Below are positions 1-64,000 of a stretch of 64,000 bases of DNA, one piece after another. A program made the position numbers and the translations under genes. The DNA is from Crocinitomicaceae bacterium (GTDB lineage: Bacteria; Bacteroidota; Bacteroidia; Flavobacteriales_D; Crocinitomicaceae): positions 124,001 to 188,000 of the forward strand of contig JAGOBK010000003.1 of assembly GCA_017983465.1 (NCBI GenBank). The letters are read 5' to 3'. The notes under the pieces were generated by a model. It saw only the letters and a list, made by a program, of their open reading frames with translations. It was not told the DNA's origin and searched no databases. Numbering within the stretch: position 1 is the first letter of the stretch; every line of letters begins with the position of its first letter.

Positions 1-25
1 ACATAAATAAATAGATAAAATAAGT

Positions 26-1318
26 ATGGCTTATAAAGTAAAAGACATCAGCTTGGCTGAATGGGGTAGAAAAGAAATTAAATTAGCCGAGGCAGAAATG
101 CCCGGACTTATGTCGCTTCGTGAAGAATACGGAACTACAAAACCATTAGCTGGAGCAAGAGTTGCTGGATGTCTTCACATGACAATCCAAACAGCTGTTC
201 TTATCGAAACTTTGGTTGAATTAGGAGCAGAAGTTACTTGGTCTTCATGTAACATTTTCTCTACACAAGATCACGCAGCTGCGGCAATTGCTGCTGCTGG
301 AATTCCAGTTTTCGCATGGAAAGGAATGAACGAAGAAGAATTCGATTGGTGTATTGAACAAACCTTGTTTGCTTTCGAAGGTGGAAAACCATTGAACATG
401 ATTTTGGATGACGGTGGAGATTTAACGAATATGGTATTTGATCGTTTCCCTGAATTAACAAAAGACATTAAAGGATTATCAGAAGAAACAACAACTGGTG
501 TTCACCGTTTATACGAGCGTGTGAAAAATGGTACGTTAGTAATGCCTGCAATCAACGTAAATGACTCTGTTACAAAATCTAAATTTGATAACAAATACGG
601 ATGTAAAGAATCATTAGTAGATTCAATTCGTCGTGCTACAGATACAATGATGGCTGGAAAAGTTGCTGTTGTATGTGGATACGGAGATGTTGGAAAAGGA
701 TCTGCTGCATCGTTAAAAGGTGCTGGTGCTCGTGTTATCGTTACCGAAATCGATCCAATTTGTGCGCTTCAAGCAGCAATGGACGGATTCGAAGTGAAAC
801 GTTTAGATACAGTGGTTCATTTAGGTGACATCATCGTAACTACAACAGGAAACAAAAACATCGTTGTAGGTCGTCATTTCGAAAACATGAAGGACAAAGC
901 GATTGTTTGTAACATCGGACACTTCGACAATGAGATCGATATGGCTTGGTTGAACAACAATCATGGTGCTTCGAAAATCGAAATCAAACCACAAGTAGAT
1001 TTATACAACATCAATGGTAAGGACATTATTATTCTTGCTGAAGGACGTTTGGTAAATCTTGGTTGTGCAACAGGTCACCCATCATTTGTTATGTCTAATT
1101 CATTTACGAATCAAACATTGGCACAATTGGAGATCTGGTTACATTCAGATAAATATGAAAACGATGTATACATGCTTCCAAAACATTTAGATGAAAAAGT
1201 AGCTCGTTTACACCTTGCAAAAATCGGTGTAGAACTTGAAACATTAAGTACTGATCAAGCTGACTACATTGGTGTAGCGGTGGAAGGTCCATTTAAAGCG
1301 GAACATTACCGTTACTAA
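26..1318 (+). CDS. ahcY: Adenosylhomocysteinase (S-adenosyl-L-homocysteine hydrolase)
   Basis: Cytosolic NAD-dependent enzyme that reversibly splits S-adenosylhomocysteine into adenosine and homocysteine, removing the inhibitory by-product of methyltransferases. The 430-residue protein is full length for the short bacterial form. The Rossmann NAD site [13 protein letters not shown] lies near residues 215-227, the substrate region includes [13 protein letters not shown] near 175-187, and the C-terminus ends in the family-typical KAEHYRY. The only plausible start is the ATG 25 bases into the window, so the promoter is mostly outside. It stands alone and is followed by a strong hairpin terminator shared with the convergent gene. 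Recognition is very secure. Confidence 0.97.
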
Positions 1319-1332
1319 AATTTAATACTCAT

Positions 1333-1368
1333 AAAAAAAGCCCTGACAAATATGTCAGGGCTTTTTTT
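1333..1368. terminator. Bidirectional rho-independent terminator
   Basis: A perfect 10-bp stem (AGCCCTGACA paired with TGTCAGGGCT, loop AATA) is flanked by an A-run on the left and a T-run on the right. It can stop transcription from ahcY on the plus strand and from the barrel gene arriving on the minus strand. Confidence 0.9.
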
Positions 1369-1384
1369 ATGTCTTTACTTTCTC

Positions 1385-2002
1385 TTAAAACTTATATGTG
1401 TACTGAGCGGAAAAAAGAGGTCCACCCACACCTACTTCTGCACCAAACGCAGAATTGTAATTGAAGAAATAGCGAAATCCATAACACAAACGAGCGGAAA
1501 CCGGAATCACCACAAGATCTGTTGAATTATAATCTTTTGTTTGAATATCATTGACCCATTGTTTTTCCCAACGATTGTTCGTTCCAACTGCTAACCCAAT
1601 ATAGCTATCTACATTTGGACTCGAACTTGGTAATAAAAAATTAAAACGCGCCTGAACTCTTAATCGAGATCTATAGTCTAAATACTTAGAACTTACGTAA
1701 GTCCATTCGTTATTGACAAAAACGGTATCCGTTGATAGATATGACTCTCGATATGAATTATACATGACATCGATACCAATACTTACATCATTCGAAATCA
1801 TATAAGAATAGCGAAGTCCACTTGGCGGTATGCTCGTTGTGCCAGAAATACTCGTTGCGTTTGCTGAGGATCCCAAAAAATTAAATTTCATAAAATTTGG
1901 ACCGCCTGCATAAAGTTCAAACGAATGATTCCCTTGAAAAGAAGCTTGTCCATGAACAAAACCAATTGCACCAATAAACAAAAGAGCCAATAGTTTTTTC
2001 AT
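1385..2002 (-). CDS. Putative outer-membrane beta-barrel protein
   Basis: A 205-residue secreted protein of unknown role. It starts with a Sec signal peptide (MKKLLALLFIGAIGFVHGQ), is rich in alternating aromatic and polar residues, contains likely strands such as GLRYSYMISNDVSIGIDV, and ends in an aromatic strand finishing YKF, as barrel proteins often do. It resembles the product encoded at 55243-55887 in organisation (a GxRYFF strand near the C-terminus). Its start lies 3 bases after the aconitase stop, so it is probably co-transcribed with acn. There is no evidence linking it functionally to aconitase. Confidence 0.7.
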   Translation of the reverse strand: MKKLLALLFIGAIGFVHGQASFQGNHSFELYAGGPNFMKFNFLGSSANATSISGTTSIPPSGLRYSYMISNDVSIGIDVMYNSYRESYLSTDTVFVNNEWTYVSSKYLDYRSRLRVQARFNFLLPSSSPNVDSYIGLAVGTNNRWEKQWVNDIQTKDYNSTDLVVIPVSARLCYGFRYFFNYNSAFGAEVGVGGPLFSAQYTYKF

Positions 2003-2005
2003 TTC

Positions 2006-4273
2006 TTATGCTTCCATTAGTTTGATAAGGTTCAAAGCCGAACCAGCTTTAAACCACTCAATTTGAGAGTCATTGTAAGTATGATTCAACATAATTTCCT
2101 CACTTGAACCATTTGAATGATTCAATTTCAAGGTAATTTGTTTACCTGGAGCAAAAGACGATAAATCAGTAAAGTCAAATGTATCGTCCTCCATGATTTT
2201 ATCGTAATCTGCTTCGTTCGAGAATGTCAAACCTAACATTCCTTGTTTTTTCAAGTTTGTTTCATGAATACGAGCAAATGATTTCACGATGACCGCACAA
2301 ACACCTAAGTGACGCGGTTCCATCGCAGCATGCTCACGTGATGAACCTTCACCGTAGTTATGATCTCCAACGACAATTGTTGGAACTCCTGCAGCTTTGT
2401 ACGCGCGTTGAACAGCAGGAACTTCACCGTGCTCACCAGTCAATTGATTTTTCACTGAATTCGCTTGACCGTTGAATGCGTTCTCTGCACCAATCAATAA
2501 GTTATTCGAAATGTTATCTAAGTGTCCACGGTAACGCAACCATGGTCCAGCCATAGAAATATGATCCGTTGTACATTTTCCTTTTGCTTTGATCAACAAA
2601 CGAGCTGACTCAATATTTTTCCCGTCCCAGATTGGGAAGTTTTCTAATAATTGCAAACGAGAAGAATCTGGAGCGACTAAAATTTCAACTCCACTTCCAT
2701 CTTCCGCTGGAGCTTGGTATCCATTGTCGTCAACTGCAAATCCACGAGTTGGCAACTCATCACCATGTGGAGGATTCAATTTCACTTGTTCTCCTTTGTC
2801 GTTTGTCAAGGTATCCGTTAATGGATTAAATCCTAGATCACCAGCAATTGCCAATGCAGCCACCATTTCAGGTGAAGTTACAAACGCATGCGTGTTTGGA
2901 TTACCATCTGCACGTTTTGAGAAGTTACGGTTAAATGAGTGCACAATTGTATTTTTCTCTTGTTTCTCTGCTCCCTCTCTTGACCATTGTCCGATACATG
3001 GTCCACATGCATTCGTAAATACTTTCGTTCCCATTTTCTCAAAATCAGCAAGGATACCATCGCGATCCGCTGTAAAACGAACTTGCTCAGATCCTGGGTT
3101 GATTCCAAATTCAGCTTTTGGCGTAATTCCTTGCGCTACTGCTTGTTGAACAATGGATGCCGCACGAGCTAAATCCTCGTAAGAAGAGTTTGTACAAGAA
3201 CCGATTAGTCCCCACTCCACTTTCATTGGCCAATTGTTTGCTGTCGCTTCTGCACGCATTTTAGAAACTGGCGTTCCTCTATCTGGTGTAAATGGACCAT
3301 TAATTTGTGGTTCCAATTCACTTAAATTAATTTCAATGATTTGATCAAAGTAAGCAGAAGGATTGTCATATACTTCTTGATCTCCTGTTAAATGCTCAGC
3401 AATTTGATCTGCTGCTATTACAACTTCCTCACGTCCCGTTGCTTTTAAATAACGACGCATAGACTCATCATAACCAAATGTAGAAGTCGTTGCACCAATT
3501 TCAGCACCCATGTTACAAATGGTTCCTTTTCCAGTACAAGAAAGTGAGATCGCTCCTTCGCCAAAATATTCAACGATTGCGCCAGTTCCACCTTTTACGG
3601 TAAGAATGTCTGCCACTTTTAAGATCACATCTTTTGCAGAAGTCCAGCCGTTTAATTTACCTGTTAACTTCACACCGATTAACTTTGGAAATTTCAGTTC
3701 CCAAGCCATTCCGGCCATAACATCTACTGCATCAGCTCCACCAACACCAATTGCGATCATTCCAAGTCCACCAGCATTTACGGTATGTGAATCGGTACCA
3801 ATCATCATTCCACCAGGGAATGCGTAGTTTTCCAAAACAACTTGGTGAATGATTCCAGCTCCTGGTTTCCAGAAACCAATTCCGTATTTATTCGAAATCG
3901 AAGACAAGAAGTTAAAAACTTCGTTGTTTTGATTCAATGATTCTTGTAAATCCTTACTTGCACCTAATTTCGCTTGAATCAAGTGATCCGCATGAACGGT
4001 AGAAGGTACCGCAACACGTTTTTTTCCAGCTTGCATAAACTGCAACAAGGCCATTTGAGCCGTAGCATCCTGCATCGCAACACGATCTGGAGCAAAATCA
4101 ACATAAGAGTTACCTCTTTCATATGCTGCTTGTGCGTTTCCATCCCAAAGGTGAGCGTAAAGAATTTTCTCAGATAAAGTCAATGGTCTACCAACGACTT
4201 TTCTAGCTGCTGCAATGCGCTCAGGATATTGCGCATATACCTTTTGAATCATGTCAAGATCGAATACTTTCAT
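2006..4273 (-). CDS. acn: Aconitate hydratase (mitochondrial-type)
   Basis: TCA-cycle enzyme converting citrate to isocitrate through cis-aconitate with a [4Fe-4S] cluster. The 755-residue length and sequence match the mitochondrial-type aconitase usual in Bacteroidota rather than the roughly 890-residue AcnA form. The three cluster cysteines are visible: one in [10 protein letters not shown] near residue 358 and two in ACGPCIGQW near 424 and 427. The swivel domain with [13 protein letters not shown] lies near 645-660. The ATG at 4273 is preceded about 28 bases upstream by the promoter box TAAATTTG. The barrel gene follows 3 bases after the stop. Confidence 0.96.
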
Positions 4274-4301
4274 AGTGCTATTGTAATTATTATTGTGCGC
4301 G

Positions 4302-4309
4302 CAAATTTA
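4302..4309 (-). promoter_or_regulatory. Bacteroidota -7 promoter box for acn
   Basis: On the minus strand the sequence reads TAAATTTG, an exact match to the TAnnTTTG element of the Bacteroidota primary sigma factor, 28 bases upstream of the acn start. No convincing -33 TTTG partner is assigned. Confidence 0.6.
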
Positions 4310-4400
4310 ATGAATTTGACGCATTAAAGAAATTGAAAAGGACTGAAATATTTTTTAAAACAAAAGATTGATGGTAACTTACTCCTTCAAACAAGAGATT

Positions 4401-4772
4401 ATGCGCTATTTTACAGCACTATTTTGCATTTTATCACTCCTTTCTTTTTCATTTTCTGATCTAGAAAAAGGCAGTGCATCCTATTACAGTAGCTCTATGA
4501 ATGGACGCAAAACCTCATCCGGAGAGATTTTTAATAATAACTTACTGACAGCCGCACACAAATCAATGACACTTGGCACCATGGTAAAGGTGACGAACTT
4601 AAAAAACGATTCTACTGTTATTTTAAAAGTCAACGATCGACTCTCAAAAAGTTCAAGTCATGTGATTGATGTGACCTTGGCTGCGGCAAAAAAACTTAAT
4701 TTTGTACGAAATGGCATCGCAACAGTAAGCGTTGAGATCCTGACGACTAATGAAGACACTAAACAGCATTAA
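4401..4772 (+). CDS. RlpA-like double-psi beta-barrel secreted protein
   Basis: A 123-residue secreted protein of the septal-ring RlpA family, whose better-studied members bind or cleave denuded glycan strands of peptidoglycan. The ATG at 4401 is preferred over upstream in-frame codons at 4368 because it opens directly into a signal peptide (MRYFTALFCILSLLSFSF). The mature part shows the RlpA pattern GSASYYSSSMNGRKTSSGE, LTAAHKSMTLGTMVKVTNL and VNDRLSKSSSHVIDVT. No SPOR domain is present. The 3' end overlaps the next gene by 23 bases, starting a run of four overlapping genes. Whether it is catalytic cannot be decided from sequence. Confidence 0.8.
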   Translation: MRYFTALFCILSLLSFSFSDLEKGSASYYSSSMNGRKTSSGEIFNNNLLTAAHKSMTLGTMVKVTNLKNDSTVILKVNDRLSKSSSHVIDVTLAAAKKLNFVRNGIATVSVEILTTNEDTKQH

Positions 4773-5829
4773 AAATTTAAAGGTACTTGAACTTTCGACA
4801 GTTCTAGCAGGACCTTCCGTTGGAATGTTCTTTGCAGAACTTGGAGCCTCCGTTATAAAGATTGAACATCCAAGCATACCGGATGTCACCAGATCATGGA
4901 AATTAACTTCAGAAGAAAAAGACAGTCCTGTTTCGGCCTATTTCTCTTCTGTCAACTATGGTAAAACATACCTTTCATTGAATTTATCCATTGAAGAAGA
5001 CCATTCGAAATTCCTCGAATTAGTCAAAGATGCTGATATACTCTTAAGTAATTTTAAATTTGGGGACGATCGAAAATTAGGACTTGAATCAAACACCTTA
5101 TTGGAAATCAATCCAAGGTTAATCATTGGGAAAATTAGTGGTTTCGGCGACCAAAGTGACCGAGTGGCGTATGACCTAATCCTTCAAGCCGAAACTGGAT
5201 TTATGTCCATGAACGGAACCAAAGACTCCGGTCCCGTCAAAATGCCCGTTGCACTTATCGATGTCCTCGCCGGACACCAACTGAAAGAAGGGATTTTATT
5301 GGCGTTGATGGAAAGACAACTGACTGGAAAAGGTATGGAAGTCAGTGTTTCTTTATATGATGCTGCTGTTTGTAGTTTAGCTAATCAAGCATCGAATTAC
5401 CTCATGACTGGACACGTCGCCCAACGAATGGGAAGCTTGCATCCAAATATTGCTCCATATGGAGAACTTTTCAAAACCAAGGATGGAGCGACCTTAACCT
5501 TTGCGATTGGTTCCGATAGTCATTTTCAAAAATTCGTCACTGAACTTGGTGTCCCGGAAATAGCTACCGACGCACGTTTTGTTCACAATCAACAGCGTTT
5601 AGAAAACCGAGAAACTTTATTCGAATTGCTCGAAACCTTGATTGGGCAAGTGGATAGTGAACAATTATTATCGAAACTTCACCTCAAACATGTTCCTTGT
5701 GCCAAAGTGAAGTCATTGGATGAAGTATTCCAAGCAGACGAAGCTAAAACGTTGGTATTAACCGAAGAAATTGCAGGGATAATGACGAAACGTGTGCGCA
5801 CAACAGCCTTTAAACTAAACAATGATTAG
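4750..5829 (+). CDS. CoA transferase, CaiB/BaiF family (class III)
   Basis: Family III CoA transferase, moving CoA between acyl groups; members include formyl-CoA transferase, CaiB and alpha-methylacyl-CoA racemase, so the substrate cannot be named. The 359 residues begin with the hallmark LKVLELSTVLAGPSVGMFFAELGASVIKIEHP. The region YDLILQAETGFMSMNG followed by PVALIDVLAG contains the conserved aspartate expected to form the aspartyl-CoA anhydride (in ALID, near residue 174). The ATG at 4750 overlaps the RlpA-like gene, and the 3' end overlaps the GNAT gene by 8 bases, implying translational coupling. Confidence 0.9.
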   Translation: MKTLNSIKNLKVLELSTVLAGPSVGMFFAELGASVIKIEHPSIPDVTRSWKLTSEEKDSPVSAYFSSVNYGKTYLSLNLSIEEDHSKFLELVKDADILLSNFKFGDDRKLGLESNTLLEINPRLIIGKISGFGDQSDRVAYDLILQAETGFMSMNGTKDSGPVKMPVALIDVLAGHQLKEGILLALMERQLTGKGMEVSVSLYDAAVCSLANQASNYLMTGHVAQRMGSLHPNIAPYGELFKTKDGATLTFAIGSDSHFQKFVTELGVPEIATDARFVHNQQRLENRETLFELLETLIGQVDSEQLLSKLHLKHVPCAKVKSLDEVFQADEAKTLVLTEEIAGIMTKRVRTTAFKLNND

Positions 5830-6250
5830 AAGACCAAATTCACAAGAAGAGTGGGATTTGTATTTCAATCTTCGCTACGAAGTATTGAGAGCTCCGTGGA
5901 ATCAACCTAGAGGGTCCGAGCGGAATGAAGGAGATGCGACAGCCGAACATTTTGCATTTTTTGAAAATGAACAAATCATCGGTGTTGGACGCCTAGACTT
6001 CACTGAAAATCTGGGTAGTCAAATTCGATTTATGGCCGTAGACAGTCGTTTCCAAGGAAGAGGTATTGGTCGTCAACTCATGCAGCACATGGAAGAAATC
6101 GCCCGAAACAAAGGTTGCAAGGAAACCATTCTGCACGCACGAGAAATCGCCCTGCCGTTTTATGAAAAATTAGGATACAGAAGCATCGAAGAGTCACATT
6201 TACTCTTTGGTGAAATTCAACATTTTTTAATGATCAAACATTATGAGTAA
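5822..6250 (+). CDS. GNAT-family N-acetyltransferase
   Basis: A 142-residue acetyl-CoA-dependent acetyltransferase of unknown substrate. The acetyl-CoA pyrophosphate-binding motif A is clear at residues 74-92 (MAVDSRFQGRGIGRQLMQH), followed by ILHAREIALPFYEKLGYRS, the usual motif B. It resembles the ElaA/YjcF-like subgroup through its NxRYEVLR opening. It overlaps the genes on both sides by 8 bases each, so it is an internal cistron of a tightly coupled operon. Partners in the operon do not reveal its substrate. Confidence 0.88.
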   Translation: MIRRPNSQEEWDLYFNLRYEVLRAPWNQPRGSERNEGDATAEHFAFFENEQIIGVGRLDFTENLGSQIRFMAVDSRFQGRGIGRQLMQHMEEIARNKGCKETILHAREIALPFYEKLGYRSIEESHLLFGEIQHFLMIKHYE

Positions 6251-6932
6251 CTCAGCTGAAAATTCATTCGTCCTAGACGAGTTTTATGATATCATTACCC
6301 CAAACAAAATCACATTATTTGATCGCATAGCTGCGGAGCGCACGCGTTATTTAACCATTGCTCTTGAGAATATTTACCAGGAGCATAATGCTTCTGCTGT
6401 TTTGAGAACGTGTGATTGCTTTGGAATTCAGGACTTAAATGTTATTGAAAAAGATAATCAATATCAAATTCAGCGTGACATTGCACTGGGATCCGGACGT
6501 TGGGTGGACATTCATAATTTCAGCGACGAAATTGGTCCGACAACAAATTGCATAAGCGCATTAAAAGAACAGGGATATCAAATTGTAGCAACAACACCTC
6601 ATACAGATGCCTATACCGTGCATGACTTACCGATTGACAAACCACTTGCCTTCTTTTTCGGAACGGAGCGAAATGGATTGAGTGACGAAGTTTTGGAGGC
6701 TGCAGATTTGCATGTACGCATCCCGATGTATGGATTTACGGAAAGTTTTAATATTTCCGTATCCGTTGCGGTTTTGCTCCAAACAATTCGTCAACGACTT
6801 GAAATTAGTCAACACGCATGGAAACTGACAGATACGGAACAAATTGCACTAAAAATTCAGTGGTGTGAGAAAATACTTAACGGCGGAGAAGCACTTAGCA
6901 AAGAATTCCGAGCTAGATATCAAAAAGATTGA
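6243..6932 (+). CDS. trmH: SpoU/TrmH-family RNA 2'-O-methyltransferase
   Basis: SPOUT methyltransferase that 2'-O-methylates ribose in RNA, probably tRNA guanosine-18 as in TrmH. The 229 residues show the three SpoU motifs: motif 1 HNASAVLRTCDCFGIQDLNVIE near 48-70, motif 2 FFFGTERNGLSDEV near 137-150 and motif 3 IPMYGFTESFNISVSVAVLL near 160-180 of the knotted SAM site. It lacks the L30e-like N-terminal domain seen in RlmB, which favours a tRNA target. It is the last of four overlapping genes; the ribosomal protein bTHX gene follows 39 bases later. Confidence 0.88.
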   Translation: MSNSAENSFVLDEFYDIITPNKITLFDRIAAERTRYLTIALENIYQEHNASAVLRTCDCFGIQDLNVIEKDNQYQIQRDIALGSGRWVDIHNFSDEIGPTTNCISALKEQGYQIVATTPHTDAYTVHDLPIDKPLAFFFGTERNGLSDEVLEAADLHVRIPMYGFTESFNISVSVAVLLQTIRQRLEISQHAWKLTDTEQIALKIQWCEKILNGGEALSKEFRARYQKD

Positions 6933-6971
6933 TAAATTTGTGTAGTTATTTATCATGATAAACAATTACTT

Positions 6972-7166
6972 ATGGGAAAAGGAGATAAAAAAACAGCAAA
7001 AGGTAAACGATCCATGGGTTCGTATGGAATTACCAGAAAACGCAAAGAGGAAAAGGTAGTCATCGTTCCGAAAGCGAAAAAAGAAAAAAAGGCTGCAACT
7101 GAAACTGCTAAACCAGCAGCGAAAAAACCGGCAGCGAAGAAAACCGCAACCGCAAAATCTGAATAA
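6972..7166 (+). CDS. Small ribosomal subunit protein bTHX with basic A/K-rich tail
   Basis: A 64-residue very basic protein. The N-terminal MGKGDKKTAKGKRSMGSYG is the recognisable bTHX (THX) core, which in Thermus sits in a pocket at the top of the 30S head. The remaining half is a low-complexity tail of Lys, Ala, Pro and Glu with repeated AAKKPAAKK, absent from the roughly 26-residue Thermus protein. It lies just downstream of trmH and upstream of a perfect hairpin terminator. Its length, composition and placement support a real gene despite its size. Confidence 0.85.
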   Translation: MGKGDKKTAKGKRSMGSYGITRKRKEEKVVIVPKAKKEKKAATETAKPAAKKPAAKKTATAKSE

Positions 7167-7197
7167 AAAAAAGCTGTCAATTGACAGCTTTTTTTTT
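7165..7197 (+). terminator. Rho-independent terminator after bTHX
   Basis: AAAGCTGTCAATTGACAGCTTT is a fully self-complementary stem followed by a run of nine T residues, directly after the bTHX stop codon; it closes the operon that starts at the RlpA-like gene. Confidence 0.9.
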
Positions 7198-7274
7198 AAC
7201 AAAATCTTACATTAATTCACATTCTACACGCTATGTGAAAAGTAATCATGAATTTTGACTCAAATTAATCAACA

Positions 7275-8336
7275 ATGAAACATAATTTCGGAGCAGGACC
7301 CTGCATTTTACCACAAGAAGTATTTCAGCAAGCAGCAAATGCTGTGTTGGATTTTAATGGACTTTCCATCCTAGAAGTATCTCATCGCCACAAGGATTTC
7401 GTTGCGGTGATGGATGAAGCCATTGATCTAGTGAAAAAAGCATTGAATGTTCCTGCGGGATATTCTGTTGCATTCCTTCAAGGTGGTGCAACACTTGGAT
7501 TTACGATCGTCGCATTGAACATGATGCGCGACACCAAGAAAGCAGGATACATCAATACAGGCACTTGGGCATCTGGAGCAATTAAAGAAGCGAAAAAAGT
7601 TGGTGTTGACGTAAACGTATTTGCATCTTCTGAAGATAAAAACTTTACCTATATCCCCAAAGGCTACACCGTTCCGACGGATGTTGATTACATTCACTTT
7701 ACCTCTAATAACACCATTTACGGTACACAATTCAAAGAAATCCCTAAAACGGATTTACCATTGGTGTGCGACATGTCTTCTGATATTTTCTCCAAAGAAA
7801 TCAATGTAGCTGATTATGACATCATCTATGCTGGCGCTCAAAAAAATCTTGGTCCAGCTGGTGCAACGTTGTACATTGTGAAAGATGAAATCTTAGGAAA
7901 ATCTACTTCGTCATTTATGCCGACTTACTTGGACTTAAAACAACAAGTGGAAAAAGAGTCTATGTTGAATACTCCACCTGTATTTTCCGTTTATGTAGCT
8001 ATGTTGAACTTACGTAATTTGTTAGCAAATGGCGGAGTGAAGGCAATGGAACAACGAAACAACGCAAAAGCGGCTTTACTTTACAGAGAAATTGATGAGA
8101 ATCCAGCCTTTAGAGGCGCGGTTGAAGTAGAAGACCGATCAAATATGAACGTGACATTCTTATTAAACGACGAAAGTCGAACAGAAGAGTTTGACGCCAT
8201 GTGGAAAGCAGCTGGTATCGTTGGACTACCTGGTCACCGCTCAGTAGGTGGATATCGTGCTTCCATTTACAATGCATTACCTATCGAAAGCATTCAAGTT
8301 TTGGTAGACGTCATGCGCGCATTTAATCAACATTAA
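7275..8336 (+). CDS. serC: Phosphoserine aminotransferase
   Basis: PLP enzyme that converts 3-phosphohydroxypyruvate and glutamate to phosphoserine; it also acts in pyridoxine synthesis in some bacteria. The 353-residue protein has the family start MKHNFGAGPCILP, the substrate loop SILEVSHRHKDF, and the PLP-lysine segment YAGAQKNLGPAG near residues 190-202. The end carries GLPGHRSVGGYRASIYNA, which binds the phosphate. serA follows 19 bases downstream, so the first two steps of serine synthesis from 3-phosphoglycerate are encoded as a pair in reverse order. Confidence 0.97.
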   Translation: MKHNFGAGPCILPQEVFQQAANAVLDFNGLSILEVSHRHKDFVAVMDEAIDLVKKALNVPAGYSVAFLQGGATLGFTIVALNMMRDTKKAGYINTGTWASGAIKEAKKVGVDVNVFASSEDKNFTYIPKGYTVPTDVDYIHFTSNNTIYGTQFKEIPKTDLPLVCDMSSDIFSKEINVADYDIIYAGAQKNLGPAGATLYIVKDEILGKSTSSFMPTYLDLKQQVEKESMLNTPPVFSVYVAMLNLRNLLANGGVKAMEQRNNAKAALLYREIDENPAFRGAVEVEDRSNMNVTFLLNDESRTEEFDAMWKAAGIVGLPGHRSVGGYRASIYNALPIESIQVLVDVMRAFNQH

Positions 8337-8355
8337 TCTAGATAAAACTCATCAC

Positions 8356-9300
8356 ATGAAAATACTTGCTAACGACGGAATTTCAGATTTAGGAAAACAG
8401 CTCATTGAAGCAGCTGGACACATGGTGATTACAGAAAAAGTAGCACAAGACCAATTAGCCGCGGCAGTAAATGAGCAAGGAATTGAAGCCATTTTAGTGC
8501 GCAGTGCAACAACGGTTCGCAAAGAAGTCATCGATGCTTGTCCAAATGTTAAAATCATTGGTCGTGGAGGTGTTGGAATGGATAACATTGATGTTGATTA
8601 TGCACGAAGCAAAGGAATTCACGTCATCAACACACCGGCTTCCTCTTCTCAATCCGTTGCAGAACTAGTGATGGGACAATTATTTTCTCTTTCTCGTTTT
8701 CTTCATGATTCCTTTAAAAACATGGAGTCGGGAGATTTCTCTACGTTGAAAAAGAACTATGCGAAAGGCGTGGAACTTCGTGGGAAAACATTGGGAATCA
8801 TTGGCTTCGGAAGAATTGGCCAAAGTTTGGCATCCTATGCATTGGGCGTTGGAATGAAGGTAATTGCCATCGATAATAAAAGCCAATCAGTGGAAATTAA
8901 AGTCACTGTTGGTAATCAAGATGTTTACGTTCCAATAACAACTCAAACAGATTTGCACGGACTATTAAGAGAAATGGATTATATCTCGATTCACGTTCCA
9001 AAACAAAGCGACGGAAGTGCTGTTCTTGGAGCTTCAGAGTTTGCTCGCATGAAAAAAGGAGTCTTCATCGCTAATGCCGCTCGTGGTGGGGTTGTCAATG
9101 AAACAGACTTAATCGAAGCACTAAACAATGGAACTATTGCCGGAGTCGCTTTGGATGTTTTTGAAAACGAACCGAATCCATCTAAAGAATTATTAAGTCA
9201 TCCAAAAATAGCTTGTACACCGCATATTGGAGCAGCGACGCTTGAAGCGCAAGACCGCATTGGTGAAGAACTTGCTCAATTGATTATCGGATTGGCATAA
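8356..9300 (+). CDS. serA: D-3-phosphoglycerate dehydrogenase (short form without ACT domain)
   Basis: NAD-dependent oxidation of 3-phosphoglycerate to 3-phosphohydroxypyruvate, first step of serine synthesis. The 314-residue protein has the NAD motif GKTLGIIGFGRIGQSLA near residues 143-159, the catalytic arginine region ANAARGGVVNE near 237-247 and the catalytic histidine in CTPHIGAATLEAQ near 287-299. It ends right after the catalytic core, so the regulatory ACT domain of longer SerA proteins is missing and serine feedback through ACT is not expected. It is coupled to serC and followed by a hairpin terminator. Confidence 0.94.
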   Translation: MKILANDGISDLGKQLIEAAGHMVITEKVAQDQLAAAVNEQGIEAILVRSATTVRKEVIDACPNVKIIGRGGVGMDNIDVDYARSKGIHVINTPASSSQSVAELVMGQLFSLSRFLHDSFKNMESGDFSTLKKNYAKGVELRGKTLGIIGFGRIGQSLASYALGVGMKVIAIDNKSQSVEIKVTVGNQDVYVPITTQTDLHGLLREMDYISIHVPKQSDGSAVLGASEFARMKKGVFIANAARGGVVNETDLIEALNNGTIAGVALDVFENEPNPSKELLSHPKIACTPHIGAATLEAQDRIGEELAQLIIGLA

Positions 9301-9316
9301 ATCCAAACTTAAGACA

Positions 9317-9353
9317 TAAAAAAAGGGACACATTTTCATGAGTCCCTTTTTTT
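9317..9353. terminator. Bidirectional terminator between serA and the cyclophilin gene
   Basis: AAAAAAAGGGAC and GTCCCTTTTTTT form an inverted repeat around a 12-base loop between the convergent ends of serA and the cyclophilin gene. It has A and T tracts on both sides and so can serve both strands. Confidence 0.85.
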
Positions 9354-9373
9354 ATGATTTTATGAGCGATTGA

Positions 9374-9829
9374 TTAATCTCTAATAATTTCAATGGAGTC
9401 GATGCTGTCACCTTCGCGAATATCATCAATGACATCTAATCCTTCTGTTACTTTTCCGAAACACGTATGTGCACGATCCAAGTGAGAAGTATTTCTTCTT
9501 GAATGACATACAAAGAACTGAGATCCACCTGTGTTTTTTCCAGCGTGAGCCATAGAAAGTACACCACGATCGTGATATTGATTGTCTCCAGTGAGTTCAC
9601 AATCAATTTGATAACCTGGTCCACCTGTTCCCGGCATCCCTCTTTCACCTTCACGTGTGTTTGGACAACCACCTTGAATAACGAAATCCGGAAGCACACG
9701 GTGCCACTTTAATCCATTGTAATAACCTGATTCAGCTAACTTTACAAAGTTCTCTACTGTTTTTGGCGCATCGTTTTCGTAAAATGTCACATGCATTTCA
9801 CCTTTGTTCGTTTTAATGATTCCTTTCAT
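9374..9829 (-). CDS. ppiB: Peptidyl-prolyl cis-trans isomerase, cyclophilin type
   Basis: Cyclophilin that speeds proline isomerisation during protein folding. The 151-residue protein has no signal peptide and is therefore cytosolic. Family motifs are complete: WHRVLPDFVIQGGCP near residues 42-56 with the catalytic arginine, GGPGYQIDCE, LSMAHAGKNTGGSQFFVC near 92-109 and LDRAHTCFGKVTEGLDVID near 117-135. It is a single gene, convergent with serA, sharing a 178-bp upstream region with the divergent hypothetical gene at 10008. Confidence 0.95.
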   Translation of the reverse strand: MKGIIKTNKGEMHVTFYENDAPKTVENFVKLAESGYYNGLKWHRVLPDFVIQGGCPNTREGERGMPGTGGPGYQIDCELTGDNQYHDRGVLSMAHAGKNTGGSQFFVCHSRRNTSHLDRAHTCFGKVTEGLDVIDDIREGDSIDSIEIIRD

Positions 9830-9971
9830 AAGCTAAATTTGATGACACGAAATTACGGGTTGAAGTTGGATTGCTAAAATGGAGTTTTGAACAATCAACT
9901 ATGGGAATACTTGTTGAAAACTTGGTTGATAACGTATCAGCAGGTAGTTTCATGTGACTTTAAGGTAATGT

Positions 9972-9979
9972 TAAATTTG
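9972..9979 (+). promoter_or_regulatory. -7 promoter box upstream of the hypothetical gene at 10008
   Basis: TAAATTTG, an exact TAnnTTTG match, lies 28 bases before the ATG at 10008 in the 9830-10007 divergent intergenic region. The rest of that region shows no gene. Confidence 0.55.
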
Positions 9980-10007
9980 TAAATAAGGAACCAACAAACG
10001 AATTTCT

Positions 10008-10544
10008 ATGTTCAGTACACTTACCAAAAGAAAACTCACCGACAATCAAGTTGCCAATGTTTTCATCAATGCTATTTTTGATAGTGTGGATAATGGCTTT
10101 TCTGAAGTGTCATCGATGATCAACGAAGATTCAGCTTTTGTCAAATCACCGGCTATCGACGCAAGCAATAATGGTGAATTTGGAATGATTGTTCTTGTCG
10201 GGAATTTATCTTTCTTAGAAAGTACTTTCGAAGCAGATCAAGCGGAGCGCGTTGAAAACATCATTTTCGACAAAGTTTCTAAAATGTATGAAATGGACAT
10301 GAATTCTTTCAGAAATTTGGTTCGCGAATACCAATCCTTCATCATGCGCGTAAACCATCCTTCAAAAAACTGGATTTACGGAATGTCTAAAGCGTTGTTT
10401 CATAAATACAACCTTAACGAATGCCAAGACGAATATTTCCGTCGCATGCAAGCACCAAATCCATTATTCTTGAAAAGAATGGATGAAGTGATGTCCAATT
10501 TCATTTGGAATTGGGATGCGTTTTTCAAAAAATACCGAATCTAA
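10008..10544 (+). CDS. Conserved-looking hypothetical cytosolic protein
   Basis: A 178-residue protein that I do not recognise. It has no signal peptide and no transmembrane segment; it is predicted mostly helical, rich in Asn, Phe and Met, with a C-terminal aromatic cluster (FIWNWDAFFKKYRI). Coding support is good: a clean promoter box upstream, a codon pattern like its neighbours and a terminator directly downstream. It is a monocistronic unit between a cyclophilin and clpB, which hints at nothing firm. No catalytic motif is visible. Confidence 0.7.
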   Translation: MFSTLTKRKLTDNQVANVFINAIFDSVDNGFSEVSSMINEDSAFVKSPAIDASNNGEFGMIVLVGNLSFLESTFEADQAERVENIIFDKVSKMYEMDMNSFRNLVREYQSFIMRVNHPSKNWIYGMSKALFHKYNLNECQDEYFRRMQAPNPLFLKRMDEVMSNFIWNWDAFFKKYRI

Positions 10545-10555
10545 TTTTAAGAAAT

Positions 10556-10587
10556 AAAAAAAAGGAGCGAATTCGCTCCTTTTTTTA
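10556..10587. terminator. Bidirectional terminator before the clpB end
   Basis: AAAGGAGCGAATTCGCTCCTTT is a perfect palindrome flanked by A and T runs, placed between the ends of two convergent genes (the hypothetical gene and clpB). Confidence 0.9.
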
Positions 10588-10599
10588 TGTCCAAACTTC

Positions 10600-13212
10600 T
10601 TAGACTTCCTCTACCTCCGTAATAGGCTTGCGAAAGACAATTTTGCCATCAAAGACATCCATCACGATGTTTTTTGCACGGTCAATGGTACCGCTTAATA
10701 GAGCCTTTGACAACTCATTTAACACTTGTTTTTGAATCACTCGTTTGATTGGACGCGCACCAAAGAACGGGTCATAACCAATTTCTGCAATGTGATCAAA
10801 GGCTTCTTTCGTAACGTATAGTGTCAAATCCATCGTTTTCATTTTGTCTTTTAAAACATCCAATTGTATTTGAACAATCTGGCGAACATTCCCCATCGTT
10901 AATGGAGTAAACATGATGATTTCATCCACACGGTTCAGAAACTCTGGACGGATGGTTTGACGCAATAACTCCATCACCTCAACCTTCGCTTTCTCAGCAG
11001 TAACTTCAAACTCACTTTCTTTTACCTTTTCAAAGCGATCATGAATAATCGAAGAACCAAGATTGGACGTCATGATAACAATCGTATTCTTAAAGTTCAC
11101 CAAACGTCCCTTATTATCGGTTAAACGTCCATCGTCTAATACTTGTAGCAGGACATTAAACACATCCGGATGTGCTTTCTCGATTTCATCCAAGAGAATA
11201 ATCGAATACGGTTTACGTCTAACTGCTTCTGTTAATTGCCCACCTTCGTCGTAACCCACGTATCCCGGAGGCGCACCAACCAAGCGACTAACTGTATGTT
11301 TTTCTTGGTATTCACTCATATCAATGCGCGTCATTGCATTTTCATCGTTAAACAAATATTCAGCAAGTGCTTTGGCAAGCTCGGTTTTTCCGACACCCGT
11401 TGTTCCTAGAAAGATAAATGAACCAATTGGTCGTTTCGCATCCTGCAATCCAGCCCGACTTCTGCGAACGGCATCTGACAAGGCTGTAATTGCCTCTTCT
11501 TGTCCAACCACGCGTTTATGCAACTCATCCTCTAACTTCAACAGTTTAGAAACTTCGCTTTCCAACATTTTATTTACCGGGATTCCTGTCCATTTGGAAA
11601 CCACATCTGCGATTTCTTCCACGTCGACTTCTTCCTTAATCATTTTCGAATTTGCCTGAAGAAGTATCAATTGTTCCTTTGATTGTTCTAATTTTTCTTC
11701 TGCCTGCTTGATTTTTCCATAACGAATTTCAGCTACCTTTCCATAGTCACCATTTCGTTCAGCTAAATCCGCTTCATATTTCAAGCTTTCAATTTCTTCT
11801 TTTACCCGTTGGACAGCATCAATCACATCGCGTTCTGTTTGCCATTTTGATTGCAAAGAATTTCGCTGTTCATTGAAATTCGCCAACTCACGTTCCACAT
11901 TTTCCAATTTCTTGGTGTCATTTTCACGTTTTAGAGCAGCACGTTCAATTTCCAATTGCATGATTTTACGTTCAATCTCATCCAATTCTTCCGGTTTGGA
12001 ATTAATTTCCATTCGAAGTTTCGAAGCTGCTTCATCGATTAAATCAATTGCTTTATCGGGAAGATGTCGATCCGTAATATACAGTTGTGACAACTCAACC
12101 GCAGCAATAATCGCTGCATCCTTGATGATCACTTTGTGGTGATTCTCGTATTTTTCTTTTATACCACGCAGGATTGAAATCGCATCTTCCGTTGTTGGCT
12201 CATCTACTAAAACCGTTTGAAAACGTCGAACGAGCGCCTTGTCTTTTTCGAAGTATTTTTGGTATTCATTCAAGGTTGTTGCACCAACCGCTCTTAATTC
12301 TCCTCTCGCAAGTGCCGGCTTCAAGATATTTGCTGCATCCATTGCTCCTTCTCCTCCTCCAGCGCCAACTAGTGTGTGAATCTCATCGATAAACAAGATG
12401 ATTTCACCTTCTGCTGCAATGACTTCTTTCACTACTGCCTTTAAGCGCTCTTCAAACTCACCTTTATACTTTGCTCCAGCAATTAAGGCTCCCATGTCTA
12501 GCGAATAGACAATTTTGGACTTTAGATTTTCCGGTACATCTCCTGTTACAATGCGATGTGCGAGTCCTTCAGCAATGGCGGTCTTTCCTACTCCCGGCTC
12601 TCCAATTAAAATGGGATTATTTTTAGTTCTTCTTGTTAAAATTTGAAGCACGCGTCGAATTTCATCGTCGCGTCCAATCACCGGATCTAACTTACCAGTT
12701 TCTGCAAGTTCATTTAAATTCTTCGCGAATTTCTCCAATGATTGATAGGTATTTTCTTGATGTTGAGAGTTTACTTTCTCTCCTTTTCTCACATCCATAA
12801 TAGCGTCTTTTAATACTGATTTAGTTATTTTATTGTCTTTTAGCAATCTGCCAATCGTATCCGTTGAATCCAACAAGGAATAGAACAGCAATTCGATGGA
12901 AACAAATTCATCACCGAAATTTTTTAATTCACTTAAGGCATATTTCAGGATGCGATTCGCCCCTTGTCCAAGGTATACCTGTCCCCCACTTACTTTTGGA
13001 TACGTATCAACGATGCGCTCCAATGCTGCAAGAAACATGGCCTGATTAACAGAAAGCTTTTTAAAAATAAATGGAATGACCTCTTGATCGACCGCAAATA
13101 TTCCTTGAAGTAAATGTCCGGTTTCGATTGACTGATGTCCTTTTGATTCTGCAATTTGCTGTGCTTGCTGAATCGCCTCTTGGGTTTTGATGGTGAATTT
13201 CTGTAAGTCCAT
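10600..13212 (-). CDS. clpB: Chaperone ClpB (Hsp100 disaggregase)
   Basis: Hexameric AAA+ disaggregase that works with DnaK to rescue aggregated proteins. The start is set at the ATG at 13212 ([18 protein letters not shown]), the family-typical N-terminus; an upstream in-frame ATG at 13254 would add 14 unrelated residues. The order is Clp-N repeats (1-145), NBD1 with Walker [14 protein letters not shown] near 205, the coiled-coil M domain near 400-530, NBD2 with Walker [15 protein letters not shown] near 605, and the C-terminal D2-small domain. At 870 residues it is full length. Two long direct repeats lie upstream (see 13277-13328) and could carry regulation. Confidence 0.96.
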
Positions 13213-13276
13213 TTGTTCTTTATTTGAATACGCCGCAACTTCGTCAAAAGCCAATCCAAGTCGAAATATTCAGCCA

Positions 13277-13328
13277 TTTTTTCCGGATTCGTATCAAAAA
13301 GATGTCGTTTTTTCCGGATTTATCAAAA
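13277..13328. repeat. Pair of direct repeats in the clpB/LysM divergent region
   Basis: Copy 1 (13277-13300) and copy 2 (13308-13328) share TTTTTTCCGGATT, then CGTATCAAAA or TATCAAAA; they differ by a 2-base indel and are 31 bases apart start to start (about three helical turns). They lie 65-116 bases upstream of the clpB ATG. Tandem placement on one side of a stress gene suggests operator sites, but no regulator is identified. Confidence 0.5.
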
Positions 13329-13388
13329 TTCACAGCTTATTGACCAGACAATGTAACCATTTTCGGTGTAGCTCCGTTAAGGACAATC

Positions 13389-13805
13389 ATGATTACGAAA
13401 AGGATGATTGGTTTACTTGTTGCCGCGCTTGCTTCTTCCAGTTTGGATGCTGCAACGGGAAATAACAATCCGATTATCCCTAGAAAAGCAGTTGCTTCTG
13501 TTCAAGTTAAAGAAGGTCAAACCTTGTACTTAATCAGTAAATCCAATCAACTTACCCTTCGTCAATTATATAAGTTTAACGATTTCGGTCCTCAAGCTGA
13601 TGTCCTTGAGCCCGGAACAAAAGTGTACCTAGCACAGAAAAAAAGAAAATCAACTCAAAAAGAGTTTGTTATAGTGGATCGCTCCACCACACTTCGTCAA
13701 ATTTCCAATCAAGAAGGAATTAGACTTAAATCACTGATGAGAATGAATCAAGGTTCTTCTCCGGACGAACAACTACCGAAAGGAGAAAAGGTATTCCTTC
13801 GCTAA
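13389..13805 (+). CDS. Secreted LysM-domain protein
   Basis: A 138-residue exported protein with two LysM-like units, a fold that binds N-acetylglucosamine polymers such as peptidoglycan. Residues 1-22 form a signal peptide (IGLLVAALASSSLDAATG). The first unit is near 38-83 (VKEGQTLYLISKSNQLTLRQ, ending GTKVYL) and the second near 93-138 (IVDRSTTLRQISNQEGIRLK, ending GEKVFLR). No peptidase or amidase domain is attached, so it is a binding module only. It is divergent from clpB and followed by a small hairpin and a terminator. Confidence 0.85.
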   Translation: MITKRMIGLLVAALASSSLDAATGNNNPIIPRKAVASVQVKEGQTLYLISKSNQLTLRQLYKFNDFGPQADVLEPGTKVYLAQKKRKSTQKEFVIVDRSTTLRQISNQEGIRLKSLMRMNQGSSPDEQLPKGEKVFLR

Positions 13806-13845
13806 CTTGCATGGCAAGTGAAGGAATTTGTTTGTTGTTTGTTAT

Positions 13846-13870
13846 AAAGTCCCGCTCGTCGGGACTTTTT
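13846..13870 (+). terminator. Terminator after the LysM gene
   Basis: AAAGTCCCGCTCGTCGGGACTTTTT forms an 8-bp stem (AAGTCCCG/CGGGACTT) with a short loop and a T-tract, 41 bases after the LysM stop. Confidence 0.85.
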
Positions 13871-13984
13871 AGTTTACATCAAAGGACATTTTGAACAAAT
13901 CAATTCATTTGCTGTTTTACTTTGATTGATGAAATCAAACGATTTCGATTTAAATTCTTTATTTTTAAAGTAAAATTTCAATAT

Positions 13985-15280
13985 ATGAAGTCACTTATAT
14001 TCTCCTTATTTACATTTAGTTGCACTTTTTCTTTTTCCCAATTGGGTAACACGATGTATGGACTAGCTCGCACAACGAATCCAGCAGCGGTTTATATTGC
14101 GACGATGGATCCAGTGACGGGAATAGCGACAAATATTGGACAAACATCCGTTTCATCTTCTATTAACCTCACGGGAGCAGCCTTGAATCCATATAACAAT
14201 CGTTTTTGTTTTTTTGGCGACAACGGACTGAAATCCGTGGATTTATCGACTGGACAAGTCACGAACACGGCAACGATTAACAATCCAAATGGAACAGGGT
14301 ACTTTGATTTATTTCGTTTCAACACTTCCGATTCCTTGATGTATGGGTTATCGAGAAGAAACATCACCAATCCACAAACTGGACAAGTGTCTGGAGCAAT
14401 GTACTTAGCCACAATAAATGAAATAACTGGTACGATTACCGAAATTTCACCAAGTTCCATTGGACAAAGTTTCGCTTATTCTGGAAGTGCAATAGATCCG
14501 CATCAAATGGTATTTTACTATTCGAATGGATCGCAGTTAGTTGGGTTGGATATGTATACGGGTGGAATTTTCTCCAATCCAACCTTAACCTTTCCAAACG
14601 GCGGACAGAACTTTGACAATTTCACATATAGCTGTTCGGACACAACGATGTACGGATTGGTGCGTTCAAACTATTATACTCCAGTATACAATCCTGTGAC
14701 AGGAATCACAACACAAGTTTTTGATTCAGCGGCGGTGCACCTTGGAAAAGTGAATGCGATGACGGGTGAAGTAACGAAAATTGGCACACAATCAATAGGT
14801 GTTAGTTCATTTTCAGTAAATGGTAGCTCAACGATAGACCCAGTCAATCTAATTTACTATTTCATCAGTGGATCAGGAACTGGACTGACCATTTACGGCG
14901 TTTCGCTTCAAACTGGACTCGTTGTGAGTCAAGGAACCATTAGTAATACAGGCGCACTGTATTTCGACATGATGCGCATTCAAAGTGATTGTTACGAATC
15001 TTACCCAACCAGATTTAATCCATCAGTGAACATTGAAGAAACAGTAACAAATACACAAAATGTAAATGTTTACCCGAATCCATTTAGTAATCAAATCACC
15101 GTTTCTAGTGAAACTGGATTACAAAAAATCGAACTTTTCCATGCGAATGGACAAGTAATCGAAAATACTTCTGTTTCCGGCAAAGAATTCACCCTTGAAA
15201 CAAGTCAGTTGATGAACGGCGTCTATTTTCTACAAGTAACCAATCTAGAGGGAATGGAAATCATCAAAATCATCAAATAG
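13985..15280 (+). CDS. Secreted T9SS type A cargo protein, WD/NHL-like repeats
   Basis: A 431-residue exported protein. The ATG at 13985 is chosen because it begins a signal peptide (MKSLIFSLFTFSCTFSFSQ); an in-frame ATG at 13922 adds a non-signal extension. The body has about four diverged repeats of the form MYGL-R...P-TG--T-IG, as in beta-propeller-like surface proteins. The last 75 residues are a T9SS type A sorting domain with VNVYPNPFSNQITV and the final MEIIKIIK, which directs export across the outer membrane and surface anchoring. No enzyme motif is seen. The alkB-like gene starts 20 bases later and may be co-transcribed. Confidence 0.85.
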   Translation: MKSLIFSLFTFSCTFSFSQLGNTMYGLARTTNPAAVYIATMDPVTGIATNIGQTSVSSSINLTGAALNPYNNRFCFFGDNGLKSVDLSTGQVTNTATINNPNGTGYFDLFRFNTSDSLMYGLSRRNITNPQTGQVSGAMYLATINEITGTITEISPSSIGQSFAYSGSAIDPHQMVFYYSNGSQLVGLDMYTGGIFSNPTLTFPNGGQNFDNFTYSCSDTTMYGLVRSNYYTPVYNPVTGITTQVFDSAAVHLGKVNAMTGEVTKIGTQSIGVSSFSVNGSSTIDPVNLIYYFISGSGTGLTIYGVSLQTGLVVSQGTISNTGALYFDMMRIQSDCYESYPTRFNPSVNIEETVTNTQNVNVYPNPFSNQITVSSETGLQKIELFHANGQVIENTSVSGKEFTLETSQLMNGVYFLQVTNLEGMEIIKIIK

Positions 15281-15300
15281 AAAACCTGATAAACGTCGGT

Positions 15301-16335
15301 ATGAAAAAACTAAAATACCTCAGTGTACTTTCCTTACCAATCTGTGTTTGGATCAGTTTTCATGAAACAGGAATACTTACATTTCTCCCTGCTATCATTT
15401 ATTTCGGCGCCATTCCATTTTTTGAGTTGATCATTCCTTCATCCGCGGAGAATTTATCGGAGCAAGAAAAAGAATTGGCTAGTAAGGACTCCTTCTATAC
15501 CTTGCTATTGTGTTTGATGCTGCCGATTCAACTTGGATTTCTTTGGTTTTTCTTGACACACATCACAGAAACGAAAAACACGACAGACTTGGTTGGACAA
15601 ATTCTTTCCATGGGCATCATGTGTGGAGTAATCGGGATCAATATTGGTCATGAACTTGGACATCGTTCGAATCGACTAGAACAATTCATTGGAGAATTGC
15701 TTTTATTGACCTCTTTAGAAAATCACTTTGTTCCATATCACAACCGTGGACATCACACCAATGTTGGAACGAAGAAAGATCCAGCAACCGCGCGAAGAAA
15801 CGAATGGGTGTACCTGTTTTGGTTTCGATCCCAAATCGGAAGTTACCTTCAAGCATGGGAAATTGAAAATACACGCATGAGCATCATGGGAAAATCACGA
15901 TTCAGTTTTCAGCACAAGATGATTCAGTACACTTTGCTTCACTTCCTTTTCCTTTCAGCAATATTTGGTGTATTTGGTGGAATGGTGCTTGTATACTTCC
16001 TTTATGCAGCAACAATTGGGATCTTATTATTGGAAACCGTGAATTACATTGAACATTATGGGCTATACCGCCATCAACGCGAAAATGGCACCTTCGAAAC
16101 GGTAAAAAGAAAACATTCTTGGAATTCCAACCATTTGATTGGACGCGTAGTTTTATTTGAGTTAAGTCGTCATTCTGATCATCACTTCAAAGCGGACAGA
16201 CCGTATCAACTCTTAGAAACTTCCGATGATTCCCCGGTTATGCCTACTGGATATCCTGGAATGATGTTATTAACGTTCATCCCACCCCTGTTTTTCAAAG
16301 TCATGAACAAACGTGTGGACGTGGCCTTAAAATAA
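15301..16335 (+). CDS. alkB: AlkB-type membrane di-iron alkane 1-monooxygenase
   Basis: Integral membrane oxygenase of the AlkB/fatty-acid-hydroxylase type that hydroxylates terminal methyl groups of medium-chain alkanes or similar chains. The 344-residue protein has about six membrane helices and all histidine boxes: HELGHR near residue 118, HNRGHH near 146, the AlkB-signature NYIEHYGL near 247 and RHSDHHF near 290. The NYxEHYG signature separates it from fatty-acid desaturases. No rubredoxin or rubredoxin reductase gene is adjacent, so electron partners are encoded elsewhere. Its 3' end overlaps the convergent DUF58 gene by 9 bases. Confidence 0.88.
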   Translation: MKKLKYLSVLSLPICVWISFHETGILTFLPAIIYFGAIPFFELIIPSSAENLSEQEKELASKDSFYTLLLCLMLPIQLGFLWFFLTHITETKNTTDLVGQILSMGIMCGVIGINIGHELGHRSNRLEQFIGELLLLTSLENHFVPYHNRGHHTNVGTKKDPATARRNEWVYLFWFRSQIGSYLQAWEIENTRMSIMGKSRFSFQHKMIQYTLLHFLFLSAIFGVFGGMVLVYFLYAATIGILLLETVNYIEHYGLYRHQRENGTFETVKRKHSWNSNHLIGRVVLFELSRHSDHHFKADRPYQLLETSDDSPVMPTGYPGMMLLTFIPPLFFKVMNKRVDVALK

Positions 16336-17244
16336 CTTCTGACGCTTCAACAAGTATTGCAAAAGAACTTGATTGTATCCTTCATGGATATCCGCAGTCA
16401 TGAAATCCACTCGGTGATTGACACAACGCATTTTTACTTCATTGAAATAAGCTTCTATTCCTTTCACATAATGCGCGCGCACTTCTGCTGGCTGTAAGTT
16501 CATTTTCTCCCCTGATTCCATGTCTATTAATTGATATGGACGATTTTCCAATTCAAAATTTCGTTCCAATTTAGAATCAAGCACATGAAAAAGAATTACT
16601 TCATGTTTGTTGTGTTTTAAATGTTGAATGGCGCGAAACAATTCATCGATGCGATTAGGGTCATCCAATAAATCTGTAAAAACCACCACCATACTTCGTT
16701 GATGTGTCAACTCTGAAATATCATGCAATGCTTGAATAGCATCTGTTCCTGAACGACTCTTTTCTTCGTAGTCCTTCATGCGTTTCTCTAACTCACTATA
16801 CAGAAAACGATGGTGCGTCAGGGATGATTTCGCTGCTGTATGGATGTCCAATTTATCTGAAAAGACCGACAATCCAACCGCATCGCGTTGACGTTTCAAC
16901 AATTCAATCAAACTTGCCGCAGCGTAAACAGAAAACTCAAATTTCGTTAGTCCGCCTTTCGGAAAGAACATCGAACTTGAACCGTCGATGACAATTTGAC
17001 AACGAAGATTTGTCTCCTCCTCAAACTTTTTGGTGAACATTTTTTCCGTGCGTCCAAAAAGTCTCCAGTCGATGTTTCGCGTCGACTCACCAGGATTGTA
17101 CAAACGATGTTCAGCAAATTCAACGGAAAAGCCATGAAAGGGACTTTTGTGCAGTCCCGTGATAAATCCTTCAACGACTTGCTTGGCAAGAACCTCAAGG
17201 TTCCCAAATTGCGCAAGTCTAAGTCTGTCTATCGTTGAATTCAT
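16327..17244 (-). CDS. DUF58 domain protein (vWA-like, MoxR-associated type)
   Basis: A 305-residue cytosolic protein of the DUF58 family, usually encoded with MoxR AAA+ ATPases and thought to help assemble or mature other proteins. The ATG at 17244 (MNSTIDRLRLAQFGNLEVLA) is chosen over 17310, whose extension is a poor fit to the family. The diagnostic stretch is EHRLYNPGESTRNIDWRLFGR near 63-83. A MIDAS-like DGSSSM follows near residues 105-110, as in vWA folds. No moxR gene is adjacent here. The promoter box TATTTTTG sits 15 bases upstream of the start. Confidence 0.85.
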   Translation of the reverse strand: MNSTIDRLRLAQFGNLEVLAKQVVEGFITGLHKSPFHGFSVEFAEHRLYNPGESTRNIDWRLFGRTEKMFTKKFEEETNLRCQIVIDGSSSMFFPKGGLTKFEFSVYAAASLIELLKRQRDAVGLSVFSDKLDIHTAAKSSLTHHRFLYSELEKRMKDYEEKSRSGTDAIQALHDISELTHQRSMVVVFTDLLDDPNRIDELFRAIQHLKHNKHEVILFHVLDSKLERNFELENRPYQLIDMESGEKMNLQPAEVRAHYVKGIEAYFNEVKMRCVNHRVDFMTADIHEGYNQVLLQYLLKRQKLF

Positions 17245-17259
17245 GGAAAATGTATGGAA

Positions 17260-17267
17260 CAAAAATA
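17260..17267 (-). promoter_or_regulatory. -7 promoter box for the DUF58 gene
   Basis: On the minus strand TATTTTTG matches TAnnTTTG exactly and lies 15 bases before the ATG at 17244, predicting a very short leader and supporting that start over the upstream ATG at 17310, which would precede the promoter. Confidence 0.55.
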
Positions 17268-17335
17268 AACAATAATCAACGTTTCCGAGCAACCTAATTA
17301 GAATCAACACGTCAAAGGACTATAAATCATTCGAT

Positions 17336-19816
17336 ATGAAAAAATTATACATCAAAAGTTTCGGGATTATCGCCTTGTTTTTGGCCAATGTATTGTCCAT
17401 CCAAGCGCAAGTAAGTGGATTTGCCATTACTGGTTTAACAACTCCAACATCGATGCCAACAACGATTTGTGGATTGACTGCAAATGTCACGTATTCGGCT
17501 TTAACACCAAGTACTAGTTCTGCAGGAACAGCAACGATTCCTTATGTGATTACCGGAAATAACTTCAGTGGATTTCAATTTGTATCCCAAGTAAATTGGG
17601 GTGATGGAGTTACCACAACATCAAACGGTGGAACTTCCACAAGCGGGACAAACATCGCGATGGCGCCTGCAATTACGCATACGTATGCAACACCTGGGAC
17701 ATATAGCATACATACGACTGTTTACAATCAATCCAATCAAACGTATGCATTGGATTCTGTGATGTTAACGGTTGGATCTTGTACAGCTTACTTTTATTGC
17801 ATGATTCAAGTAGATTGTAATAACGACGGAACAATTGATTCTCAAATCAATGCCCCTGTTCCTGTTACTCTTTCAAACGGCACGACCACTTATACCGATA
17901 CATTACAAAATAACATGTTCATGATGAATAATGTTTGGGCAGGTAATTATTCGTTATCCATTGATCCCTCTTGGTTAGCTGCGAACAACTATGTCATTGG
18001 AAATATTATTCCAAGTCCGACTGTAACTGTTGGCAGCGGAACCACAACGACACTAATTACTTTAAATTGCGCCGCACAAACAACCCTGCTTTGTGCAACT
18101 GGTCAAGTTTATTGTGATTCGAATGACAATGGAATGATGGATAGCGGTGAAACACCTATTGCAAATGCACCGATTTCCGTCAACGGAACAGTTGTTTATT
18201 CGAACGCAAATGGTATTTACAACATTAGCTATCCTGGAATCATCAATGACACCGTTTTACTCAGCATGAATGCGAATTGGTTGACTCAACATGGTTATGC
18301 TATTTTAAACAACAATGGAAGTAATTTAAATTACATTACTGGAACACCTTGCAACAGCGGTTTGCCCATTAATACCATCAACTTCCCACTTCTATGTGGA
18401 GGAACAGTCACACCCACCATGTGTTATTCCGGATTTGTTTTCTGTGATTCCAACGGAAACGGTGTCATGAATCCAAATGAAGCGCCATTGGCTGGAGCAC
18501 CTGTTATTCTATATAATAACTCCTCTACTAACAGTTCCGTTACTGTTTACACCGACTCAACAGGATATTTTACCTATTGTGGACAATATAGCACGAGCAC
18601 TTATGTGTTTGCCACAATCAGCCAGTCTTGGTTAACTTACAACGGATACAATCCAACCGTTGGTGTGATAACGTTGGTTGGAAGTCCCGCAGGAACATCA
18701 AACATTGGTTACATCGCGATAAACTGCGGTGGAACAACGACAACCTGTGTTGACTTGTGGACAACAGTTACACCATGGATTGGTTATTACCAAAACACTA
18801 CTGCTTACGTGAAGATTAATTGGGGAAATTATGGTCCAGGAGCAGCAGGAAATTATACAATGACAATGAGTTTCCCTGCCGGAGTAACTGTCAATGCAGC
18901 CTCTATTGCGAATGGAGGAACAGTTAGTGGAAATACCATTTCCTGGAATTTGAATTCGGCATCAAGCTTCTTCAGCAATTACGATGTCATTACCTTCAAT
19001 GTGCCTGGTGGACTCCTTTCTGGAACGGCACATTATTTTACTTCTACGATTACACCGACAAGCGGAACAGATTGTTCTACTGTAAACAACGCTGGAAGCT
19101 TACTTCAATTGGTTGGAAATAGCTATGATCCAAATGACAAAGTTGTTGCACGTCCAGATGCAGCCATTCAGTTCTTTGGAGATGAAACCCAATTCATAGA
19201 TGCCATGACGCAAGAAGCCTTAACGTATACCATTCGATTCCAAAATACGGGTACGGCTCCAGCTCAGAACATTTACATCATTGACACCTTGGATGCGGAT
19301 TTGGATTGGTCCAGTTTTACCATGATTCAAGCTTCGCATAACATGCAAGTTGTCAATCTTGGAAATGGCATTATGCGTTTTGAATTCCCCAATATTTGGT
19401 TGGCAGATAGTACAACGAATGAACCAGCAAGTCACGGGCATTTAGTATATCGCATCATGGAAAATGCAGCAAACCATTACGGGACAGAAATTGAAAATAC
19501 GGCTTACATCTATTTTGATTGGAATGATCCGATTATCACAAATACCACGTATAATTTCAACAATTGGATAGAAGGACTTTCGGAAGGAAGCGCTCAAAAC
19601 ATCCATGTTTATCCAAATCCAGCAAGCGAATCCCTAACGATTTCTTGCGAGGGTGACTTTGACTATCAACTCGTTGATTTGTCCGGAAGAATCGTTTCAA
19701 GCGGATCAGCAACGGATTCAGAAAGCATTACTATTTCCAATGCTGCAGTTGGAATTTACCAATTGAACGTTCAATCTAACCAAGGAAATTCAAGCTTGAA
19801 GGTGGTCAAACAATAA
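17336..19816 (+). CDS. Large secreted T9SS type A protein with PKD and SdrD_B-like repeats
   Basis: An 826-residue surface or secreted protein with a signal peptide (1-24). A PKD-like domain (VNWGDG ... HTYATPGTYSI) covers roughly 50-145. Three repeats begin near residues 153, 252 and 361 with a C-x-(V/F)-x-C-(D/N)-x-N-x-(D/N)-G pattern (for example VYCDSNDNGMMDSGE), resembling calcium-binding SdrD_B domains. Residues around 595-745 run from SYDPNDK to YIYFDWNDPIITNT, the DUF7619-type domain frequent in Bacteroidota adhesin-like proteins. The T9SS type A sorting domain begins at IHVYPNPASESLTI. It is probably a structural or adhesive protein; no enzyme motif was seen. Confidence 0.85.
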   Translation: MKKLYIKSFGIIALFLANVLSIQAQVSGFAITGLTTPTSMPTTICGLTANVTYSALTPSTSSAGTATIPYVITGNNFSGFQFVSQVNWGDGVTTTSNGGTSTSGTNIAMAPAITHTYATPGTYSIHTTVYNQSNQTYALDSVMLTVGSCTAYFYCMIQVDCNNDGTIDSQINAPVPVTLSNGTTTYTDTLQNNMFMMNNVWAGNYSLSIDPSWLAANNYVIGNIIPSPTVTVGSGTTTTLITLNCAAQTTLLCATGQVYCDSNDNGMMDSGETPIANAPISVNGTVVYSNANGIYNISYPGIINDTVLLSMNANWLTQHGYAILNNNGSNLNYITGTPCNSGLPINTINFPLLCGGTVTPTMCYSGFVFCDSNGNGVMNPNEAPLAGAPVILYNNSSTNSSVTVYTDSTGYFTYCGQYSTSTYVFATISQSWLTYNGYNPTVGVITLVGSPAGTSNIGYIAINCGGTTTTCVDLWTTVTPWIGYYQNTTAYVKINWGNYGPGAAGNYTMTMSFPAGVTVNAASIANGGTVSGNTISWNLNSASSFFSNYDVITFNVPGGLLSGTAHYFTSTITPTSGTDCSTVNNAGSLLQLVGNSYDPNDKVVARPDAAIQFFGDETQFIDAMTQEALTYTIRFQNTGTAPAQNIYIIDTLDADLDWSSFTMIQASHNMQVVNLGNGIMRFEFPNIWLADSTTNEPASHGHLVYRIMENAANHYGTEIENTAYIYFDWNDPIITNTTYNFNNWIEGLSEGSAQNIHVYPNPASESLTISCEGDFDYQLVDLSGRIVSSGSATDSESITISNAAVGIYQLNVQSNQGNSSLKVVKQ

Positions 19817-19835
19817 GATAAACATCACATTTTCA

Positions 19836-19870
19836 TAAAAAACGCCCAAGAAATTGGGCGTTTTTTTTTT
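19836..19870 (+). terminator. Terminator after the large T9SS gene
   Basis: AACGCCCAA and TTGGGCGTT pair around a GAAA tetraloop, followed by a run of at least ten T residues. The promoter of the next gene begins immediately after the T-tract. Confidence 0.9.
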
Positions 19871-19871
19871 G

Positions 19872-19878
19872 TACCTTG
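19872..19878 (+). promoter_or_regulatory. -7-like promoter box directly before the CDF start codon
   Basis: TACCTTG ends five bases before the GTG at 19884 and sits directly behind the previous terminator. If used, transcription would begin at or next to the start codon, giving a leaderless mRNA. Confidence 0.4.
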
Positions 19879-19883
19879 CATCC

Positions 19884-20765
19884 GTGAACGAAATCAAAAA
19901 AACAGCAAAAAAAACAGCCATTCTGAGCATTATGACAAACTCAGTCATGGCCGGAGTAAAAGGTACTGCTGGAGTTTTTGGACATTCCGATGCATTGATT
20001 GCCGATGCCATTGAATCCACGGCGGATATCTTCTCCAGTTTCCTTGTTTTATTTGGGTTAAACTACTCGACAAAACCTGCTGATGAAGACCATCCATACG
20101 GACATGGAAAAGCGGAAGCCCTTGTGACCTTTGCGGTTGTTGGATTCCTGTTAATTTCTGCAACAATCATTGCTGTTGAAAGCATTCGAAACTTAGGTGA
20201 ACCTCAAGAAAAACCTGCCTTTTTCACCTTGTATGTTTTGGGTGGAATCATCTTAATCAAAGAGCTTTCTTATCAATATGTGAATCGTAAAGCGAAAGAA
20301 ACGAATTCATCTTCTTTGAAAGCAGATGCCTGGCATCACCGAAGCGATGCGATATCTTCTGGAATTGCGTTTATTGGGATTTCATTGACGTTTATCTTCG
20401 GAAAAGGATTCGAAAAAGCCGATGATTGGGCTGCATTAATCGCTTCTGTATTCATCGTATACAATGCCTTTTTAATCTTTCGTCCAGCGTTGGGCGAAAT
20501 CATGGACGAGCACATTCACCATGACCTGATTGACGAAATTCGTTTGCATTCACTTGAAGTTTCAGGAGTGATCGACACAGAGAAATGTTGGGTGCGTAAA
20601 ACGGGAATGGTGTATATTGTGGATTTACACGTAGAAGTAGCAGGAGACATCAGTGTGTTTGACGGACATGAAATCTCACATCGATTAAAGGATCATTTAA
20701 TGGAATCTATTCCAACCATTGCTGATGTATTGATTCACATTGAACCAGCGAGAAAGTCAAATTAA
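19884..20765 (+). CDS. Cation diffusion facilitator (CDF) metal transporter
   Basis: Membrane antiporter exporting divalent metal (Zn, Fe, Mn or Co; specificity not decidable) in exchange for protons. The GTG at 19884 (293 residues) is preferred: an ATG-frame extension from 19854 lies inside the terminator, and an ATG at 19932 would cut the first membrane helix. Motifs are the TM2 site DALIADAIESTADI near 40-53, HPYGHGKAEAL near 71-81 and the TM5 HHRSDAISS site near 153-161, then a cytoplasmic C-terminal domain with VDLHVEVAGDISVFDGHEI. It is convergent with the SUI1 gene with only one base between the stops. Confidence 0.9.
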   Translation: MNEIKKTAKKTAILSIMTNSVMAGVKGTAGVFGHSDALIADAIESTADIFSSFLVLFGLNYSTKPADEDHPYGHGKAEALVTFAVVGFLLISATIIAVESIRNLGEPQEKPAFFTLYVLGGIILIKELSYQYVNRKAKETNSSSLKADAWHHRSDAISSGIAFIGISLTFIFGKGFEKADDWAALIASVFIVYNAFLIFRPALGEIMDEHIHHDLIDEIRLHSLEVSGVIDTEKCWVRKTGMVYIVDLHVEVAGDISVFDGHEISHRLKDHLMESIPTIADVLIHIEPARKSN

Positions 20766-20766
20766 C

Positions 20767-21111
20767 CTACCCTTTTTTCTTCGTTTGCGTGTAGCCTTCT
20801 TTTACGAGTAAATCGTAAATCTTATCCTTGAAATTACCTTGAATCAAAATCTCGTTGTCCTTTACGGTACCTCCTACCCCACATTTACTTTTCAATAATT
20901 TACCGAGATCTTTCAAATCGTCCTCTGTTCCAGTAAACCCTTCAATTAAGGTTACTTCTTTCCCAGCGCGTTGTTTGCGGTCAATGGAAACATATAAACG
21001 TTGTTGGTTATTGGCAAGTGTATCTTGTTCCTCGTCCTCATCATGTTGAAATTGAAAATCTGGATTCGTTGAATAAACAACATTTACACGGCTCTTTTCT
21101 TTCTTTGACAT
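20767..21111 (-). CDS. SUI1/eIF1-like translation factor (YciH family)
   Basis: A 114-residue protein with a C-terminal SUI1 domain, homologous to eukaryotic initiation factor eIF1 and bacterial YciH. The ATG at 21111 (MSKKEKSRVNVVYST) fits the family better than the one at 21129. The acidic linker near 18-32 precedes the SUI1 core, marked by RKQRAGKEVTLIEGF, LKDLGKLLKSKCGVGGTVKD and EILIQGNFKDKI. It is divergent from radC, with an overlap only if the longer radC start is used. Its role in bacterial initiation or stress is not settled. Confidence 0.9.
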   Translation of the reverse strand: MSKKEKSRVNVVYSTNPDFQFQHDEDEEQDTLANNQQRLYVSIDRKQRAGKEVTLIEGFTGTEDDLKDLGKLLKSKCGVGGTVKDNEILIQGNFKDKIYDLLVKEGYTQTKKKG

Positions 21112-21243
21112 AAACAAATGTACAAACAACTCCGAAATTCAGTTCATTCCAACAATAATTTCAATGAATTAAAGTTATGGTATAAGCTAAACTTTAATCC
21201 ATTGAAGAATTCACCTTACCACATTGCGAAGCCATCCATAAAA

Positions 21244-21909
21244 ATGTGGGCGGAAGACGACCGTCCGAGAGAAAAACTGTTATTAAAAGGCAAGGCAAGC
21301 CTGTCCGATGCGGAGTTATTAGCGATTCTCATCGGTACAGGTTATCGACATAAAAGCGCATTGGATTTAGCACAAGATGTGTTGGAACATGGACAAAACG
21401 ACTGGCATAAAATCAGTAAAATGTCTGCCATCGAATTGATGAAAATCAAAGGATTAGGTCCCGCCAAGGCCATCAATATCATTTCCGCTTTAGAAATCGG
21501 GAATAGAAAGGCGGCCACCGTTATTCCAGCCAAAACGAAGGTAAGGAACTCAAAAATGATTTATGATCATTTGAAACCTCATTTTTCTGGACTTCCACAC
21601 GAAGAATTCTACGTCGTTTACCTCAATTTTGCCAACGAAATCATTGAAACGAAACAGCTTTCCATTGGCGGAATGACCAGCACGGTTGTCGACGGGAAAC
21701 TGCTTTTTCATTATGCATTAACGTGTCAAGCAACTGGATTTATCTTAAGCCACAATCATCCGAGCGGACATGTTGGTCCTAGTGAAGCCGACCGAAAACT
21801 GACCAATAAAATGCGAGATTTCGCTAAACTCATCGACATGCAATTAATTGACCACCTGATTTTCACAGATAATGGTTATTTTAGCTTCGCCGATGAAGGC
21901 CTTCTTTGA
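21244..21909 (+). CDS. radC: RadC-family JAB domain protein
   Basis: The RadC family was named for DNA repair, but that role is disputed; the fold is a JAB/MPN metalloprotease-like domain. The start at 21244 (MWAEDDRPREKLLLKGKASL) gives the normal 221 residues; the in-frame ATG at 21118 adds 42 residues not found in the family. A helix-hairpin-helix (MKIKGLGPAKAINI) is near 60-75, and the metal-binding JAMM signature is seen as LSHNHPSGHVGPSEAD near 167-182. The next gene, wecB, begins 2 bases after the stop. Confidence 0.92.
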   Translation: MWAEDDRPREKLLLKGKASLSDAELLAILIGTGYRHKSALDLAQDVLEHGQNDWHKISKMSAIELMKIKGLGPAKAINIISALEIGNRKAATVIPAKTKVRNSKMIYDHLKPHFSGLPHEEFYVVYLNFANEIIETKQLSIGGMTSTVVDGKLLFHYALTCQATGFILSHNHPSGHVGPSEADRKLTNKMRDFAKLIDMQLIDHLIFTDNGYFSFADEGLL

Positions 21910-21911
21910 AT

Positions 21912-23069
21912 ATGTCAATAAAAAAAATCATTACCGTTATTGGGGCTCGTCCCCAAATCATTAAAGCTGCAGCGATAAGCCGCGCTATATCAAGTCATTA
22001 CTCTGATCAATTGGAGGAGTTTATTGTCCATACAGGACAACATTACGACGAAAACATGTCCGAAGTTTTTTTCAACGAACTAGGAATACCGAAACCTGCA
22101 TATAATTTAAATGTTGGAAGTGGTGCACATGGTGCCATGACCGCAAAAATGATGGAAGGACTTGAATCCTTGTTTCAAAGAGAAAAACCAGATGCTGTTT
22201 TAGTTTACGGGGATACAAATTCCACGCTAGCAGCAGCATTAGCAGCGGCAAAAATTCACATCCCCGTGATTCACGTTGAAGCCGGACTCCGAAGTTTTAA
22301 CAAGTCCATGCCAGAAGAATTGAATCGAATTACTTGTGACCACATGAGTTCTTTGCTTTTTGCACCAACGAAAGCAGGAATGGACAATTTAAGGAACGAG
22401 GGATTTGATTTGAATCCCCACAAAAAAGCCAACATCGACCATCCGAATATTTATCATTGTGGCGATGTCATGTACGATAATAGCTTATTTTTCTCCGAAC
22501 TTTCCGAGGAAAAATCCACCATTTTGGTGGAAAACAACTTGACGAAAAATCAATTTGTTCTTTGTACCATCCACCGGGATACGAATACGGACGATGCGGA
22601 AAACCTTCAGTCCATTTTCAGTGCCTTACTTCAGATTCAGAAAGAATCCAATTTAGATATTATTTTGCCCCTACATCCGCGGACAAAAAAGAAAATGGAA
22701 GAATTGTTAGGCGATGAACTACTGGCTCAGATGTTGGATTCAAATGGATTCAAAATCATTCCACCGGCAGGATTTCTAGACATCATCGCCTTAGAAAAAA
22801 ATGCTCGAATCATTGTTACCGACAGTGGTGGACTTCAAAAAGAAGCGTTTTTCTTCAAAAAACCTTGCGTCATCTTGAGAGAACAAACCGAGTGGATTGA
22901 AATCGTTGAGAACGGAAATGCACGTTTGGCAGGATCCAACAAAGAATTAATTGTTCGCAGTAGCAAAGAAATGCTTGAAAAAACAGATTTTACATACCCG
23001 GATTTATTCGGAGACGGAGCAGCAGCGTCATTCATTTGTCAAAAAATTATGGAGGAGTTATTATGCTAA
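21912..23069 (+). CDS. wecB: UDP-N-acetylglucosamine 2-epimerase (non-hydrolysing)
   Basis: Converts UDP-GlcNAc to UDP-ManNAc, a precursor for surface polysaccharides. The 385-residue protein starts MSIKKIITVIGARPQIIKAA. Key regions are YGDTNSTLAAALAAAK near 98-113, HVEAGLRSF near 118-126 and the UDP-binding ILTDSGG-like VTDSGGLQKEAFF near 300-312. The ATG at 21912 is preferred to the overlapping TTG at 21906. Its 3' end overlaps the next gene by 7 bases, so both are likely to work in the same glycan pathway. The rest of a polysaccharide cluster is not in the window. Confidence 0.94.
   Translation: MSIKKIITVIGARPQIIKAAAISRAISSHYSDQLEEFIVHTGQHYDENMSEVFFNELGIPKPAYNLNVGSGAHGAMTAKMMEGLESLFQREKPDAVLVYGDTNSTLAAALAAAKIHIPVIHVEAGLRSFNKSMPEELNRITCDHMSSLLFAPTKAGMDNLRNEGFDLNPHKKANIDHPNIYHCGDVMYDNSLFFSELSEEKSTILVENNLTKNQFVLCTIHRDTNTDDAENLQSIFSALLQIQKESNLDIILPLHPRTKKKMEELLGDELLAQMLDSNGFKIIPPAGFLDIIALEKNARIIVTDSGGLQKEAFFFKKPCVILREQTEWIEIVENGNARLAGSNKELIVRSSKEMLEKTDFTYPDLFGDGAAASFICQKIMEELLC
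23051..23057 (+). promoter_or_regulatory. Unusual strong Shine-Dalgarno sequence inside wecB
   Basis: GGAGGAG lies within the last codons of wecB, five bases before the ATG at 23063. Strong ribosome-binding sites are rare in this window, so it supports 23063 as the start and suggests independent re-initiation on the overlapping gene. Confidence 0.6.
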
Positions 23070-24358
23070 CTATTTACGTTGATCAAATATCGACTCGCCT
23101 ACAGTATACCCTAAATTTTGTGTTCGAACATAGAGGTCTAGACTTTCAGCTAACGAATGACTTCAAGCAATTCGAACAGCTTGAAGGATGGAAACTCAAT
23201 TATTCAGGACGTCACTTTGACAATGTTGCACAGTTGATTCCTAGTACTTTGTTATTCGAGGAAACGATTGAACCGTATGAAATCACGAAGGAATTATTCT
23301 ATAAAGAGGAATGTTTCTGTCTGAATGGGATTACGGATCCCTTAGCCAGTATCTTTTTTACGCTCGCGCGCATGGAAGAATACCTTTCCGACGATAAAGA
23401 CAACCTTGGACGATTTACTGGAAAAAATAGTTTACTGTATCAATACAATTGGCATGAAAAGGCCATGTGTGACCGTTGGAGTGTTGATTTCTTGTACTTT
23501 CTGAAGGATCGTTGCCAGTTGAAATGGCATCCTAAATTATCTCTTGTTGAATCGATTGCTACGTTTGACATCGACAATGCCTTTGCGTATTTGCATAAAA
23601 ACATGCTTCGAACGCAGCTTGCAACAGCGAAGGACTTACTTTTCAACCGAAAAGACCGTATTTCAGATCGAAAAAGAGTCCTTGCAGGTGAAGTAAAAGA
23701 TCCATACGACACTTTTGATTTCATTCAAACCTTGGCACTTTCCGGTGCAAACGTATTAGTCTTTTGGTTGCTTGGCGATTATGGAACCTTCGATAAGAAC
23801 ATTCCACATACACAAGAAGATCAACGTGCTTTAATCTCTAAAATGTCAGAATTCAACGAAATTGGCATTCATGCAAGTTTTGGTTCAAATGATTCCGAAT
23901 ATCAATTGGGCGTAGAAATGGAGCGTTTATACCAAATCACGAACCAACCCGTCACGAAAAACAGGCAACACTTCTTGATGTTGAATCTTCCCTACACGTA
24001 TCAAGCATTGATTCGTCAAAACATTACGGACGATTATACCATGGGATACGCAGATATTGCGGGATTCAGAGCTGGAACTGCTCGAGTGTTTAATTGGTTT
24101 GATTTACATAGTAACGACACCACATCTTTACGTGTTCATCCGTTTACGTACATGGATGGAACCCTGCGTGAATATTTGAAACTTAGTCCAACGGAAGCTA
24201 AGTTGAAAATCAAGTCCTTGTACCAAGAAGTTTGTCAAAACGGTGGACAATTCTCCTACATTTGGCACAACGAAACCATTGGTGATTATGCACACTGGAA
24301 AGGTTGGAAAGATGTTTTCACGTATACCGTCAATTTGAATCAAACGGACTTTATTTAA
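23063..24358 (+). CDS. Polysaccharide deacetylase-like protein
   Basis: A 431-residue protein resembling the NodB-fold proteins annotated in Bacteroidota as polysaccharide deacetylase family with an N-terminal DUF7033-like region. Visible landmarks are TFDIDNAFAYLHKN near residue 168-181, where the NodB metal Asp motif is expected, EIGIHASFG near 271-279 (the His of the metal triad in IGIHAS) and a late YMDGTLREY. No signal peptide is present, so it may act on a cytosolic or lipid-linked intermediate. Overlap with wecB supports a surface-glycan role. The exact substrate is unknown. Confidence 0.75.
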   Translation: MLTIYVDQISTRLQYTLNFVFEHRGLDFQLTNDFKQFEQLEGWKLNYSGRHFDNVAQLIPSTLLFEETIEPYEITKELFYKEECFCLNGITDPLASIFFTLARMEEYLSDDKDNLGRFTGKNSLLYQYNWHEKAMCDRWSVDFLYFLKDRCQLKWHPKLSLVESIATFDIDNAFAYLHKNMLRTQLATAKDLLFNRKDRISDRKRVLAGEVKDPYDTFDFIQTLALSGANVLVFWLLGDYGTFDKNIPHTQEDQRALISKMSEFNEIGIHASFGSNDSEYQLGVEMERLYQITNQPVTKNRQHFLMLNLPYTYQALIRQNITDDYTMGYADIAGFRAGTARVFNWFDLHSNDTTSLRVHPFTYMDGTLREYLKLSPTEAKLKIKSLYQEVCQNGGQFSYIWHNETIGDYAHWKGWKDVFTYTVNLNQTDFI

Positions 24359-24367
24359 ACCAAAGAG

Positions 24368-24613
24368 ATGAAACGTTATTTAATCATAGCTATTTTACTG
24401 ATTACTTTCAGTTCTTGCAAACGTGAATGTTTGAAGAATCAAGAAGCTGCATGTTTAGAGCAAGCTCCTGATGGAACCACGTGTCAGGCATATTGGGAAA
24501 GCTGGGTGTATAATCCAGAAACAGATAATTGCGAGTTTAAAGGCTACAGTGGTTGTAGTCCGATTGGATTTGAAACAGAGGCCGCATGTGAAGAATGCGA
24601 ATGCCACAACTAA
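24368..24613 (+). CDS. Small lipoprotein with Kunitz/BPTI-like cysteine pattern
   Basis: An 81-residue secreted lipoprotein. The signal peptide ends in the lipobox FSSC, with the lipidated cysteine at residue 17. The mature part has cysteines at 29, 39, 55, 63, 74 and 77, with gaps of 9, 15, 7, 10 and 2, close to the 8-15-7-12-3 spacing of bovine pancreatic trypsin inhibitor. Local features also fit a Kunitz fold: WVYNPETDNC before the third cysteine, and YSGC where animal inhibitors have YGGC. The residue after the second cysteine (the P1 position) is Gln rather than Lys or Arg. It follows the deacetylase gene by 9 bases. Inhibitor activity is inferred, not shown. Confidence 0.75.
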   Translation: MKRYLIIAILLITFSSCKRECLKNQEAACLEQAPDGTTCQAYWESWVYNPETDNCEFKGYSGCSPIGFETEAACEECECHN

Positions 24614-24624
24614 CATAAAACACG

Positions 24625-24969
24625 ATGAAAAGAATCATACTATTACCCCTTTTTCTTTGCTACTTATTGACTGCCTGTGAAAAGCCAGATTTGGCCATAG
24701 CTGTACCAAATTGCATTGAAAACAAAATCCAGGACATTCAAAATGCTCCCGTTGAAAATCCGCCTAAAGAAGTATGGCTATGGGAATATAACGGCGAAAG
24801 TTACTATTACTTTACGGCGGCGTGTTGTGATCAATTTAGTGAACTGTACGATGCTGACTGTAATTTAGTCTGTGCACCAGATGGAGGATTCTCCGGAATG
24901 GGTGATGGGAATTGTGTGCCAGGAATTTTAAATGCGACGAAAACGTTGATTTGGAAAGATCCTCGTTGA
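24625..24969 (+). CDS. DUF6970-like lipoprotein
   Basis: A 114-residue lipoprotein with the lipobox LTAC (lipidated cysteine near residue 18). The mature protein contains CIENKIQDIQNAPVENPPKE, then VWLWEYNGESYYYF, CCDQFSELYDADCN and CAPDGGFSGMGDGNC, a pattern I associate with the DUF6970 family of Bacteroidota; the function is unknown. Six conserved-looking cysteines suggest disulfides in the periplasm or at the surface. It lies 11 bases after the Kunitz-like gene and is probably co-transcribed. Its stop codon directly abuts the stop of the convergent gene. Confidence 0.75.
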   Translation: MKRIILLPLFLCYLLTACEKPDLAIAVPNCIENKIQDIQNAPVENPPKEVWLWEYNGESYYYFTAACCDQFSELYDADCNLVCAPDGGFSGMGDGNCVPGILNATKTLIWKDPR

Positions 24970-25791
24970 TTAGTAAAAACAGATTTTCTCTCGACCAAGT
25001 CGCAGGGCGATGGTCATTCCAGAATAAACGTACCAATCTTTTGTCGAAGGATTTCCTCGTACACCGTATTTAGATCCATCTAAGCTGCGATTCGACAAAT
25101 CAGCGGCCATTTGTGACACTTCTTTATCAATAACCTTAGAATTGGCATAGGTAGCTGAGCCAACATCATCCAAATAATCAGTGAATGTTTTACGGATGGC
25201 CAAATCGAAATTGACGGTTAATTTATTTCCGATGGCAAATTTCACGCCCATTCCAAGCGGAACACAAAGTTGATAGAGACTATAAGATTTTCGTGTAGCG
25301 ATGGAAGTCCCTTGTCCTTCGGTGGACATCGGCTGTAACGCCACTAAGGAATCCTTGTACATTGCCATTGGATTCATGTAAAATCCTCCAAGTTGAGCTA
25401 TTAGGTAAACGGTTCCAGCATTTTTATTTCCTTTTCCAAAAGTAAATGGGACATAATGAAATTCAAGTCCACCAGCTACTTCGTGAATAACGGAGCGAAA
25501 CTCTAAGTTTCTATTGATAAAAAGTGAATTGGAACTTTCTTTGTCGTACGCTTCCACCTTTCCGTAGAGGTAGTTAAAACGCAGCGTGATTCTTGGTTGC
25601 AAATTGTAGCGGTACATGAGTCCACCTGACCAATTGCTTTGATAAAAAGGCTTGAATTGATTGAGTTCACCGATGTAATACATCTGTCCCACATTCAAAC
25701 CAAATTCTGACTTAGAAAAAAAAGTCTTGCGCTGGGCTGATAAGCTTCCAACGCAAGACAATATAAGGAACATAAAAATCAGTTTTCGCAT
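24970..25791 (-). CDS. DUF6089-like outer-membrane beta-barrel protein
   Basis: A 273-residue protein with a signal peptide (MRKLIFMFLILSCVGSLSAQ). The start of the mature part, SEFGLNVGQMYYIGELNQF, followed by GLMYRYNLQPRITLRFNYLYG, matches the DUF6089 family of outer-membrane barrels found in Bacteroidota. Alternating strands and a final aromatic residue (GREKICFY) fit a barrel. Function is unknown; some relatives are annotated near gliding or T9SS genes, but none are present here. It is transcribed with, or just downstream of, typA (31 bases between them). Confidence 0.78.
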   Translation of the reverse strand: MRKLIFMFLILSCVGSLSAQRKTFFSKSEFGLNVGQMYYIGELNQFKPFYQSNWSGGLMYRYNLQPRITLRFNYLYGKVEAYDKESSNSLFINRNLEFRSVIHEVAGGLEFHYVPFTFGKGNKNAGTVYLIAQLGGFYMNPMAMYKDSLVALQPMSTEGQGTSIATRKSYSLYQLCVPLGMGVKFAIGNKLTVNFDLAIRKTFTDYLDDVGSATYANSKVIDKEVSQMAADLSNRSLDGSKYGVRGNPSTKDWYVYSGMTIALRLGREKICFY

Positions 25792-25822
25792 CGTAGTTGA
25801 TAACGTATAAACTTACGATTTA

Positions 25823-27622
25823 TTACGCTTTTCCGTTACGTTTACGATCACCTTCCTTTAAAAAGATTTTACGGATACGTAAGTTCTTAGGTGTAACCTC
25901 TACGTATTCATCGGATTGAATGTATTCTAAACACTCTTCCAAGCTAAATACTTTTGGTGGAGCCAAACGAACTTTGTCATCAGATCCTGAAGCACGCATG
26001 TTCGTCAGTTTCTTCGTTTTCGTTACATTCACACACAAGTCACCTGCACGAGAGTTCTCACCAATTACTTGACCTTCGTAAATATTCTCATTTGGAGCGA
26101 TAAAGAATTTACCACGTTCTTGAAGATTATTTAAAGAGAAAGGAATGGAAGTACCTTGTTCCAAAGAAATCAATGATCCATTTTGACGACCTGGAATCTC
26201 ACCTTTGTACGGTTGGTATTCCAAGAAGCGGTGATTCATGATTGCTTCACCAGCAGTTTGTGTCAACAAGTAATTACGTAAACCGATGATTCCACGAGAA
26301 GGGATTTCAAAAGTCACAATCATTCGCTCTCCTTTCGGAACCATATTTTTCATTTCACCTTTACGACGTGTCACTGCTTCAACAGCTGTACCACTATGTA
26401 TTTCAGGTAAATCGATTGTCAATTCTTCAATTGGCTCACATTTTACGCCATCCACTTCTTTAATGATTACTTGTGGTTGACCAACTTGCATTTCATAACC
26501 TTCACGACGCATCGTTTCAATTAATACAGATAAATGCAATACACCACGACCGAATACCATCCACTTATCAGCTTTGTCCGTGTCTTGAACACGCATTGCC
26601 AAGTTTTTCTCTAATTCTTTTGTTAGACGGTCAGAAATATGACGTGAAGTCACAAACTTACCTTCTTTACCGAAGAACGGTGAATCATTGATGGAGAACA
26701 ACATACTCATCGTAGGCTCATCCATTTTAATGGTTGGAAGTGGCTCAGGATTTTCAGCATCACAAATAGAATCTCCAATCTCGAATCCTTCGATACCTGT
26801 TACAGCACAAAGGTCACCAGCTTGAACTTCCGCAACTTTCATGCGCTCAATTCCTTCAAAAACAAACACTTCTTTGATTCTGTGTTTTTCCAAACGTCCG
26901 TCAGATTTCGACAAGATGATGGGTTGATTTTCTTTCAACACACCTCTTGACAAACGTCCAATCGCGATACGACCAACATATGAAGAGAAGTCCAAAGAAG
27001 TCACCAACATTTGCGTATTTCCTTCTTCGATTTTACGTGGTGGGAAATAAGCAAGAATACGATCTAACAAAGGAGTAATGCTGTTGGTTGGTGTTTTCCA
27101 ATCCTCAGACATCCAACCATTTTTCGCCGAACCATAAATAGTTGGGAAATCTAATTGTTCTTCGTTTGCGTCCAATTCGAACATCAAGTCAAATACTTTT
27201 TCGTGTACTTCTTCTGGTGTACAGTTTTCTTTGTCCACTTTATTAATCACCAACAATGGTTTTAATCCCAAAGCAAGTGCTTTTTGCAAAACGAAACGTG
27301 TTTGTGGCATCGGTCCTTCAAAGGCATCCACCAAAATACACACTCCATCCGCCATGTTCAATACACGTTCAACCTCTCCTCCAAAGTCGGCGTGACCTGG
27401 GGTATCAATGATGTTGATTTTCGTACCTTGATACGTTACAGAAACGTTTTTAGAGACAATTGTGATACCACGCTCGCGCTCTAAGTCATTGTTATCCATG
27501 ATCAAGTCACCTGTTGGACGATCACGTTCGTTGATCATTGTTCCTGCTTCAATAATTTTATCCACCAATGTCGTTTTACCGTGGTCAACGTGGGCAATGA
27601 TGGCGATATTTCTAATTTCCAT
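25823..27622 (-). CDS. typA: Translational GTPase TypA/BipA
   Basis: Ribosome-associated GTPase related to EF-G, involved in 50S assembly and stress adaptation. The 599-residue protein has G1 AHVDHGKTTLVDKI near 10-23, G2 in RERGITIVSKNV, G3 DTPGHADFGGEV near 73-84 and G4 NKVDKE near 126-131. The BipA-specific C-terminal domain has GLRNYLLTQTAGEAIMNHRF near 455-474. It is full length. It lies 43 bases downstream of the DEAD-box helicase gene on the same strand, so joint transcription is possible. Confidence 0.97.
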   Translation of the reverse strand: MEIRNIAIIAHVDHGKTTLVDKIIEAGTMINERDRPTGDLIMDNNDLERERGITIVSKNVSVTYQGTKINIIDTPGHADFGGEVERVLNMADGVCILVDAFEGPMPQTRFVLQKALALGLKPLLVINKVDKENCTPEEVHEKVFDLMFELDANEEQLDFPTIYGSAKNGWMSEDWKTPTNSITPLLDRILAYFPPRKIEEGNTQMLVTSLDFSSYVGRIAIGRLSRGVLKENQPIILSKSDGRLEKHRIKEVFVFEGIERMKVAEVQAGDLCAVTGIEGFEIGDSICDAENPEPLPTIKMDEPTMSMLFSINDSPFFGKEGKFVTSRHISDRLTKELEKNLAMRVQDTDKADKWMVFGRGVLHLSVLIETMRREGYEMQVGQPQVIIKEVDGVKCEPIEELTIDLPEIHSGTAVEAVTRRKGEMKNMVPKGERMIVTFEIPSRGIIGLRNYLLTQTAGEAIMNHRFLEYQPYKGEIPGRQNGSLISLEQGTSIPFSLNNLQERGKFFIAPNENIYEGQVIGENSRAGDLCVNVTKTKKLTNMRASGSDDKVRLAPPKVFSLEECLEYIQSDEYVEVTPKNLRIRKIFLKEGDRKRNGKA

Positions 27623-27665
27623 AATACTATTATGATTTTTTGTATCTACTTATTTGAGTTTCTTA

Positions 27666-29681
27666 TTATGAACGTTTGCGGTCTCCACCGAACGATTTTC
27701 TTTCTCCGCGTGGACGATCTCCGCCCTCACTTTTACCGAATCCACCGCTGCGGCTAGATCCACCTGTGCTTCCTCCTTCAGAGCGACCAGCGTAACCACC
27801 GCCACCTGATCCACCAGAGCGACCAGCGTAACCGCCACCGCCTGATCCACCAGAACGACCTGCATAGCCTCCGCCACCAGAACCGCCTGAACGACCTGCG
27901 TAACCTCCGCCACCTGATCCACCTGATCCACCAGAACGACCTGCGTAACCGCCGCCACCTGATCCACCAGAACGACCTGAGAATCCACCGCCACCTGAGC
28001 GAGAATCACCTCCAAAACGTCCGCGTCCACGTCCGCCTTCGCTGCGACCTGATCCACCTTCTTTTTGTGCGGTTACTTCAATGTTTACTTGGTGACCTTC
28101 AAAGTCAGTTCCGTTTACATTTTTCAAGATTTTCTCTGTATGCTCTTGATCTGCCTCAAAGAATGAGTAAGAAGTCAATAAGTCAATGCGTCCAACTGCT
28201 TGAGAATTCAAACCTGTTGCATCACAAACAACTCTTAACAACGCTCCTGGATTCAATCCATCGCGTTTTCCAAGGTTTACGAAGAAACGTGTTTTTCCTT
28301 CCTCACGTGTACGATCAGATTTACCACCTTTTCCACGTTCTCCACCACGATCATCTCTTGCTGCAGCATTTAAATCTCCGGCGCGATCATAATAGTTAAT
28401 GAAACGATTGAATTCTGTAGAAACGAAACGTTTGATGATGTCTTCTTTCGACAAACTTTCGAATGCTTCCAAAATTTGCGGCATAAACTTCGCGATGTCG
28501 TCTTCTTTCACTTCCGTTGCAATGGTTTTGTTAATCAATTTCATCAACTGAATTTCACAAATTTCCTCTGCGTTTGGAATTTCACCAACGGTAAACGTTG
28601 TGCGCATTTGACGTTCGATGGCTTTAATCTTTCCAATCTCACGACCATTGATCAACACCAACGATTCACCTTTTTTACCAGCGCGAGCTGTACGACCACT
28701 TCGGTGCGTATAGTTCTCGATATCATCTGGTAAATTGTAATTGATGACATGTGTAATGTTATCAATATCAAGTCCACGTGCAGCAACATCTGTCGCTACT
28801 AGGATTTGTAATTCTTTTGAACGGAAACGATCCATCACACGATCACGCATTGCTTGCGTTAAATCTCCGTGTAAAGGTTCTGCGTTATATCCCTCGCGAC
28901 CTAATTTCTCAGCAACTGTTGCTGTTTCATTTTTGGTACGACAGAAAATCAATCCATAAATAGTTGGATTAAAATCGATCAAGCGTTTTACTGCTTCATA
29001 ACGATCACGTTCCTTCACCATATAATAGATGTGGTCGATGTTTTCGTTACTTTGATTTTTGTGTCCAATAGAAACCTCTAATGGATCGTGCATGTATGTT
29101 TTAGCAATACGCGCAACTTCCGTTGGCATTGTCGCTGAAAACAACCATACATTTTTATCGACTGGTGTTGTTTCCAAAACCGCATCAATATCTTCTTTGA
29201 ATCCCATGTTCAACATTTCATCTGCCTCATCTAGCACGACATAACGCACTTGAGATAGTTGAATGACTTTACGATTCATTAAATCAACAAGACGTCCAGG
29301 AGTAGCCACAATAATGGATGTTCCTTTCTTAATGTCCGTGATTTGTTTTCTGATATCCGTTCCTCCATATACCGCTGTAATGTTACAGTCAAGGTATTTA
29401 GCAAATACATTTAAGTCCTTCGCGATTTGCAAACAGAGTTCGCGAGTTGGACAAATGATCAAACCTTGTGGAAGTCTGGCTTTTGTATCGATGTTATTAA
29501 TTAACGGCAAGCCGAACGCTGCCGTTTTTCCTGTTCCTGTCTGCGCTAGGCCGACAAAGTCGCAATCCTCCTGCATCAGGTACGGAATTGCTTTTTCTTG
29601 GATGGGGGTCGGTGCTTCAAAACCCAATTCTGTTAACGACTTCAGCACCTCACTCCTCAATCCGAGCTCTTCAAATGTCAT
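27666..29681 (-). CDS. deaD: DEAD-box RNA helicase with DbpA-type RNA-binding domain and Gly/Arg repeat tail
   Basis: ATP-dependent RNA helicase of the CsdA/DeaD type, probably for ribosome assembly and cold adaptation. Core motifs are [11 protein letters not shown] near 46-56, PTRELC, VLDEADEML near 149-157, FSATMP, and HRSGRTARAG near 326-335. A DbpA RNA-binding domain lies near 455-540 (FFVNLGKRDGLNPGALLRVV). The tail, residues about 545-671, is a disordered region with six copies of a 12-15 residue unit, consensus GGGYAGRSGGSG. Such RGG-like tails bind RNA. At 671 residues it is longer than most relatives because of this tail. The promoter box TATCTTTG lies 22 bases upstream. Confidence 0.93.
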   Translation of the reverse strand: MTFEELGLRSEVLKSLTELGFEAPTPIQEKAIPYLMQEDCDFVGLAQTGTGKTAAFGLPLINNIDTKARLPQGLIICPTRELCLQIAKDLNVFAKYLDCNITAVYGGTDIRKQITDIKKGTSIIVATPGRLVDLMNRKVIQLSQVRYVVLDEADEMLNMGFKEDIDAVLETTPVDKNVWLFSATMPTEVARIAKTYMHDPLEVSIGHKNQSNENIDHIYYMVKERDRYEAVKRLIDFNPTIYGLIFCRTKNETATVAEKLGREGYNAEPLHGDLTQAMRDRVMDRFRSKELQILVATDVAARGLDIDNITHVINYNLPDDIENYTHRSGRTARAGKKGESLVLINGREIGKIKAIERQMRTTFTVGEIPNAEEICEIQLMKLINKTIATEVKEDDIAKFMPQILEAFESLSKEDIIKRFVSTEFNRFINYYDRAGDLNAAARDDRGGERGKGGKSDRTREEGKTRFFVNLGKRDGLNPGALLRVVCDATGLNSQAVGRIDLLTSYSFFEADQEHTEKILKNVNGTDFEGHQVNIEVTAQKEGGSGRSEGGRGRGRFGGDSRSGGGGFSGRSGGSGGGGYAGRSGGSGGSGGGGYAGRSGGSGGGGYAGRSGGSGGGGYAGRSGGSGGGGYAGRSEGGSTGGSSRSGGFGKSEGGDRPRGERKSFGGDRKRS
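27775..27990 (-). repeat. 36-bp-period in-frame tandem repeat coding the Gly/Arg tail
   Basis: Six diverged units of about 36 bases (one of 45) encode GGGYAGRSGGSG within the helicase gene. The period is a multiple of three, so changes in copy number keep the frame. The opposite strand carries a long open frame here only because of this composition. Confidence 0.8.
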
Positions 29682-29703
29682 CTTGTTATTTTAAATTTGG
29701 GTG

Positions 29704-29711
29704 CAAAGATA
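29704..29711 (-). promoter_or_regulatory. -7 promoter box for the DEAD-box helicase gene
   Basis: Minus-strand TATCTTTG, an exact TAnnTTTG match, 22 bases upstream of the ATG at 29681. Confidence 0.6.
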
Positions 29712-29876
29712 CACATAATAAAAGGATTAGTTGTTAATAAGTTGATTCTTAATGTTAAAAAACCATTAAACCTCTTAAATTGGAGCCATTTAGGTGGACG
29801 AAACACTCACATAGAACGACTAAGAACGAAAATACCTGTAAACAAAATTCATCTTGCTTTGTGTCGATATTCATCG

Positions 29877-29883
29877 TATCTTG
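29877..29883 (+). promoter_or_regulatory. -7-like promoter box at the sugar dehydrogenase start
   Basis: TATCTTG ends five bases before the ATG at 29889, with TTG (29854-29856) 20 bases upstream as a possible -33 element. It predicts a leaderless or nearly leaderless transcript and supports the 29889 start. Confidence 0.45.
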
Positions 29884-29888
29884 TCTTC

Positions 29889-31544
29889 ATGTTTTACATC
29901 CTACGATTTTTTTGTCTGTGCCTTTTGGTCCAAACATGTCTTCCTACCGTATTTGGACAACGAGTCACCTCGCTAAGACCTGATATTTCGGTAGATTCCA
30001 TCTTGAAAGCCAAGCCCGGCGCTTCCAAATTAGCTCTTGATCCCATCACAAAGCACCTTTTCTATACGAGTTCCAACGGAAATATCTACGAAGTTTTTGA
30101 GGCGAGTCAAAGTGACTCGTTACGTTTTACTGCGAATGACCATGGATTATCTCGTTTGCAAGGACTTTGCTTTTTGGACAGCACGATGTACCTCGCTGGA
30201 AACATTTGGTACAGTACAACAGGAATCGGGATGATAATGAAAGGAACGTTGCAAGCCAATGGATCAAGAGTTTGGACAAGCATGCTTGTGACAGAAGCGT
30301 ATCCGACAAGTAGTTCCACAGGTGACCATGGATTTACGGGAATCAATATCGATCCAAGCAAACAATTCCTCTATTTTTCAGGTGGATCACGGACATCCTT
30401 CGGTGAAGTGGAGAGCGCCAATGGGAATTACCCTGGAATGCGCGAGCAAGCCTTGACCAGTAAAATTTACCGAATTCCCATTCATGCAGAAAATCTTTAT
30501 TGGCCGAATGACTCCACTTTTTTGACGAATAGTGGATTCGTCTTTGCAGAAGGAACACGAAATGCCTACGACATGGCGTGGAATGCAGAGAATCATTTGT
30601 TTGCGGTGGATAATGCCGGGGAGCGAGATGATCCCGAAGAATTAAATTGGATTCAAGAAGGACAACATTATGGTTTTCCATGGAGAATCGGTGGAAATGC
30701 GAATCCACTGACGAATCCAAGTTATGATGCAAGTCAAGATCCATTGGTTAATCCGAACAACAGCGCATTTTTGGCTGGACATTTTAACGCGGACTCCAAC
30801 TTCCCTCCTATTCCAGCGGGAATTCAATTTACGGAACCATTGAGAAACTTCGGGAATGCGGCGGATTTTTACAAGGACGAAAATACTGGTCAAATTAAAC
30901 GCGCCAGTGAAGAAGGAACGAGCGTTCGGACTTTTACGCCACATCGTTCACCCCTCGGACTCGTAATTGACCGAGAGGAAGAACTTGGTTCCATCTATCA
31001 AGGAAAATCCTTTGTGATGAGTTTCATGCCTGGAGGCGACAGCACAGGTTACACTCCACTTTCTCCCTGGGGCACTCCTTGTCCATTTGTCGATTCCTCC
31101 CGCGAATTGGTCATGATGGACCTTCAATATGATTCCTTGATAGCAGATTACACGGTTCACAGTGCGAACATTGTGACTGGATTTTACCTTCCCGTAGATG
31201 CGGAACAAGTGGGGAATTCCATGTATGTGATCGAAAATAATGGAGTCTTATGGAAACTGAACTTTCCGAACAAATTGAATCCACCCATTTGTTATCAAGC
31301 TGGGCTCATTACTTATCCAAATCCTTTTTCAGCGACGTGTCAAGTTTATTTCCCGAATCCATCAAAACTGTTAATACGGATTAAACTTTACCAATCCAAT
31401 GGACAACTAGCCTACGAATCTGCTACATATGACCTCGATATTTACCAGCTTTCCGTAACCAATATCGCTGCAGGCGAATACACCCTTATTCTTGAACAAG
31501 GAACGGAAATACTCGCGCGTCAGAAGGTCATTATTTACGATTGA
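29889..31544 (+). CDS. PQQ-dependent sugar dehydrogenase-like T9SS cargo protein
   Basis: A 551-residue secreted protein of the glucose/sorbosone dehydrogenase (soluble PQQ beta-propeller) family. The ATG at 29889 begins a signal peptide (MFYILRFFCLCLLVQTC); a longer frame from 29697 would add a 64-residue non-family leader. Family signatures are RNAYDMAWNAENHLFAVDNA near 220-240 and EELNWIQEGQHYGFPWRIGG, the usual ELN-x-x-x-x-G-x-x-YGWP block. The last 85 residues are a T9SS type A sorting domain (ITYPNPFSATCQVYF), predicting surface exposure. Substrate and PQQ use cannot be verified. A promoter-like TATCTTG box lies five bases before the start. Confidence 0.82.
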   Translation: MFYILRFFCLCLLVQTCLPTVFGQRVTSLRPDISVDSILKAKPGASKLALDPITKHLFYTSSNGNIYEVFEASQSDSLRFTANDHGLSRLQGLCFLDSTMYLAGNIWYSTTGIGMIMKGTLQANGSRVWTSMLVTEAYPTSSSTGDHGFTGINIDPSKQFLYFSGGSRTSFGEVESANGNYPGMREQALTSKIYRIPIHAENLYWPNDSTFLTNSGFVFAEGTRNAYDMAWNAENHLFAVDNAGERDDPEELNWIQEGQHYGFPWRIGGNANPLTNPSYDASQDPLVNPNNSAFLAGHFNADSNFPPIPAGIQFTEPLRNFGNAADFYKDENTGQIKRASEEGTSVRTFTPHRSPLGLVIDREEELGSIYQGKSFVMSFMPGGDSTGYTPLSPWGTPCPFVDSSRELVMMDLQYDSLIADYTVHSANIVTGFYLPVDAEQVGNSMYVIENNGVLWKLNFPNKLNPPICYQAGLITYPNPFSATCQVYFPNPSKLLIRIKLYQSNGQLAYESATYDLDIYQLSVTNIAAGEYTLILEQGTEILARQKVIIYD

Positions 31545-31622
31545 CCCTCACTTATCATCAACTTATTTCGTTCATTATACAACATGAAATAAAAAAGCAA
31601 CGTTTACATAGACTAAATTTCC

Positions 31623-31630
31623 TATTTTTG
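31623..31630 (+). promoter_or_regulatory. -7 promoter box for the DUF5606 gene
   Basis: TATTTTTG matches TAnnTTTG, 20 bases before the ATG at 31651, in the 106-base gap after the sugar dehydrogenase gene. Confidence 0.55.
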
Positions 31631-31650
31631 ACCCAAATTAAAACGAACAC

Positions 31651-32196
31651 ATGAATCTGACAGGTATCATTTCCATCTCTGGTAGACCAGGACTATTTAA
31701 AGTTATCGCTCAAGGAAAAAACAGCGTGATTGTTGAATCCATGATTGACAAAAAACGTTTTCCAGCATACGCTACGGAGAAAATTTCAACATTGGAGGAC
31801 ATTAGCATTTTCACGTATGAGGAAGATGTGAAATTGACCGAAGTGTTGGCAAAAATGAATGAATCGTTTACAGATAATTGTCCATCTCACAAGGAGGACA
31901 TGAAAACATTAGAGTCTGCATTAGCAACATTCTTACCAAATTGGGACAAAGAACGCGTATATCCATCTGATGTGCGTAAAATTTTCCAATGGTATCACTT
32001 AATCAAACAAGCTGGATTATTTGAAGCAACAGCAGAAGGTGCCGAAGGTACGGAAGCGCCAGCGAAAGAAGCGAAAGTAAAAGCAGAACCTGCAAAGAAA
32101 AAAGCAGCAGCAACAGCAGGTCCAGCAAAAGCAGCGAAACCAGCAAACATCAAAAAGGCAGCTCCTGTTAAAACAGGAAGTTCTCGCGGAAAATAA
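31651..32196 (+). CDS. DUF5606-like protein with Ala/Lys/Pro-rich tail
   Basis: A 181-residue cytosolic protein. The N-terminal 120 residues (MNLTGIISISGRPGLFKVIA ... KNSVIVESMIDKKRFPAYA ... ISTLEDISIFTYEEDVKL) match the DUF5606 family of Bacteroidota, of unknown function; the SH3-like opening suggests binding to protein or nucleic acid. The last 60 residues are a disordered basic tail rich in Ala, Lys and Pro. The tail composition is similar to that of bTHX at 6972. It is monocistronic or linked to pepF 72 bases downstream, with a terminator between. Confidence 0.8.
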   Translation: MNLTGIISISGRPGLFKVIAQGKNSVIVESMIDKKRFPAYATEKISTLEDISIFTYEEDVKLTEVLAKMNESFTDNCPSHKEDMKTLESALATFLPNWDKERVYPSDVRKIFQWYHLIKQAGLFEATAEGAEGTEAPAKEAKVKAEPAKKKAAATAGPAKAAKPANIKKAAPVKTGSSRGK

Positions 32197-32212
32197 TATC
32201 ATCTTTCATTTT

Positions 32213-32249
32213 AAAAATTCACCTGTCCAATCGTCAGGTGAATTTTTTT
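32213..32249 (+). terminator. Terminator after the DUF5606 gene
   Basis: AAATTCACCTG and CAGGTGAATTT pair perfectly around a 9-base loop and are followed by a T-tract. Confidence 0.88.
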
Positions 32250-32268
32250 GTCCTAACATTACGTTCAC

Positions 32269-33978
32269 ATGATCATCGAGAAAAACAAACGTCAATTCCT
32301 AAACGAAGACTTAAACATTCAATCTTGGGAAGATTTAAAACCATACTTCGACGATTTACTCGCACGAGAAATCGATAGCAAGCAGAAATTTGAGCGTTGG
32401 TTGAATGACCGCAGCGAATTAGATGCCGTGCTCGAGGAAGACCTCGCTTGGCGCTACATTCGCATGTCCATTGAGACAAGCAACGAAGAACTGGCATCTG
32501 CCTACACGTTTTTTGTGACGAAAATTCAACCGGAGTTAGCTCCATTAGACGATGCCTTGAATCGAAAATTCATGGACTCCCCTTTCCGCAACGACTACAC
32601 GGATTCCGCCCATCAAATTTACTTTAGAAGCATTGAAACACAGGTAAATTTATTCCAGGAGAAAAACGTTCCCATTGAGGCAGAACTGAACGAATTGGCT
32701 CAAAAGTATGGAGCCATCAGTGCGGCGCAGTCGATTGACTACCTCGGCGAAACGATGACTATGCAGAAGGCGAGTCAATTGTTGAAAGAGCAGGATGAGG
32801 CGGTACGTCAAACTGTATTCGATAAAATGGTGGAGCGACGTCGCGTCGACACAGACTCCTTAGACGAATTGTATACGCAGTTAGTCACGAAACGACATGC
32901 ATTAGCATTAAACGCTGGATTTGACAATTTCCGAGATTACAAATTTCAAGCACTCGGACGCTTTGATTACTCCAAAGAAGATTGTTTTGCGTTCCATCAC
33001 GCCATTAAAACGCACATTGTTCCGCTTGTGAAAGACATTCAAGCGAAAAAATTAGCGATTACCGGTGAGACGAAATTCAAACCGTGGAATACCGAAGTAG
33101 ATCCAGAAGGAAAAGCGCCATTAAAACCGTTTGAAACGGGCAAAGAGATGTTAGATGGTTGCATTCAGATGTTAGGAAACTTGAATTCTTATTTTGCTGA
33201 CTGTTTGAAAACCATGGAAGAAATGGGTCACTTGGACCTAGACTCCAAAGCAGGAAAAGCGCCGGGCGGATACAATTATCCACTGTATGAAATTGGCGTT
33301 CCCTTTATTTTCATGAATGCCGTTGGAGCGCAGCGTGATTTAGTGACAATGGTTCACGAAGCGGGACATGCCGTTCATTCGTTTTTAAGTCGAGACTTGT
33401 CCCTCACTGGATTCAAGAATCTACCATCCGAAGTTGCAGAATTAGCATCGATGTCCATGGAGTTACTTTCCATGAAGGAATGGGGACATTTCTATGCCAA
33501 CGCAGACGATTTGAACCGCGCGAAACGTGAGCAGTTAGAAGGTGTGTTGAAAGTACTGCCATGGATTGCCCAAATCGACGCTTTCCAGCATTGGGTATAT
33601 GAAAATCCAACGCATACAATTTCAGAACGACATGCACATTGGTCGAGTTTATCCAAAGACTTTGGAACAGGATTAACTGATTGGACCGGATACGAAGATC
33701 AAATCGCCACATCCTGGCAGCGACAATTGCACTTATTCGAAGTTCCTTTTTACTACATTGAGTATGGCATAGCGCAATTGGGTGCTTTGGGCGTGTGGAT
33801 GAACAGTTTAACAGACTTCGAGTCCGGATTAACAGCCTACCAAGAAGCCTTGAAACTTGGTTACACGAAGTCCATACCAGAAATTTATGAAACGTCTAAC
33901 GTTCCGTTTGACTTCTCTTCCGAGCGACTAAAATCCTTAGCAGCATTCATTCAGGAAGAATTAAAAAAATTGAACTAG
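32269..33978 (+). CDS. pepF: M3-family oligoendopeptidase (PepF-like)
   Basis: Cytosolic zinc metallopeptidase that cuts short peptides. The 569-residue protein shows the M3 catalytic HEAGHAVHSF near residues 362-371, with HExxH zinc histidines, and the third ligand Glu in SEVAELASMSMELL about 25 residues later. No signal peptide is present. The region YEIGVPFIFMNAVGAQRD just before the active site is typical. The ATG at 32269 lies 19 bases after the preceding terminator, so it has its own short promoter region. The tRNA array follows. Confidence 0.92.
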   Translation: MIIEKNKRQFLNEDLNIQSWEDLKPYFDDLLAREIDSKQKFERWLNDRSELDAVLEEDLAWRYIRMSIETSNEELASAYTFFVTKIQPELAPLDDALNRKFMDSPFRNDYTDSAHQIYFRSIETQVNLFQEKNVPIEAELNELAQKYGAISAAQSIDYLGETMTMQKASQLLKEQDEAVRQTVFDKMVERRRVDTDSLDELYTQLVTKRHALALNAGFDNFRDYKFQALGRFDYSKEDCFAFHHAIKTHIVPLVKDIQAKKLAITGETKFKPWNTEVDPEGKAPLKPFETGKEMLDGCIQMLGNLNSYFADCLKTMEEMGHLDLDSKAGKAPGGYNYPLYEIGVPFIFMNAVGAQRDLVTMVHEAGHAVHSFLSRDLSLTGFKNLPSEVAELASMSMELLSMKEWGHFYANADDLNRAKREQLEGVLKVLPWIAQIDAFQHWVYENPTHTISERHAHWSSLSKDFGTGLTDWTGYEDQIATSWQRQLHLFEVPFYYIEYGIAQLGALGVWMNSLTDFESGLTAYQEALKLGYTKSIPEIYETSNVPFDFSSERLKSLAAFIQEELKKLN

Positions 33979-33996
33979 AAATAAATTCTGTGTGAA

Positions 33997-34029
33997 TTTG
34001 CGCAGATTTTAAATTTCTCTTTATATTTG
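33997..34029 (+). promoter_or_regulatory. Promoter of the tRNA-CAT locus
   Basis: TTTG at 33997-34000 and TATATTTG at 34022-34029 are separated by 21 bases, close to the ideal Bacteroidota -33/-7 arrangement. It lies directly upstream of the first broken tRNA copy, so the transcript would cross all three broken copies before reaching the intact tRNA. Confidence 0.7.
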
Positions 34030-34037
34030 CACCCTCC

Positions 34038-34100
34038 GGCGAGATAGCTCATCCGCCGCTTCGCCGCGGCGAAGGAGGTTAGAGCGTAGAAATATTAGAT
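34038..34100 (+). pseudogene. Broken 5' tRNA copy 1 with 25-nt palindromic insert
   Basis: The first 14 bases (GGCGAGATAGCTCA) and then GGTTAGAGCGTAG equal the intact tRNA at 34205, but a 25-nt GC-rich sequence (34052-34076) replaces the D-loop GTT, and everything after the D stem is missing. The insert holds the perfect 16-nt palindrome CTTCGCCGCGGCGAAG (34059-34074). It ends with AAATATTAGAT, which also precedes the real tRNA. Confidence 0.85.
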
Positions 34101-34152
34101 GGCGAGATAGCTCATCCGCCGCGGCGGAGGTTAGAGCGTAGAAATATTAGAT
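34101..34152 (+). pseudogene. Broken 5' tRNA copy 2 with 14-nt palindromic insert
   Basis: A 52-base unit identical to copy 3. The D-loop GTT is replaced by the perfect palindrome TCCGCCGCGGCGGA (34115-34128). It keeps the acceptor 5' strand and D stem but lacks the anticodon arm, T arm and 3' acceptor strand, so it cannot be a working tRNA. Confidence 0.85.
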
Positions 34153-34204
34153 GGCGAGATAGCTCATCCGCCGCGGCGGAGGTTAGAGCGTAGAAATATT
34201 AGAT
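34153..34204 (+). pseudogene. Broken 5' tRNA copy 3 with 14-nt palindromic insert
   Basis: Exact repeat of the 52-base unit before it, palindrome at 34167-34180, ending directly at the first base of the intact tRNA. Confidence 0.85.
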
Positions 34205-34278
34205 GGCGAGATAGCTCAGTTGGTTAGAGCGTAGGATTCATAACCCTAAGGTCCCGAGTTCAACTCTCGGTCTCGCTA
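34205..34278 (+). tRNA. tRNA with CAT anticodon (Met, or Ile if lysidine-modified)
   Basis: A 74-base cloverleaf can be drawn: acceptor GGCGAGA with TCTCGCT (first pair G-U), D stem GCTC/GAGC, anticodon stem TAGGA/CCCTA with loop TTCATAA, variable AGGTC, T stem CCGAG/CTCGG with loop TTCAACT, and discriminator A. CCA is not encoded. Elongator Met is most likely, because initiator features (C1-A72 mismatch, three G-C pairs in the anticodon stem) are absent. tRNA-Ile(CAT) cannot be excluded from sequence alone. Confidence 0.93.
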
Positions 34279-34283
34279 CATTG

Positions 34284-34314
34284 AAAACCCTGACAGGAAT
34301 GTTGGGGTTTTTTT
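34284..34314 (+). terminator. Terminator after the tRNA
   Basis: AAAACCCTGAC pairs with GTTGGGGTTTT (with G-U wobbles) and leads into seven T residues. Confidence 0.75.
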
Positions 34315-34320
34315 ATGGAA

Positions 34321-34338
34321 TTAACTCTCGGTCTCCCT
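34321..34338 (+). repeat. Short degenerate copy of the tRNA 3' end
   Basis: TTAACTCTCGGTCTCCCT nearly repeats the T-loop, T-stem and acceptor 3' strand of the tRNA (TTCAACTCTCGGTCTCGCT). It follows the first terminator and has no other tRNA parts. It could be a relic of a second tandem tRNA or an attachment-site-like duplication. Confidence 0.65.
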
Positions 34339-34370
34339 GATTAGTCTGCGACTATCAGGATAAACGCTAC

Positions 34371-34402
34371 AAAAGCCCAGACAATTTGTCTGGGCTTTTT
34401 TT
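34371..34402 (+). terminator. Second terminator of the tRNA locus
   Basis: AGCCCAGACAAA is not matched base for base in the loop region, but AGCCCAGACAA/TTGTCTGGGCT forms a near-perfect stem with T-tract, 93 bases after the tRNA. Two terminators in series fit an ancestral multi-tRNA transcript. Confidence 0.85.
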
Positions 34403-34462
34403 ATGCCCATTTTTTCTATCCAAACAAATCTTCGTACTTTCACTCTCATTGAAAATTCCCCT

Positions 34463-34894
34463 ATGATGAGAACATTGCTCTTAACTTGCCTGAGTTTGTT
34501 GATTTCTTTCCACTTTTTTGGACAAGCACCCACCTACAATCTCACCGACAAAGTTTCTGGAATTGCGGTGAAAAAAGGAATGGTTGAGTTTGGACTCTTT
34601 CGGGATGCGGAAAAGTTCACGAAAATTGGGGGCACGTATCGCATGTTGCGCGTGAAAGTCGATGCTGCTGAGGAAACGGTCACTTTCCATAACCTACCAA
34701 AAGGAAAATACGCGGTTTGCATCTACCTCGATGAAAACAACAACAATCAATGTGACAAAAATTTCTTTGGGATTCCAACGGAACGATTTGCGTTCTCCAA
34801 CAATTTAAGACCGATGTTAAGCGCTCCTTCGTTTGAAGCTTGTTCCGTTTATTTAAACGAGAATAAGTCCATTGTGATTCGAGCGGACTATTAA
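34463..34894 (+). CDS. DUF2141-like secreted protein
   Basis: A 143-residue exported protein. The ATG at 34463 opens a signal peptide (MMRTLLLTCLSLLISFHFFG); the longer frame from 34403 begins inside the previous terminator. The DUF2141 signature is clear: GMVEFGLFRDAEKF, then YLDENNNNQCDKNFFGIPTE and RFAFSNN. Members are small beta-sandwich periplasmic or surface proteins of unknown function. It is followed 9 bases later by another secreted protein gene, so the pair is probably an operon. Confidence 0.82.
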   Translation: MMRTLLLTCLSLLISFHFFGQAPTYNLTDKVSGIAVKKGMVEFGLFRDAEKFTKIGGTYRMLRVKVDAAEETVTFHNLPKGKYAVCIYLDENNNNQCDKNFFGIPTERFAFSNNLRPMLSAPSFEACSVYLNENKSIVIRADY

Positions 34895-34903
34895 TTTTGA
34901 TAC

Positions 34904-35476
34904 ATGAAATCAGTTCTTCTTATTTGCACACTTTTAACCGGAATTTTTGAACTTTCAGCCCAAGATTACCGCATTCATTTTCTTCAAGATGGAAAAGAGA
35001 TTCCTGTCCTCGATGAAAAAGTTCTGTTAGCGAAAAAACCGTTTCAAATTCAAGTCGAACTATTGAAGGTGGAAGGTGTGTATGGTTCCTGCTCCCTGAG
35101 CGATTCGCTTTTTCGCATTCCACTGAATCAATCCTTACCGGAAACGGACCTCATCCAATGGAAAATTGCGGTTGAACCGGAGTTCAATAAGGATCAGGAC
35201 ATCATCGTTTCCAAAGATGGATACTTCTACTGGTTTTACAATCCAAAGGTAGATAAATGGCATCGCTTTGACCCGAATCCAAAAGTGGAAAAAGGACGTG
35301 TGATAGGAACAAAAACGATTTCAAACCTCTTCATTTCGGAGGATTTCAACAGCGACACGAAAACACTAGCGTTGTCCGAAGTCAACGAACCACTCTACCT
35401 GCTTTTCTTTTTGATGGATGATAAAAACAAAAAGGAATCCAAGCGGATTCGCGTTCAAATTGAGTGGACAAACTAA
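34904..35476 (+). CDS. Secreted hypothetical protein
   Basis: A 190-residue protein with a signal peptide (MKSVLLICTLLTGIFELSAQ) and no family I recognise. The mature part looks like beta structure: DYRIHFLQDGKEIPVLDEK, GYFYWFYNPKVDKWHRFDPN and a closing RIRVQIEWTN. It has only one cysteine-containing segment (GSCSLSD). It sits behind the DUF2141-like gene with a 9-base gap, suggesting co-expression at the cell envelope. Confidence 0.65.
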   Translation: MKSVLLICTLLTGIFELSAQDYRIHFLQDGKEIPVLDEKVLLAKKPFQIQVELLKVEGVYGSCSLSDSLFRIPLNQSLPETDLIQWKIAVEPEFNKDQDIIVSKDGYFYWFYNPKVDKWHRFDPNPKVEKGRVIGTKTISNLFISEDFNSDTKTLALSEVNEPLYLLFFLMDDKNKKESKRIRVQIEWTN

Positions 35477-35500
35477 ACGCCACTCATTTTCTTTCTCGAT

Positions 35501-36466
35501 TTACGAAAACGTTTGGATGACAAAAAAGTAAATAGGCATGCCAATGATGATGTTCATCGGAAAGGTTACCCCTAATGCCATCGGGACATAAAGTCCAGGG
35601 TCTGCCTGAGGTGCTGCCAACTTCATGGCTGCCGGAACAGCAATATACGAGGCGCTACTCGCCAAAATGGAGAAGATAAAACGATCTCCAAGATCAGGCG
35701 TAACGAAACCACTGATCATTGCCACCAGAATTCCATTGAACAAGGGCATCAGCAAGGCGAAGAGAAAGGAAAAACGTCCATGACTCAAGAAGGCATTGAA
35801 GCGACTCGCAGTAGTCATTCCCATTTTCAGCAAGAAAATCGCTAGGAATCCTTTGAAAATATCCGTCGTAAAGTGCTGAATATCGACTGCTTGTTTTCCA
35901 TCTGATAAGAATCCTATAAACAAACTTCCTACAAGCATTAAGACACTTCCGTTTGTCAATGAGTGTTTGATGATTCCAGCTAAACTAGAGGATTCTTTTG
36001 TTTTCGTTTCGAACCTCATCATCAGTAAAACGCCAACAATAATCGCTGGGACTTCCATAATCGCCATGACCGCGACCATGTGACCGCTGAAGGTTAATTT
36101 AACGGTTTCTAAAAAACTGGAAGCAGCAACGAAGGTCACAGCGCTCACCGATCCGTAGGACGCCGCAATCGCACCGGCATTTGCGACACTTAACTTGCGT
36201 TTCAGAATGAAAAATGAATAAATTGGAATCACCGCAGCGATTGCGATACCGAATAAGATGGCGTAAAGGACACCCGCATTAAAATCGTGATGCGCCAATT
36301 CTTGCCCTCCCTTAAATCCTATGGAAAAAAGTAGGTACAGTGAAATGAACTTAAAGGACGACTCTGGAATATCCAAGTCACTTTTAACCATGACCGCAAT
36401 AATTCCCAGAATGAAAAAAAGCAAGGTTGGATTAGTGAAATTTGTTAGAAGTAAATCTATGTTCAT
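35501..36466 (-). CDS. sbtA: SbtA-like sodium-dependent bicarbonate permease
   Basis: A 321-residue membrane protein with about ten helices of the SbtA (DUF897) family; cyanobacterial SbtA takes up bicarbonate with sodium. The ATG at 36466 (MNIDLLLTNFTNPTLLFFIL) is the family-typical start and lies one base after the pyrC stop. Family landmarks are KFISLYLLFSIGFKGGQEL and GAIAASYGSVSAVTFVAA. The cognate PII-like SbtB is not adjacent. In a heterotroph the likely use is bicarbonate for anaplerotic carboxylation or for carbamoyl phosphate, which fits its coupling to a pyrimidine gene; this is inference. Confidence 0.85.
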   Translation of the reverse strand: MNIDLLLTNFTNPTLLFFILGIIAVMVKSDLDIPESSFKFISLYLLFSIGFKGGQELAHHDFNAGVLYAILFGIAIAAVIPIYSFFILKRKLSVANAGAIAASYGSVSAVTFVAASSFLETVKLTFSGHMVAVMAIMEVPAIIVGVLLMMRFETKTKESSSLAGIIKHSLTNGSVLMLVGSLFIGFLSDGKQAVDIQHFTTDIFKGFLAIFLLKMGMTTASRFNAFLSHGRFSFLFALLMPLFNGILVAMISGFVTPDLGDRFIFSILASSASYIAVPAAMKLAAPQADPGLYVPMALGVTFPMNIIIGMPIYFFVIQTFS

Positions 36467-36467
36467 A

Positions 36468-37823
36468 TTATCTATTTTTTTCAAATGTTAATCGACTTCC
36501 AGCGCTAAATTCATGCGCTTTGTCGTGTGAATGCACTAAATTCCCATTGACAAACGTATGTTCAATGCGAGACCGAAAGGTTCTTCCTTCAAAGGGCGAC
36601 CATCCGCATGTATAGTGTAGGTTCGCTGCAGTGACTGTGGTTTCGTGTTGTAAATCCACCAAAACCAAATCCGCAAAATATCCTTCTCGGATGTATCCCC
36701 GGTCTGGAATTCGGTAAATTTCTGCTACGTGATGACTGGTTTTTTGAACAATTTTCTCCAACGTCATTTGTCCTCGGTGATAAAACTCGAATAACGCCAA
36801 CAAGGCTTCTTGCACCAAAGGTCCACCCGATTTGGCTTGATCGTAGTTCCCGGTCTTTTCTTCCCATGTGTGCGGTGCATGATCTGTTGCAATGATGTCA
36901 AGGACGTCCTCGTTGAGCGCTTTCAATAATCCGTGATTATCATCCGCAGATTTAATTGAAGGATTCCACTTTATACGGTTTCCAAGCTGCGCATAGTCTT
37001 CTTCGTTAAAAAACAAGTGATGGACACAAGCCTCCGCTGTGATGCGTTTGGAACGAATATCACCAGCATACTTCGTTAATAAGTCCGCCTCTTCTTTTGT
37101 GGAAATATGGAAAAGATGCAATCTGTTCTGATGTTTTTCGGCTAATTCCAAGACACGTTTGGTCGCTTGGACACACGCTTCCGTTGGACGGATTTTGGAA
37201 TGGTATTCGCAGGGAATATCAGAACCGAATTGTTTTGTGTAAAATGCTTTGTTCGCGTTTATGATGGCATCATCCTCTGAATGCAAGGCAATGAGGGATT
37301 CTGATCGAGAAAATAAGGATTCAAGGAACTCCGGATAGTTTGCGAGAATTCCTTCATCGTTGTGAAAATAGAGTCCATCGTCGGTAATGCCACACACGCG
37401 TTCATTATCGATGCGCAACGCTACTTCTAAATTGTCCTTGGAAATCCCCATGAAGAAAGAGTAATTCGCCCAAGAGGTCTGACTGGCCAGTTGGTATTTC
37501 TCTTCAAGCAGCTCATTCGTCAATACATTCGGCAAGGTATTTGGCATTTCCATGAACGAGGTGATTCCACCAGCAACAGCGGCCTTGGATTCTGAATGAA
37601 TGGTTGCTTTGTGTGTCAATCCCGGTTCTCTAAAGTGGACTTGATCATCAATCATTCCTGGAATCAACAACAGTCCGTCTGCGTGAATTTCACGAACCTT
37701 TTCGTTTTCCGGCAAGGTAATGTGCTGAGCTATTTTCTCTATTCGTTGACGATGGATGAGCACATCAGCCACCGTTTGTGTGTTTTCGTTAATGATGCGT
37801 GCTTGACGTATGATTGTTTTCAA
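36468..37823 (-). CDS. pyrC: Dihydroorotase
   Basis: Zinc amidohydrolase that cyclises carbamoyl aspartate to dihydroorotate, third step of pyrimidine synthesis. The 451-residue protein has the metal motif DQVHFREPG near residues 59-67, EMPNTLPN, the HxxH region HLFHIST near 236-242 and the catalytic ATDHAPHTWEEK near 313-324. This is the class I dihydroorotase form. Upstream, the DUF6671-like gene ends 12 bases before its start; downstream, sbtA begins one base after its stop. It is the third gene of a four-gene operon. Confidence 0.94.
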   Translation of the reverse strand: MKTIIRQARIINENTQTVADVLIHRQRIEKIAQHITLPENEKVREIHADGLLLIPGMIDDQVHFREPGLTHKATIHSESKAAVAGGITSFMEMPNTLPNVLTNELLEEKYQLASQTSWANYSFFMGISKDNLEVALRIDNERVCGITDDGLYFHNDEGILANYPEFLESLFSRSESLIALHSEDDAIINANKAFYTKQFGSDIPCEYHSKIRPTEACVQATKRVLELAEKHQNRLHLFHISTKEEADLLTKYAGDIRSKRITAEACVHHLFFNEEDYAQLGNRIKWNPSIKSADDNHGLLKALNEDVLDIIATDHAPHTWEEKTGNYDQAKSGGPLVQEALLALFEFYHRGQMTLEKIVQKTSHHVAEIYRIPDRGYIREGYFADLVLVDLQHETTVTAANLHYTCGWSPFEGRTFRSRIEHTFVNGNLVHSHDKAHEFSAGSRLTFEKNR

Positions 37824-37835
37824 ATTCTGATAAGT

Positions 37836-38672
37836 TTAAGGATTACAGGCTGGACAAAACGTTGGTTCTTCCGTTTGTCGTCCATTTGGAAAATGCACTT
37901 CCTCTTGATGCTGGCAAGCAGCACACGTCAATACGTGTTTTAAGACCGAGGACGTCGGCGTTTCACAAATCCAACATGGTAGTCCAGGTAAAACGGAAGT
38001 CACCCCGTAACAAGGCATTTCACACGATGGACAAAGAACCTTTAGTTGGGTTATTAATTTGAGGGTAAGTTGTTCAATGTGTTTCATCCGAAGTGGATTG
38101 TGCATGGCACGCATGTCCGTTTCGACGAATACGTTGTCATGCCTGCGCATGCACACGCGGAAGGCAGTTAACAGTTCATCCCAATCGTTGATTCCCTTTT
38201 TTAGGTACAACATGGACTGCTCTTCATTTCGAAGAATAATCGCTTGATTCGGGAAGTCGATGGATTCACCAAAGGCGATAAGCTCCTCTTCGCTCTTAAT
38301 TTTCTTTCCTTGGAAATTTGTTTCCGTCGTCAGGATTCGGGCGGAGAAAGAAACGTTGTTCTTAAAGTCCATGAGTAAGATGAGCTCATCATGCGCTGCG
38401 CAAAAAGGCAAGTCCGGATGTGCACCGAAGGATCCTTCTGTCGCAATCACCAAATCACAGCCTGTGACTTCAAATCCTAGTTGGCACTTCGCTTTTAAGG
38501 TATCTACAGGACTTTGACTCCGTTCGATTTCCCCAGAGAACGTTCCAAACTGATCCGTATTGAACATGGGTATGGAAAAGCTATTCACGTTTAGTTCACG
38601 CTCCAAAATGGGTTGAATGGCCGATTCCTTTCGGTGATTCGTCGCAATAAATAAAGATCTTCCTTCGAACAT
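37836..38672 (-). CDS. DUF6671-like protein with C-terminal zinc-ribbon cysteines
   Basis: A 278-residue cytosolic protein of the DUF6671 family, unknown function. The N-terminus reads LFIATNHRKESAIQPILERE, with DQFGTFSGEIER and GCDLVIATEGSFGAHPDLPF conserved-looking blocks and a central ETDMRAMHNPLRM near residue 183. The last 65 residues have four CxxC or CxxxC pairs (CPSCEMPC, CWICETP, CAACQ, CPACNP), forming one or two zinc ribbons. Its place between a small protein gene and pyrC in one operon hints at nucleotide or carbon metabolism, nothing more. Confidence 0.75.
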   Translation of the reverse strand: MFEGRSLFIATNHRKESAIQPILERELNVNSFSIPMFNTDQFGTFSGEIERSQSPVDTLKAKCQLGFEVTGCDLVIATEGSFGAHPDLPFCAAHDELILLMDFKNNVSFSARILTTETNFQGKKIKSEEELIAFGESIDFPNQAIILRNEEQSMLYLKKGINDWDELLTAFRVCMRRHDNVFVETDMRAMHNPLRMKHIEQLTLKLITQLKVLCPSCEMPCYGVTSVLPGLPCWICETPTSSVLKHVLTCAACQHQEEVHFPNGRQTEEPTFCPACNP

Positions 38673-38675
38673 TTT

Positions 38676-38960
38676 TTAGTCTAACACTTCGATTTCGATG
38701 GTAGAATGAATTTTGATTCTTTTGGCTTGCGTTGCAGGACTAGTAATGAGTTGCAGGATTTCATTCCTTGCATTTTGTAGCTCCAAGAGACGTTTTTTAG
38801 ACCCTGAATCTAGGGTCGCATTTTTCTCCCAAAGACTCAGTGAATCTACCGAGTGAAATTGTATTTTTTTGGAGATGACATTCAGTAATAATTCCTTCGC
38901 ATCCTCCGGAGAAAATTCACCTGTAATAAACTTTATTTCTAATTTTTTCTCGTTTTCCAT
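38676..38960 (-). CDS. Small hypothetical protein at operon start
   Basis: A 94-residue cytosolic protein that I do not recognise. It reads MENEKKLEIKFITGEFSPED, then a helical middle with SKKRLLELQNARNEILQLI, and a final beta strand IKIHSTIEIEVLD. It lies 3 bases before the DUF6671-like gene and divergent from lysR, so it is likely the first gene of the four-gene operon. The closeness and codon use support that it is real. Confidence 0.65.
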   Translation of the reverse strand: MENEKKLEIKFITGEFSPEDAKELLLNVISKKIQFHSVDSLSLWEKNATLDSGSKKRLLELQNARNEILQLITSPATQAKRIKIHSTIEIEVLD

Positions 38961-39081
38961 GAGCTCTGATTTTTCGTTTTTTTACATCAGCTTCGTCCTA
39001 CAAAGGAACAAGCGTGCAAAATTCCCTTTTTTAATTCATAGTTTTTTATTTATATTTATCCATTATTCATTAAATATATTT

Positions 39082-39990
39082 ATGAACTTTACCTTAAATC
39101 AACTACGTATCTTTTTAAAGGTTGTTGAAACGAGAAGCATCACCAAGGCTTCACAGGAATTGGCGCTTTCTCAACCTGCGGTATCGATTCAATTGAAAAA
39201 TTTTCAAGCTCAATTTGACGTTCCACTAACCCAATTGATCAATCGTAGACTTTTTATTACCGATTTCGGACATGAAATAGCGGCTTTGGCGGAAAAGATT
39301 GTGAGTGAGGTCAATGAAATCAATTATCAAACAGCATTGTACAACGGACAACTCGCTGGAAAACTTCACATCTCAGTGGTGTCCACCGGAAAGTATGTCA
39401 TCCCCTATTTCCTGAGTGATTTCCTTGCAGCAAACCCGAATATTGATTTGAAACTTGATGTGAGTAACAAGGCACAAGTTATCGCCGATTTGACGGAAAA
39501 TTCCGTCGATTTTTCCTTGGTTTCTACCTTGCCAAGCGACCTAAACTTGGAGAAAATCACCTTAATGAAAAACGAGCTATACCTGGTGTGTCATGCTAAA
39601 TTTGATACGGAAGGAATAAAGAGCATGAATGACCTCCCGAAAAACATTCCCTTTATCTACCGTGAACTTGGATCAGCGACGCGCTCAGCGATGGAGCAAT
39701 ACATCGAAAAGCAAGGAATTTCCGTACAGAAGAAATTAGAACTAACGTCCAACGAAGCAGTAAAGCAGGCGGTTATCGCCAACATGGGACTTTCGATTAT
39801 GCCCATAATTGGTATTCGACAAGAACTTCAAACGAAGCAACTGAAAATCATTCAAATGGATAGTTTACCACTAGAAACGAATTGGCACATTGTATGGAAT
39901 CGTGGCACACGTCTTACGCCTAGTGCCAAAGCATTCGTTGAACACTTGGAGCAGAATAAAAGCAGCATCATCCAAACGTATTTTTCCTGA
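39082..39990 (+). CDS. LysR-type transcriptional regulator
   Basis: A 302-residue LysR regulator with the ATG at 39082 (MNFTLNQLRIFLKVVETRSI), chosen because the family always starts a few residues before the helix-turn-helix; the longer frame from 38869 would overlap the divergent operon. The HTH spans about 3-62 (ITKASQELALSQPAVSIQLK) and the effector domain 90-295 (LHISVVSTGKYVIPYFLSDF). It is divergent from the four-gene operon with a 121-base shared region, the classic LysR layout. Relatives of CbbR/CmpR regulate sbtA in cyanobacteria, so control of this sbtA operon is a reasonable inference. Confidence 0.88.
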   Translation: MNFTLNQLRIFLKVVETRSITKASQELALSQPAVSIQLKNFQAQFDVPLTQLINRRLFITDFGHEIAALAEKIVSEVNEINYQTALYNGQLAGKLHISVVSTGKYVIPYFLSDFLAANPNIDLKLDVSNKAQVIADLTENSVDFSLVSTLPSDLNLEKITLMKNELYLVCHAKFDTEGIKSMNDLPKNIPFIYRELGSATRSAMEQYIEKQGISVQKKLELTSNEAVKQAVIANMGLSIMPIIGIRQELQTKQLKIIQMDSLPLETNWHIVWNRGTRLTPSAKAFVEHLEQNKSSIIQTYFS

Positions 39991-39996
39991 TTGAAC

Positions 39997-41397
39997 TTAC
40001 ATGAAGTTCGCAAGCGCAAAACGCAAGGACAACAGTGCTTGCTGGTATTTGCAGAGGACTTCGATATACTTTAAGTTCGCTTGAATGTACGTGAGCTCTC
40101 GGGCATTCACCAAAAACAAGGAACTCTCCCCTTGTTCAAACATTGTTTTCTCCGCCTCGAATAATTGTCGAGAGTCCAGCACCGTTTGACTGTAAATATC
40201 CAATTGATTTTGTGCGTTTAGCACATCATTTTGAGCCTGTTTGATTTTGGCTTTTAAGTACATTTTGTTGTTCACGTAGGACAACTGTTCATCTTGCACC
40301 TTCAGCTTAGCTAATTCCAAATCGCCGCGTTCTTTTCTGAAGAGCAAAGGCATTTCAAATTGGACACCGATTTTATTGTTGTTGGGACTTAGATTTGTCA
40401 TCGGATTATAATTGATCGGTTCGTTGATGAAGTTGTAACTCAGATTTACCGTAGGTTTCACTTGTTCTCTTTTCAATTTCTGATCGATTTCCAGGGTCTT
40501 AATTTTCAAACCATTCATCGTTAAATAGGGATGATTTTCTGCGAGCGAATCGATGTCCTTTTCAGATAACAATGGAACAACACCAAAAGAGACTGAATCC
40601 ATTGCTACAGGCAGCGTAGTTTCGTCCAGTTCTAATGGCTCTTGGAGTTCTGTCCACAAGTATGTCGAAAGTTTCACTTTGGAGTTCAATAAATCCGTTT
40701 GATAATTGTTCAGGAGCGACTGTCTGTACTGAACCTGGATCCGAGCTTCAACCGTATCAATGATTGGACGATCACCAAGTTCGGCTGTTAATTTTACACC
40801 TTTAAGACGAATCTGAGCCAATTCATAAGAGTTTTGCAGGACATCCTTGGAGTATTGTGCCAAAAACCAGTTCCAATAAGCATAGCCAGATTCGTAGATG
40901 AGTTCGTTCAATAGCAATCGTTGTTCCTGCAAGGTACTTTCTTGGTAAATGCGTGCCTTGAACAATTCTGCTCGACGTTGGTCAATCATCATTCCTTGTC
41001 CCAAATTCACCGAAACTCCTCCGTACCAAAGTCCACCAGCGGGTGTTTTATCCTCCGATGACAAATATGGACCACTGTTGGATTCAAAGCCAGATTTCAC
41101 CTGAATACCGTACCAAGTTGGAATCGATAATCCGGCATTTACTTTTTGATAATTTGTTACTCCATCGTAGTTTTTACGGTCAAATTGAGAAAACATCTTT
41201 GGATCAAATCCACCTTTCGCTTTCAATAATTGACTCTCCCCCATTTGCGGTTTGATTCCAGCTTGCTTCACCAATGGATGATTTAACAAGATGAGTTCGT
41301 AATACTCTTTTTCGCTGAGTACCGCTTGCGACCAGCTAAAAGAGAGCGAGGAACAGAGCGAGAAACAGAATGAAATTACTAGAAGGAACTGTTTCAT
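39997..41397 (-). CDS. TolC-family outer-membrane efflux protein
   Basis: A 466-residue TolC-like outer-membrane channel with a signal peptide (1-23) and the long alternating coiled-coil helices expected in two repeats (near 130-250 and 330-455; for example LKAKIKQAQNDVLNAQNQLD). It overlaps the adaptor gene by 4 bases (ATGA) and is the last gene of the tetR-ABC-hlyD-tolC operon. Together they predict a tripartite export machine from cytosol to outside. It is convergent with lysR with a six-base gap and no terminator. Confidence 0.9.
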   Translation of the reverse strand: MKQFLLVISFCFSLCSSLSFSWSQAVLSEKEYYELILLNHPLVKQAGIKPQMGESQLLKAKGGFDPKMFSQFDRKNYDGVTNYQKVNAGLSIPTWYGIQVKSGFESNSGPYLSSEDKTPAGGLWYGGVSVNLGQGMMIDQRRAELFKARIYQESTLQEQRLLLNELIYESGYAYWNWFLAQYSKDVLQNSYELAQIRLKGVKLTAELGDRPIIDTVEARIQVQYRQSLLNNYQTDLLNSKVKLSTYLWTELQEPLELDETTLPVAMDSVSFGVVPLLSEKDIDSLAENHPYLTMNGLKIKTLEIDQKLKREQVKPTVNLSYNFINEPINYNPMTNLSPNNNKIGVQFEMPLLFRKERGDLELAKLKVQDEQLSYVNNKMYLKAKIKQAQNDVLNAQNQLDIYSQTVLDSRQLFEAEKTMFEQGESSLFLVNARELTYIQANLKYIEVLCKYQQALLSLRFALANFM

Positions 41398-42737
41398 TTC
41401 TTAGGTTTTTGAGTTTTTTTCGCTTCATAAAAATTGGGTGGGAAGCCATTAATTTTTCGCCACAATTCATAGCCAATGAGTACATCATTTAAGAGAATCA
41501 TTGATTTCGCTCCACCTCCAACTCTCAAGGCAGTCGGCCATTCTTTGTCCCTTTTATCAGGCGCAATGAGCACGCGGAAATTACCTTCCTCATTCGCAAA
41601 TTGATCAATCGCAAAAATCGATCCTCCAAAGGTTCCAAAACTAGTCGTCGGCCAACCTGAGAAGACAATTGCCGGCCAACCATCAAATTGAACACGTACT
41701 TTTTGTCCTTTCTGAAGTAATGGCAGATCCATTGGACGAACGAACATTTCAATCGCTAAATCATAGTTTCGAGGCATAATGGTGGCTATCGACTCACCTT
41801 GTTTGATGGTTTCACCAATTCCGCTTGACAGTACCTTTGTGACAATACCATCCTGTGGTGCAAGCACATAGTACATTCCATTTCGAATAGAATAATTTGC
41901 CGCTTGATTTTGCAATTTAATCACATCCACTTCAGTGTCGTACAAGGTCGAGAGTGTCGAAAACTTATCGGACTCCGCTTTCGCGATTTCATCCTTGAAT
42001 TTCGCCTCGATGGATTGATACTCCACCCGTGCATCGATGATGTCATTTGCACTTTGCAAGTACTTCTGTTGTGCAGCAATTTGGGATGCTTGCGCACGTT
42101 GGTACACCAATTTGCGCGATTCTACTTCCGTCAAAGATTTCAAGTTGTCTTTGTATAATTTCTCAAAGCGTTCATACTGTTGTTCGGCAATGCGAGCATT
42201 GATTTGCGTTGTATGAAATTCAATGCTATCCGTTTTTAATTTTAAATAGGATTGATTCAACTTGATTTTTGCTTGCTGCAATTTAAACTTCCCCGTTTCA
42301 ATCAAGGCATCAATTCGGTTATCCAACGAGGAGATTTTATCTCCATACGAAACGACTGACAATTCTTTGTTTTTCAATTGCTTATTCGTTCGACCCACTA
42401 AATCTGGATCCAAATAGCTTTCCTTAATTTCGGATAGAAATAAGATGGTATCCCCTTTTTTTACTTGATCACCGTCCTTTACGAACCATTTTTCAATACG
42501 TCCGGCAATAATTGACTGAATCATTTGCGGACGTTGTTCTGGACGCAAGGTAACAATCTTGCCATTTGCACGAATGTTTTGAGTCCAAGGAAGTAGCATC
42601 AGCAACAAGAGCATGCCCATACCATAGAGAATGGATCGTTTCAAACGTTTGGATGAATGCTTACCTTCCACTCGATTCATCGCTTTCAATTCAGTTGCAT
42701 TCAACTGATTTTTGTTTTGTGGAGAGAGATTTAACAT
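41394..42737 (-). CDS. HlyD-family periplasmic adaptor (membrane fusion protein)
   Basis: A 447-residue adaptor that links an inner-membrane ABC exporter to a TolC channel. One N-terminal membrane helix spans residues 35-53 (LYGMGMLLLLMLLPWTQ). The two lipoyl half-motifs are seen near 73-95 (IAGRIEKWFVKDGDQVKKGD) and 290-305 (YYVLAPQDGIVTKVLSSGIG), flanking a long coiled-coil hairpin near 150-275. Overlap with the ABC gene is 7 bases. This arrangement resembles bacteriocin or small-peptide exporters as well as lipid exporters; no substrate gene is found nearby. Confidence 0.9.
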   Translation of the reverse strand: MLNLSPQNKNQLNATELKAMNRVEGKHSSKRLKRSILYGMGMLLLLMLLPWTQNIRANGKIVTLRPEQRPQMIQSIIAGRIEKWFVKDGDQVKKGDTILFLSEIKESYLDPDLVGRTNKQLKNKELSVVSYGDKISSLDNRIDALIETGKFKLQQAKIKLNQSYLKLKTDSIEFHTTQINARIAEQQYERFEKLYKDNLKSLTEVESRKLVYQRAQASQIAAQQKYLQSANDIIDARVEYQSIEAKFKDEIAKAESDKFSTLSTLYDTEVDVIKLQNQAANYSIRNGMYYVLAPQDGIVTKVLSSGIGETIKQGESIATIMPRNYDLAIEMFVRPMDLPLLQKGQKVRVQFDGWPAIVFSGWPTTSFGTFGGSIFAIDQFANEEGNFRVLIAPDKRDKEWPTALRVGGGAKSMILLNDVLIGYELWRKINGFPPNFYEAKKTQKPKK

Positions 42738-44431
42738 GATTGAGTCAACTTAAAGGATTCATAACTACCATCAAAGCGAATTTTACCTTGGTGAATTTCT
42801 ATTATTCTAGAGCAATATGTGAATACCGCTGGATCCGATGTTGCGACCATCACTGTTTTTTGCTCATCCTTGAAAATATAGGATAAAAGCACCTCTTTTT
42901 GGATGGAGGTGAGTCCGGCAGTTGGATCTTCAAAAATCAAGAGATTCGGCTGTCCGATCATCGCACGTGCCACCAACAATTTGCGTTCCACATCAATTGG
43001 AATCATGTGGGATTCAGGATTCAGGATTCCTTGGTATTTTTCCGGCATGGAATGAATGAAGGATGTTAAATTCAAGTTGCTGATTTCATTCTCAATCTCA
43101 GAAAGGGAAATTTCATCTCGACCATAACGAATGTTGTCTGAAACACTTCCAAACACCAATTGATCTCGGTAAAGAACCGAACCGATTTTCTCCCTCAAGG
43201 ACTGCTTATTCAGATTTTCAAGCGGAATTCTATTGATGGAAATCGTTCCTTTGGAACAGTCCATTAGTCCAACAAGGGAACAGAAAAGCATACTACTCGA
43301 CAAAGAGGAATCGCTGACGATGGCGATTTTCTCCTGTGGATGAATCTGCAACTGAATCTCCGTTAATGGACTCAACTCGTAAGACTCCAAATGACAAGAA
43401 ACCTGATCAAACTGAATGGAAAGACCTTTTGTAGCATCAACACGTTCTTGGTTTTGATTTGAAAGTTCAATCGGTAAATCCGTCACTTGTCCAATTTTTT
43501 CTATGGCTGTGAATACATCATACACGACTTCAATACTCAGAATCAATTTTTCAACGGCACTTAAGATGAGCAAAATGAGGATTTCTGATGCCACGAATTG
43601 GCCGATGTTCATTTGTTGATTGATCACCAAAATTCCACCAATAATCAAGAACGAAAGCGCAATTAAGACCTTGAAAATGATCAAATACGCATATTGCTTC
43701 ACCAAAACCTTAAAATGTTGATCGCGTGCTGACAAATATCCTTGCACATAGTCGTCCGTTCGGTAAATGTGAAATTTTCGGTTCCCGGAGAGATTAAAAC
43801 TGAAACGTGCCTGAGCAATTTCCTTTAACCAATGAGCAATTTTATACTTGTAACTTGACTCTTCCAAACTTGCCAACATTCCTTGACGCGCGGTTAAACG
43901 AACAATGAGCCCAAGGGTGAAGACAAGAAACACACCTAGAAAAATGAAAAAACTATGGTAGAAAGACAATAAGACAAGGCAAAATACCAATTGAAGTATC
44001 GCCGCTGTAAAATCAATTAAAAGCTTCGATAATCCTTTTTGAATGGTCAATGTATCAAAAAAGCGATGCGTTAAATCCGTACCATATTTCTTCATCAATT
44101 CTGTTAAGCGAATCAATGGAATTCGTTCGGCAAACTCAAAGGCGGAACGTGTAAAAATTCGCTGCTGTAAATTCTCGGTAATCCGCAATTGAAAAATGTT
44201 CAATAGTCCAGAGAATCCTATAGACAAAACCACTAAAATCACCAGGACAAACCACGAGGTACTCATTTGTCCCAATTCAATGAAATTAATGATCATCTGA
44301 ATTCCTAAGGGCAATCCTAATGACAAGATTCCACTAAAAATGGAGAATAGATAAATGTTTCGGATTTCTTTTTGGTCCGGACGAAGCATCGACCAAAACC
44401 GTGCAACGATTGAAGGAATGTGGTTATCCAT
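42731..44431 (-). CDS. ABC exporter (HlyB/MsbA-like) with degenerate ATPase domain
   Basis: A 566-residue half-transporter with an N-terminal membrane domain (about 25-315, five to six helices) and a C-terminal nucleotide-binding domain (about 335-566). The NBD keeps its overall order but the motifs are broken: the Walker A region is SDSSLSSS (near 373-380) with no Gly-rich loop or Lys; the signature LSGGQ is replaced by IPIDVER (near 477-483); Walker B ends FED instead of DE (near 500-502); the H-loop His is Ser (TSDPAV, near 531-536). The Q-loop glutamine near 424 is kept. The reading frame is intact, so this is not a pseudogene. It may not hydrolyse ATP by itself. Confidence 0.85.
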   Translation of the reverse strand: MDNHIPSIVARFWSMLRPDQKEIRNIYLFSIFSGILSLGLPLGIQMIINFIELGQMSTSWFVLVILVVLSIGFSGLLNIFQLRITENLQQRIFTRSAFEFAERIPLIRLTELMKKYGTDLTHRFFDTLTIQKGLSKLLIDFTAAILQLVFCLVLLSFYHSFFIFLGVFLVFTLGLIVRLTARQGMLASLEESSYKYKIAHWLKEIAQARFSFNLSGNRKFHIYRTDDYVQGYLSARDQHFKVLVKQYAYLIIFKVLIALSFLIIGGILVINQQMNIGQFVASEILILLILSAVEKLILSIEVVYDVFTAIEKIGQVTDLPIELSNQNQERVDATKGLSIQFDQVSCHLESYELSPLTEIQLQIHPQEKIAIVSDSSLSSSMLFCSLVGLMDCSKGTISINRIPLENLNKQSLREKIGSVLYRDQLVFGSVSDNIRYGRDEISLSEIENEISNLNLTSFIHSMPEKYQGILNPESHMIPIDVERKLLVARAMIGQPNLLIFEDPTAGLTSIQKEVLLSYIFKDEQKTVMVATSDPAVFTYCSRIIEIHQGKIRFDGSYESFKLTQSC

Positions 44432-45104
44432 GTTTGATTACTTTTAATAAGGTTTCGGTAAAGAACGACTCTACAAGGTCATCGTGTTGGTTCATGTTTG
44501 TCAAACGAGGCAAATGAGCTGCAAAAAAGCGCTGTTGATTACTTCCCTCAATCATCGTAGAGATGAGCATGTTCGGGAATTCATACGTTGGATTGATTTC
44601 GAGAATAATGGATGATACAAATTCCACCACCTTTTTGTATTCTCCGAATGCACCATTTTTATTCTCGTCATCGACATTCTTCGTTAAGAGCACCTTTGAG
44701 GACTCATTGATAACAATTTGCTTTAATTCTAATTCGTTGTCTAGTACGATTTCCTGAGTCGGATCTGGAATTGCCGTGAGGATATGAATGCAATTTTTCA
44801 ACCTGACTTCTGCATCGAGTATGTTTTGAGTTCCCATGTGAATACGAAACCACATGCAGGACCAATACCAATTAATCAAGTACAGAAGAATTTTCTGCTT
44901 GCTCTCAAAATATCGGTAAATGGAAGCTTCCGTTGTATCAATTTCAATCGCTAGTTTCTTGAAGGTGAATTTCTCGAATCCCAACGATGAAATCAAGGAA
45001 ATACTTCCAATGAGGATTTTCTGTCCTAAATCCGAAGAAGTTGGATCCTTCAAGTACAAATGTTCATTCATCGGAATGGACATTTTTGAAAACAGTTGAT
45101 TCAT
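44424..45104 (-). CDS. TetR/AcrR-family transcriptional regulator
   Basis: A 226-residue repressor-type protein. The HTH is near 27-70 (ILIGSISLISSLGFEKFTFK, then EIDTTEASIYRYFESKQKIL), with YRYF the usual TetR end of the recognition helix; the ligand-binding domain is variable and its inducer unknown. Overlap with the ABC gene is 8 bases. As first gene of the export operon it most likely represses its own operon, and a perfect palindrome lies in its promoter (45128-45144). Confidence 0.9.
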   Translation of the reverse strand: MNQLFSKMSIPMNEHLYLKDPTSSDLGQKILIGSISLISSLGFEKFTFKKLAIEIDTTEASIYRYFESKQKILLYLINWYWSCMWFRIHMGTQNILDAEVRLKNCIHILTAIPDPTQEIVLDNELELKQIVINESSKVLLTKNVDDENKNGAFGEYKKVVEFVSSIILEINPTYEFPNMLISTMIEGSNQQRFFAAHLPRLTNMNQHDDLVESFFTETLLKVIKHG

Positions 45105-45121
45105 GTGTTTTAATTTACGTG

Positions 45122-45129
45122 CAAATATA
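45122..45129 (-). promoter_or_regulatory. -7 promoter box of the tetR-ABC-hlyD-tolC operon
   Basis: Minus-strand TATATTTG, an exact TAnnTTTG match, 17 bases upstream of the tetR ATG and touching the operator-like palindrome. Confidence 0.65.
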
Positions 45130-45144
45130 ATAGTATTACTATTA
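45128..45144. promoter_or_regulatory. Operator-like 17-bp palindrome in the export operon promoter
   Basis: TAATAGTA-T-TACTATTA is a perfect inverted repeat around one central base, lying just upstream of the -7 box. Size and placement fit a TetR dimer site that blocks sigma binding. The AT-rich composition means chance palindromes occur, so this is a strong candidate, not proof. Confidence 0.55.
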
Positions 45145-45241
45145 ATAAAATAATGTTTGCTATTTTATTTGTGATACATACTTAACACATTTACTCAAGA
45201 AATGTTTGAATAACGAAAAATAATGATGAGAAAATAGTTGC

Positions 45242-46711
45242 TTATTTATAATCCTCGCGGACACAACGCTCCACAATTTTCGCGCTATTCAAGGCAAGTG
45301 GAATTCCCCCTCCCGGATGAACGGTTACCCCAGCGAAGTACAATCCTTTTAAGGTTTTGGAGAAATTTGGATGTCGGTAAAAAGCAGAGAATGCACTGTT
45401 GGATGAATTTCCATAAATGGATCCTTGCTTACCAAAATACACGGCTTCAATTTTTCTAGGTTCGTTTTGTTCCTCCACTTCAATGAGCGCTTCTATGTCT
45501 CTATTTAAGGCCTTCGATAATTTTTCAATGCACGTTCGACGCGTTTCTGCAACAAAGACATCCCAATCTTGTCCAACGTTAATTGGCGCATTTACCATCA
45601 CAAACCAATTTTCTGATCCTTCTGGCGCATCGCTTTTTTCTACCTTGGATGTAATGTGAATGTAAATCGTCGGATCATCAAAGCGTGTTTTTGTGGAAAA
45701 TATAGCTTCGAATTCTGCTCGATAGTCGTCCGCAAAGAAAATATTGTGGACCCCTAACTCTTGGAAGGACCCCTTCATTCCCCAATAAAAGACAATAGCA
45801 CTGCTCGACTTCTCTTGACGTAATATCTTTTTCGGTTCGTGTAATCCTTTTAACAGACGTTCATACGTAAAATGGACATCCATGTTTGATACAACAATGT
45901 CACATTCTACGGATTTTTGGCTTGTGCGAATTCCTGTTACTTTATTTTGCGTGTGAAGAATTTCCTCCACCTTTTCATTTAGGTGAAATTGGACACCCAA
46001 TTCTAAACACAGCTGGTGCAAGGTTTTCGAGATTTGAACCATTCCACCGATTGGCATTGCTGGACCTTCATTGAATTCCAAGTGACTGATGATGTTTAAT
46101 AATCCTGGGGTGCGGTACGGACTACTTCCATTATACGTCGCCATTCGATTGAGCAGTTGAGCCGTTTTCGGATTTTTAAATCGGGATTGATTGACCGCAT
46201 TCATTGTTCGAGCCATTCCATAAAAAGGAATGCGCAGGACGGCACGAAAAATTCCTTTGTTACACCACTGATTCATCCGATGTAAGGAGGCCTGAATGAA
46301 AACAGGTGACAATGATTGATAGTTCAATGAAAGTCGTTTTAAAAAGCGCTTTGTCCGTTGGCGATTTTCACCAAAGGCTGTTTCAAAGGTTTGCGCCGTT
46401 TGATTCAGTCCTGCTGGAATGTTTACTTGTTGTCCATCCGAAAAGAAATAACGACACGACTCTTCTAATTGACGGTAGGAAAACTCCGAAGAATCCTTAC
46501 CGCATAAAGTCATCAATTCTTCGATGAGCGCCGGCTCGGTAAAAACGGATGGACCCATATCAAAGCGATAGGAACCGATCCATTTTTCGTTTACTTTTCC
46601 ACCCACGAAATCATTCGCTTCAAAAATAGAAACGTCATAGCCAAGTTTTGCTAAGCGGATAGCGCTCGCCATTCCGCCGGTTCCGGCACCGATAATTGCA
46701 ACTTTCATCAT
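45242..46711 (-). CDS. Carotenoid desaturase-type FAD oxidoreductase (CrtI/CrtD family)
   Basis: A 489-residue flavoprotein of the phytoene desaturase family. The dinucleotide-binding fold is at the N-terminus (VAIIGAGTGGMASAIRLAKL), followed by GGKVNEKWIGSYRFDMGPSV near 38-57, and the C-terminal FAD motif reads GLYFAGVTVHPGGGIPLALN near 455-475. Both CrtI (phytoene desaturase) and CrtD (hydroxycarotenoid desaturase) are common in Flavobacteriia; the sequence alone does not separate them. No crtB or other carotenoid gene is adjacent. It is a single gene divergent from HU by 238 bases. Confidence 0.85.
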   Translation of the reverse strand: MMKVAIIGAGTGGMASAIRLAKLGYDVSIFEANDFVGGKVNEKWIGSYRFDMGPSVFTEPALIEELMTLCGKDSSEFSYRQLEESCRYFFSDGQQVNIPAGLNQTAQTFETAFGENRQRTKRFLKRLSLNYQSLSPVFIQASLHRMNQWCNKGIFRAVLRIPFYGMARTMNAVNQSRFKNPKTAQLLNRMATYNGSSPYRTPGLLNIISHLEFNEGPAMPIGGMVQISKTLHQLCLELGVQFHLNEKVEEILHTQNKVTGIRTSQKSVECDIVVSNMDVHFTYERLLKGLHEPKKILRQEKSSSAIVFYWGMKGSFQELGVHNIFFADDYRAEFEAIFSTKTRFDDPTIYIHITSKVEKSDAPEGSENWFVMVNAPINVGQDWDVFVAETRRTCIEKLSKALNRDIEALIEVEEQNEPRKIEAVYFGKQGSIYGNSSNSAFSAFYRHPNFSKTLKGLYFAGVTVHPGGGIPLALNSAKIVERCVREDYK

Positions 46712-46899
46712 ATCGGCAACAAAGATGCTACTAAATTGTTAGTTAAAGGATAATCACAAAGGAGAAATTAATGATCAAAAGATTGTGCTAGACCTAGTAA
46801 AACCAACGATTTTAGCCTGCTTTATTAACAAAAACACCGTTTTTTCAACATTTTATGCATTTTTTTTGACTGAAACCGTTACTCGCATTGATATTCCGA

Positions 46900-46907
46900 T
46901 ATATTTG
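46900..46907 (+). promoter_or_regulatory. -7 promoter box for HU
   Basis: TATATTTG, an exact match, 42 bases upstream of the HU start. The preceding bases (46712-46899) contain A/T-rich DNA and no gene. Confidence 0.65.
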
Positions 46908-46949
46908 TTTCAATAAAATTTATTACTAACTAATTAAAACCAAGTTATT

Positions 46950-47222
46950 ATGAACAAGGCGGAATTAATCGACGCAATGGCTGCAGCAGCAGGATTGTCA
47001 AAAGCAGATGCTAAAAAAGCATTAGACGGATTTGTAGGAGCTACTACAGATGCATTGAAAAAAGGTGAAAGAATTTCTTTAGTAGGTTTCGGTTCTTTCG
47101 ACATTTCTAAAAGAAATGCTCGTAACGGACGTAACCCTAAAACTGGTGCAGTTATCCAAATTGCAGCAAAAAACACAGTACGTTTCAAAGCAGGTTCTGA
47201 ACTTTCTACAAGCGTAAACTAA
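46950..47222 (+). CDS. hup: HU-family DNA-binding protein
   Basis: A 90-residue histone-like protein that bends and compacts DNA as a dimer. It has the standard N-terminal helices (MNKAELIDAMAAAAGLSKAD), the LVGFGSFDISKRNARNGRNP beta-arm entry near residues 44-63 and the conserved RFKAGSEL close to the C-terminus. Codons are strongly biased to few A/T-ending triplets, as in highly expressed genes. It has its own promoter and a strong terminator. Confidence 0.97.
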   Translation: MNKAELIDAMAAAAGLSKADAKKALDGFVGATTDALKKGERISLVGFGSFDISKRNARNGRNPKTGAVIQIAAKNTVRFKAGSELSTSVN

Positions 47223-47243
47223 GAAGAAATTTCTACTTAACTA

Positions 47244-47275
47244 AATAGGCTTCCACTTGGAAGCCTATTTTTTTT
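47244..47275. terminator. Terminator after HU
   Basis: AAATAGGCTTCC and GGAAGCCTATTT pair perfectly around ACTT with a T-tract, between the convergent HU and SDR genes. Confidence 0.9.
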
Positions 47276-47295
47276 GTCTGTATTTTTCTAAAATC

Positions 47296-48096
47296 CTATG
47301 TGGCGGATTGTTTTGGAATGATTTTCCAAAATAAACGAGGAAGAAAACGTTTCAATTTCACCGCAATGAGTTCTTTATTTCCAATCAATACTTCGTGTTT
47401 GTTTTTCACCAACGCATTCAACAATTGCTGTACACATACATCCACGGGCATTCCCGTTGCTTGATTGTGGTCCATTTGACCATGTGCTTTTCCTTCAGCA
47501 GTCACAGCATTCGTCGAAATAGGCGTATTGATTTTCCCCGGACAAGCAACTGTCACCTTTAGGTGATAAGCACTTTCCTCCATCACCAAACTTTCATAAT
47601 AGCCGAAAAGGGCATGTTTGGATGCACTATATGCCGAACGCAAATGGAAACCGAATTTTCCTGCAATGCTACTGATGACTAATATTTGTCCGGATTTCTG
47701 CTGACGAAAAATAGGCAGTACCGCTTTCGTCATCGCGATGTTACCAAAGAAATTGACCTCCATGATTTGACGATTTACCTCCATCGTAGTATCGTAGGCT
47801 GTCGCTCTTTGACTGATACCGCCGTTGTTGATTAATACGTCGATTCGTCCATAATGCGAAACGATTTGCTTTGCAAAATCTCCAACCTTGGACGTATCCG
47901 CGAGATCCACTTGAACGACTAAATGTTGCTCCTTGTGCTGTAGACTTTCCTTAAGTTCATTGAGTTTTTGTACGTTGCGAGCGGACAAAATCAATTGTGC
48001 TCCAGCGCGGTCTAATTGTCGGGCCAACTCCTCGCCGATTCCCGAAGATGCTCCGGTAATCCACACGACTTTTTGATGAAAATAGCTTGAATTCAT
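47296..48096 (-). CDS. Short-chain dehydrogenase/reductase (SDR)
   Basis: A 266-residue NAD(P)-dependent oxidoreductase of the classical SDR type, similar in layout to DHRS7-like proteins. It has TGASSGIGEELA near 14-25, the NNGG motif near 90 (VLINNGGISQRA), catalytic Ser in ISSIAGKFG and the YSASKHA catalytic Tyr/Lys near 157-163. The end has a hydrophobic basic segment (KRFLPRLFWKIIPK) that may touch the membrane. Substrate unknown. A TATCTTTG promoter box at 48104-48111 is only 7 bases upstream of the start. Confidence 0.88.
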   Translation of the reverse strand: MNSSYFHQKVVWITGASSGIGEELARQLDRAGAQLILSARNVQKLNELKESLQHKEQHLVVQVDLADTSKVGDFAKQIVSHYGRIDVLINNGGISQRATAYDTTMEVNRQIMEVNFFGNIAMTKAVLPIFRQQKSGQILVISSIAGKFGFHLRSAYSASKHALFGYYESLVMEESAYHLKVTVACPGKINTPISTNAVTAEGKAHGQMDHNQATGMPVDVCVQQLLNALVKNKHEVLIGNKELIAVKLKRFLPRLFWKIIPKQSAT

Positions 48097-48103
48097 GATG
48101 TAT

Positions 48104-48111
48104 CAAAGATA
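48104..48111 (-). promoter_or_regulatory. -7 promoter box very near the SDR start
   Basis: Minus-strand TATCTTTG, exact match, with only 7 bases between it and the ATG at 48096, predicting a leader of a few bases at most. Confidence 0.55.
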
Positions 48112-48152
48112 CGAAACTCCCGCTTCATGTCGCGCTCTACCGGAATTTAGTT

Positions 48153-48160
48153 TAAATTTG
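48153..48160 (+). promoter_or_regulatory. -7 promoter box for gmhA
   Basis: TAAATTTG, exact match, 16 bases before the gmhA ATG at 48177; it shares the short divergent region with the SDR promoter. Confidence 0.6.
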
Positions 48161-48176
48161 AGGACAAATAACAGAC

Positions 48177-48755
48177 ATGGAACTACGCAACTTGATTCAA
48201 CAGCAATTCGAAGAAGCTCAGCAAACATTGGTGAATTTCCAAACGGAAGCGAACTTTTCACTGATTTTACAAGCAGTTGAAGCGATGAGTCAAGCCATTC
48301 AAAATGGTGGAAAAATCATTAGCTGTGGAAACGGCGGATCGATGTGTGATGCCATGCACTTCGCCGAAGAACTAAGCGGACGTTTTCGCGATAACCGTCG
48401 TGCACTTGCGGCCATCAGTATTTCTGATCCTTCGCATTTGTCCTGCGTGAGCAACGATTACGGTTACGACTTCGTTTTTTCGCGTTTCATTGAAGGACTC
48501 GGACAAGAAAACGATGTGCTATTAGGCATTTCGACTTCCGGAAATTCAAAAAATGTCATTCTCGCAGTGGAAGTAGCAAAAGCGAAAGGAATGAAAACGA
48601 TTGTCCTCACAGGAAAAGATGGCGGCAAACTAGCTGGACTAGCAGATATCGAAATCCGCGCGCCACATTCCAACTTCGCAGACCGCGCACAAGAAATTCA
48701 CATCAAAGTCATTCATTCCTTAATTTTAGGAATCGAACAGTCGCTTGGACTTTAA
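48177..48755 (+). CDS. gmhA: D-sedoheptulose-7-phosphate isomerase (SIS domain)
   Basis: First enzyme of ADP-heptose synthesis for the lipopolysaccharide core; forms D-glycero-D-manno-heptose 7-phosphate. The 192-residue protein is one SIS domain: [20 protein letters not shown] near 49-68 (phosphate-binding Ser region), [19 protein letters not shown] near 114-132, and [13 protein letters not shown] near the C-terminus with the zinc His. GGSMCDAM differs from the commoner GGSAADAQ but keeps the GGS. It is monocistronic. Other SIS phosphosugar isomerases are an alternative, less likely by length. Confidence 0.88.
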
Positions 48756-48782
48756 TCGTTCTAAACACGTACCAACTAGACT

Positions 48783-48912
48783 ATTAGCAAATTAGTCCAT
48801 TAGCACATTAGTCCTCCGCCACGGCGGAAGCAAATTAGCACATTAAACCATTAGCATATTAGCACATTAGCACATTAAACCATTAGCACATTAAACCATT
48901 AGCACATTAAAC
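48783..48912. repeat. AT-rich ATTAGCACATTAAACC repeat tract with one GC palindrome
   Basis: Imperfect tandem units of about 8 and 16 bases (ATTAGCAC, CATTAGCACATTAAAC) fill most of the gap after gmhA. One GC-rich palindrome is embedded at 48813-48828. The last unit runs into the stop codon of the permease gene at 48907. No gene is present in this stretch. Confidence 0.85.
48813..48828. repeat. GC-rich palindrome CCTCCGCCACGGCGGA
   Basis: Same sequence, on the opposite strand and with one base changed, as the inserts in the tRNA pseudo-array (reverse complement CCTCCGCCGCGGCGGA). All share the extra CC before the symmetric 14-mer. Its GC content stands out against the AT-rich tract. Confidence 0.75.
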
Positions 48913-50862
48913 AGTAGCTAACTTCGAGTGCTTACGTCCATAAAGGAAGTAAATCACCAAGCCCAACAACAACCAAATCGTAAAGTAAATCCAGTTCGCA
49001 AGCGCTAGCTGACTCATCATGTACAAGCAACTCAATAATCCGAGAATTGGAATGAGAGATAGTTTGTGTCGAACAGCCATGATGGTAATGAAAATGGTAA
49101 AGAGAATGAAGATCCAACTTGGAATTTTATTCGCAAAATGCGACCATCCTTCGTTTTTCAATGAGATATTGTTCCATCCTTTTTGCTCAATTACTTCAGC
49201 CAATTTCTCTGCTCCTGCCTCTTCTGCATAAATCACATCCAATTCAACAACATTCTTTTTGGCATCCAAAGTTTGATTTACCGACAAAGCATCTTTTTTC
49301 AAGTTTTGAATTTGAGGCTCACTCAGTTGAAGCAACATTTCTTCACTCGTTTTAAACGTTGGTTCGTTTTGAACAAAAGCCATTGTTTCCGTGCGATACG
49401 TTGTAAACAAAAGTAACATAGCTCCAGCTAACAGAATCGGCATAACCAACCCACCATTGATAAACGGCGTTTTGAACTTTCCACGAGGAATGTCCGTTTT
49501 GTTTTGAAGTACCAAGACTCCACCGCAGACGAGTACGAATGCAAACAAGGTTCCAATGGAACACAAATCGGTCACCATTGTCAAATTCATGAATAAGGCA
49601 GGAACCGCAACAACGAATCCAACGACAATTGTCGCAAAGGAAGGCGTTTTGTATTTCGGATGAACTTTCGAAAATCGTTTCGGCAACAAACCATCGCGAC
49701 TCATACTCATCCAAATACGTGGTTGTCCCATTTGGAAAACTAATAAGACAGAAGCCATCGCCACGACCGCACTAATGGAAATAATTCCAGCCATTTTCGG
49801 TAAGTGAATTTCATCAAAGACAAACGCCAATGGATCACCCACTGCCAATTTTTCATAGGAAACAATTCCAGTTAAAATAAGCGCTATGATGATGTATAAA
49901 ACGGTACAGATGATAATCGCCCACATCATTCCGCGTGGTAAGTCACGTTGTGGATTTTCACATTCTTCCGCAGTGGTTGAAATCGCATCGAATCCAATGT
50001 ACGCAAAGAACACAGCGGAAACTCCTTTCAAGATTCCGGTAACACCATTTGGTGCAAAAGGACTCCAGTTGTTGGTGTCCACGTAAAACATTCCCACGCC
50101 AATGACCAGAAGGATAATCGCCAATTTAATGACTACCATGATGTTTGACGCGTTGCGACTTTCCTTCATTCCACGGTAAACCAACCAGGTAATCAAAACA
50201 ATGATGAATAAAGCAGGTAAATCAAAAATAAGGTGAAAGCCAAAAATTTGCGGAGCACTCATCCACGCTTCTCGTGCTAGAATCAAAGATCCATCTAAAT
50301 CCACCAGTTCTTTTCCTGCTGCCATCAATGTTTTTGCTTCATGAAATCCATTGGATGCGGACAAATAATCCATTTGAATCCAACTAGGAAGATGAATGCC
50401 ATTCGGAATACCAAGTGCTTTAATATGAATTCCTTCGAGCATGTTAGTAAAATAATCACTCCAAGATATGGCGACCGTAATGTTTCCGATGGCGTACTCC
50501 ATAATCAGTGCCCAACCAATGATCCACGCAATGATTTCTCCGAAGGCTACATACGAATACGTGTAGGCAGAACCGGAGACAGGCACCATGGATGCGAACT
50601 CCGCGTAGGCAAAAGCGGCGAATCCACAAGCAATCGCTGTAAACAAGAATAAAAAGATAACTGCCGGACCACCTTGAGAACTTGCTTCACCGATTGTACT
50701 GAAAATTCCAGCTCCAATAATCGCTGCAATTCCAAAAGCAGCTAAATCTCTCACTTTCAAATGTTTTCCTAACGAATGCGTATCACTGTTTTGATCAGCC
50801 ACTCGGACTTGCTCCAAAATGTCGTGAACAGATTTTTTGCGAAAAAGAGAATTCCAGGTCAT
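48907..50862 (-). CDS. Cationic amino-acid permease-like APC transporter
   Basis: A 651-residue APC-superfamily permease. The ATG at 50862 (MTWNSLFRKKSVHDILEQ) is chosen; the frame reaching 51027 would run across the divergent uvrA start. Family landmarks are FGIAAIIGAGIFSTIGEAS near 39-57 and YIGFDAISTTAEECENPQRD near 290-310. It has about 14 membrane helices, with a soluble, charged loop of about 85 residues (roughly 510-595) before the last three or four helices, longer than in standard CAT members. The substrate (Lys/Arg or neutral amino acids) is not decidable. Promoter box TACTTTTA lies upstream. Confidence 0.88.
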   Translation of the reverse strand: MTWNSLFRKKSVHDILEQVRVADQNSDTHSLGKHLKVRDLAAFGIAAIIGAGIFSTIGEASSQGGPAVIFLFLFTAIACGFAAFAYAEFASMVPVSGSAYTYSYVAFGEIIAWIIGWALIMEYAIGNITVAISWSDYFTNMLEGIHIKALGIPNGIHLPSWIQMDYLSASNGFHEAKTLMAAGKELVDLDGSLILAREAWMSAPQIFGFHLIFDLPALFIIVLITWLVYRGMKESRNASNIMVVIKLAIILLVIGVGMFYVDTNNWSPFAPNGVTGILKGVSAVFFAYIGFDAISTTAEECENPQRDLPRGMMWAIIICTVLYIIIALILTGIVSYEKLAVGDPLAFVFDEIHLPKMAGIISISAVVAMASVLLVFQMGQPRIWMSMSRDGLLPKRFSKVHPKYKTPSFATIVVGFVVAVPALFMNLTMVTDLCSIGTLFAFVLVCGGVLVLQNKTDIPRGKFKTPFINGGLVMPILLAGAMLLLFTTYRTETMAFVQNEPTFKTSEEMLLQLSEPQIQNLKKDALSVNQTLDAKKNVVELDVIYAEEAGAEKLAEVIEQKGWNNISLKNEGWSHFANKIPSWIFILFTIFITIMAVRHKLSLIPILGLLSCLYMMSQLALANWIYFTIWLLLGLVIYFLYGRKHSKLATV

Positions 50863-50943
50863 AATTACGTTGTTTAGCGGTACTAAAAGTAGGAAATTAT
50901 TTAAGATTTCGGCCGAATGCGAACAGCTTTCCTTTTCATCTGT

Positions 50944-50951
50944 TACTTTTG
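50944..50951 (+). promoter_or_regulatory. -7 promoter box one base before the uvrA start codon
   Basis: TACTTTTG is an exact TAnnTTTG match and ends at 50951; ATG is at 50953 and an in-frame GTG at 50956. Transcription would begin at about the GTG, so uvrA is a candidate leaderless gene. Confidence 0.5.
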
Positions 50952-50952
50952 T

Positions 50953-53739
50953 ATGGTGGAAAAATGCATAGAAATAAAAGGAGCAAGGGTTCATAATCTG
51001 AAATCCATTGACGTGAAAATCCCTCACGGAAAGTTAACCGTCATCACAGGTGTTTCTGGATCAGGTAAATCGAGCTTAGCGTTTGATACCATATTTGCAG
51101 AAGGACAACGTCGCTTCATCGAAAGCATGTCTTCCTACGCACGACAGTTTTTAGGCAAACTGAACAAACCGGAAACGGAATACATCAAAGGAATCGCTCC
51201 GTCAATTGCCATTCAGCAAAAAGTTATTTCGAGCAATCCGCGATCGACTGTTGGAACGACAACTGAGATCTACGATTACCTCAAGTTGTTTTACGCCCGA
51301 GTGGGAAAAACCTATTCACCCGTTTCAGGAAAAGAAGTACAAAAACATCAGATCAAGGATGTGATCGATTTCCTCAGTAAGCACTGGCTAAACGAAGCCA
51401 TCGCGATTCTTTGCCCAGTCACACTTTTTGAAACAGAAACCTATTTAAATAAATTAGAATCACTTTATAGACAAGGATTTACAAGAGTATACTTAAATGA
51501 CTCATTTAAATTAATTGAAGACTTATTGAGCTCTGAATTCGATGAAGAATTCCTTTTGGCAATCGATCGTTTTAACAATGATTTCGCCGACGAAAGCAAC
51601 TTGAATCGCTGCACGGACTCACTCGGACTTGCCTTCACTGAAGGGAAAGGCATATGCGCAATTCTCTATCACAAAGAACAGAAATTGCAATGGTTCAGCA
51701 ATCGTTTTGAATTGGACGACATGAGCTTTCAGGAGCCGAGCGTCAACCTGTTCGCATTTAATAATCCTTATGGCGCATGTAAAACATGTGAGGGATACGG
51801 AATGGTACTTGGAATCGATGAAGAATTGGTTTTTCCAAACCGAAACCTCAGCGTGTACGAAGGGGCAATCGCACCATGGAAAGGTGACTCAATGAGCGAA
51901 TACTTGAACCAATTAACTTACAACGCAAAGAAATTCGACTTCCCAATCCACCGCCCAGTAAAGGAACTAAGTCCAGAACAATACGACTTACTTTGGAAGG
52001 GAAATAGTTATTTCGATGGTTTAAGTAAGTTCTTTAAATTTATTGAAAGTCAAACATATAAGATTCAATATCGCGTCATGCTTTCGCGTTACCGAGGAAA
52101 GACAAGCTGCCCGGAATGCAAGGGAACAAGACTCCGCGGAGACGCCTCTTACGTAAAGATCAATGGTTGTTCAATCCAGGATCTTGTCCTAAAGTCTATC
52201 AACGATGCCGCTGCATTCTTTCAAGATCTTTCCTTAAACGATTACGACCGACAAGTGTCGAAACACATTCTTCCTGAAATTCAACAACGGCTCGGATTCC
52301 TGCAAGACGTTGGACTCGGCTACCTAAGTTTAAATCGTGGAGCAAACACCTTATCCGGTGGAGAATCTCAGCGCATTCACTTGGCAACTTCCTTGGGAAG
52401 TAGTCTCGTTGGCTCCATTTACATTTTGGACGAACCTTCGATTGGCTTGCACCCAAAAGACACTGCGCGACTGATTAAGGTTCTTAAAAACCTGAAAGCG
52501 CTTGGAAACACGGTGATTGTCGTGGAACACGAAGAAGAAATCATGATGGCAGCTGACGAGATTTTGGACATCGGTCCATTAGCGGGATCACACGGCGGAG
52601 AAGTCGTTTTTCAAGGAGATTACAAAGCACTCATCAACGCAAAGGATAGTTTAACAGCTAAATATTTACTAGGAATCAAAGAAATTCCTGTCCCACAGAA
52701 GAGACGCAGTGGAAAAAACCGCATCACGCTTGCAGGCGCAAGACAAAACAACTTAAAAAACCTCACACTTGACTTCCCACTTAATAAACTCGTCTGCATC
52801 ACTGGAGTTTCTGGATCAGGAAAGTCGACACTCATCAAATCTTTACTGTATCCGTCCATTCGGAAAGAACTTGGATTAAGTGGTGATTTAATCGGGAAAT
52901 GCGACGGGATTTCTGGAGATTTAAAATCCATCAAACACGTGGAATTCGTGGATCAGAATCCCATTGGAAAGTCCTCTCGAAGCAATCCAATTACTTATGT
53001 TAAAGCTTTCGATGATATACGTGAACTATTTGCTAGACAACAACTTGCAAAAATGCGCGGATACAAACCTGGTTTCTTCAGTTTCAATGTAGAAGGTGGA
53101 CGCTGCGAGATGTGTGAAGGTGAAGGAAGCATCACCGTTGCGATGCAATTTATGGCGGATGTCCATTTGAATTGTGAAGCATGTAAAGGAACGCGCTACA
53201 AGTCTGAAACCTTAGAAATCGAATACCGCGAAAAGTCCATTTATGACATTCTCGAGATGACACTTGATGAATCTTTGGCGTTCTTTAAAGAAGGTCAAGA
53301 CCGTTTAGACGCCAAAATCGTTGAGAAGATTCAGCCATTGGTCGATGTCGGTTTAGGCTATTTAAAAGTCGGACAATCCTCCAGTACCATGAGTGGCGGA
53401 GAAGCGCAACGCATCAAACTTGGGTCATTCTTAGCTAAAGGAACACAGGCACCTCCCACCCTATTTATCTTCGATGAACCAACGACAGGCTTGCATTTTT
53501 ACGACATTGACAAATTAGTCATTGCATTTAACGCCCTAATTGACCGCGGACATTCCATTTTCGTCATTGAGCACAACATGGAAGTGATCAAATGCGCCGA
53601 TCACATTATCGAATTGGGTCCAACAGGCGGTGAACAAGGCGGACACTTGCTTTTCGAAGGAACACCCGAAGAGATGGTGACGGCAAAAAACACAGAAACT
53701 GCGCAATTTTTAGCAGAAAAACTTCATCCAAAGCGCTAA
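50953..53739 (+). CDS. uvrA: Excinuclease ABC subunit A
   Basis: Damage-sensing ATPase of nucleotide excision repair. The 928-residue protein has two ABC modules: Walker A GVSGSGKSSLAFD near 30-42 and GVSGSGKSTLIKS near 617-629; LSGGESQRIHLAT and MSGGEAQRIKLGS signatures; zinc-binding CKTCEGYG/CPECKGTR and CEMCEGEG/CEACKGTR pairs. The start is ambiguous between ATG 50953 and GTG 50956; an in-frame ATG at 50917 would lie upstream of the promoter. It is divergent from the permease gene. Confidence 0.96.
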   Translation: MVEKCIEIKGARVHNLKSIDVKIPHGKLTVITGVSGSGKSSLAFDTIFAEGQRRFIESMSSYARQFLGKLNKPETEYIKGIAPSIAIQQKVISSNPRSTVGTTTEIYDYLKLFYARVGKTYSPVSGKEVQKHQIKDVIDFLSKHWLNEAIAILCPVTLFETETYLNKLESLYRQGFTRVYLNDSFKLIEDLLSSEFDEEFLLAIDRFNNDFADESNLNRCTDSLGLAFTEGKGICAILYHKEQKLQWFSNRFELDDMSFQEPSVNLFAFNNPYGACKTCEGYGMVLGIDEELVFPNRNLSVYEGAIAPWKGDSMSEYLNQLTYNAKKFDFPIHRPVKELSPEQYDLLWKGNSYFDGLSKFFKFIESQTYKIQYRVMLSRYRGKTSCPECKGTRLRGDASYVKINGCSIQDLVLKSINDAAAFFQDLSLNDYDRQVSKHILPEIQQRLGFLQDVGLGYLSLNRGANTLSGGESQRIHLATSLGSSLVGSIYILDEPSIGLHPKDTARLIKVLKNLKALGNTVIVVEHEEEIMMAADEILDIGPLAGSHGGEVVFQGDYKALINAKDSLTAKYLLGIKEIPVPQKRRSGKNRITLAGARQNNLKNLTLDFPLNKLVCITGVSGSGKSTLIKSLLYPSIRKELGLSGDLIGKCDGISGDLKSIKHVEFVDQNPIGKSSRSNPITYVKAFDDIRELFARQQLAKMRGYKPGFFSFNVEGGRCEMCEGEGSITVAMQFMADVHLNCEACKGTRYKSETLEIEYREKSIYDILEMTLDESLAFFKEGQDRLDAKIVEKIQPLVDVGLGYLKVGQSSSTMSGGEAQRIKLGSFLAKGTQAPPTLFIFDEPTTGLHFYDIDKLVIAFNALIDRGHSIFVIEHNMEVIKCADHIIELGPTGGEQGGHLLFEGTPEEMVTAKNTETAQFLAEKLHPKR

Positions 53740-53810
53740 CAACCGGAGAATTGTGCATTTATCTGTTGATAAAATACAAAGCGTCCAGAATACACATAGC
53801 TATAATCCTT

Positions 53811-53818
53811 TAACTTTG
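53811..53818 (+). promoter_or_regulatory. -7 promoter box for the alpha-oxoamine synthase gene
   Basis: TAACTTTG, exact match, 16 bases before the ATG at 53835, in the 95-base gap after uvrA. Confidence 0.6.
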
Positions 53819-53834
53819 CATAAAAATACATAAC

Positions 53835-55082
53835 ATGTCAGCAGATATTTTCGAAAAAATTCAGGCGAATCGCGGACCTATTGGACAACACGCGAAAGAA
53901 TCTCATGGATATTTTACCTTTCCTAAGTTAGAAGGTCCTATCGGTCCTCACATGATTTTCCGTGGTAAAACACGTTTGAACTGGTCTTTGAACAATTATT
54001 TGGGATTGGCTGATCATCCAGAAGTGAGAAAAGTAGACGGCGAGGCAGCAGCTGAGTTCGGACTTGGTTCACCAATGGGCGCACGCATGATGAGTGGAAA
54101 CTCTGATTACCACGAACAATTAGAGCGTGAATTATCTGCATTTGTCAATAAAGAAAGTACGATCCTTTGTAACTTCGGTTATCAAGCGGTTGTTTCTGCA
54201 ATTGACTGTTTGGTAGATCGTCACGATGTGATTGTTTATGACGCTGAATCTCACGCATGTATCCTTGATGGTGTGCGTTTGCACATGGGGAAACGTTTCG
54301 TTTTCAAACACAATGATTTAGAAGATTGTGAAAAACAATTGCAACGTGCAACGAAATTAGCAGCTGAAACAGGTGGTGCGATTTTGGTGATCACGGAAGG
54401 TGTTTTCGGAATGCGTGGAGACCAAGGAATCATTAAAGAAATCGTTGATTTAAAACAAAAATATAACTTCCGTTTGTTTGTAGATGATGCGCATGGTATC
54501 GGTACACTTGGAGCAACTGGAGGTGGTACAGGTGAAGAGCAAGGATGTCAAGACGGAATCGATATTTACTTCGGTACTTTCGCGAAATCATTTGCGTTGA
54601 TCGGTGGATTCATTTCATCAGATGAGCAAGTAGTAGAATACTTACGTTACAACATGCGTTCACAAATCTTCGCGAAAGCAATGCCAATGCCATTAGTAGT
54701 TGGATTGTTGAAGCGTTTGGAGTTGATGAGAAATCATCCTGAATACAAAGCGAAATTGTGGGAAATCACTGAAGCTTTACAAAAAGGATTAACAGATGCT
54801 GGATTCGAAATTGGTCCAACAAACACATGTGTGACTCCTGTTTACTTGAATGGATCCATTCCAGAGTCAACAAACTTGATTTACGACTTACGTGAGAACT
54901 ACAATGTGTTCTGTTCGATGGTTGTATACCCAGTTGTACCGAAAGGAATGATTATTCTACGTTTGATTCCAACTGCAACACATACTTTAGAAGATGTACG
55001 ATACACCATCGAGTGTTTCTCTAAAATCGTTGGGAAGTTGAAAGCTGGAGAATACGTTTCAGATAAAATTGCAGCGGTTTAA
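53835..55082 (+). CDS. Alpha-oxoamine synthase, serine palmitoyltransferase-like
   Basis: A 415-residue PLP enzyme of the alpha-oxoamine synthase family that condenses an amino acid with an acyl thioester. It has NYLGLADHPEVR near 54-65, GNSDYHEQLERELSAF, HACILDGVRLHMG, the PLP-binding DDAHGIGTLGATGGG near 217-231 and the Schiff-base lysine in GTFAKSFALIGGF near 251. In Bacteroidota such enzymes make sphingolipid or sulfonolipid bases, so a serine or cysteate acyl transferase is likely; 2-amino-3-ketobutyrate ligase is less likely. Its 3' end and terminator recur at about 56.05-56.18 kb. Confidence 0.85.
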   Translation: MSADIFEKIQANRGPIGQHAKESHGYFTFPKLEGPIGPHMIFRGKTRLNWSLNNYLGLADHPEVRKVDGEAAAEFGLGSPMGARMMSGNSDYHEQLERELSAFVNKESTILCNFGYQAVVSAIDCLVDRHDVIVYDAESHACILDGVRLHMGKRFVFKHNDLEDCEKQLQRATKLAAETGGAILVITEGVFGMRGDQGIIKEIVDLKQKYNFRLFVDDAHGIGTLGATGGGTGEEQGCQDGIDIYFGTFAKSFALIGGFISSDEQVVEYLRYNMRSQIFAKAMPMPLVVGLLKRLELMRNHPEYKAKLWEITEALQKGLTDAGFEIGPTNTCVTPVYLNGSIPESTNLIYDLRENYNVFCSMVVYPVVPKGMIILRLIPTATHTLEDVRYTIECFSKIVGKLKAGEYVSDKIAAV

Positions 55083-55110
55083 TTCAAACCGAAAATAACA
55101 ACATAAAAAA

Positions 55111-55137
55111 AAAGGAGCTTGAAAAGGCTCCTTTTTT
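55111..55137 (+). terminator. Terminator after the alpha-oxoamine synthase
   Basis: AAAGGAGC and GCTCCTTT pair around TTGAAAAG, with a T-tract. A near copy of this terminator is found at 56144-56177. Confidence 0.85.
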
Positions 55138-55195
55138 GCTTAATGGAAATGATCAAATACTTATTTACCAAGTTTTTCGAACAAATATCACACAC

Positions 55196-55227
55196 AAAAA
55201 AAGCCCTTCCGAGGAAGAGCTTTTTCT
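55196..55227 (-). terminator. Terminator after the barrel gene at 55243
   Basis: AAAAAGCCCTTCC and GGAAGAGCTTTTT form an imperfect inverted repeat with A and T tracts, placed just after the stop of the minus-strand barrel gene. The rest of the 160-base gap holds no gene. Confidence 0.65.
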
Positions 55228-55242
55228 AATTGAATGAAGTGA

Positions 55243-55887
55243 CTATAGTTTGAAACTGATACCCGCATTTAAGAGTCCTCCTTGTCCTATACCAAGTTGT
55301 AAGTTAGCGCCAATGTTGTCCGTAAAGAAATAACGCATTCCTAAACCAGCTTTGAATCCAACAGGAACTATGCTTGAAACCGACATGGGAACATAATCAG
55401 GATCAGTACTTGTAAAATCAAAATTTCGATTGCTATAACCAATTCCAACTGTTGAGTATAAGTCAAATTCATCGTTATCTAAAAAATGATAATTGAAACA
55501 CACCAAAGCTCCAACTTTACGAGTTGAAAAATCGTAGTTATAAAGGACTTCTGTATACTGACCAGTGTTTGAGTTATAAACGGATCCTAAATCATTGAAA
55601 CTAATAGATGAGCTTGTAATTCCAATATCAAGTCCTAAACCAACTTTGTCTGTCACGAGGTACTCAAATTTTAATCCGAATGGACCAGCTCCACCTACCT
55701 TAAGGTCTAATTCTGTTCCTTCACTAGCGTAAGCTGCTTTAAATACAGAAGTGTAAAGATTCGGGAATCCATAGTAACCTTCAAAGACAAGGTTTCCTTC
55801 TTCTACGGCTTGCGCATACGTTTTTTGGTTTAAACCAGTGGAAATCATCACCATCGCGATGAAAACTTTTAAAAAATTTTTAGTCAT
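55243..55887 (-). CDS. Putative outer-membrane beta-barrel protein
   Basis: A 214-residue secreted protein with start ATG at 55887 (MTKNFLKVFIAMVMISTGLN), chosen because it begins the signal peptide; 55935 adds a hydrophobic non-signal stretch. The mature part alternates strands and ends with GMRYFFTDNIGANLQLGIG and a final aromatic-like FKL, typical of small eight-strand barrels. It is similar in form to the protein encoded at 1385-2002. It is flanked on both sides by copies of the alpha-oxoamine synthase 3' end (see findings). Function unknown. Confidence 0.7.
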   Translation of the reverse strand: MTKNFLKVFIAMVMISTGLNQKTYAQAVEEGNLVFEGYYGFPNLYTSVFKAAYASEGTELDLKVGGAGPFGLKFEYLVTDKVGLGLDIGITSSSISFNDLGSVYNSNTGQYTEVLYNYDFSTRKVGALVCFNYHFLDNDEFDLYSTVGIGYSNRNFDFTSTDPDYVPMSVSSIVPVGFKAGLGMRYFFTDNIGANLQLGIGQGGLLNAGISFKL

Positions 55888-56046
55888 AAATATTAGTTTT
55901 AGTTTATCAAATATATTAAAAAGATTGTAAATCAATTATTTCCGAGATATGTTTTTAAAAAAAGCAGGGTTTTTCCATATAGGATAAAATGCGGCATGCG
56001 ACGAAATTGACCCAAACGGAAACAAATTACTTTAGAAAAGTAAAAA

Positions 56047-56177
56047 ACTTCGATTGTTTCACTAAAAACGTTGGTAAGTTGAAAGCTGGAGAATACGTTT
56101 CAGATAAAGTTGCAGCGGTTTCATTCAAACCAAAAATGATCACATAAAAAAAGGAGCTTGAAAAAGCTCCTTTTTTG
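56047..56177 (+). pseudogene. Partial decayed copy of the alpha-oxoamine synthase 3' end and terminator
   Basis: The stretch repeats the last 23 codons of the gene ending at 55082 (GKLKAGEYVSDKVAAV matches GKLKAGEYVSDKIAAV), the tail after the stop, and the GGAGCTT...AAGCTCC terminator. The original stop TAA reads TCA in the copy. No start codon or upstream coding part is present, so it is a remnant, not a gene. Confidence 0.8.
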
Positions 56178-56195
56178 TTTTCTATAACGTTCTCC

Positions 56196-57332
56196 TTAGC
56201 GACTCGCAAAAGGGTGGTTGTTCACCACTGGAATCTCTAAAGAAATCAATTTTTGAATGTCGCGAATGTACTTGCGTTCTTCTTTGTCACAGAAGGAAAC
56301 AGCAATTCCAGACGCTCCTGCGCGTCCCGTACGACCAATGCGGTGTACATACGTTTCTGGAATGTTTGGAATGTCGTAGTTGATTACAAATGATAACTCA
56401 TCGATGTCAATTCCACGTGCAGCAATGTCCGTAGCAACTAACACACGAGATGTTTTGTCCTTGAAATTAGATAAGGCACGTTGACGCGCATTCTGAGATT
56501 TGTTCCCGTGAATGGCTTCCGCTGTCACTTTGTTTTTTGCTAATAACTTCACGATTTTGTCCGCTCCGTGTTTCGTTCGTGAGAAAACCAATACACTTGG
56601 TGCTTTCGTTTCTTTTAATACATGTACCAACAAATCTTTTTTCGCTGGTGTATCCACGTAATACAAGGCTTGCTCGATCATTTCGGCAGTCGATGAAACT
56701 GGATTTACTTCCACTTTCACAGGATCTGTCAAAATTGAATTCGCTAAAGAGGTAATCTCTTTCGGCATCGTCGCGGAGAAAAACAAGGTTTGACGTTTCG
56801 CTGGAATCATTTTGATGATTTTCTTCACGTCGTGGATGAATCCCATGTCTAACATACGATCGGCTTCATCCAAAACAAAAATCTCCAAGTTTCCTAACTT
56901 GATGAATCCTTGTTGCTGCAAGTCCAATAAGCGTCCAGGTGTAGCAATCAATACGTCCACTCCATTTTTCAAACGGTTGACTTGTTGTGACTGATTTACA
57001 CCACCAAAAATAACGGTGTATCGCAATTTCAATTCGCTTCCGTAATTCTTGAAACTTTCTTCAATTTGTATCGCTAATTCGCGCGTCGGAGTAACAATTA
57101 AGGCTCTGATTTTATTCGAGTTATCCGTTTGTTTGGATGCGTGAATGCGTTGAATGATTGGAATAGCAAATGCCGCTGTTTTTCCTGTTCCAGTTTGTGC
57201 ACAGCCCATGACATCTCGTCCTTCGAGTACGTATGGTATTGCTTGTTGTTGGATTGGAGTTGGTTCGGTATAACCTTGTTTGGTAAGAGCGTTTAAAATC
57301 GGCTCTAAAAGATTTAATTCATTAAATTTCAT
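56196..57332 (-). CDS. rhlE: DEAD-box RNA helicase, RhlE-like
   Basis: A 378-residue compact DEAD-box helicase with no extended C-terminal domain. The ATG at 57332 ([20 protein letters not shown]) matches the family; the frame to 57461 overlaps cutC. Motifs are Q-motif [24 protein letters not shown] near 43-54, [19 protein letters not shown] near 147-160, FSATMP, and [13 protein letters not shown]. It probably assists ribosome assembly or RNA decay. A promoter box TACCTTTG lies about 55 bases upstream, within the cutC 3' flank. Confidence 0.93.
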
Positions 57333-57417
57333 ATAATTATTCAATCCTACGGTTGAACAAATAAAGTAATGATTGACCCAGGATTTGTACAAAGGTACAG
57401 CAAATAAACCGGATAAT

Positions 57418-58125
57418 CTATTTGAGTGCCCCGCGCACTGCATCCAGGATGCGTTGGACACGCTGCTCTTCTACTTTAAGGATGGTTTCTGAAAAGGCGG
57501 AATCTTCGTCCAACAAAACTTTTGTGGTTCCTGAAAAGTGAATCGCATCCGGCTGTGCTCCTTTTGCGATTTTGGTAATGTTTCCAGCGTTTACACCGCC
57601 ACCAGCCATGATTTCGATGCGACCGTTTGCATAGCCCTTCATCTCTTTTAAAATCGGCATGCCAATGTCCACATGACTAGCAAATCCGGAAGTTAAAATC
57701 CGGTGGAATCCCAATTTGATTAAGTGATCCATCGAGCGTTTCCAATCAATACTTTCATCAAATGCACGGTGGAATGTCCATACAAAATCAGGAAATTGCT
57801 GCTTCAAGTTCGCTAATGCTTCGACGTCCAAGTCGAAATTGGATTTCAAAATTCCGACTACAACGCCTTGTACACCTGCCTGCTGACAAAATGCCAAGTC
57901 GCGCTCGATTACCGCTATTTCTTCTGGACTATAGCAAAATCCACCAGCTCTTGGACGTATCAATACATGCGTATCGATCCCATGATCCAAAGCATAAGTG
58001 ATCATCCCCGCGGAGGGCGTGAGTCCACCCTGCTCCAAATTCTGACACAATTCAATGCGATCAAAATCAAGTGATTTCGCTAATGTTATTGCCTCGATAG
58101 AAGCTGCACACAATTCTAATTTCAT
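57418..58125 (-). CDS. cutC: CutC family protein
   Basis: A 235-residue TIM-barrel protein of the CutC family, once tied to copper homeostasis; the biochemical role remains uncertain. It has [20 protein letters not shown] at the N-terminus, [20 protein letters not shown] near 23-42, [12 protein letters not shown] near 55-66 and [12 protein letters not shown] near 172-183. It is divergent from the E1 dehydrogenase gene. A TATTTTG box lies five bases before its ATG (58131-58137). Confidence 0.92.
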
Positions 58126-58130
58126 AGTTC

Positions 58131-58137
58131 CAAAATA
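58131..58137 (-). promoter_or_regulatory. -7-like box directly before the cutC start
   Basis: Minus-strand TATTTTG ends five bases before the cutC ATG, the same spacing as seen at the CDF and sugar dehydrogenase genes. It suggests a leaderless transcript. Confidence 0.4.
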
Positions 58138-58188
58138 GCCCTACAAAAATGCTAAAAAATTCCATACAAAAACGCCGTTGCTTTTCCT

Positions 58189-58196
58189 TATATTTG
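58189..58196 (+). promoter_or_regulatory. -7 promoter box for the fused E1 gene
   Basis: TATATTTG, exact match, 19 bases before the ATG at 58216. Confidence 0.65.
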
Positions 58197-58215
58197 CATA
58201 CGTTTACAATCAACA

Positions 58216-60660
58216 ATGGCAAAAGAAAAAGCACCTAATACGCAAGACCAAATGAATTTTGAAGCATTCAAAAAACAGGTACTTGCTGACTATCAATTGG
58301 CTTGTGAATCCCGCGAAGCATCCCTTCTTGGAAGAAAGGAAGTGCTTACTGGTAAAGCGAAATTTGGAATTTTCGGAGATGGAAAAGAGCTTGCGCAAAT
58401 TGCGTTAGCGAAACAGTTTCAGAATGGTGATTTCCGTTCTGGATACTACCGCGATCAAACCATCATGATGGCCATTGGTGAGTTAACAGTGGAACAATAT
58501 TTTGCTGGATTGTATGCGCACACAGATGTGGACATCGAACCACAATCTGCTGGACGTCAAATGGGTGGACATTACTCCACACGTAACTTGGATGCCAACG
58601 GAGAATGGAAAAATTTGATGATGCAGAAAAACAGCTCTGCGGATATTTCTCCAACTGCCGGACAAATGCCACGTTTGGTTGGATTAGCGCAAGCATCGAA
58701 AGTATACCGTCAACAAGAAGCATTGAAATCGAATCCTGACTTTGAGAAATTTACCAACGGCGGAAACGAAGTCGCATTTGGAACAATTGGCGATGCCTCT
58801 ACGAGTGAAGGTCCTTTCTGGGAATCGATCAACGCAGCAGGTGTATTGCAAGTTCCGATGGTGATGTCCGTTTGGGACGATGGCTACGGGATTTCAGTAC
58901 CAAGAGAATTACAAACAACGAAAGGAAGTATTTCCGACGCTTTATCAGGAATGCAACGCACAGCGGACAAACCTGGATACGAGATCTTCATCACCAAAGG
59001 ATGGGACTACGCACATTTGTGTGAGACCTATGAAAAAGCGGTGAAACTAGCACGCGAAGAACACATTCCGGTTTTAGTTCATGTGAAAGAAGTGAATCAA
59101 CCGCAAGGACACTCTACTTCTGGATCGCATGAGCGTTACAAATCAGCGGAACGTTTGGAATGGGAAACGACCTTTGATTGCATCCATAAATTCAAAGAAT
59201 GGATTCTTTCATTCGAAGCAAAAGGAATGGCGATTGCTTCAGAGGAAGATTTAAATACCATACAAGCAGCAGCGAAAGAGATGGTTCGCAGCTCCAAAAA
59301 TACGGCATGGTCGCGTTTCACGGATAGCATGAAACAAGATCAAGCGGATTTAGTTTCTGTATTGAAAACAGTGGCTGCGGAAAGTTCGCAGTCTGTGTTT
59401 ATTCAAAAGGACATTGAAGCGCTTGAAAAAGAAAAAGAACCGATTCGTCGTGACCTATTGACTTTGGCGCGCAAAGTATTGCGTCAAGTTCGCGAGGAGC
59501 AAATTTCCTCGAAAAAAACGTTAGGAAACTGGATTCAAAGCATGATTTCTGGGAACTTCGATCGTTACAGTTCGCATTTGCATTCACAATCTGCACATTC
59601 AGCGATGAATGTTCCTGCAGTGGCTCCAAAATATGCGGATGATGTTCAAATGGAAGACGGTCGTATCATTCTCCGTGAAAACTACCGCACGATTCTAGAG
59701 AGTCGTCCAGAAGTTCTTGTCTTCGGAGAAGATGCTGGAAGAATTGGTGGCGTTAATCAATCTTTGGAAGGATTACAAGAGCAGTTTGGCGAAATACGCG
59801 TTTCGGACACTGGTATTCGCGAGTGCACGATTATCGGACAAGGAATTGGTATGGCGATGCGTGGACTTCGTCCAATTGCAGAGATTCAGTACTTGGATTA
59901 CTTGTTGTACGCGATTCAAATCATGTCTGATGATTTAGCAACGGTTCAGTACCGCACGAAAGGTGGACAAAAAGCACCGTTGATTGTTTCCACACGCGGA
60001 CACCGCCTCGAAGGAATCTGGCACAGTGGTTCTCCAATGGGAATGATTGTCAATTCGATTCGTGGTATTCACGTTTGTGTTCCAAGAAACATGACGAAAG
60101 CCGCTGGATTCTACAATACATTATTACAAGCAGACGAACCAGCATTGGTCATTGAACCATTGAACGGTTACCGCACGAAAGAGCGCATGCCGATTAACTT
60201 CGGAACGTTCACTGAAGCATTAGGAATGCCAGAAATCGTCAAAGAAGGAAAAGATTTAACGTTGGTTTCTTACGGATCAACCTTCAATCTTTGTGAGGTA
60301 GCTGCGCAACAATTGGAGCACATGGGTATATCTGTGGAACTGATTGACGTTCAAACCTTGTTGCCATTCGACATCGAACACATGATCAGTGATTCATTGG
60401 CGAAAACGAATCGTTTACTCATCGTGGACGAAGACGTCAGCAGTGGCGCAACCGGATTCATGTTGGATAAAATCTTGGTCGAGCAAAAAGGTTACTACCA
60501 TCTTGACTCCGCGCCTGAAACCCTAAGTTCGAAAGACCATCGTCCGGCTTACGGTTCCGACGGTGATTACTTCTCCAAACCAAGTATCGATGACATCATT
60601 GAAAAAGTGTACGCGATGATGCATGAGGCGGAACCGGTGAAGTATCCGAGTTTGTATTGA
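58216..60660 (+). CDS. 2-oxoacid dehydrogenase E1, alpha and beta subunits fused
   Basis: An 814-residue thiamine-diphosphate enzyme combining the E1-alpha (about 1-420) and E1-beta (about 475-814) subunits of a 2-oxoacid dehydrogenase, as usual in Bacteroidota. The alpha part has FRSGYYRDQTIMMAIGE near 76-92 and the ThDP motif GDASTSEGPFWE near 190-201; the beta part has FGEDAGRIGGVNQ near 500-512 and HRLEGIWHSG near 595-604. Substrate is branched-chain 2-oxoacid or pyruvate; sequence favours the branched-chain type. E2 and E3 genes are not in the window. It is single, with small orphan genes behind. Confidence 0.9.
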   Translation: MAKEKAPNTQDQMNFEAFKKQVLADYQLACESREASLLGRKEVLTGKAKFGIFGDGKELAQIALAKQFQNGDFRSGYYRDQTIMMAIGELTVEQYFAGLYAHTDVDIEPQSAGRQMGGHYSTRNLDANGEWKNLMMQKNSSADISPTAGQMPRLVGLAQASKVYRQQEALKSNPDFEKFTNGGNEVAFGTIGDASTSEGPFWESINAAGVLQVPMVMSVWDDGYGISVPRELQTTKGSISDALSGMQRTADKPGYEIFITKGWDYAHLCETYEKAVKLAREEHIPVLVHVKEVNQPQGHSTSGSHERYKSAERLEWETTFDCIHKFKEWILSFEAKGMAIASEEDLNTIQAAAKEMVRSSKNTAWSRFTDSMKQDQADLVSVLKTVAAESSQSVFIQKDIEALEKEKEPIRRDLLTLARKVLRQVREEQISSKKTLGNWIQSMISGNFDRYSSHLHSQSAHSAMNVPAVAPKYADDVQMEDGRIILRENYRTILESRPEVLVFGEDAGRIGGVNQSLEGLQEQFGEIRVSDTGIRECTIIGQGIGMAMRGLRPIAEIQYLDYLLYAIQIMSDDLATVQYRTKGGQKAPLIVSTRGHRLEGIWHSGSPMGMIVNSIRGIHVCVPRNMTKAAGFYNTLLQADEPALVIEPLNGYRTKERMPINFGTFTEALGMPEIVKEGKDLTLVSYGSTFNLCEVAAQQLEHMGISVELIDVQTLLPFDIEHMISDSLAKTNRLLIVDEDVSSGATGFMLDKILVEQKGYYHLDSAPETLSSKDHRPAYGSDGDYFSKPSIDDIIEKVYAMMHEAEPVKYPSLY

Positions 60661-60703
60661 TAGTCGTAAGTACATAGTTAGCGCACACCCCATACCGCCA
60701 AGA

Positions 60704-61255
60704 ATGAAAAATAGAATTGGCATCTTCTTATTAGTTTGTTTAAATGGTTCAGCAATATTCCTAAATATATTTATTGCCATGTTCTCCTTTGGCATAATTG
60801 TTAATGGCTCCTTTAGTTTAGAACTTTCAGCCCAAGTAGTGAAAGAGATTTTAACTTGGTTTTCATTTTTTGGAATATTGTCCGGGATTATTAATTATTT
60901 CATCTTAAAATATTTGAATCAAGTAACGAAACCATTGTTGTTAGGTTTGTTAATATCACTCACTTGTTTTCTTGTCTCGTTCCCATTTGTTTATATTGAA
61001 AGAGATAAATTTTTAGAAAATGGAAGAGGGAATGCTATCGAAATTGATGTTAATCTTGTCCAAGATATATATGTGAAAAACTTAAACACTGGGAAAAATA
61101 CTTTTTTACAAAAAGAAGAACGAGAAATAATCTGGGAAACAGAACGACTGTTAAATTATCCGGACAATACCAAAGGGAAAAACTTATACGAGGTTCATGT
61201 TAAATTTATGAATGGAGAATTGATTTTTAAAACAAACGAGATGCCCAATAATTAA
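60704..61255 (+). CDS. Orphan three-helix membrane protein in a repeat-bounded cassette
   Basis: A 183-residue protein that I do not recognise. Three hydrophobic helices (about 5-30, 48-68 and 76-97) precede a soluble, charged C-terminal part (about 100-183). Codon use is more AT-rich than in neighbouring genes. GTTAGC occurs upstream (60679-60684) and the complementary GCTAAC starts the downstream repeat (61265-61272 region), as at the ends of gene cassettes. No operon partner. It may be an acquired gene; function cannot be stated. Confidence 0.6.
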   Translation: MKNRIGIFLLVCLNGSAIFLNIFIAMFSFGIIVNGSFSLELSAQVVKEILTWFSFFGILSGIINYFILKYLNQVTKPLLLGLLISLTCFLVSFPFVYIERDKFLENGRGNAIEIDVNLVQDIYVKNLNTGKNTFLQKEEREIIWETERLLNYPDNTKGKNLYEVHVKFMNGELIFKTNEMPNN

Positions 61256-61400
61256 TAAGGCGGGGGCTAACAGCCGTCTAGCTCCAACCTTGCTTCGGAA
61301 CAAAGATATATTTGAAAGAAAATAATTTCAACTTCGAAGTAACGTTTTTTTTAAAAAGTCGGGCCGTGCGCCAGGCCGCCAAACGTTAACGACAATAAAT
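61256..61400 (+). repeat. Repeat A after the first orphan gene (cassette-end candidate)
   Basis: About 145 bases starting GGCGGGGGCTAACAGCC and ending GCCGCCAAACGTTAACGAC. The middle (61311-61362, TTTGAAAG...AGTCGG) is about 80% identical to 61850-61900. It contains CTTCGAAG and self-complementary ends. No coding potential was seen. Confidence 0.65.
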
Positions 61401-61411
61401 AGATTACGGAA

Positions 61412-61786
61412 ATGAGAACAAAACAATTATTACAAATTTTACTTTGTGGATATTTATTATCATGCAATAGTGATGATAATCAGTCCACCTTAAGTATTGG
61501 AATAGGAAAAGATGTAACAGTTTCATTAAATATTCTTGACCCAAAAGGAATTACTAAAATTGAATTCATATCTAATGGTGATAATCATTCAGTAACAGCA
61601 AACGAACTGGCAAAGTACAGGACAATTGATTATGGATTAAATGGAAAAGGTGAAGGAACATTCAAAGTATTTGTTCATACAAATATTGATACTTTTCAAT
61701 CTGAATATTATGTTGAAGGGGGGTATCATGTTAAACTAGAATGTGACTCATCACATATTAAAACAATTGATCCTACTGGTTATTAA
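61412..61786 (+). CDS. Orphan small lipoprotein in a repeat-bounded cassette
   Basis: A 124-residue lipoprotein with the lipobox YLLSC (lipidated cysteine at residue 18). The mature part looks like a beta sandwich (DVTVSLNILDPKGITKIEFI) with no family I recognise. Codons are AT-rich compared with flanking core genes. The gene lies between repeat A and repeat B and is not linked to an operon. The start ATG is 11 bases after repeat A. Confidence 0.65.
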   Translation: MRTKQLLQILLCGYLLSCNSDDNQSTLSIGIGKDVTVSLNILDPKGITKIEFISNGDNHSVTANELAKYRTIDYGLNGKGEGTFKVFVHTNIDTFQSEYYVEGGYHVKLECDSSHIKTIDPTGY

Positions 61787-61789
61787 TTA

Positions 61790-61935
61790 TAGTGTGGCTA
61801 AAAGTTGCCTGTTGCAAATCCTCCAATCTCACTTCGAAACAGCCCTAAATTTGAAAGGGAATAATTTTAACTTAGGTGTAACGATTTATTAAAGAGTCGG
61901 TACGATAGACAGCCAGCGAACCATTATCGGTAAAC
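61790..61935 (+). repeat. Repeat B after the second orphan gene (cassette-end candidate)
   Basis: Diverged copy of repeat A with the same order: GGCTAA, CTTCGAAAC, TTTGAAAG, AATTTTAACTT, TAACG, AAAGAGTCGG, then GCCAGCGAACC and GGTAAACGATATAA. No gene is present from 61787 to 61988. Confidence 0.6.
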
Positions 61936-61988
61936 GATATAATCGGAAACCGGCAAACGAACATCGACAAACGACTAAGGAAACTACA

Positions 61989-63788
61989 TTACTCCATCAC
62001 ATACTCAAACGGCATGCGCATCTGAATTCCAGCCATGCTTTCAATTTTCTTGATGCGTGCATAGATGGCTTTTAATTCAGTTGGAATCGCAACATCCATT
62101 TTGACAGAGATTTCCTCCTCTTCTTGTTGTTGCTCGATCATTTCGGCAATTTCAGAAAGCGTATTTTTATTCACGATTGGATAGTATATGACTTTCGGAG
62201 CTGACTGCGTTTTACATGCATAAGCGATGGCTTTGGACAATCCACCTAATTCATCCACCAATCCGATGCGGAGTGCATCTTCCCCACTCCACACTCTTCC
62301 GCGAGCTAAAACAGCCACTTTTTCCATTTTCATGTGGCGCCCTTCCGAAACGCGGGTTAAAAATTGCGTGTAGATTTTATCCACTTGTCCTTGAATGATG
62401 GACAGTTCCAATGGTGTTAATTTTTTATTCAAAGTGGTCAATGAATGTTGATTGGTACGAACCTCATCGAAAGTGATGCCTAATTTATTTTCCATGAATT
62501 TTCCTGTATACGGAATCATCCCGAATACACCAATAGAACCAGTAATCGTTGTTGGTTCAGCGAAAATACGGTTAGCCGGCGTCGCAATGTAATAACCACC
62601 GGAAGCTGCAACATCCCCCATAGAGACAATGACCTTCTTCTTCTTTTGTGTTTGTGACACTTCGCGCCAAATCTCTTCACTTGCCAAGGCACTTCCACCC
62701 GGACTATTGATTCTGAAAACGACAGCTGTAATGTTCTTATCGTTTCTCACTTTTTGAAACAAACGACAAATACTCGCTGATGAAAGTCCATCGCCACTTG
62801 TTGCCACATCTCCTTCAGCTAAAATGACTGCGATGTTCGGTTTTTGACGTTTAACTATCAATTGTCGATCAGAAAAGGCTTTCAAGGCGTATTTTTCCAT
62901 GGATTGAATCTCCAATTCTTCGTCCTGTGCTATGTTCATCTTTTTCTTTAAAAGCCCCATGAATTCATCTCGGTATCGCAAACCAGTAATTAATTTTGCA
63001 TTGTACGCAGATTCACAGTCCAAGATGTGTAACGAATCGACATGGTTGTCCAAGATTAAGGTGTCGATTCCTTTATTCTCTGAAATGTCGTTTCGCATCG
63101 TTCTCCACATCGTACGTAAGAAAGCTTGTGTTTGCAAGCGACTTGAATCGCTCATGTTCGTGCGAAAGAACGGTTCTACGGCACTTTTGAAGTCATTATT
63201 GGTTCCACGAACGATATCCACTTCAATGTTTAAATTATCCAATAAATTTTTAAAGAACATCAACTGAACACCAACACCAGTAAATTCCATGGTTGTCGAT
63301 GGGAATCCGTACACCTCTTTGGCAGCCGAACTGATGTAGTAGGCTGTTTGAGAAACGTATTCTCCGGACAAATAAGCCACAGCAAACTTTCCGCTTTTTT
63401 GAAAGTCCTTAATGGCATCGTGTAATTCCTTAGCGCTTGCTAATCCACATTTGAAGGAACCAAGTTCCAAGAAAATCCCTTTGATTTTTGGATCCGTTTT
63501 CGCCTTCTCGATTCCATAAAGTAAATCTGGAAGTCCAACCGTACGATCTATTTGAAAATCTGGCAAGGCAACAGATTCGTCACTTTTGTCCTTCAATTCA
63601 CCTGTCAATTTCAATTGTAGGATGGTAGAATTTCGAATCGCTAATGGTTCCGGACCAAAGTTCCCGAAGGAACCAATGACACCACCAAGCACTAAGAAAA
63701 AGAGCAAGAGCGAAACGAGTCCGGCAATCATTACCGCAACAAAACTCGGCCAAAATAATTTACCGAAAGAGACTTTTTGATCTGACAT
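61989..63788 (-). CDS. sppA: Signal peptide peptidase SppA, 67-kDa type
   Basis: A 599-residue membrane-anchored serine protease that degrades cleaved signal peptides. One N-terminal membrane helix (about 12-35) is followed by two tandem Clp-like domains. The N-terminal domain supplies the catalytic lysine near YYISSAAKEVYGFP (about 150-163); the C-terminal domain has the nucleophile serine in GDVAASGGYYIATPANRIFA near 388-407. Length and two-domain layout equal Escherichia coli SppA. The partial gene upstream ends six bases before its start, so the two are probably one transcript. Confidence 0.93.
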   Translation of the reverse strand: MSDQKVSFGKLFWPSFVAVMIAGLVSLLLFFLVLGGVIGSFGNFGPEPLAIRNSTILQLKLTGELKDKSDESVALPDFQIDRTVGLPDLLYGIEKAKTDPKIKGIFLELGSFKCGLASAKELHDAIKDFQKSGKFAVAYLSGEYVSQTAYYISSAAKEVYGFPSTTMEFTGVGVQLMFFKNLLDNLNIEVDIVRGTNNDFKSAVEPFFRTNMSDSSRLQTQAFLRTMWRTMRNDISENKGIDTLILDNHVDSLHILDCESAYNAKLITGLRYRDEFMGLLKKKMNIAQDEELEIQSMEKYALKAFSDRQLIVKRQKPNIAVILAEGDVATSGDGLSSASICRLFQKVRNDKNITAVVFRINSPGGSALASEEIWREVSQTQKKKKVIVSMGDVAASGGYYIATPANRIFAEPTTITGSIGVFGMIPYTGKFMENKLGITFDEVRTNQHSLTTLNKKLTPLELSIIQGQVDKIYTQFLTRVSEGRHMKMEKVAVLARGRVWSGEDALRIGLVDELGGLSKAIAYACKTQSAPKVIYYPIVNKNTLSEIAEMIEQQQEEEEISVKMDVAIPTELKAIYARIKKIESMAGIQMRMPFEYVME

Positions 63789-63794
63789 AATTTA

Positions 63795-64000
63795 TTAATT
63801 AAAGCGTGAACGAATGTTATTAGCGTTCACAAGATTAAGTTTAATACTGAAGCGAATTTCATTCGAATAATTGGTCCAAAGTGACCCCATATTTGTACTA
63901 CGTACCAATGGGAAATACACGCTTAGAATATTTGAAATACGTAGTCCAAGTCCTGCATTGTATGCTGTTTCAATAGAAGTTCCATTAGAGAAAGCTCCAT
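63795..64000 (-). CDS. C-terminal part of a gene cut by the window edge
   Basis: Only the last 67 codons are visible on the minus strand, ending ...KLNLVNANNIRSRFN before TAA. The segment AYNAGLGLRISNILSVYFPL looks like the closing beta-strands of an outer-membrane barrel, or of the C-terminal region of large Bacteroidota M1-peptidase-like proteins. Family assignment is not possible from this fragment. It is upstream of sppA by six bases and probably co-transcribed. Confidence 0.6.
   Translation of the reverse strand, partial: GAFSNGTSIETAYNAGLGLRISNILSVYFPLVRSTNMGSLWTNYSNEIRFSIKLNLVNANNIRSRFN

Follow-up and report, generated by a model that had tools for sequence, protein, structure and literature searches.

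Why should a tRNA gene lie behind several broken copies of its own 5' end, each with part of its D-loop given over to a palindrome? The question is raised by a tRNA-Met(CAT) gene in a 64,000-nucleotide stretch of Crocinitomicaceae DNA (here called the window), where an earlier note had described upstream units of 63, 52 and 52 bases that each begin with the exact first 14 bases of the tRNA and carry palindromes of 25, 14 and 14 bases instead of GTT, followed by the intact tRNA; reading of the locus confirmed all of these points. Its features, in window coordinates, are as follows:

34022..34029, + strand: promoter -7-like element TATATTTG, placed alike before the tRNA in relatives without units (e.g., L083)
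34038..34100, + strand: unit 1, 63 nt; tRNA nucleotides 1-14, 25-nt hairpin, GGTTAGAGCGTAG, spacer AAATATTAGAT
34052..34076, no strand assigned: 25-nt nested palindrome of unit 1, TCCGCCGC-TTCGCCGCGGCGAA-GGA
34101..34152, + strand: unit 2, 52 nt; palindrome TCCGCCGCGGCGGA at 34115-34128
34153..34204, + strand: unit 3, 52 nt; palindrome TCCGCCGCGGCGGA at 34167-34180
34205..34279, + strand: intact tRNA-Met(CAT), Rfam tRNA 68.1 bits; elongator type by exclusion
34284..34314, + strand: terminator-like hairpin and T run after the tRNA (read and folded)
34323..34370, + strand: 3' partial tRNA copy; AACTCTCGGTCT, hairpin CCCTGATTAGTCTGCGACTATCAGG (34335-34359), ATAAA, CGCTAC (34365-34370)
34371..34402, + strand: second terminator-like hairpin and T run (read)

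The tRNA-Met locus in the window and in relatives

In the units the first 30 bases of the tRNA-Met(CAT) gene are repeated in tandem. All three start with GGCGAGATAGCTCA, identical to tRNA nucleotides 1-14, have GTT (G15-U16-U17) swapped for a palindrome, and continue with GGTTAGAGCGTAG and an identical 11-nt spacer, AAATATTAGAT, which ends each unit and was absent from the earlier description. The unit 1 palindrome reads as the 14-mer TCCGCCGCGGCGGA with its GGC swapped for another 14-mer, TTCGCCGCGGCGAA, and a close variant of the whole 25-nt palindrome is intergenic on contig C11 (L002). The upstream element TATATTTG is presumably promoter-like, as judged by the Bacteroidota TAnnTTTG motif. 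Anticodon CAT is present in three loci among the 30 source-genome tRNA loci that were fetched (32 matches); L050 is the initiator-like CAT tRNA of this genome, and L040 (C4-G69, C5-G68) we take from its determinants to be probably tRNA-Ile2, so the window gene is by exclusion the elongator tRNA-Met. The 3' fragment that had been noted downstream is real, but the 18 bases allotted to it are too few, as a hairpin, ATAAA and CGCTAC follow; it is probably what remains of a longer copy such as L083 and L256 have downstream. Between 33500 and 34900 no Rfam family except tRNA scored above its gathering score, and other matches were below the cut-off.

Short-read assembly can be misled by repeats, the contig of genome G037 breaks inside its array, and a copy number of exactly three is present in one assembly only. 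However, a search of related genomes for the same units, which the earlier note had proposed, found them in independent genomes, and many independent assemblies hold units of the same make with different flanks and different tRNAs; assembly error is therefore very unlikely as the source of the units, and we give an artefact a probability close to nil. In the source genome itself, copies of the tRNA start lie upstream of 4 of 33 tRNA genes, against a shuffle mean of 0.05 genes.

The M3 peptidase encoded beside the locus (Pfam PF01432) has its nearest named relatives, at most 97% identical, in Flavobacteriales/Crocinitomicaceae-labelled MAGs. Across the window and its relatives the number of units at tRNA-Met is 0, 1, 2 or 3: close relatives have none (L083, L084, L113, L086 and L087), one (L089 and L152) or two (L085 and L129, with at least two in L088, where the contig ends), and eight more distant relatives have none (L094, L095, L099-L103 and L105). 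The neighbour protein of L083 is 97% identical, yet this locus has no upstream units; its longer downstream copy has hairpins in the D-loop, T-loop and acceptor stem. On a weakly supported peptidase tree of 19 rows the unit label changes 4-5 times in bootstrap trees and is unclustered (278 of 500 shuffles were as low), and a clean history of gain or loss at tRNA-Met was dropped because tree support was too poor.

Partial copies and hairpins at other tRNA genes

Over all loci, 5' copies were found at 11 tRNA types in several genera, namely elongator Met, initiator Met, Ile2, Ala-GGC, Arg-TCT, Arg-CCT, Arg-TCG, Arg-ACG, Gly-GCC, Val-TAC and Leu-GAG. A similarity search of 86 genus genomes returned the same architecture at tRNA-Ala(GGC) in 10 genomes, and palindrome searches gave the initiator Met, Arg-TCT, Arg-ACG, Gly and Val cases, other genera of the family included. 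Of the 399 order genomes, 21 contain the sequence TAGCTCATCCGCC, and 15 of these belong to the window's genus; L243 is a true tRNA-Arg case in another genus, and the remaining five matches have no nearby tRNA and were judged to be chance.

A census was also made in which loci were not chosen by palindrome: tRNA genes were found with the Rfam model and their first 12 nt were sought, with up to two mismatches, in the 250 nt upstream, other (ARAGORN) tRNAs being masked, which hides full-length copies, and only the 30 loci returned being used for G072 and G087. In four family genomes 12 of 137 tRNA genes have 5' copies (4/33 in the source genome, G000, 3/33 in G045, 3/32 in G072 and 2/39 in G198), where the shuffle means sum to 0.6; the G045 Arg-TCT copies counted here are without a palindrome. 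Outside the family, G103 (another family) has 0 of 30 and G087 (a third family) 3 of 31, these three being an Ala copy with a D-loop hairpin, an Arg-ACG copy that is seemingly self-closing and one that is chance-like. Shuffle means per genome range from 0.05 to 0.40 for 5' copies and from 0 to 0.05 for 3' copies, which were found downstream of five genes in G000 (of 33), six in G045, three in G072, two in G198, three in G103 and two in G087.

The source-genome 5' copies comprise the three tRNA-Met units (TCCGCC type), one Ile2 unit (TCCCGTAACGACGGGA), three Arg-CCT units (TTCCGAAGAATCGGAA, the most upstream one decayed) and one Arg-TCG unit with an imperfect hairpin. The Ile2 unit differs little among G000, G045 and G072 (L040 on C2, L334 and L427, respectively). 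Each Arg-CCT unit (L049, on C11 of G000) has TATCTTTG inside it, which we take from its motif to be a -7-like promoter element, and this array may also be a tandem promoter array. In the initiator-Met units L168, L177, L181 and L436 the anticodon stem is largely kept and the CAT anticodon is lost from the loop.

The D-loop and T-loop are the two partners that form the tRNA elbow. In a sample of 186 distinct tRNA genes, assembled before the G072 and G087 loci were fetched and biased in that many loci were found through a palindrome or window similarity, the D-arm is in register in none of 46 5' copies (17-nt region, up to two mismatches; a few entries are doubtful, such as L276 Pro at -211 and L284 Gly at -119), and the T-arm, by the in-register test, is not retained in 32 of 35 3' copies, at least one of which (L364 Ala) is chance-like. 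The three exceptions are L006, where the copy is longer and it is the D-loop that has a palindrome, L376, whose T-loop TTCGA has become TTTGA, and L357, which retains the full T-arm. The Arg-ACG 5' copy of G087 has mismatches at only 3 of 17 D-arm bases. In most 5' copies the 3' side of the D-arm can still be read after the hairpin (GGTTAGAGC, GGCTAGAG and others), so plain truncation does not explain the loss of the D-arm. Of 48 5' copies, 37 have perfect inverted repeats of at least 6 bp and 42 have ones of at least 5 bp, the corresponding numbers among 119 control windows being 15 and 47, in a sample that also preceded the G072 and G087 loci, shares the doubtful entries and is enriched by the many loci fetched by palindrome. 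The hairpin sequences at this one place vary: TCCGCCGCGGCGGA, TCCCGTAACGACGGGA, TTCCGAAGAATCGGAA, TGCCGANNNNTCGGCA, TTCCGCAGTTGCGGAA and CCACC...GGTGG all occur there.

These observations suggest a rule, that tRNA genes tolerate adjoining broken copies, which are fairly frequent in this group but almost never have a working D- or T-loop. The reading that we tentatively favour, judging from the sequences and well short of conviction, is that the ends of tRNA genes are locally duplicated and that the copies persist when the elbow-forming loop is destroyed. Partial copies would arise through local duplication or slippage of tRNA gene ends, and their hairpins would for the most part stem from the dispersed palindromes of the family. 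A copy whose D- or T-loop still works would be harmful, since in a chimeric fold it could engage RNase P or modifying enzymes, and would be lost; a hairpin in the D-loop would block a false tRNA elbow between the partial copy and the RNA of the intact tRNA. The recurrence at 11 tRNA types, the lack of an in-register D-arm in all 46 5' copies, the mirror image at 3' ends, the variety of hairpins, the census without palindrome choice, the invariant palindrome arms (below) and the patchy copy number support this. Against it, equilibrium folding predicts no consistent protective effect of the hairpin (below), L357 keeps its T-arm, and the Arg-ACG copy of G087 comes close to a full D-arm.

Repeated partial copies of an RNA gene can also be left by mobile elements, and in Dehalococcoides genomic islands, many with an integrase module, leave 20-bp direct repeats of the ssrA 3' end (PMC3146451). 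Those repeats, arrayed partial copies of an RNA gene as here, bound genomic islands, and the parts of that report available to us describe no hairpin in them. Repeated integration and loss of elements that target tRNA ends would leave such scars at attachment sites, and the 3' ends of the tRNAs studied here are such targets: GIY-YIG ORFs (PF01541) lie between the tRNA and its 3' copy at tRNA-Phe (L037) and adjoin tRNA-Met in L086, L011 and L013, and a phage-integrase-like ORF is downstream of tRNA-Met in L005. We nonetheless regard this origin as highly doubtful. The 5' units of the window are separated by 11-nt spacers only, an integrase domain is present in none of the 10 ORFs of 27666-39987, and site-specific recombination leaves the hairpins unexplained; by eye, the spacers of L168, L243 and L288 look like the leader of the tRNA itself, which is not so in the window. 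The tRNA-Phe locus itself has two identical tandem 81-aa GIY-YIG ORFs downstream of the tRNA (L037 1617-2191, on C13 of G000), and after the first of these comes a 3' copy of tRNA-Phe with TCCGCCGCGGCGGA in place of the T-loop TTC; this ORF and 3' copy together look like a tiny tRNA-end element.

Origin of the palindromes

The main rival to local duplication with loss of elbow-competent copies, which we consider possible though on balance rather unlikely, puts insertion first: a mobile palindrome prefers the loops of tRNA genes, a hit in a loop is lethal unless unequal duplication leaves an intact tRNA adjoining the damaged part, and no benefit from the hairpin is needed. Its first support is that the commonest hairpin, TCCGCCNNGGCGGA, is a dispersed palindrome of the window's family, with 27 copies in the source genome against 0 for a reversed control; 90 of the 399 order genomes have it, high counts (up to 75) being confined to the window's family and counts outside it being 0-2, like the control. 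The first-listed palindrome copies, moreover, lie in 5' tRNA copies at 8 of 30 loci from the genus, where 43 genomes had matches, and at 6 of 29 order loci. Its second support is a habit of replacement. When contexts with 10-nt flanks were compared, one mismatch being allowed per flank, 28 of 67 had no empty counterpart, and in 28 of the other 39 the 14-mer exactly replaces 3 nt (GTT, ATT, TGA and others), 12 of these being in tRNA copies and 16 elsewhere; this count carries no shuffle control. In five of the other 11 contexts the empty counterpart has 11 nt, consistent with 3 nt plus one 8-nt word.

Several points stand against insertion first. The unrelated hairpins (Ile2, Arg-CCT and the CCACC type) need another source; the tRNA segment replaced, measured by eye, varies from 3 nt (Met, Ala, Leu and one Arg) to about 6-9 nt (initiator Met, other Arg and Val); and no mobilising gene was found, the RAYT of the source genome being flanked by a different palindrome, CCGCGGGATTGCAAATCCCGCGG, and not by the 14-mer (eight transposase loci were inspected in all). 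PF01797 gave no match in some of the palindrome-bearing genus genomes, namely G015 (93% complete), G056 (66%) and G063 (80%), and with the other palindromes at the source RAYT this led us to reject RAYT as the mover. The locus L227 (C13 of G000), a 189-aa RAYT-like gene between copies of CCGCGGGATTGCAAATCCCGCGG at 619-641 and 1524-1546, resembles a REPtron, one belonging to another palindrome family. REP/BIME and CGTC palindromes are short, GC-rich, dispersed, RAYT-linked and sometimes inside other palindromes, according to the parts of PMC3733652 available to us. The palindromes studied here are likewise short, GC-rich and dispersed and sometimes nested in other palindromes, but the window-family palindrome is without a GTAG/CGTC end (no such constant end tag was seen on reading the flanks of 67 contexts plus 69 non-tRNA contexts), the RAYT of its own genome carries another palindrome, and its copies are also in the D- and T-loops of partial tRNA copies, often replacing 3 nt. 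Long GGACTCC/CGACTCC palindrome arrays surround IS200-type transposase matches in L228 (G078) and L232 (G074).

The earlier note had explained the locus by palindrome insertion followed by unequal crossing-over. This fits the copy number of 0-3, the unit-free L083 and the habit of replacing 3 nt, but it is not the whole story, given the other tRNA genes, the different hairpins and the 3' mirror image. One array bears directly on the order of events. In the Arg-TCT array of G045, which breaks two contigs (L176 on C17 and L341 on C43), one copy has TCCGCCCCGGCGGA and several do not, and a single deletion spanning the palindrome separates the hairpin-less copies from the neighbouring copy. They thus resemble deletion derivatives, and may be descendants, of palindrome copies, as insertion first has it, and the case for deletion as a separate way of breaking the D-loop is weaker accordingly. 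This finding lowered slightly our confidence in the loss of copies with working elbows and raised slightly that in insertion first.

Conservation of the hairpins can be read in more than one way. In 21 Met and Ala units the palindrome arms have 0 minority letters of 252, the two-base apex 7 of 42 (Fisher p about 8e-7) and the tRNA-derived parts 14 of 515 (p about 0.007 against the arms); the units were chosen by hairpin class, a bias to perfect arms, and the two 25-mer units and non-14-mer hairpins were excluded. The invariant arms could reflect fresh insertion or self-correction of the palindrome and not selection, and a palindrome with a preference for tRNA loops could, with no selection at all, produce a largely similar picture. 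The data do not decisively separate the two readings. If selection is the cause, these loci would amount to evidence from genomes that tRNA halves astray in a shared transcript do harm where nothing blocks the elbow, and would offer a natural experiment on how tRNAs fold and how faithful RNase P is; if insertion preference is the cause, they would point to an unknown route by which 14-base palindromes spread by replacing three bases.

Two further ideas about the palindromes were rejected. That they lie at hairpin apices everywhere is at odds with a mean flank pairing of -5.27 against -5.13 for permuted flanks in 69 non-tRNA contexts (73 of 300 permutations were as low; 41 tRNA-like and 7 near-duplicate contexts were excluded), although flank stems of at least 7 bp number 6 against 1.8 expected (permuted maximum 7). 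The type-B palindrome is not a second dispersed family, occurring in only 5 of 86 genomes and being tRNA-linked in 3. Intergenic arrays of 8-nt words (ATTAGCAC and AGTGAACA types) are present at window position 48815 and in L224, L223 and L220 (C12, C10 and C2 of G000, respectively), and there the palindrome often stands in place of ATT/AAT or TGA, mostly in the same word phase (by eye).

Known systems and predicted folding

In the literature searched, which was thin on subscription papers, we found partial 5' copies of tRNAs bearing D-loop hairpins nowhere described. Rickettsia palindromic elements are mobile palindromes that enter genes; they are much longer than the window-family palindromes, and we know of no tRNA-end arrays among them. 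The tyrT repeats of E. coli (rtT RNA) follow a tRNA in tandem, each with the 3' end of that tRNA, and the repeated 3' end at 34323-34370 and those at 5 of 33 source-genome tRNA genes are alike in this; the tyrT repeats are known from the 3' side only and are not known to include 5' copies or D-loop hairpins, and no Rfam family of this kind was matched at the window locus, where only tRNA scored above the gathering score. The repetitive hairpin-forming elements of sponge mitochondria, some inside rRNA genes, share a conserved stem with a variable loop and the formation of double or multiple hairpins (PMC2800124); they are mitochondrial, and the portion of that paper available to us does not tie them to partial tRNA copies.

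Do the units act on the tRNA as RNA? The earlier note had suggested that the broken copies could compete in folding. Equilibrium folding supports this: the 3' acceptor strand is predicted to pair upstream of the tRNA in all six loci folded, with mean probabilities of 0.50-1.00 (0.80 in the window, where unit 2 is the partner in the minimum-energy fold), and the tRNA preceded by 15 nt has native acceptor pairing of 0.64-1.00 in these loci. The palindromes, which the note had placed in these decoys, are not their cause, since with native loops put into the copies the upstream pairing persists at 0.68-0.98 in five loci and 0.27 in Arg-CCT. Native acceptor pairing is predicted to be higher with the hairpin in three of the six loci (0.18 vs 0.09, 0.44 vs 0.04 and 0.13 vs 0.01) and lower in three (0.00 vs 0.04, 0.00 vs 0.05 and, for Arg-CCT, 0.01 vs 0.72), and given this mixed outcome the hairpin as a protection of acceptor pairing was dropped; such folding treats secondary structure, whereas the elbow effect is tertiary, and co-transcriptional order lies outside the model.

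A functional leader RNA, in which units co-transcribed with the tRNA would work either as decoys that mimic a tRNA or as a folding switch, and so tune its maturation, seems to us unlikely. The position of the units between a promoter-like element and the tRNA and the predicted upstream pairing in six of six loci speak for it, as does the Ile2 unit, which folds much more stably than its shuffles and is little changed in three genomes; the patchy presence of units among close relatives, the modest folding of the window unit alone, the lack of any Rfam match besides tRNA at its cut-off and the merely putative transcription of the units speak against it. We think it distinctly unlikely that they form a new class of RNA element, that is, elbow-capped arrays of tRNA halves at the start or end of tRNA transcripts that compete for the acceptor strand as a folding switch on maturation, the hairpin preventing their processing as tRNA. 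Compared with shuffles, the window unit alone has a modest z of -1.3, and the Ile2 unit a z of -5.7, closing on itself via a 10-bp stem. That unit has a 10-nt complement of its own acceptor and D-stem start, and one long hairpin is predicted for it.
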